A stretch of DNA of 20,653 nt. It comes from a virus. Under the pieces are notes generated by a model. That model did no database searches. It worked only from the letters and a program-made list of their open reading frames with translations, and was not told where the DNA came from. A program made the position numbers and the translations under genes. The DNA lies in the IMG/VR virus record IMGVR_UViG_3300033148_007459, positions 1 through 20,653 of that record; one strand, given 5' to 3'. Below are positions 1-20,653 of this stretch, piece by piece. How positions within the stretch are numbered: the first letter of the stretch is position 1; each line of letters starts with the position of its first letter.

Positions 1-521
1 ACACTTTTATTATCTAACTTCTGTGCTTTATCAAATTCTTCGGAAGATGCTAAATTACCAATGCTATCTACGATTAACATCCACTTATGGCCACGTTTCA
101 ATTTTTGCAATTTATCTATCATAGCATTTTTTAAATCTAAAATATGATCAACTTCTGTCATAACCATGCCATTCAAATCAATACCAAAATCTTCCCATTC
201 ATCTGCATCCATTGATCCTTCAGTTTCTGTTAGGTCAACAACACCTTTTTGATATTTTTGAAAATTTTTGGCCAATATTTTTGCCAATAATGATTTTCCA
301 GATGATCTTTCACCTATAAATTGTGTTGATAAATTACCAGGAACTCCTCTATTTGGATCTCCAGATACTTGGCAATTTAAAATAACATTACCAGTGTCTA
401 TGTAGTAATCAGGAGTATATTCATCCCTACATTCTGCTAATATTTTAGGCTCATTCTTAACACTTCCTGCAATCATCTGTATTAAATCTCTTGCACTTAC
501 TTCTTTTTTCTTTTTTGCCAT
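1..521 (-). CDS. uvsX: UvsX/RecA-like recombinase, N-terminal half (runs off left edge)
   Basis: The 173 codons present start at ATG 521 after a strong GAGGAAAG Shine-Dalgarno; the C-terminus lies outside the window. A Walker A P-loop GERSSGKS is at residues 70-77, and a Walker B strand MLIVDS followed by IGNLASSEEFDKA starts near residue 148, strikingly like the DSLGNLASKKETEDA segment of T4 UvsX. A Lys-rich N-terminus precedes the core. In T4, UvsX is the RecA-like strand-exchange protein that polymerises on single-stranded DNA with ATP and drives recombination-dependent replication and repair. Upstream lie a TATAAATA late box (557-564), a terminator-like hairpin (578-610), a 20-codon leader ORF (540-602) and an early/middle-type promoter element (646-677), so expression probably has more than one phase. 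The fold is clear; assignment to UvsX rather than another phage RecA rests on the Walker B neighbourhood. Confidence 0.85.
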   Translation of the reverse strand, partial: MAKKKKEVSARDLIQMIAGSVKNEPKILAECRDEYTPDYYIDTGNVILNCQVSGDPNRGVPGNLSTQFIGERSSGKSLLAKILAKNFQKYQKGVVDLTETEGSMDADEWEDFGIDLNGMVMTEVDHILDLKNAMIDKLQKLKRGHKWMLIVDSIGNLASSEEFDKAQKLDNKS

Positions 522-539
522 TAAAACTTCTTTCCTCAT

Positions 540-602
540 TTAAATAACATTTATTTTATTTATATAATACAAAAAATGAACTTGAATTAGTTTACTAACC
601 AT
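540..602 (-). CDS. Possible 20-codon leader peptide upstream of uvsX
   Basis: A short ORF from ATG 602 to TAA at 540-542 encodes 20 residues beginning MVSKLIQVHF. An AAGGA Shine-Dalgarno lies 6 nt before the ATG. The ATG is 44 nt downstream of the promoter-like element at 646-677, close to the 45 and 40 nt seen for the other two copies of that element. The ORF spans the right arm (on RNA) and tail of the hairpin 578-610 and ends just before the uvsX Shine-Dalgarno. Its size alone gives no coding evidence; support is the ribosome site and conserved spacing. It may be a regulatory leader peptide or chance. Confidence 0.3.
   Translation of the reverse strand: MVSKLIQVHFLYYINKINVI
557..564 (-). 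promoter_or_regulatory. T4-type late promoter box (TATAAATA) for uvsX-like gene
   Basis: An exact TATAAATA on the minus strand, in the intergenic gap 36 bp before ATG 521. It matches the -10 element used by T4 late sigma factor gp55. The predicted transcript begins after the hairpin at 578-610 and still includes the GAGGAAAG Shine-Dalgarno. Confidence 0.55.
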
Positions 603-610
603 TCAAGTTC
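578..610 (-). terminator. Rho-independent-like terminator / attenuator hairpin
   Basis: GAACTTGAAT (578-587) and ATTCAAGTTC (601-610) form a perfect 10-bp stem with a 13-nt loop. Read on the minus strand it is followed by ATTTTTTG, a U-rich tail, so it looks like an intrinsic terminator for transcripts from the two small upstream genes. The leader ORF 540-602 runs through it, so it could instead act as an attenuator for uvsX. Confidence 0.6.
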
Positions 611-645
611 CTTTATAAAAACGTGTAATAATTTTGTAACTAAGG

Positions 646-677
646 TAAATATACATAAACTGTTTAAAAATAGCAAG
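646..677 (-). promoter_or_regulatory. Early/middle promoter-like element, copy A
   Basis: On the minus strand this reads CTTGCTATTTT, then TAAACAG, then TTTATGTATATTTA. It contains a -35-like TTGCTA, a 17-bp spacer and a -10-like TATATT. It is almost identical (3 mismatches in 32) to a plus-strand element at 4755-4786 and clearly related to 1193-1224. It lies just after the stop codon of the 68-aa gene and points toward the leader ORF and uvsX. Confidence 0.6.
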
Positions 678-688
678 ACTTATTTTAA

Positions 689-895
689 TTATTTTATATT
701 TTCAACGATCCACACATAGATATTATCTCTTACAACCGTGTCACATTCACCCCAATAGAAAAAATCTTGATGTAACTGTAATGGCAATTTATTCCAATAT
801 TCATAAATTTGTTGATCTGTAATACTTTCAACTACCCATTTTGTTTCTACTATAATATCATGTAAACTATCCAATTGTTTTCTATTCAACTTCAT
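689..895 (-). CDS. Small hypothetical protein (68 aa)
   Basis: Not recognised. An acidic/aromatic 68-residue protein rich in Trp and Tyr (YWNKLP, FFYWGE, YVWIVE), with no signal peptide, membrane segment or Cys cluster. ATG 895 has a GGGA Shine-Dalgarno about 8 nt upstream and begins 12 nt after the stop of the 81-aa gene, so the two form a small operon. The likely promoter is the element at 1193-1224, and the hairpin at 578-610 is the probable end. The position between portal and uvsX and the small size fit accessory phage genes of the early or middle class, but no function can be assigned. Confidence 0.6.
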   Translation of the reverse strand: MKLNRKQLDSLHDIIVETKWVVESITDQQIYEYWNKLPLQLHQDFFYWGECDTVVRDNIYVWIVENIK

Positions 896-907
896 ATGTT
901 TGTCCCA

Positions 908-1153
908 TTAATATTTTATTTTTTCTTTCCAGAATTTATTAAATTGATGCAATGTCTCAAACTCATTACTTTTTCTACTATCTTCTTTTTTCAAAATAAA
1001 AACATTTTCATCTTCTTCTGAAAATTCTTTTTTCAAAGTGTATTGTACATTTTTTGAAAGTGAAAATTTATGCATTACTCTACAATCCAAATCATAACCC
1101 CAACCACCGAGTTCTAAATTTTGTTGCTCATCTGTATTAAATTGAATGCTCAT
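908..1153 (-). CDS. Small hypothetical protein (81 aa)
   Basis: Not recognised. The protein begins MSIQFNTDEQQNLELGGWGYDL and is charged and apparently soluble, without membrane segments or known motifs. A GTG at 1162 would add three residues, but the GAGG Shine-Dalgarno at 1163-1166 is 9 nt from ATG 1153 and abuts the GTG, so 1153 is the better start. It is the first gene after a promoter-like element (1193-1224) and follows the terminator behind the portal gene (1227-1259), indicating a separate transcription unit shared with the 68-aa gene downstream. Confidence 0.65.
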   Translation of the reverse strand: MSIQFNTDEQQNLELGGWGYDLDCRVMHKFSLSKNVQYTLKKEFSEEDENVFILKKEDSRKSNEFETLHQFNKFWKEKIKY

Positions 1154-1192
1154 TGTAGTCACCTCACAAGTAAATATTTTTTAGTTATACTT

Positions 1193-1224
1193 TTAATATA
1201 TACAAACTTTTTTAAAAAAGCAAA
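1193..1224 (-). promoter_or_regulatory. Early/middle promoter-like element, copy C
   Basis: The minus strand reads TTTGCTTTTTT, then AAAAAAG, then TTTGTATATATTAA. It matches copy A at 25 of 32 positions without gaps: the TTGCT block, the AGTTT core and the -10-like TATATT coincide. It lies between the portal terminator (1227-1259) and ATG 1153, 40 nt from that start codon. Confidence 0.55.
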
Positions 1225-1226
1225 TA

Positions 1227-1259
1227 AAAAATGCACTACTTTTAACATAGTGCATTTTT
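1227..1259 (-). terminator. Intrinsic terminator after portal gene
   Basis: AAAAATGCACTA (1227-1238) and TAGTGCATTTTT (1248-1259) form a perfect 12-bp inverted repeat with a 9-nt loop. Its A/T flanks provide a U-tract in the minus-strand transcript. It begins 28 bp after the portal stop codon and immediately precedes a promoter-like element for the next small operon. The symmetrical tract could also terminate plus-strand transcription. Confidence 0.8.
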
Positions 1260-1286
1260 ATTTATTCAATACATGTAATTATAACA

Positions 1287-3428
1287 TTATTTTTCTTGTA
1301 ATATCAATCCATCTTCGCCTTGAGCAACTACGAAAACTGTTTCTGATTTTGGTTCAATTACTTCATCCCCAATTTCAGCATTAGATAACAAGAATTCCAA
1401 TTCAGATAAATCAGTATATATTTCTTGATCCGATTCATCATTAACCATAATGTCATTATTTAACTTGAAATCTTGCACAATATCTGAAAAATCTTCTTCA
1501 ACTTCTTCAGCATCCATTTTTTCTTTATTTGCATCAATTTTTTCTTGTTGTGTTTTTAATTCAATTTCCATTTGTTTTTCTAATTGGGTAATTTGATCAT
1601 CAGATAAATTGAGAATATCTCTCATTACAAAATCTTTAGTGAATATTATAATTTCACCATTTTCATCATCTTTAATAGTGAATTCTTTTATTTCATTTAG
1701 TAAATCCAATCTACTTCTTAATTTTGCAACTCTTTTCAATTCAGCATAATCATTATTATCAGCAAATTTAAATTTTATTGCTCTACTATATAATCCTTTC
1801 CATTCTTCTTCATTAATTATATTTTTACAAATCAATTGTTTTTTCATTAAGTCTTTAAAAGCAAATGAGAATTGTTTTCTTAATTTAACAACAAATTTAA
1901 AAAAGTTGATTTCTTCTCTTTCAACTTCCTGAGATTCACCAAATTGCATTGTTGCGCCTTCTTTATTCCGTCTTAAGCGGGGAACTCTCAGTGATCTATA
2001 TACCTTATCTAGGAAATATTCCAGTATAGGTAATCCATTGATATCCATTGATGATGCTGACAATTCTTCTATTTTCATTCCTTTTTGATCGCCTCTATGC
2101 GGAACAAAAATATCTCTTGAAAGATTTATTTTATCTTTAGTATTTTCAATTCTACCTGTTGATTGATTATATTTTGATTGAGTTGACATCTTCTTAGCAA
2201 TTTCAGCGACTTTTTGCTTCACTTTTGGTTCTGGCATATCATCAACATCAATATAGAATATTAGTTTTTCAACAGATCTTGTAATTGCATATATAACTAA
2301 TGAATTTTCAATTGCATTTAATTGATTCAATGGTTTTATGGCAAAATTTAAAAATGAAAGTGGAATTTTATTTTTACCATCCCATAAACCAGAATTTGAT
2401 TCTGAAATTTGATCTGATAACCAAACCTTTTGATCCTTTTGCCTAAAACTAGAAAAATCATTGTATGAATTGTCATCTGTTTTAACATAAACATATTTAT
2501 GTATTTCTTTAGAATATTTCTTTAGAATCCCGACTGGATCTATTGGAACAACATATTGTATTCCATCAGTTATTTTCTTATTGTCATAAACTGCTTCAAG
2601 CAACATTGTTCCTTCAATAAAAAAATTTCTAAATAATTGTTCTAAATTATTATCAAGATCCATTATTGAATATAGATATTTCCATTCATCGGATATTTTT
2701 GTTTTAGTACTATCTGGAATTTTTTTATCATCATCATTAAAATCAATGGCCATTATATCCGACATTGTATCAACAACAACAGATTCATTTGTTATTTCTT
2801 CCAATGCTTCTTGAATTTCAATATGTGACGTTGATAATCTCCGCCAAACAGGAATCATTTCACTTGCTTGATGCTGCTTGTATAATTCATATACTGTATT
2901 AGAAACGTCTATTCCCAAATCCTTAATAACATCCTTATACTCAGATGTTTGAGACATATTTTTTTGTTTTGAAGGATCGTGCTTTTGAAGAATTTCTTTT
3001 TCTAATTTTTCATTCAACATATTCTTTAAAACTTTAGTTTCAAGTGAGTTAAATTGTGGGCTATCTTCACTCAATACTGAATTATTTTTTTCTTGCTTTT
3101 CAAGTTTATTAAGCAATACATCTTTGATTATTTTTTCTTCATATAATTTCATTTGCTCATCAGTGATGTCCGTACCTTTCAAACTATTATCATTTTGAAA
3201 TAACTGAAATCTAACTTGCTCACATTTCTTAGAACAAAATTCTTCATAGCCTTTTTCAAGTGAGATAAAATCAGTTTCTTTCTTGCATAAATTACAAACA
3301 TCTTCATCATTAACTTTCAAATATTTGTCATAATATTGTTTAGCTTTAATTTTATGTTTTCTCAGATGTGAAGTCAAACCTCGATAACCCTGACATTCTT
3401 TGCTACATATTTTGCATATTATTTTCAT
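1287..3428 (-). CDS. 20: Portal protein (gp20-like) with N-terminal zinc-finger module
   Basis: The T4 gp20-type portal forms the ring at the unique capsid vertex through which DNA is packaged and ejected. Residues about 160-620 follow T4 gp20: FYIDVDDMPEPK (391-402), then STGRIENTKDKINLSRD, IFVPHRGDQKG, RVPRLRR and EIxFxKFVxxLRxxF (506-520). At 713 aa it is far longer than T4 gp20 (524). The N-terminal 70 residues carry a C2H2 finger (C5, C8, H21, H25) and a second Cys cluster (C45, C48, C65, C69) joined by KAKQYYDKYLK, the module seen in the endonuclease at 17753-19129. Residues 70-160 are a charged, helical linker, and about 90 extra C-terminal residues are acidic then beta-like. ATG 3428 has an AGG 7 nt upstream and the zinc-finger codons are in frame, so the fusion appears genuine. 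It follows the gp4-like and possible gp2-like genes and precedes a terminator. Confidence 0.92.
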   Translation of the reverse strand: MKIICKICSKECQGYRGLTSHLRKHKIKAKQYYDKYLKVNDEDVCNLCKKETDFISLEKGYEEFCSKKCEQVRFQLFQNDNSLKGTDITDEQMKLYEEKIIKDVLLNKLEKQEKNNSVLSEDSPQFNSLETKVLKNMLNEKLEKEILQKHDPSKQKNMSQTSEYKDVIKDLGIDVSNTVYELYKQHQASEMIPVWRRLSTSHIEIQEALEEITNESVVVDTMSDIMAIDFNDDDKKIPDSTKTKISDEWKYLYSIMDLDNNLEQLFRNFFIEGTMLLEAVYDNKKITDGIQYVVPIDPVGILKKYSKEIHKYVYVKTDDNSYNDFSSFRQKDQKVWLSDQISESNSGLWDGKNKIPLSFLNFAIKPLNQLNAIENSLVIYAITRSVEKLIFYIDVDDMPEPKVKQKVAEIAKKMSTQSKYNQSTGRIENTKDKINLSRDIFVPHRGDQKGMKIEELSASSMDINGLPILEYFLDKVYRSLRVPRLRRNKEGATMQFGESQEVEREEINFFKFVVKLRKQFSFAFKDLMKKQLICKNIINEEEWKGLYSRAIKFKFADNNDYAELKRVAKLRSRLDLLNEIKEFTIKDDENGEIIIFTKDFVMRDILNLSDDQITQLEKQMEIELKTQQEKIDANKEKMDAEEVEEDFSDIVQDFKLNNDIMVNDESDQEIYTDLSELEFLLSNAEIGDEVIEPKSETVFVVAQGEDGLILQEK

Positions 3429-3442
3429 GTTTTACCTATTTA

Positions 3443-4093
3443 TTAAAAATGTTGTATTTTGTGTTGTTTACTTAAATATGACCATCTTGCTCGAAGGGTT
3501 GATTGGTATCCTGAAGAAAATAAAATTGGATAATTCTTAATTGGAAATCTTCTAGGTTCTTTTATTCTATCAACTAAATATAATCTAAGTGCATTGTTTC
3601 CAAAAACTTCACTATTTAAAGCAGGATCACCTTTTAATTTTAAATAAGTCAACATAATAAATCTCTTCATTAACATTTTAAAATTTTTATTTACTTTCCA
3701 GTCCATTTCCAAATATTTGTCAACTATTAAATTGAATATTTTTTTTCTGGAATTCTTTTTCGTAATCCAGTGAAGATTTATTCCTAGCATATAATAATTG
3801 CCATTTTTCTTATATGTGCTCAAAACAATAACTAAAGGTGATTGATCATAATGATGCATTTTATCTTTAGTTTTTGCATTTGGATATTTGAAAACTAAAA
3901 CTTCTCCTGGCATCAGATCACTAACTTTTCTTAATTTGCCTCTAGAATAGCTCTTTATTTCCTGCTCCAACTTCTTTTCTTTTTTCTTTAAAGTAAGCTT
4001 ATCAACTCGTTCTTGTTCTTTAGCTACCTTTTTTTCCAAGTTTATTTTATCACGAGCCAATTGTTTTAAAGTTTTTTCTTTTTTCTTAGGCAT
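3443..4093 (-). CDS. T4-like head/tail protein, possibly gp2-like DNA end protector
   Basis: 216 aa. Residues 1-47 are a Lys/Glu-rich helix, probably coiled coil. The core PGEVLVFKYPNAKTKDK (62-78), then HHYDQSPLVIVL and YYMLGINLHWI (100-110), has the pattern of a family common in T4-like marine phages (x-FxYxAKTKDxxxYYDxxPLVxxL...LGxNLHY), which I recall as annotated DNA end protector, though I am unsure of that name. T4 gp2 caps packaged DNA ends and protects them from host RecBCD. The adjacent gene is gp4-like, and genes 2 and 4 are also neighbours in T4, which supports the idea. The start lies 2 nt after the upstream stop, so the genes are probably translated together. The C-terminus is basic and aromatic. 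A structural role is likely; the exact identity is tentative. Confidence 0.6.
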   Translation of the reverse strand: MPKKKEKTLKQLARDKINLEKKVAKEQERVDKLTLKKKEKKLEQEIKSYSRGKLRKVSDLMPGEVLVFKYPNAKTKDKMHHYDQSPLVIVLSTYKKNGNYYMLGINLHWITKKNSRKKIFNLIVDKYLEMDWKVNKNFKMLMKRFIMLTYLKLKGDPALNSEVFGNNALRLYLVDRIKEPRRFPIKNYPILFSSGYQSTLRARWSYLSKQHKIQHF

Positions 4094-4095
4094 AA

Positions 4096-4698
4096 TTATA
4101 TACTCAAATTCAAATTACAAAGTTCTTTTTCAGTTATTATTTTAAAATATATCTTTCTACCTTTTTTTCTTTCAGTAGCACAAAATTCTTTCGCTGCTTG
4201 CCATTTTGATCTATTTTGATAATATGTATATAACGCATAATTATAGGATTTTTTATTCTTATACTTTTTTGAATTTGGTTCAATTGTTTGATTTTTAGGT
4301 TTAACTTCAACAATTATTTCTTTACCACTTTTTTGCATATAATAAAAATCAGTAAAATATCTTCTTATCCTAGGTTTAACTGTTATAATTTGACCATTTG
4401 CAAATTCATATGGAAATACATATCGCATTACATAGTCTTTATCTTCAGAACTCCACTTAACAATTTCATCTTCTATATCCAACCACATGCAATATTTTAT
4501 TTCATATGAAGATCTCAATGTGACTACTTTATCATGATTACAATTTTTTTCAGGATATCGCAAACTATCATAAAAATTTTGGATTTGCTTGTAGTTCGTC
4601 TTTTTAGTTTTTCTAGGTGATGAAGTTTTATTTGTATTCTTCTTTTTTGTGCCTGTTTTAAGATATTTCTTCCTAGTAGTATTTCTTAATTTTCGCAT
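4096..4698 (-). CDS. 4: Head completion nuclease-like protein (gp4-like)
   Basis: 200 aa. A very basic N-terminal tail (about residues 1-35, Lys/Arg/Thr-rich) precedes a compact PD-(D/E)XK-type core: LRSSYEIKYCMWLD (E66), VKWSSED (81-87), RIRRYFTDFYY (D117) and IIVEVKP (E131, K133). The S-S-x-E, W-S-S-E, R-R-Y-F-x-D-F and E-V-K-P succession is characteristic of T4 gp4 (gp50/65) head-completion proteins, which act on the filled head before tail joining and resemble an endonuclease that trims or handles the packaged DNA end. A TATAAATA late box lies at 4723-4730, 25 bp before ATG 4698, and the gene heads the gp4 / possible gp2 / portal unit. All putative catalytic residues look intact. The Shine-Dalgarno is weak. 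Confidence 0.85.
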   Translation of the reverse strand: MRKLRNTTRKKYLKTGTKKKNTNKTSSPRKTKKTNYKQIQNFYDSLRYPEKNCNHDKVVTLRSSYEIKYCMWLDIEDEIVKWSSEDKDYVMRYVFPYEFANGQIITVKPRIRRYFTDFYYMQKSGKEIIVEVKPKNQTIEPNSKKYKNKKSYNYALYTYYQNRSKWQAAKEFCATERKKGRKIYFKIITEKELCNLNLSI

Positions 4699-4722
4699 AT
4701 AATTTAACTTTATTTTTTATTA

Positions 4723-4730
4723 TATTTATA
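4723..4730 (-). promoter_or_regulatory. T4-type late promoter box (TATAAATA) for gp4-like operon
   Basis: An exact TATAAATA on the minus strand, 25 bp upstream of ATG 4698, in the divergent gap before the plus-strand gene at 4831. It would drive the gp4-like, possible gp2-like and portal genes. Confidence 0.6.
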
Positions 4731-4754
4731 TTTGTAAAAATAAATGAAATAATG

Positions 4755-4786
4755 CTTGCTATTTTGAAATAGTTTATGTAAATTTA
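4755..4786 (+). promoter_or_regulatory. Early/middle promoter-like element, copy B
   Basis: The plus strand reads CTTGCTATTTT, then GAAATAG, then TTTATGTAAATTTA. It is 29/32 identical to copy A on the opposite strand (646-677). It holds a -35-like TTGCTA and a -10-like TAAATT 17 bp apart, and lies 45 nt before ATG 4831. Confidence 0.6.
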
Positions 4787-4830
4787 ATTATAAGAAAGTT
4801 AAATAAAAATTATTACTAATGGAGAAAATT

Positions 4831-4992
4831 ATGAAAATTCTACAAAAAATTAAAAAATGGTTTGCTGAATTTAATAAACCAATTCCTCAAACAGGTTATA
4901 ACCCACCTCCAGATTATCCACGTCCAAAACCAATTGTATCGCCGCCACCAATTCCACCTGTTATACATAGAGTTGATGTCTACTACAAATAA
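4831..4992 (+). CDS. Short proline-rich protein (53 aa), only plus-strand gene
   Basis: A 53-codon ORF with GGAG (4821-4824) 6 nt before the ATG. The first 14 residues (MKILQKIKKWFAEF) look like a basic amphipathic helix. Residues 17-45 are proline-rich (13 Pro in all; NPPPDYPRPKP and SPPPIPP), typical of an extended polyproline II segment that binds partner proteins. The tail is HRVDVYYK. No known family is recognised. The gene is oriented against every other gene here, sits between a promoter-like element (4755-4786) and a long hairpin (4996-5068), and so forms a self-contained monocistronic unit. That arrangement fits an early host-interaction protein placed among late genes, but the function is unknown. 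No signal peptide or transmembrane helix is evident. Confidence 0.7.
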   Translation: MKILQKIKKWFAEFNKPIPQTGYNPPPDYPRPKPIVSPPPIPPVIHRVDVYYK

Positions 4993-4995
4993 ACA

Positions 4996-5068
4996 CCCTT
5001 TATAAACAACAAAACTTTTTCTGATAGTAAATACTACTAAAGGAAAAAGTTTTGTTGTTTATGAAGGG
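4996..5068. terminator. Very long bidirectional hairpin between convergent genes
   Basis: Arms 4996-5021 and 5043-5068 pair over 26 bp with a single G-U wobble (T5001/G5063), leaving a 21-nt loop that can form a small inner TAGTA/TACTA stem. It starts 3 bp after the stop of the plus-strand gene and lies 16 bp past the stop of the minus-strand tube-family gene, so it should separate converging transcripts. There is no clean U-tract after the stem; the U-rich tracts are inside the arms. Confidence 0.8.
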
Positions 5069-5084
5069 CTAGATTTGCTTAGAA

Positions 5085-5558
5085 TTAAGATCTAACAAAT
5101 ATCATATCATCAAATCTTGCTGTGATTGAATAGAATAAATTTTGTGAACTCTTCAAATCTAATTGCATGTCACCAACTTCTGTAATTATCATATCTTTAA
5201 ATTGAATTTTGGCAATTTGATTATTTTTTCCGCTATTTAATATTAATGTACCTTGAAATATTTTATCCTCTTGGTTCATAATTCCTATTTGTAGATTATG
5301 ACCTCTTCTCATTTCTTGATAAACTTCTTCCCAACCATTATATTCAGCATCACAGATAACTTCAAACATTAGGTCATTAAATGTTAATTCATCTGATGGA
5401 AAATTCATCTTTGCACCTGCAATTCTCTGTTCAACAACTCCATAGCTCCATCCAGGAATATTCACTGATTGAAGAAAAAATTCAAAATTCTTTAAATCAC
5501 TTGATAATACGAATTGAAATTTTGATGTTTTACTATTAGATACGCTTTTACTTGTCAT
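5085..5558 (-). CDS. Tail tube family protein (gp19/gp54-like)
   Basis: 157 aa, close to T4 gp19 (163 aa). The pattern NFEFFLQSVNIPGWSYG (24-40) followed by a short beta-hairpin, LTFNDLMFEVICDAEYNGWEEVYQEM and a C-terminal beta-rich half ending FYSITARFDDMIF resembles the T4-like tail tube / tube-initiator fold: an 'x-x-IPG' loop, an 'F-x-x-L-x-V-x-x-x-x-D' strand and an amphipathic helix E-x-Y. Such proteins stack as hexameric rings forming the channel inside the contractile sheath, or initiate the tube on the baseplate. Its start overlaps the stop of the M15 peptidase gene (TAATG), implying translational coupling and equal late expression; an AGGG Shine-Dalgarno precedes it. Whether it is the main tube protein or a gp54-like initiator cannot be decided here. 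Confidence 0.7.
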   Translation of the reverse strand: MTSKSVSNSKTSKFQFVLSSDLKNFEFFLQSVNIPGWSYGVVEQRIAGAKMNFPSDELTFNDLMFEVICDAEYNGWEEVYQEMRRGHNLQIGIMNQEDKIFQGTLILNSGKNNQIAKIQFKDMIITEVGDMQLDLKSSQNLFYSITARFDDMIFVRS

Positions 5559-5986
5559 TATTTAACCCTGAAAAAATACATTCCCTTTTTATTACTATTT
5601 CTACAATCAATATGCACCCAGTTTACATTATCTTCAACGTAACTGATATAACGAAATTCTTTTCTATTTTGATTTGCTCTTAATATTCGTCTTACTTGTT
5701 CAGCAGTATAACCTTCCACATCAAAATCCAGACCACGTCCAAAATTGTGCATTGAACTGAAGTAAAATAATTTATAGTGAAAAGTTCTTAATCCTCTCCA
5801 CTGAAAATTTCCATTCCAATACCAATTATTAATAGTAACCTTTCGTTTAAAAAACTTTCTTATTTGATCTATTGAATACAAAATTCTTGGATCAAAAAAT
5901 CTCCATGCTTTTTCACCATATATTCTATACAATTCAGGATCAATGAGTTCATATATTTTAAAATATTTTGGTTTATAATATTTCAT
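5558..5986 (-). CDS. M15-type zinc peptidase (endolysin or tail-associated)
   Basis: 142 aa. The zinc-peptidase signature S-x-H-x-x-G-x-x-x-D is present at S78, H80, G83 and D87 (SMHNFGRGLDFDV), and W-V-H-I-D at 123-127 supplies the second His (H125). This matches the peptidase M15 / DD- or L-Ala-D-Glu carboxypeptidase fold that cleaves peptide cross-bridges of peptidoglycan. The N-terminal half is rich in Tyr/Phe/Arg and may help wall or partner contact. There is no signal peptide. The gene overlaps its upstream neighbour by one base (TAATG) and is flanked by tail-fibre and tube genes rather than a holin, so it could be a virion peptidase for local wall digestion during infection as well as a lysis enzyme. 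Confidence 0.8.
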   Translation of the reverse strand: MKYYKPKYFKIYELIDPELYRIYGEKAWRFFDPRILYSIDQIRKFFKRKVTINNWYWNGNFQWRGLRTFHYKLFYFSSMHNFGRGLDFDVEGYTAEQVRRILRANQNRKEFRYISYVEDNVNWVHIDCRNSNKKGMYFFRVK

Positions 5987-8262
5987 TATTGATTAACATA
6001 TCCTTCAGTTGTTGTTAAATCATCACCAGTCAATACTTCAGAATATGTTAAAACTTCTAATAATTCGTTTGCTTGACTTTTTAATATGAATAACTGATCT
6101 TCATATGATGATTCTAAATAGCTTGCAAAATTCAATAATTCAGTATAAGTCCATGTAAATTTATCAGCATCAGGGGTTCCTGAAAAACTACTTCCCCAAA
6201 CATTAGTATCATTTTTATTCCAGATTTGAAATGCTGAAATATCAAGAAATTTGAAAGAATAAGGCAATTGTGACCAGTCATATGGGTCCACATCTACTCC
6301 AGTCATTGCTGAAGTATCGACGCCATCTGGAACATAAGCACCATCACTGCGAAGGAAGCACCCATCAATCGCCAACCTCAGTCGTAATATTCCAGTTGTA
6401 TCTCTGTCCCAGAAATCTACTGGCAAAACATTTAATTCTCCATGCATAGCATTAATGGATTCATCCCAAATATTTAAACCTGCGCCAGAATTAAAAGTAA
6501 ATGTAGACCCATTGGACAGTATTAATTCATTACAAGTTCCTGAAGTAAATAATATATTATTTCCAGATTTTGATGGTGTTGAAGTACCTTCAGAACTAAC
6601 TATAGTTATTCCTGTTAAATTTGTAAATTGAATAAATGCACTTCCGTCCCAATTAGCATATGACTGTCCAATAACTAGAGGGCTCTGTTTAACCTTTCCA
6701 ATATAGACTGTATCACATGTTATAACTGGATTCCCGTTGATGTTAAGAGGTATAATAGCATCCGAACCACTTACCAATCCATAACCTACTTCATTGTTTA
6801 TATTGAATAAAGTATTATCATATTGCCATGTGTCTCCAGCTTGTCCTGGATTTCCAACAGTTGCACCAATAAATGTAAGATGATTTGCTGTAAGTAATAT
6901 GTCATAAACAATCAACTCATCTGTCATGGAAAAATTAACATCAAGTAGCTCATTTTCAGTAATACAATCACTTACTCTAATTCTTGCAATTCCACCGTTC
7001 AATTTACTATGTAACCACGTCCCATATAAACTAACATTAAATTTTGTTGATTGTTTAATAACAGTTGCACCAACTACTGGAATTGAACTTTGCGTCACAA
7101 CACCTGATTTAATGTGTGTTATTTGTAAACTTAATGCAGTAGCAGATAAACACGAATCTATTTCATACCATTCATCTACTATAAGACCGCTTACAGTAGT
7201 GTTTTTATACCCTAATGAAGTATTGCATATTATTTTTACATCGTCAGTTCCAGAAGGAATATACAAACTCCATTCTTCATGAGTGACACTAGCGTCTCTT
7301 GAATTTCTATCAACAATCCATTGATCACTTGTATGTGAAAGCAATGAAGGTTTAAACAATACTCTAATTCTAGGGTTTGCAGTATACGCAATATCTTCTT
7401 CTCTTATGCATGTAGTTAAATCAAATTGTGCATAAGTACCCTGCAATATTTCTCTATCTGAATCCGGCAATTCCGCACTTTTGTCATTTAATCTGTATGT
7501 AGAATCATAAGCTTCATAAACATCGTTTAAATCATTCCATGCTTCTAAATATGTTAAACTTGGTTCTAAATATCCTTCAGAAATTGTGAATACTGAATTA
7601 AATTCAGTTTCAAGGCGAGTATTTGTTTGTGATCTAAAAGTAGGAACTACAACTATTTTATATTTAGATCCTAGTTGCAACCATGTATCTGGAACTATTT
7701 TAAAAGTAGTATCTGATAATTTAACCAATGTTGCAGATATTTTTTCTCCACCATTTGAAGTTTTTGTCATATCTGTGGTAATTTTAGTTGAATCTGTAGT
7801 CCACCAAGTATTATCAGTTGTGACAAATCTATTAAATTGTTCCAAATATACTTTATCAGAAATTAAATCATCGTCTTTAAAGTTTTTATTAGTTTCTAAA
7901 AATGGCTCAATTTTTCGTGAAACTTGAGTACTTTCATCAATTGGTTCAACATCAACAATGTAAAATGGTCCGCTAGTATTGAAATTAATCTCATATTGTA
8001 TAAAATTATCCAATTTAATCAAAATATTTAATATTTGACAATTTGGAATAATGTCCAAAAATTTAATTTCCCCTCCAATATCGTACATATAAGGAATTAA
8101 ATTAGTATAGTCACCTTCTTTCGCAAAAAATAATTTTTTATTATTCACATTTTCAGGATCTTTGTCAATATTTAAAATATTTGTCAGAACTTTAAAATGA
8201 GTTTGATCTGTAAATAATTTAAATTTAAAATATGGTATTTGATTATCTGTGGTTTGATACAT
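5986..8262 (-). CDS. Large tail/adhesin protein, lectin-like domains (758 aa)
   Basis: No family is named with certainty. The protein is beta-rich, Ser/Thr/Asn/Asp-rich and Cys-poor, typical of fibre or adhesin proteins. Residues 1-110 resemble a virion-attachment domain. The motif ISEGYLEP is at 227-234, and the neighbouring 444-aa protein has ISEGYLVP at 248-255, suggesting common descent. The segment around GGIARIRVSDCITENELLDV and the surrounding strands look like a LamG / concanavalin A-like lectin sandwich. The last 100 residues (SYEDQLFILKSQANELLEVL) end in a helix. It is translated in tight coupling with both neighbours (TAATG overlaps). The likely role is a long tail or fibre component that binds host surface glycans; this is inferred from composition and position. 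Confidence 0.65.
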   Translation of the reverse strand: MYQTTDNQIPYFKFKLFTDQTHFKVLTNILNIDKDPENVNNKKLFFAKEGDYTNLIPYMYDIGGEIKFLDIIPNCQILNILIKLDNFIQYEINFNTSGPFYIVDVEPIDESTQVSRKIEPFLETNKNFKDDDLISDKVYLEQFNRFVTTDNTWWTTDSTKITTDMTKTSNGGEKISATLVKLSDTTFKIVPDTWLQLGSKYKIVVVPTFRSQTNTRLETEFNSVFTISEGYLEPSLTYLEAWNDLNDVYEAYDSTYRLNDKSAELPDSDREILQGTYAQFDLTTCIREEDIAYTANPRIRVLFKPSLLSHTSDQWIVDRNSRDASVTHEEWSLYIPSGTDDVKIICNTSLGYKNTTVSGLIVDEWYEIDSCLSATALSLQITHIKSGVVTQSSIPVVGATVIKQSTKFNVSLYGTWLHSKLNGGIARIRVSDCITENELLDVNFSMTDELIVYDILLTANHLTFIGATVGNPGQAGDTWQYDNTLFNINNEVGYGLVSGSDAIIPLNINGNPVITCDTVYIGKVKQSPLVIGQSYANWDGSAFIQFTNLTGITIVSSEGTSTPSKSGNNILFTSGTCNELILSNGSTFTFNSGAGLNIWDESINAMHGELNVLPVDFWDRDTTGILRLRLAIDGCFLRSDGAYVPDGVDTSAMTGVDVDPYDWSQLPYSFKFLDISAFQIWNKNDTNVWGSSFSGTPDADKFTWTYTELLNFASYLESSYEDQLFILKSQANELLEVLTYSEVLTGDDLTTTEGYVNQ

Positions 8263-9596
8263 TATATCGTTTCTTTATTTATTTTTATAATCCACGAATT
8301 TTGATATTGTGAAACATTACTTGAATCAAACATTTCTAATTGTATTACAACTATTCCCTGATTAGGAAATGAGAAGTGTTCAAAATCTCCTCTCCTAGAT
8401 TCTTCAGATTTTCCATTAATTGACCAAATCCTCAACGGATATGCAATTCCAGTGCTTCCCAATGTAAAAAAGGTATTTATTTCATACTCATCATCGAAAA
8501 AATCAATATTATCTAATTGAGGTATTGTTGCAATTTCAATTGCATCTAATTTTTCACCATATGCAGCACTTAATTCAGAATGTACGTGAGTTGCTTGATC
8601 AGCAAATAATTCTGCTTCAATAACATTAACGAAATCACATCTTCCATTAACACCGTCAATAGTGGCTGGAACTTGCTCAAATCTTGCAATTGAAGTGTAT
8701 TCAATTTGATTTATTTTTCTAAATGGAAATCTTGTAAAAACATCTAAGCTAGAATCAAATGTATTTTTTTCACTCCACAACAAATTATTTGAATCAGTAA
8801 CAGTGAATTCGTCTAATGAAATTTTATCTTCAGGTACTAAATACCCTTCACTAATTGCTATATCTGCAATTAAAACATCGTCACCATATAATTCAAAATC
8901 CCATAACAAACCAGTCCATTTAGTTCCAGATACAGTTAAATCTGAAGCAATATATAATTCATCTATTGAAATTGATGGTTGTGTACTTGGTTGATTAACT
9001 GATAATTGACTACCATCTTTCCACAATTTTACATAATCACTATTTGCTTCATTTTTATCATATTCAAATTCCAGAAGAAAAACTTCATCTTCAACAAAAA
9101 CAGTATGTGAAACAATTTCATCAGTATATCCAAGTCCCTCTACTTTTAGTGAGCCAGATTCATTATAAAATTTAAATTTTATTGGATCATTGCTAGACCA
9201 AATAGTGTCTTCGGATGTAAGATTATCTAATCTACCATAAAATTTAATTTTAATTTTATCTACAGTGGTAAATAATGTTTTTAAAATATATAAATGAGCT
9301 TCGCTATCAAAATAACCAACATTTCTTTTTATATATGGAACAAAACCATAACTTTTAGATTGTTCAAATATTTGCAACATTTCTTCTTTTTTTGAAACAT
9401 ATAAAATATTATTATCAATATTGTTTGCTATCTGATCATCAATAATTGCTTCTTCGCCTGAACTAAATGTTCCATAAACAGTTAATGCATTGGTTGCAGG
9501 TAAATATAAAAGACCATCAACGATTAATCCCAATTGACGTAAATTTTGGTGCAACATTTTTGTTGAAATATTTGAAGCAGTTGTTACATATGACAT
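8262..9596 (-). CDS. Tail/adhesin protein with LamG-like segment (444 aa)
   Basis: 444 aa, no confident family. Residues about 95-255 alternate strands with polar loops (IKIKFYGRLDNL, VFLLEFEYDKNE, YVKLWKDGSQL, LLWDFELYGDD), in the manner of concanavalin A-like/LamG lectin modules, ending in ISEGYLVP (248-255), the motif shared with the 758-aa protein. The C-terminal 150 residues form another beta-rich region with LRIWSINGKSEESRRGDFEHF. The N-terminus MSYVTTASNISTKMLHQNLRQL may form an attachment helix. The gap before it (9597-9628) holds a near-match to the late box (AATAAATA, 9614-9621) and the Shine-Dalgarno is poor, whereas its stop overlaps the next ATG. A structural tail or fibre role is inferred from composition and neighbours. 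Confidence 0.6.
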   Translation of the reverse strand: MSYVTTASNISTKMLHQNLRQLGLIVDGLLYLPATNALTVYGTFSSGEEAIIDDQIANNIDNNILYVSKKEEMLQIFEQSKSYGFVPYIKRNVGYFDSEAHLYILKTLFTTVDKIKIKFYGRLDNLTSEDTIWSSNDPIKFKFYNESGSLKVEGLGYTDEIVSHTVFVEDEVFLLEFEYDKNEANSDYVKLWKDGSQLSVNQPSTQPSISIDELYIASDLTVSGTKWTGLLWDFELYGDDVLIADIAISEGYLVPEDKISLDEFTVTDSNNLLWSEKNTFDSSLDVFTRFPFRKINQIEYTSIARFEQVPATIDGVNGRCDFVNVIEAELFADQATHVHSELSAAYGEKLDAIEIATIPQLDNIDFFDDEYEINTFFTLGSTGIAYPLRIWSINGKSEESRRGDFEHFSFPNQGIVVIQLEMFDSSNVSQYQNSWIIKINKETI

Positions 9597-9628
9597 TTAT
9601 TTTAAATCCATTATATTTATTAAGATGA

Positions 9629-10270
9629 TTACATTTGTTTAACAGTCAATACAACATCCCATATTGCTGACGTTTCACCAGACAATGTGGTTCTATATTG
9701 CAATTTCAAACTATGTAGTCCTGATGTTATTGTTTGAACAAATTTTCTTGAATTATATAATTTTTGTGAAGTTCCAGTACCCATCCATGAACCAGAATCA
9801 CTTGCTGCTTGTTCAGTGTGTAATTGTCCAATCATTGTTGCATCATCATAAAATAATCTGGATTCAAAATCAGATGTAACAGAATCATGATTCCAACCAT
9901 ATGTAATTTCAATTAAAAAAGTTCCAGTTGATGCAAGATTCAAATTTAAAGTTGCCTTTGTTTGAAAGTCATCTGAAGTAGTCATAGTTACAGATGAATC
10001 TGTAATGTAATATTCATTAATGTTTTGTTCAAGAGTATTTATTCTTGTTTCATGATCTGCAATATCTGCAATGTTTTGTTGAACAGTTGCATTATTAGTT
10101 ACACTTGTTTGAAAATCAGATACATCTGTAGATGAGTGTGTGTGACCAACATTTGATTTGTTTGCATAAAGATCATCAAAATTTACCTGTATTTTATGAA
10201 AGACATCCCATGCGGACTCACCAGTATCATCATCGGGCGTTGTTCCTAAAATTAAATCTTGTTGTGACAT
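9629..10270 (-). CDS. Short tail fibre protein (213 aa)
   Basis: The N-terminal pattern LILGTTPDDDTGESAWDVF followed by HKIQVNFDDLY (residues 6-35) matches the 'GTTxxDGTGDSLRDAFxKxNxNFxxLY' motif found at the start of many phage tail fibres and needles. It is followed by NVGHTHSSTDVSDF, the 'GHTH' motif typical of tail-fibre repeats. A short heptad segment (about 60-88) probably trimerises, and the C-terminal 120 residues form a beta-sandwich (TFLIEITYGW, LHSLKLQYRTTLSG, IWDVVLTVKQM) like TNF/C1q-type receptor-binding heads. It is probably a trimeric fibre with a small globular tip. It starts 8 nt after the stop of the membrane-protein gene and is late-transcribed with it. Confidence 0.75.
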   Translation of the reverse strand: MSQQDLILGTTPDDDTGESAWDVFHKIQVNFDDLYANKSNVGHTHSSTDVSDFQTSVTNNATVQQNIADIADHETRINTLEQNINEYYITDSSVTMTTSDDFQTKATLNLNLASTGTFLIEITYGWNHDSVTSDFESRLFYDDATMIGQLHTEQAASDSGSWMGTGTSQKLYNSRKFVQTITSGLHSLKLQYRTTLSGETSAIWDVVLTVKQM

Positions 10271-10278
10271 ATGAAAAA

Positions 10279-10674
10279 CTACCTATTATTAATTTTAAGT
10301 TCTTTTTTTGGTAAAATACAATAAAATTCATCAAATATTTTTTTTGGTACTTCTCTTGGAATTTTATCAGGAATTTTACTTTGTTTTGCTATTTTTAATT
10401 TTTCTAAAGATTTTTGTATATTAGGAGAAGATAAAATAATTGCATCAACTTTTCGTTGCATATTTGTTAGCTGTTCCATAACAACTTTATTTGTATCAAT
10501 GTAGTTTATAATTAAAAAACCATTTATTGATAATATAGTTGTAATAATAAAAAACAATGCTGTTAAATAAGTTTTAATAGATAATTTTTCTTCAACTCTA
10601 TTATTCATAGTTGATAACACTTCACCGAAATGTTTCAAACATTCACTACTTGGTTTTTCTGATGCATTTGTCAC
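10279..10674 (-). CDS. Single-span membrane protein (131 aa), unknown role
   Basis: Not recognised. A hydrophilic 30-residue N-terminus is followed by one clear transmembrane helix (about residues 35-57, YLTALFFIITTILSINGFLI) and a charged, Lys-rich C-terminal tail of about 70 residues (KKIFDEFYCILPKKELKINNR). There is no signal peptidase site or lipobox. The gene is squeezed between small gaps (10 nt and 8 nt) inside the fibre cluster. Phage lysis genes (holin-like or XhlA-like anchors) and tail-chaperone genes are often placed so; a spanin or holin-type role is possible, particularly with an M15 peptidase in the same cluster, but nothing in the sequence proves it. Confidence 0.6.
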   Translation of the reverse strand: MTNASEKPSSECLKHFGEVLSTMNNRVEEKLSIKTYLTALFFIITTILSINGFLIINYIDTNKVVMEQLTNMQRKVDAIILSSPNIQKSLEKLKIAKQSKIPDKIPREVPKKIFDEFYCILPKKELKINNR

Positions 10675-10684
10675 ATTTATGATC

Positions 10685-11032
10685 CTAGATTAAAAATTTT
10701 TTCAACTGATACAAATCAACAGGTTTTATTTTTATATCAGTTGACAATTCTTCAATTGATATTTTTTCAATAATCATAGTTGTTTCTGTTTTAAACAATT
10801 TATCACATTGATTATAAAATTCTTTATAGTTTTCAGATTTTTCATCAACTATATTATATTTTTTAATTAAATTTTCTCTTGACTTGTTTATAATATTTAT
10901 ATTTTTAATAATTTCGTCAAACATCTTCATTATCTTGAATGATAACATGACATTTAATTCCTTATTCATTAAACTTTCAAAACATGGTTTTGTTTGCACA
11001 ATTTCATTTAATGTTATCTTAATTTCTTCCAT
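10685..11032 (-). CDS. Small helical phage protein (115 aa)
   Basis: An almost entirely helical, charged protein. Residues about 28-65 (LSFKIMKMFDEIIKNIN...SRENLIKKYNI) followed by an acidic stretch and a C-terminal IEKISIEELSTDIKIKPVDLYQLKKFLI look like a family of small phage proteins of unknown function with the scheme 'F+IxRxxxxL...R..LIKKYG..DE.G.....E.....VDIEKI.LSDL...IxPxDL..L..LI' that I recognise by eye, possibly related to DUF1617-type proteins. It is neither membrane nor exported. It follows the 639-aa fibre gene by 15 nt and could be an assembly helper or chaperone for that fibre; this is inference from position. The ATG at 11032 has an AGG-like purine run nearby. Confidence 0.6.
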   Translation of the reverse strand: MEEIKITLNEIVQTKPCFESLMNKELNVMLSFKIMKMFDEIIKNINIINKSRENLIKKYNIVDEKSENYKEFYNQCDKLFKTETTMIIEKISIEELSTDIKIKPVDLYQLKKFLI

Positions 11033-11047
11033 TTTTAATTCCTCTTA

Positions 11048-12967
11048 TTATGATGTTTGTGAACAATTTCTAATCATTGAAATCATTGCAGAATGTTGTG
11101 TTACAGTACCCAAATCAACTGAAGCAGTTCTAGATTCTAAAATTGCACTATTTCCAGAAGTTATTTTTTTAATTTTTAATCTTATTTGGTCACCTGCATT
11201 AAAAACTCCAGATGAATTTAAATCAATTAATCTGAGACCATCAACTGTTGCAATAATTTGTGACATTGTGTTTCCTAAATAAATTTGCCAATCGCCTCCA
11301 AGTACTTTATATTCAATCCACACATTCATAATTTGATTTCCTGTTACATTTATAAAAAGTTTTGCAGAACCACAATAATATCCACTTCTACTAAATGTTA
11401 CAACACCTGTTGAACATGATATATCTGTTGAAACATCAGTTGTATCAAATGCAATTACTTGTTCGGATTCAAGAATTGTGTAATTAGTTGATAAATGAGC
11501 AACTAATCTAGGAGCTGGCATACCATATTCAGGAAAATCTATTATTGATTCGTGATTTGATGCAACTGCCACAACAGCACCGTGACCTTCTTCAGAATAA
11601 TTCCAATTTGTTCCATCATAGAAAAAATAATAAGATTTATCATTTTTATCCAATTCAGCACTGTGAATAGTTGTTCCGGATTCATCTTTAACATACACGA
11701 AACAACTATATTCCTTAAATTCTTTCTTTGAATCTCTAACCATGAATGAATTGGAATTTCCGTAAGGTATTGTTATTTCCGCAATTTCAGAAGTAGTATC
11801 CACTAAATAAATAGCTTCTTCATTATGTGTATAAGAACCTGAAAATTCAATGGGATTATCAAGACTAATGTTCTTCTCTCTAAATTCACCCTCATATGCT
11901 TTAATAAATGGTATAAATTCAGTGCCAATTCCCGTTCCAGCTAACATTATTTCACTATGATACATCCATACAGTTTCATTATTATATAATTTAATATCAT
12001 TCGATAAAGGTATTAGAGTCTCATTATCTACATCACTTTCACTAAATTCATGTTCATATTCAGAAACATATGGTATTCCATATTCATCAGTTCGCTTGAT
12101 ACCAAATTTACCAATTCCTGCTTCTTTTGGTATGACAACGTTTCCATACCAAATGAGACCGTCACGAGTTGATACATCAAATGTTGTTTGTTGCCATCCC
12201 GAATAATTTTGTTGAGTGTCTGCTACTAATTGTATATCTTTTTCAATTGCATCATTAATTATAGTTGAACGTGGAGTATCTGACCCATTTGAATATGTGT
12301 AATGCGAGTGCAATACCAAATTATTTCTATCTCTAGCAATATCAACAGTGTATATTCCATCAGTATTACTTTTAATTAATATTGCTTCATCTAAAGAAAT
12401 TGTACCACTATCAGTTCTAATTTGAGGAAAATAACCTTTAATGTCTGATTGAAGTTCTCCGTTAACTTCTGTAAAATGATTTGTAATTCCCCAAATACTT
12501 TCATCAATATCAATATCAACCATATTTGCATTTGTAGAATTTTGTGTTGCAAATATGTGAGAATCAATATAATTTAATTCATAAAAATTATCATTTACTT
12601 CAACATTACTATTATATGAACTAAAATTTCCACCACCTCCACCCATGTAACCAGATGATGCAAGAATGATCCATTTTCCCCATGAACCATTTTTTGATTT
12701 AAATCTAATTTGAGCACCTGATAAAGTTTGTTCATACTGATAAAAATCATTTTCTTGTTCAGTAATATTAATACTATAAGGGCTTTTATATTTAAAAGGT
12801 TTTTCAGTTATAATTAATTCATTGTCATTAATAATGTCTTCTACAATCTCAGGAGTTATTTCAACTGCATTTTCTTCATCAGAGGTTTTTTTGTCTTTGA
12901 CTGCTTTTTTCAGTTGTTCTTTTAATATATTTTGAAGTTTTTCTTCTTTAGACATTTTTGTAGTCAT
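11048..12967 (-). CDS. Tail fibre / adhesin with C-terminal jelly-roll (639 aa)
   Basis: 639 aa. A Lys/Glu-rich N-terminal helix (1-50) precedes LSGAQIRFKSKNGSWGKW (about 82-99), resembling the short structural repeat of phage baseplate or fibre proteins, then a flexible GYMGGGGG hinge (about 105-112). The middle is beta-rich (GLIWYGNVVIP, FGIKRTDEYG, VWMYHSEIMLAG). The last 130 residues have the TNF/C1q-like jelly-roll signature IAFDTTDVSTDISCSTGVVTF, SGYYCGSAKLF and FNAGDQIRLKI, common in receptor-binding heads. A TATAAATA late box lies at 13000-13007, 33 bp before the ATG, so it probably starts its own late transcript. A second in-frame ATG four codons in (MSKEEK) is possible, but no Shine-Dalgarno favours it. 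Confidence 0.7.
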   Translation of the reverse strand: MTTKMSKEEKLQNILKEQLKKAVKDKKTSDEENAVEITPEIVEDIINDNELIITEKPFKYKSPYSINITEQENDFYQYEQTLSGAQIRFKSKNGSWGKWIILASSGYMGGGGGNFSSYNSNVEVNDNFYELNYIDSHIFATQNSTNANMVDIDIDESIWGITNHFTEVNGELQSDIKGYFPQIRTDSGTISLDEAILIKSNTDGIYTVDIARDRNNLVLHSHYTYSNGSDTPRSTIINDAIEKDIQLVADTQQNYSGWQQTTFDVSTRDGLIWYGNVVIPKEAGIGKFGIKRTDEYGIPYVSEYEHEFSESDVDNETLIPLSNDIKLYNNETVWMYHSEIMLAGTGIGTEFIPFIKAYEGEFREKNISLDNPIEFSGSYTHNEEAIYLVDTTSEIAEITIPYGNSNSFMVRDSKKEFKEYSCFVYVKDESGTTIHSAELDKNDKSYYFFYDGTNWNYSEEGHGAVVAVASNHESIIDFPEYGMPAPRLVAHLSTNYTILESEQVIAFDTTDVSTDISCSTGVVTFSRSGYYCGSAKLFINVTGNQIMNVWIEYKVLGGDWQIYLGNTMSQIIATVDGLRLIDLNSSGVFNAGDQIRLKIKKITSGNSAILESRTASVDLGTVTQHSAMISMIRNCSQTS

Positions 12968-12999
12968 TTAAAATTCTCATTATTGGAAACGTTTTTATA

Positions 13000-13007
13000 T
13001 ATTTATA
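13000..13007 (-). promoter_or_regulatory. T4-type late promoter box (TATAAATA) for 639-aa fibre gene
   Basis: An exact TATAAATA on the minus strand in the short gap between the coiled-coil gene (stop at 13014) and ATG 12967. Confidence 0.5.
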
Positions 13008-13013
13008 AAAAAA

Positions 13014-13373
13014 TTATTTATTATCAATTTGTTTTCTAAGATCATAAACATTTTTATCAATGTATGAAATCAATTCTTGTTTTTGTTCATCAATCACTTT
13101 TTTCATTAATTCTAATGTTTGATTAAATTGAGTTGCCATATTTTGCATTTGATTATCGTGATCTATAGTATCGATTTTTTTTCTATTTACTTGTTGAATT
13201 TCTTTTTTCAATTCTTTATCAGTTTTATCTAATTTTATAATTGTTATTTTTTGACTTTCAACGGTATTTTTAATGAGATTATTTAATTTGTCAATATCTT
13301 CAATTATTTTCAATTTAAAATCATCTATTTTTTCTTCAGCTAGTTTTTTATTTTTTTTAATTAATAATAACAT
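13014..13373 (-). CDS. Small coiled-coil protein (119 aa)
   Basis: Not recognised. Beyond a short hydrophobic start (MLLLIKKN) the protein is almost continuous heptad-like helix rich in Lys, Glu, Ile and Leu (EKIDDFKLKIIEDIDKL, KELKKEIQQVNRKK, LMKKVIDEQKQELISYIDKN), i.e. a likely coiled coil. The N-terminal six residues are too short for a signal peptide. It lies between the tailspike and the 639-aa fibre gene, 13 nt after the tailspike stop. A trimerising or chaperone role for fibre assembly, or a spike-baseplate adapter, is possible from this position only. Confidence 0.6.
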   Translation of the reverse strand: MLLLIKKNKKLAEEKIDDFKLKIIEDIDKLNNLIKNTVESQKITIIKLDKTDKELKKEIQQVNRKKIDTIDHDNQMQNMATQFNQTLELMKKVIDEQKQELISYIDKNVYDLRKQIDNK

Positions 13374-13386
13374 TATAAGTTTCCTA

Positions 13387-15717
13387 TTAAGATTCTATTA
13401 AGCCAAATCCTTTCCAAGTACCTGGAGTACCTGCAACAACACAGACCCATCCCATATATTCTCCAGCATCCGGTGAATCATTCCATACTTTATCACCCTT
13501 ATTCCAACTGCCATTTATTGGCACCACTGAATCGTATAATGTATCAAACATTTCATTGTCAACCTCAACCCAGTGTTCATATGATGAATCATCAACTGAA
13601 ACCAAATGCATCATTTTATGATATCGTAAAAGAGTATCTCTTCCAGATTTTAAAACTATTTTGTGAGTTGGAGTAGTTGCATTATGCTTTATTGTAACTC
13701 CACCCGATTCTCTGCCCCAAAGAAATACTTCTTTATCACCAATAAATGTTTCTATAGCTTCAATATCAGTGGTTCCATCAATACCCAATACAGATGTTTC
13801 ACCATTCCATAAGCATATTCCATCACTTGGATCTGTAAAATATTGAATAGTTGGATATGTTGATGGCACAGTTTCAACACCTTGTTGAACCCACTTCTCT
13901 TTATCACCTATCAATATTGCTCTTAAATGAACCATTCGAGTATATGGAACAAAATAATCCAGATCATTCACAGTTCGTATATTTTCTGATGCTGATAAAT
14001 TTGAACGTTTTAAAGTAAACCCATTTGCATTACCTGCCAATAAATACAAATTCATTCCTCGTTCCCAAGTATTTATAGTATCTATATCACCTTCACTTAT
14101 AACTACTATGGAATTTGCTTTATATTCGTGATCCAATACATTTGCAACAACACTCAATGTTACTTCACTACTAACAATTGGTCGTCCAAATTTAATGTGA
14201 TCTTTTTTTACATATAATGGCATGAATACCATGCCTAAATTATAACCATCAATAAAAGTTCCACTGCCAGTATATTCTTCTCCACTAATCATTGATGGGC
14301 CTTGGTATGGGCTAGCACCTGCGATTGATCTAAAATCTCTAGCAATGGCTGAAGTAGCTGCCACATCTGCTGCAAATGTACAACTAGTCTCAACATATGA
14401 TGCAGCTCTAGCAACTTCGGCAGCATTTCTCAATATTCCTGGACTATCTAATATGTCAAATATTCTACAATTTGTTATATGTACATTATATGCACCATCA
14501 TTATAACTAGGGGTTCCACTACCATCTTCATCGTGTCCAATTTGTATTCCTGCAATTATTGGATTTGACATCATATTAATATAACAAGTGTCTAATTTTA
14601 TATTACTACATCCATTATCAAGATCAATATTGACATCGATACATGCTTCAGTATATAACTCCGCAAATCTAACAGTTTTCCAACCAGAACCAACAGTCAC
14701 ACCATAATTAGTATTTTGTGATGTGCAATTTATTAAAGAAATTGCAATATTTTGAGCCCCTGATGGATCTAGTATATCAGAATATCTACTACCCCCTAAA
14801 ACCATGCCATATTTCCATCCATCAACTGTAACATTTTCAAAAAATTGACTACCACCACCAACTGAACCATCTCCAGGAATAAAATGTAGACCAATCCCAG
14901 TATTTAATGATGCATCTGCTACTCTATCCCTATTTCCGTATATTCTAACATTTTGCATTCCAGTTGCCCATGCCTTTTCAAAGAAAATACCATGTCCTGA
15001 AAAATGTTTGTTCCAAACTGTCAAATTTTGTAATTTGACATTTTCATTAACAGAATTAAAATATATTCCTCTCCCAGATGTATTGCAAATTAAATCAAAT
15101 CCTCTTAATTCAAAAGCCCTTGATGCATATCTATTTACAATTGTTTGAGATGTTAAATCAGAAATAATACAATCACCAGTTGAATTTGTAAAATTAAGTG
15201 TAGTTGTTTCAAAAGTTCCATCAACTAATTCAGGCCATGTACTATATCTTCCACCACCTTCAATTAATAATCTACCCTGTTTATTTGATATGTTAGAAAA
15301 TCCAACATTATTTGTTTCATCATAAGTCAAATATATGCTTGATGTACTGCTATATGTTGCACCTGCTCTTAATTTTACATTACAATGATTTGACCAACTT
15401 GCACTATTGATTGCACATTGAATTTTAATGGTATCATCGCCAATAAATTCATCTACTCTAATTGAACTTCTTTTCTTAAAAATTGGAGGATTATCTGGAC
15501 TACATTTAATCCACTCATCATTTCCAGAATGTACAGATCCTTCAAAAGTTACTGTAACACCGTCAGCAATTTCAAGTTCACATTTATTAGTAATTCGTAA
15601 TGAAATATTTGAAGGAATTGTAATGTTTTCAGTTGCAATTATTTTATCATTCCATTTTACAGTTTTCTTTTTTCTACCGTAATTTTGAATATATTTTTTA
15701 ATGTTTATTTGTGACAT
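13387..15717 (-). CDS. Beta-helix tailspike (receptor-binding, possible depolymerase)
   Basis: 776 aa. Residues about 90-470 show repeated short strands and turns of a right-handed parallel beta-helix (IKIQCAINSA, GRGIYFNSV, NVKLQNLTVWN, GIFFEKAWATGMQNVRIYGN, FENVTVDGWKYGMVLGG), the architecture of pectate-lyase-like tailspikes and glycan depolymerases. The C-terminus (KGDKVWNDSPDAGEYMGW, then CVVAGTPGTWKGFG) is the small terminal motif seen on many phage spikes. The N-terminus (residues 1-75) is probably the virion anchor and begins with a basic segment IKKYIQNYGRKKK. It is translationally coupled to the RuvC gene upstream (TAATG overlap). No catalytic residues could be assigned by eye, so enzymatic activity is not established. 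Confidence 0.85.
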   Translation of the reverse strand: MSQINIKKYIQNYGRKKKTVKWNDKIIATENITIPSNISLRITNKCELEIADGVTVTFEGSVHSGNDEWIKCSPDNPPIFKKRSSIRVDEFIGDDTIKIQCAINSASWSNHCNVKLRAGATYSSTSSIYLTYDETNNVGFSNISNKQGRLLIEGGGRYSTWPELVDGTFETTTLNFTNSTGDCIISDLTSQTIVNRYASRAFELRGFDLICNTSGRGIYFNSVNENVKLQNLTVWNKHFSGHGIFFEKAWATGMQNVRIYGNRDRVADASLNTGIGLHFIPGDGSVGGGSQFFENVTVDGWKYGMVLGGSRYSDILDPSGAQNIAISLINCTSQNTNYGVTVGSGWKTVRFAELYTEACIDVNIDLDNGCSNIKLDTCYINMMSNPIIAGIQIGHDEDGSGTPSYNDGAYNVHITNCRIFDILDSPGILRNAAEVARAASYVETSCTFAADVAATSAIARDFRSIAGASPYQGPSMISGEEYTGSGTFIDGYNLGMVFMPLYVKKDHIKFGRPIVSSEVTLSVVANVLDHEYKANSIVVISEGDIDTINTWERGMNLYLLAGNANGFTLKRSNLSASENIRTVNDLDYFVPYTRMVHLRAILIGDKEKWVQQGVETVPSTYPTIQYFTDPSDGICLWNGETSVLGIDGTTDIEAIETFIGDKEVFLWGRESGGVTIKHNATTPTHKIVLKSGRDTLLRYHKMMHLVSVDDSSYEHWVEVDNEMFDTLYDSVVPINGSWNKGDKVWNDSPDAGEYMGWVCVVAGTPGTWKGFGLIES

Positions 15718-16403
15718 TATATTGAACCTTTATATGTAAAATCTCTATCTAGTATATCAATTGCCTTGTTCTTTTTTTGTTGTTTTATAAATGTTCTATA
15801 TTCATCTACATCCAAATCATCATATGTAATTATATTATTTCTTAACTTTAATTCAGTAAGCAACAATTCAGCAATTGCAAAACCATCAACTATATCCGCA
15901 AAAGGTGATTTATCTAAGCGATTATTTTTATCAAGATCAAAACGATCTTTTTTATCATGCTTTAGAAAATATTTAACCATTAGTTCTTTTCCTTTAGCAC
16001 CACCATTTCCGGTAAAAAACATTTTAATTTCTGATGGAGTATATTTTCTTATTTTTTTACCTGTTTCATAACAACGCTGAACAATCATACCAACAAATTC
16101 ACCAATTTTAAAAACTTGGCCCTTTGCACCAAATGCATAATTCTCAAATGCAACATATTCACAATCAACAATAAATTTCATTATATTTTCTCGCATATAA
16201 ATATATTTATCGCAATCATTTCTAAAACTATTATTTTTAGTATTTGACCAAAAAATAATTTCACCTTCAGAATTTTTGTGAGCATGTTTTTTAACTGTTG
16301 TAAACGTCAAATAATATTTATTCACAATATTTAATTCAGCGTCCAATTCAAATTTTACAATTCCACTTCCATTTATGGAAGGATCTATTCCTGCGATAAT
16401 CAT
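15717..16403 (-). CDS. ruvC: RuvC-like Holliday junction resolvase
   Basis: 228 aa from ATG 16403, which has AGG 8 nt upstream; a GTG at 16412 would add three residues but is too close to that AGG. The RNase H/RuvC fold is recognised by IIAGIDPSINGSG (D7), YVAFENYAFGAKG (E87), KIGEFVGMI (99-107), IRKYTPSEIKMFFTGNGGAKGKELM (118-142) and SPFADIVDGFAIAELLL (D170, D173). These match E. coli RuvC D7, E66, D138 and D141, all present. RuvC enzymes cut four-way DNA junctions; in a T4-like phage this would do the job of endonuclease VII (gp49), resolving branched replicating DNA before packaging. It overlaps the tube-like gene by 56 bp and the tailspike gene by 1 bp, so it is expressed with tail genes. 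Confidence 0.85.
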   Translation of the reverse strand: MIIAGIDPSINGSGIVKFELDAELNIVNKYYLTFTTVKKHAHKNSEGEIIFWSNTKNNSFRNDCDKYIYMRENIMKFIVDCEYVAFENYAFGAKGQVFKIGEFVGMIVQRCYETGKKIRKYTPSEIKMFFTGNGGAKGKELMVKYFLKHDKKDRFDLDKNNRLDKSPFADIVDGFAIAELLLTELKLRNNIITYDDLDVDEYRTFIKQQKKNKAIDILDRDFTYKGSI

Positions 16404-17013
16404 CTTGTTCACCTATTTTTTTAAATACAAATATTACTTGTAAAAGTTGTATTACAACATCTTCACCTAAATTCAAACTTATTTCATTTACCGAAGTTGG
16501 AATAACACCTTCATATATAACTTTTTTATTTTTTTGTAAATTAGTGTTTAGTGGAGAAATTACAAATTCCATTCCTACATCATCAGTATATAGAGAATTT
16601 TTATCATAAGGCAATGTTAAATTCATCCACTGCTCAAAAATTGTTCTAATAATCAATGAATCAGATTCTACAAATGAAACAGTAATTTTATCATCTGCTC
16701 TTTTATAGAAATTATAATTTCTTATATTGTTTACATACTGCGTTGTAAATTCACTTTCTACAGTACTCATAGTAACTGAAAAACTATTTTGTTGTAAAAT
16801 ATTGAATATGTGATCATTCTTTTTAATCAAGTCAATATTAACATCTTCAAATTGTTTAGTTTCCAAATTCTCTAATACTTTACTGCTAATTAAATTTTCA
16901 TTTTCACCTATAATGTCAAGATGAAATATATTATTTATCAAAGGATTTTTAATATTTGAATTATTTAAAAAGTATTGTCTTGATAAAAATTCTTTTGAAG
17001 TCAATATTGCCAT
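16348..17013 (-). CDS. Tail tube-like protein (gp19 family), C-term overlaps ruvC
   Basis: 221 aa. The last third follows T4 gp19: DDKITVSFVESDSLIIRTIFEQWM (107-130) resembles the WTVTVxNDEAxxxRxxFxxW segment, and GVIPTSVNEISLNLGEDVVIQLLQVIFVFKKI (169-200) matches GLWPTNVGELQLDW...IQTFEVTLALDY. Tail-tube proteins stack in hexamers inside the sheath. The first 70 residues are more variable and unusually charged. The final 21 codons after KKI200 (GEQDDYRRN...) lie within the ruvC gene in another frame, right after an A7 tract (16416-16422); loss or gain of one A would stop the protein at or near KK. The start ATG 17013 is preceded by a late box (17036-17043) and an AGG. It could be the main tube or a tube-terminator paralogue of the 5085-5558 product. 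Confidence 0.7.
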   Translation of the reverse strand: MAILTSKEFLSRQYFLNNSNIKNPLINNIFHLDIIGENENLISSKVLENLETKQFEDVNIDLIKKNDHIFNILQQNSFSVTMSTVESEFTTQYVNNIRNYNFYKRADDKITVSFVESDSLIIRTIFEQWMNLTLPYDKNSLYTDDVGMEFVISPLNTNLQKNKKVIYEGVIPTSVNEISLNLGEDVVIQLLQVIFVFKKIGEQDDYRRNRSFHKWKWNCKI

Positions 17014-17035
17014 TTATTCTATACCTGTTTTATTA

Positions 17036-17043
17036 TATTTATA
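17036..17043 (-). promoter_or_regulatory. T4-type late promoter box (TATAAATA) for tube-like gene
   Basis: An exact TATAAATA on the minus strand, 22 bp before ATG 17013 and 6 bp after the terminator-like stem at 17050-17080. Confidence 0.6.
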
Positions 17044-17049
17044 AAATAA

Positions 17050-17080
17050 AAACCTTGCACTATAAAAAGATACAAGGTTT
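17050..17080 (-). terminator. Terminator after gp14-like gene
   Basis: AAACCTTG (17050-17057) and CAAGGTTT (17073-17080) form a perfect 8-bp stem with a 15-nt loop. On the minus strand a T-rich tract (TTTTTATTTT) follows. It lies just past the gp14-like stop codon (17101) and is directly followed by a late promoter. Confidence 0.7.
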
Positions 17081-17100
17081 ATTCCCACGACAGAACATTT

Positions 17101-17724
17101 TCAATTTTGATTTAGAGGATTTGTTTCAGTTGTATCTACAATATTATGATCAGCAACTTTATCATCTATTTTTTCTTCCATTTGATCTTCAAATTCTTGT
17201 GCTGTGTCATCAAGTGAATCAATGTTTACATCACCAGTATTATAATCAGCAATGAGATCAGGATTATGGATTTTAGTTTCTAAAATGAAAACCATTGGTT
17301 CACCGAAAGGATACTTATTATTTTCAGATTCATAAGTGACATTTACTATTTCCATCAACTTTTTGTTCATCATATCAACAATGTAAATTAAATCACCTTC
17401 TTTTGGATTTTCTTCTATATCAGTAAATTGTGAAATTGTAGCAAAGAAATTTAATGTGTTTGTATTAGTATATCCAAATTTGGAAAAAATTGAATTTGAT
17501 CCAAATTCGGAAACCATTCCAGTATCAGGTCTGAGTATCATTTCCTTACCTTCATTATATACGCTGTCTAAATAATCACCACTACTTAAACTTTCTGATA
17601 AATATGCCTTAGGGCAGAATATGCAATCAATACCAAATTTATTATATGATTCTTTTACTCTTTTTTCAAGTGATGTCCATTGTTTATTTGATTTAATATT
17701 ATACCTAAATTTTGTATATGCCAT
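17101..17724 (-). CDS. 14: Neck / head-closure protein (gp14-like)
   Basis: 207 aa. Successive blocks match the T4-like neck protein gp14 pattern known to me from cyanophage homologues: FGIDCIFCPK (30-39), IFSKFGYTNTNTLNFFATIS (79-98; 'LSKFGxxxxDxxxFVVSxxxF'), NPKEGDLIYI (106-115), KLMEIVNV (122-129) and YPFGEPMVFILETKI (138-152). T4 gp14 with gp13 forms the neck that seals the portal and connects the head to the tail. The C-terminal 50 residues are acidic and Asp/Glu-rich. The late box at 17742-17749 and an AAAGG Shine-Dalgarno precede ATG 17724, and the terminator at 17050-17080 follows the stop. It is slightly shorter than T4 gp14 (256 aa). In T4 it lies upstream of gp17; here it follows gp17 and an endonuclease gene. 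Confidence 0.8.
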   Translation of the reverse strand: MAYTKFRYNIKSNKQWTSLEKRVKESYNKFGIDCIFCPKAYLSESLSSGDYLDSVYNEGKEMILRPDTGMVSEFGSNSIFSKFGYTNTNTLNFFATISQFTDIEENPKEGDLIYIVDMMNKKLMEIVNVTYESENNKYPFGEPMVFILETKIHNPDLIADYNTGDVNIDSLDDTAQEFEDQMEEKIDDKVADHNIVDTTETNPLNQN

Positions 17725-17741
17725 TTATATCTCTTTACCTT

Positions 17742-17749
17742 TATTTATA
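17742..17749 (-). promoter_or_regulatory. T4-type late promoter box (TATAAATA) for gp14-like gene
   Basis: An exact TATAAATA on the minus strand in the 28-bp gap between the endonuclease stop (17753) and ATG 17724, 18 bp before the start codon. The AAAGG Shine-Dalgarno lies immediately after the box. Confidence 0.55.
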
Positions 17750-17752
17750 TCA

Positions 17753-19129
17753 TTAAAAAATCATAAACTGAAAATTGTATCCGGCTTCTTGACATGCTTC
17801 CGCTTTTAATAAGTTCTTTTCTAAATATTTATCCATTGTCCAAATTGACTTTACCTCTATTATTAAATTTTCAGATGGAATATAAATATCCGTAAAATAT
17901 CTATGCTTTCTTCCATTTTGAATATACCAAATTTCCGGAACATATTTTCTTTTCGTAATTATTTCATTTTCTTTATAGTTACATTCAAATAATAGGTCCA
18001 AAGCTTTATTTTCATATCCTTGAATATTAATAATTTTTCCAGAAGGCAACATGTAATTTTTCCATGAATATTTATTACATTTTTCAGAAAATTCTGGAAC
18101 CTGCATAACATATTCAACATTGTATTTTTTTAAATTTGTTTTTGATCTTTTTAAATTTATATGTTCTCGTTCTTTTTTACTTTTATTTTTATAAGATTCT
18201 TTTATTTTTGATATTACTTCATTACATTTTGTAGGGTGAGATACTCCATATCTCTTAAAATAACTAACAATTTTCTTATCATTTATTAATTTAAGTTCTT
18301 CATCTGTCTTATTTTTCCACATTTCTTTTATTTTTGATGATGTTCTTAATTTTTCTTCATCTGTCTTATTTTTCCACATTTCTTTTATTTTTGATGATGT
18401 TCTTAATTTTTCTTCAGGTGTCTTATTATCATTAATATATTTTATTTTTTCTTTAAAATAGTTGGATTTTGAAATATTATCGCAATCATATATCCTATTC
18501 AATGTTTTTGCACGCTTTTCAACTATTAATTTAAGTTCTTCAGGTGTCTTATTCTTCCATGTATACTTAATCTTTTCCTTCACATAATCAATTTGACTTA
18601 CATTATCAACATTATATTCATCTTTAAAATATCGTTTTATTTTATTTTTTATATTTGGATCTTCAAATGCATTTGTTACTCCACTTTTTTGTTGCCAAAA
18701 ACTTTCAATTTTTATTGATCTTTCTTCATTTTGTGCAGCACACTTAACAGAGCAGCATATATTATAACCTCTATTACTTCCATTGAAATTTGTTTTATTA
18801 CCGCAAACAACACATGCACCATCACCATCATTCTTCAAATAATTATCGTAATATTCCTTAATTTTAATATGATGGTTTCGTCTAATATGTTGAGATAACT
18901 TAAATTTAGTATCAAAAATTCTACCACATATTCGACATTGTAAACTATTAGTTTTATTTATTATTTCTTCTTTATAAAATTTTAAATAATAGTCATGAGA
19001 TTGTATTTTGTGAATATTTCTTAAATGATCTTTAAAATTTTTAACTAATTTTCCACATATTTGGCAAATATGTTTTTTGGAATTGTTTTCTAAATCGAAT
19101 GGATTATTTAAATCTTTCTTTTGACACAT
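17753..19129 (-). CDS. Zinc-finger / PD-(D/E)XK homing-type endonuclease
   Basis: 458 aa. The N-terminus has three Cys/His clusters: C22-C25-H35-H40, C65-C68-H81-H86, and C106-C109...C125/C126-C130, the latter two linked by IKIKEYYDNYLKNDGDG. The middle (about 150-350) is a run of short repeats of the type KIKEMWKNKTDEEKLRTSS with YGVSHPT/YNVEYVM motifs, resembling NUMOD-type DNA-binding modules of homing endonucleases. The C-terminus (about 370-458) is a PD-(D/E)XK-like nuclease: GYENKALD (E373), HRYFTDIYIP (D414), IIEVKS (E425, K427). Homing endonucleases cut intron- or gene-lacking alleles so their own gene spreads. Placed directly after the terminase gene, this is probably a free-standing homing gene in the packaging/neck cluster. 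Its leader (19139-19194) may mask the AAGGA Shine-Dalgarno. A perfect 57-bp tandem duplication is at 18296-18409. Confidence 0.85.
   Translation of the reverse strand: MCQKKDLNNPFDLENNSKKHICQICGKLVKNFKDHLRNIHKIQSHDYYLKFYKEEIINKTNSLQCRICGRIFDTKFKLSQHIRRNHHIKIKEYYDNYLKNDGDGACVVCGNKTNFNGSNRGYNICCSVKCAAQNEERSIKIESFWQQKSGVTNAFEDPNIKNKIKRYFKDEYNVDNVSQIDYVKEKIKYTWKNKTPEELKLIVEKRAKTLNRIYDCDNISKSNYFKEKIKYINDNKTPEEKLRTSSKIKEMWKNKTDEEKLRTSSKIKEMWKNKTDEELKLINDKKIVSYFKRYGVSHPTKCNEVISKIKESYKNKSKKEREHINLKRSKTNLKKYNVEYVMQVPEFSEKCNKYSWKNYMLPSGKIINIQGYENKALDLLFECNYKENEIITKRKYVPEIWYIQNGRKHRYFTDIYIPSENLIIEVKSIWTMDKYLEKNLLKAEACQEAGYNFQFMIF
18296..18409. repeat. Perfect 57-bp tandem duplication inside endonuclease gene
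   Basis: Two identical adjacent 57-bp copies (18296-18352, 18353-18409) encode two exact 19-residue repeats with core KIKEMWKNKTDEE. Related but diverged repeats (KIKYTWKNKTPEE, KIKYINDNKTPEE, KIKESYKNKSKKE) flank them, so repeat number probably varies by unequal recombination. Confidence 0.9.
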
Positions 19130-19138
19130 TGTGTTACT

Positions 19139-19194
19139 TCCTTGTTAAGTTAAAATTTAAATGAGCAGTAATCTAATTAAACAAGGTAATTAGA
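19139..19194 (-). promoter_or_regulatory. Putative RBS-masking RNA fold before endonuclease gene
   Basis: In the minus-strand transcript UCUAAUUA (19194-19187) and UAAUUAGA (19179-19172) form an 8-bp stem with loop CCUUGUU (19186-19180). AACAAGG (19146-19140), which includes the AAGG of the gene's Shine-Dalgarno (ATG at 19129), is exactly complementary to all seven loop bases. Pairing would hide the ribosome site, either as an H-type pseudoknot or as an alternative helix to the local hairpin. Confidence 0.5.
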
Positions 19195-19225
19195 AAGGAT
19201 GTCGACTTCCCTGTCCTACTCTTTA

Positions 19226-19233
19226 TATTTATA
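19226..19233 (-). promoter_or_regulatory. T4-type late promoter box (TATAAATA) for endonuclease gene
   Basis: An exact TATAAATA on the minus strand immediately after the terminase stop codon, 97 bp before ATG 19129. A transcript from it would carry the whole RBS-masking leader. Confidence 0.55.
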
Positions 19234-19234
19234 T

Positions 19235-20653
19235 TTAAAAAACTATTTGATAACTTTCTTCTTCAGTGTTTCCAAAATATTTTTCAACTAGTTCTTGTGC
19301 TATAATTTCATTTTCAGTGATATCTATATCTGAAACTAGGATGTCTAAAATTGCTTTATCTTCTTCTTTATCAGATATCTCATAGTTCACAATTAATAAT
19401 TCCATACCAGTTTTAATACAAACTCCATCACTTTCATCACCAAACATTGATGCTATTTTATTTTTCTTCAATATCATAAAAAATAATGCTCCAAACATTG
19501 ATGTAATTAATCCGTCTCCATAATTTCCAAAAGCTTTTAAATTATCTTGAAATACTTTCATTTCTTGAATTGTGTCACTATCATTGATTTCAAGCATATC
19601 ATGTTCAATCAAATATTTGAATAATTTAGCTAAAACTGGCTTATTACTTTTAGTTAAACGATAACCATAACGATGTTTATCTTCTTTAAAAACTCGCTCA
19701 TATTGATAATCTTTTTTCAGATCATTTAAGATTTCTTTACCAATATTGTTTTCACCGAATATCCACGCATTATTATAATATTTTCCAAGCCAATTTAAAA
19801 TGAGAGGAGTTTCAAGATAGTCGAATTCCTTAACAATATTGAAGCAACATACTTGTTTTATTTTCTTTCTAATATCAGTGATATCTAAAACTTGGATACC
19901 TAGATTATGATGTTCACCCTCTTTAGAATCTGAGTTCATTTCAGATGGATCTAAACCAATTGTATAGACATGTCCTTTTTTTGGTTTTTCATAACAACTC
20001 ATTAATTCCGAAAATTTTGACAAATGTTTTTCAAATTCTTCACAATTTATAATTTTTCTATCTATTAAATTATTTAATTTCATTGCATCAATTAATGTAT
20101 TATCAACTGAGATGAAAAGACCGCAATGTTCTTGCATGAAGATCTTCTCATTTTTCAATTTCTTTTTTTCTTTTCTAACCCATTTTTCAGTATTTCGTTC
20201 GGGAATATCTCTATAAGTTGATTCCAATGGTATAAAATCTTCTACTTTTTCTTCATCTGAAATATTTGATCTTATATTAATCATGGCACTATCCCAAATT
20301 TCCTTAAAAAAGTTGGGACCTTTGGCGGTGGAAAATCCAAATATTTGTGATTTAGTACCTGATGAAATTGTAGGAATTAATGATGCCCATAATGGTCTAA
20401 TGATATTCTCTGGAAGCTTTGAAATTTCATCTAAAATTAGACACGAAATAGAGAAACCTGAAAATGCATCATCTCTCGTTCCAGACGTAATTACTCTACT
20501 ATCATTTTCAAACTCTATATCACCTTTATTCCAAGTTACTACTCCTGGTTTAATCCATAAAGGCAACTCCAAAAAAGCAAATTTAACTCTTCCAAGAATT
20601 TCTCTAGCAACAGAACCTTTGTTTGCTAAAAATGCAATTGTTTGATTTTGCTG
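19235..20653 (-). CDS. 17: Terminase large subunit (gp17-like), C-terminal part
   Basis: 472 codons are in the window; the reading frame is open to the right edge, so the true start lies beyond it. The apparent start at 20572 is a TTG inside the conserved region. The segment TIAFLANKGSVAREILGRVK...LPLWIKPGVVTWNKGDIEF mirrors T4 gp17 (SIAMIAHKGSMSAEVLDRTK...LPDFLQPGIVEWNKGSIEL). Walker B LILDE and the coupling motif STAKG follow. The RNase H-fold nuclease triad is visible as YTIGLDPSE (D235 of the fragment), WIFGENNIG (E301) and GNYGDGLITSMF (D380). gp17 is the motor ATPase that pumps DNA through the portal and cuts concatemers at the end of packaging. The C-terminus ends shortly after an acidic tail. 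Its stop abuts the late box of the endonuclease gene. Confidence 0.93.
   Translation of the reverse strand, partial: QQNQTIAFLANKGSVAREILGRVKFAFLELPLWIKPGVVTWNKGDIEFENDSRVITSGTRDDAFSGFSISCLILDEISKLPENIIRPLWASLIPTISSGTKSQIFGFSTAKGPNFFKEIWDSAMINIRSNISDEEKVEDFIPLESTYRDIPERNTEKWVRKEKKKLKNEKIFMQEHCGLFISVDNTLIDAMKLNNLIDRKIINCEEFEKHLSKFSELMSCYEKPKKGHVYTIGLDPSEMNSDSKEGEHHNLGIQVLDITDIRKKIKQVCCFNIVKEFDYLETPLILNWLGKYYNNAWIFGENNIGKEILNDLKKDYQYERVFKEDKHRYGYRLTKSNKPVLAKLFKYLIEHDMLEINDSDTIQEMKVFQDNLKAFGNYGDGLITSMFGALFFMILKKNKIASMFGDESDGVCIKTGMELLIVNYEISDKEEDKAILDILVSDIDITENEIIAQELVEKYFGNTEEESYQIVF

Follow-up and report, generated by a model that had tools for sequence, protein, structure and literature searches.

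A zinc module of homing-endonuclease type at the N-terminus of a T4-like phage portal protein

The portal gene and its genomic context

The window, i.e., the whole 20.65-kb stretch of DNA analysed here, is AT-rich (27.9% GC) and represents a fragment of an uncultured T4-like phage, the record being that of a virus contig. Its minus strand encodes a partial large terminase, an endonuclease, neck and tail proteins, RuvC and a tail tube protein, as well as gp4-like, gp2-like and portal proteins (Table 1). The gp4 and gp2 genes immediately precede the portal gene, a recombinase-like ORF comes after it, and fibre-like genes are also present, the recombinase-like and fibre-like assignments having been made by reading alone. 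Two separate genes (5085-5558 and 16348-17013) match the phrog_45 tail-tube family. The tail tube and gp4 genes are separated by a non-coding gap with a 34-nt inverted repeat (4996-5068; 88% complementary, 5-nt loop), a strong hairpin that may act as a terminator or processing site. The sequence TATAAATA, of the T4 late promoter type, occurs on the minus strand at 557, 4723, 13000, 17036 and 17742, and several gene starts, among them that of gp4, have such a site 18-33 nt upstream; its overall count in the window barely exceeds chance (10 vs 6).

Table 1. Position of the features discussed in the text (window coordinates)
Feature	Positions	Strand	Basis or remark
Portal ORF, gp20 family, 713 aa, N-terminal zinc module	1287..3428	-	Pfam, PHROG, AF2
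Native gp20-like portal body, residues 126-645	1494..3053	-	Campylobacter phage portal alignment from about residue 126
Linker, residues 71-125, helical/flexible	3054..3218	-	low pLDDT
LSE, residues 119-121, candidate prohead-protease motif (L/I-X-E)	3066..3074	-	motif consensus PMC9026906
LYE, residues 95-97, second L/I-X-E motif in linker	3138..3146	-	motif only
Met93 codon, without Shine-Dalgarno	3150..3152	-	
Homing-endonuclease-type module, residues 1-70: C2H2 finger, YYDxYL helix, C4 cluster	3219..3428	-	
Treble-clef-like C4 cluster, residues 45-69 (C45, C48, C65, C69)	3222..3296	-	weak YacG similarity
C2H2 finger, residues 1-26 (C5, C8, H21, H25)	3351..3428	-	motif reading
Shine-Dalgarno AGGT upstream of Met1	3434..3437	-	6 nt before start
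gp2-like DNA end protector gene	3443..4093	-	PHROG 429 E=3e-16; 14 nt upstream of portal start
gp4-like head-completion gene	4096..4698	-	PHROG 218 E=1e-27
Endonuclease, DUF7487 C-terminus, two finger units	17753..19129	-	Pfam DUF7487 E=2e-39; phrog_3339 E=1e-15
Endonuclease unit 2, counterpart of portal module	18734..18949	-	alignment and profile
Endonuclease unit 1, finger and YYxxY only	18968..19075	-	two-sequence profile, weaker match

From about residue 126 onward, the portal ORF is a true T4 gp20-family portal. Portal_T4 (PF07230) matches residues 200-622 (E=5e-93) and PHROG 213 residues 141-645 (E=2e-97), and the best matches of the AF2 model are the T4 gp20 structures 6uzc, 9mkb and 3ja7, with E-values down to 1e-24. 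No nuclease family was matched in Pfam and PHROG profile searches, and the protein is therefore not filed as an endonuclease. A preliminary description of this DNA had ascribed the length of 713 aa to an N-terminal zinc module; the module does add about 70 residues, but the excess amounts to about 125 N-terminal residues together with a tail (residues 646-713, window 1290-1493). This tail, which falls outside the gp20 profile, is acidic, with 19 D/E vs 3 K/R.

The N-terminal module and its counterpart in the endonuclease

The elements listed in the preliminary description are all present in the portal ORF, namely, the C2H2 finger, the segment KAKQYYDKYLK (residues 28-38) and a C4 cluster of pattern C45-x2-C48-x16-C65-S-K-K-C69, which includes CSKKC. 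The endonuclease of the same window displays, as had been stated, the same layout in its residues 64-130, including KIKEYYDNYLK and CSVKC. Its finger and YYxxY units are arranged in tandem (18734-19075), the C4 cluster being found in the second alone. In a local BLOSUM62 alignment, portal residues 4-70 and endonuclease residues 64-130 share 26 of 65 positions with a score of 136, to be compared with 39 +/- 6.5 for plain shuffles (z about 15; 0/1000 reach 136). When Cys and His were held fixed, the shuffles scored 43 +/- 8 and again none of 1000 reached the observed value; with a z of 11, a chance resemblance due to generic Cys/His spacing, which had been named as a refuting condition, is ruled out. 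When a profile of both modules was run over the window, three sites matched in all (3216-3428, 18734-18949 and, more weakly, 18968-19075).

Portal residues 1-100 alone match phrog_3339, annotated 'homing endonuclease' (E=8e-4). Pfam yields weak hits to zf-C2H2_4 for the finger (E=0.03) and to YacG for the C4 part (E=0.0067), while in a profile search the finger part matches C2H2 fingers of the PDB. These similarities support the assignment of residues 1-70 to a homing-endonuclease-type unit, for which a DNA-binding role is suggested by the company that such units keep with nucleases. All eight Cys/His ligands are kept in both modules, and the codons agree at 15 of the 26 identical residues, where 15.6 would be expected with random synonymous sites. 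Silent sites being saturated and all metal ligands intact, the module has been under selection at the protein level since the two modules parted, a signal that may, however, predate the fusion and stem from the lineage of the donor.

With regard to structure, the module was folded alone with AF2 from an alignment of six rows. The C2H2 finger is predicted with confidence (pLDDT 91-93), followed by a short helix at YYDKY and by a hairpin and helix bearing C45, C48, C65 and C69 (pLDDT 77-87). Fold matches in BFVD include T5orf172-type, endonuclease-like, HNH and DUF7487 proteins. Since the PDB fold matches are weak (best Z 3.0; YacG 4tma_L, Z=2.0 at residues 41-86), the C4 part can be classed only tentatively as a treble clef, from its weak similarity to YacG.

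Translation start and linker

Whether the module is made depends on the start codon. A translation start further downstream, for example at Met93, which would leave out the module, had been named as a refuting condition, and there are internal start codons, Met93 itself lying upstream of the native portal region. However, the AGGT in front of Met1 resembles the start signals of other genes of the contig, whereas Met93 has none; Met1 begins 14 nt past the stop of the gp2-like gene, and the 276 nt ahead of Met93 form an open frame with codon use matching the rest of the portal gene. As judged from these signals, translation from Met1 is favoured and the module is probably translated; a start at Met93 or later is very improbable.

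The linker connecting the module to the portal body has no known relatives. It is not a recognisable further remnant of an endonuclease (no similarity to the endonuclease, p=0.3). A duplication of the N-terminal helix (residues 92-112 vs 124-144) was considered and set aside as weak, with p=0.005 on chosen segments and no similarity at the DNA level. A target-site duplication was likewise rejected, the candidate being just a 15/16-nt direct repeat (3038-3053 and 3254-3269), near chance.

Distribution of the module and possible donors

The preliminary description had stated that no such module belongs to T4 gp20. Among the matches listed, drawn from genome contigs as well as phage and viral ones, about 135 other T4-like portals all lack it, and the next-longest N-terminal excess among 136 other portal-like ORFs is about 40 residues. 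The best of the portals listed reach 45% identity across 66 aa, or about 33% across the body; three additional portals, 40-45% identical over a conserved 66-residue stretch, are likewise devoid of the module. Searches with six exact peptides each found no close relatives. A tblastn search of portal residues 1-100 against INPHARED (2445 records with a portal match) gave nothing at E 0.01, a threshold at which diverged modules in other portals could escape. In open-access papers, we came across no phage portal with a zinc finger and no transfer of an endonuclease zinc domain into a structural protein.

The fusion is known from a single contig, and a misassembly joining the 5' end of an endonuclease gene to the portal gene has to be considered, no relative with the same fusion being at hand. 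Such a join would, however, need to preserve the frame and provide proper start signals and matching composition. Moreover, the module and the endonuclease of the window share at best 75% DNA identity over 63 nt, too little for a near copy, and hence offer no extended common repeat that could have misled the assembly. We regard an artefact as highly unlikely.

Module-bearing genes beside head genes were encountered elsewhere. In the IMG/VR contig L146, which carries T4-like head and tail genes, a module-bearing ORF with a nuclease-type C-terminus overlaps the start of the gp4 gene by 14 nt. In Stenotrophomonas phage Marzo (MZ326868.1; L152:4001-4612), an unannotated module ORF overlaps gp4 by 100 nt; it has no recognisable nuclease domain and looks like a truncated endonuclease gene. 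In Vibrio phage K362, the C4 half is encoded by an ORF located 4 nt upstream of a head-closure gene. Two viral contigs encode ERCC4-type nucleases that start with the same C2H2 and YYxxY unit (L148:4018-4938 and L150:5001-5930), directly upstream of a terminase-like gene, which they overlap. An origin of the portal module from the endonuclease of the window was not borne out: unit 2 of this endonuclease scores 142 with the L146 module and 136 with the portal module, and thus is not singled out as donor.

Origin and fate of the module

The reading that we favour, with a probability of roughly 0.7, is that the essential portal gene acquired, in frame at its 5' end, an endonuclease-type DNA-binding module, which is translated as an N-terminal domain of the portal. 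The capture proposed initially is upheld to the extent that an endonuclease-type module is joined in frame to a genuine portal and is absent from the other portals examined; the occurrence in one contig without close relative and the lack of a clear donor in the window were counted against it. A single contig is compatible alike with capture, with a relic and with a past homing insertion. The donor would have been a related endonuclease gene that stood on its own, had been inserted immediately upstream of a head gene and had lost its 3' nuclease part; if such a gene overlapped the start of the head gene, deletion alone could suffice for an in-frame fusion.

In T4, the N-terminal region of gp20 is located inside the capsid, and its N-whisker is essential and length-sensitive (PMC7136217). 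The present portal must therefore put up with, or make use of, about 125 additional residues, and an extension of this kind might do harm if it were neither cleaved nor accommodated. During head assembly, the module could reach from the portal wing into the interior of the capsid on the flexible linker of about 55 residues. It might then either be shed at LSE121, restoring a near-native N-terminus, or be kept, which would place twelve zinc domains beside the packaged DNA and the capsid. We tentatively propose that the portal has turned a selfish endonuclease module to its own use, as a domain for head assembly or as a propeptide that can be cleaved, providing twelve DNA- or partner-binding zinc domains in the prohead.

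Removal of the module, which elaborates the capture rather than competing with it, is possible: module and linker would act in prohead assembly only, targeting or anchoring core components, or doing nothing, before a gp21-type protease removes them at LSE121. The T4 prohead protease gp21 cleaves after L/I-X-E (PMC9026906). The linker contains two such motifs, LYE97 and LSE121, and the module is free of them, LSE121 lying about 5 residues before the native start as placed by the Campylobacter phage alignment; two motifs are nevertheless at chance level (1.1 expected), and the protease gene is absent from this contig. As encoded, 125 residues precede the native region, whereas T4 gp20 escapes processing and begins with a 6-residue whisker (PMC7136217, PMC5694885), a T4 trait that the family profile does not demand; cleavage of the extension would restore a short whisker. 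Long portal propeptides are removed in giant phages (PMC5694885). L/I-X-E was found to be rare at the N-termini of T4-like portals, not in the core. Over the first 60 residues of the T4-like portals L009-L145, 14 motifs were counted vs 65 expected (n=132), and 6 vs 17 in 35 dissimilar N-termini, which may reflect an avoidance of cleavage, although the sequences are not independent and the control motif [VF]xE is partly depleted too.

A module retained in the virion as a working domain, contacting DNA, capsid or core and replacing the N-whisker anchor of T4, seems rather doubtful. Its ligands are intact and its finger is confidently predicted to fold, and an anchor involving methionine and metal has been proposed for the intra-capsid N-terminal region of T4 gp20 (PMC7136217); on the other hand, DNA binding is presumed for this module type from its association with nucleases, and the module is not conserved across portals. 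We consider it equally doubtful that an endonuclease once inserted at the 5' end of the portal gene left the module behind as an inert remnant, which would be tolerated because the linker keeps it apart. The module-bearing endonuclease-type genes found directly upstream of head genes elsewhere and the absence of the module from the other portals examined would fit such a relic, but one of some age would be expected to have decayed, and here the eight ligands, the YYDxYL core and a stop-free frame with gene-like codon use are all preserved. A very recent relic would be compatible with this intact state.

Comparison with known systems

The body of the portal is similar to T4 gp20 (PF07230, PHROG 213; 6uzc, 9mkb, 3ja7) in sequence and predicted fold, from which the protein differs by its approximately 125 additional N-terminal residues, its zinc module and its acidic C-terminal tail. 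The portal of the giant phage SPN3US, gp81, likewise has a long N-terminal extension and, close to its native start, a protease motif that ends in glutamate; the available portion of that study does not mention a zinc module (PMC5694885), and cleavage of the present portal is putative. The fusion bears on the extent to which T4-like portals can accept an altered N-terminus, this end being essential and length-sensitive in T4. It also bears on the question of whether domain capture can yield portal propeptides, which have been described as a peculiarity of giant phages.

With regard to the module, phage zinc-finger homing endonucleases (phrog_3339, DUF7487 proteins) share the C2H2, YYxxY and C4 elements or parts thereof, as do proteins of Staphylococcus phages Machias and PB50 named 'endonuclease fused to N-terminal Zn finger domain'. 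In contrast to phrog_3339-type endonucleases, the portal lacks a nuclease domain and is a structural protein of the virion. Essential phage genes are already known to have homing endonuclease genes as neighbours, and the latter are known to exchange DNA-binding domains with regulators and nucleases; both the location near essential genes and swaps of zinc DNA-binding domains have been documented (PMC10448857). In the CapR/Odn swaps, zinc DNA-binding or nuclease domains associated with endonucleases were adopted by other proteins in phage-satellite conflict (PMC10448857); the CapR-type fingers follow a CxxC...CxC pattern, unlike the portal module. The recipients in those cases are regulators or nucleases (PMC10448857), whereas here the recipient is an essential structural protein, and a clear case of this kind would show selfish DNA feeding structural innovation.
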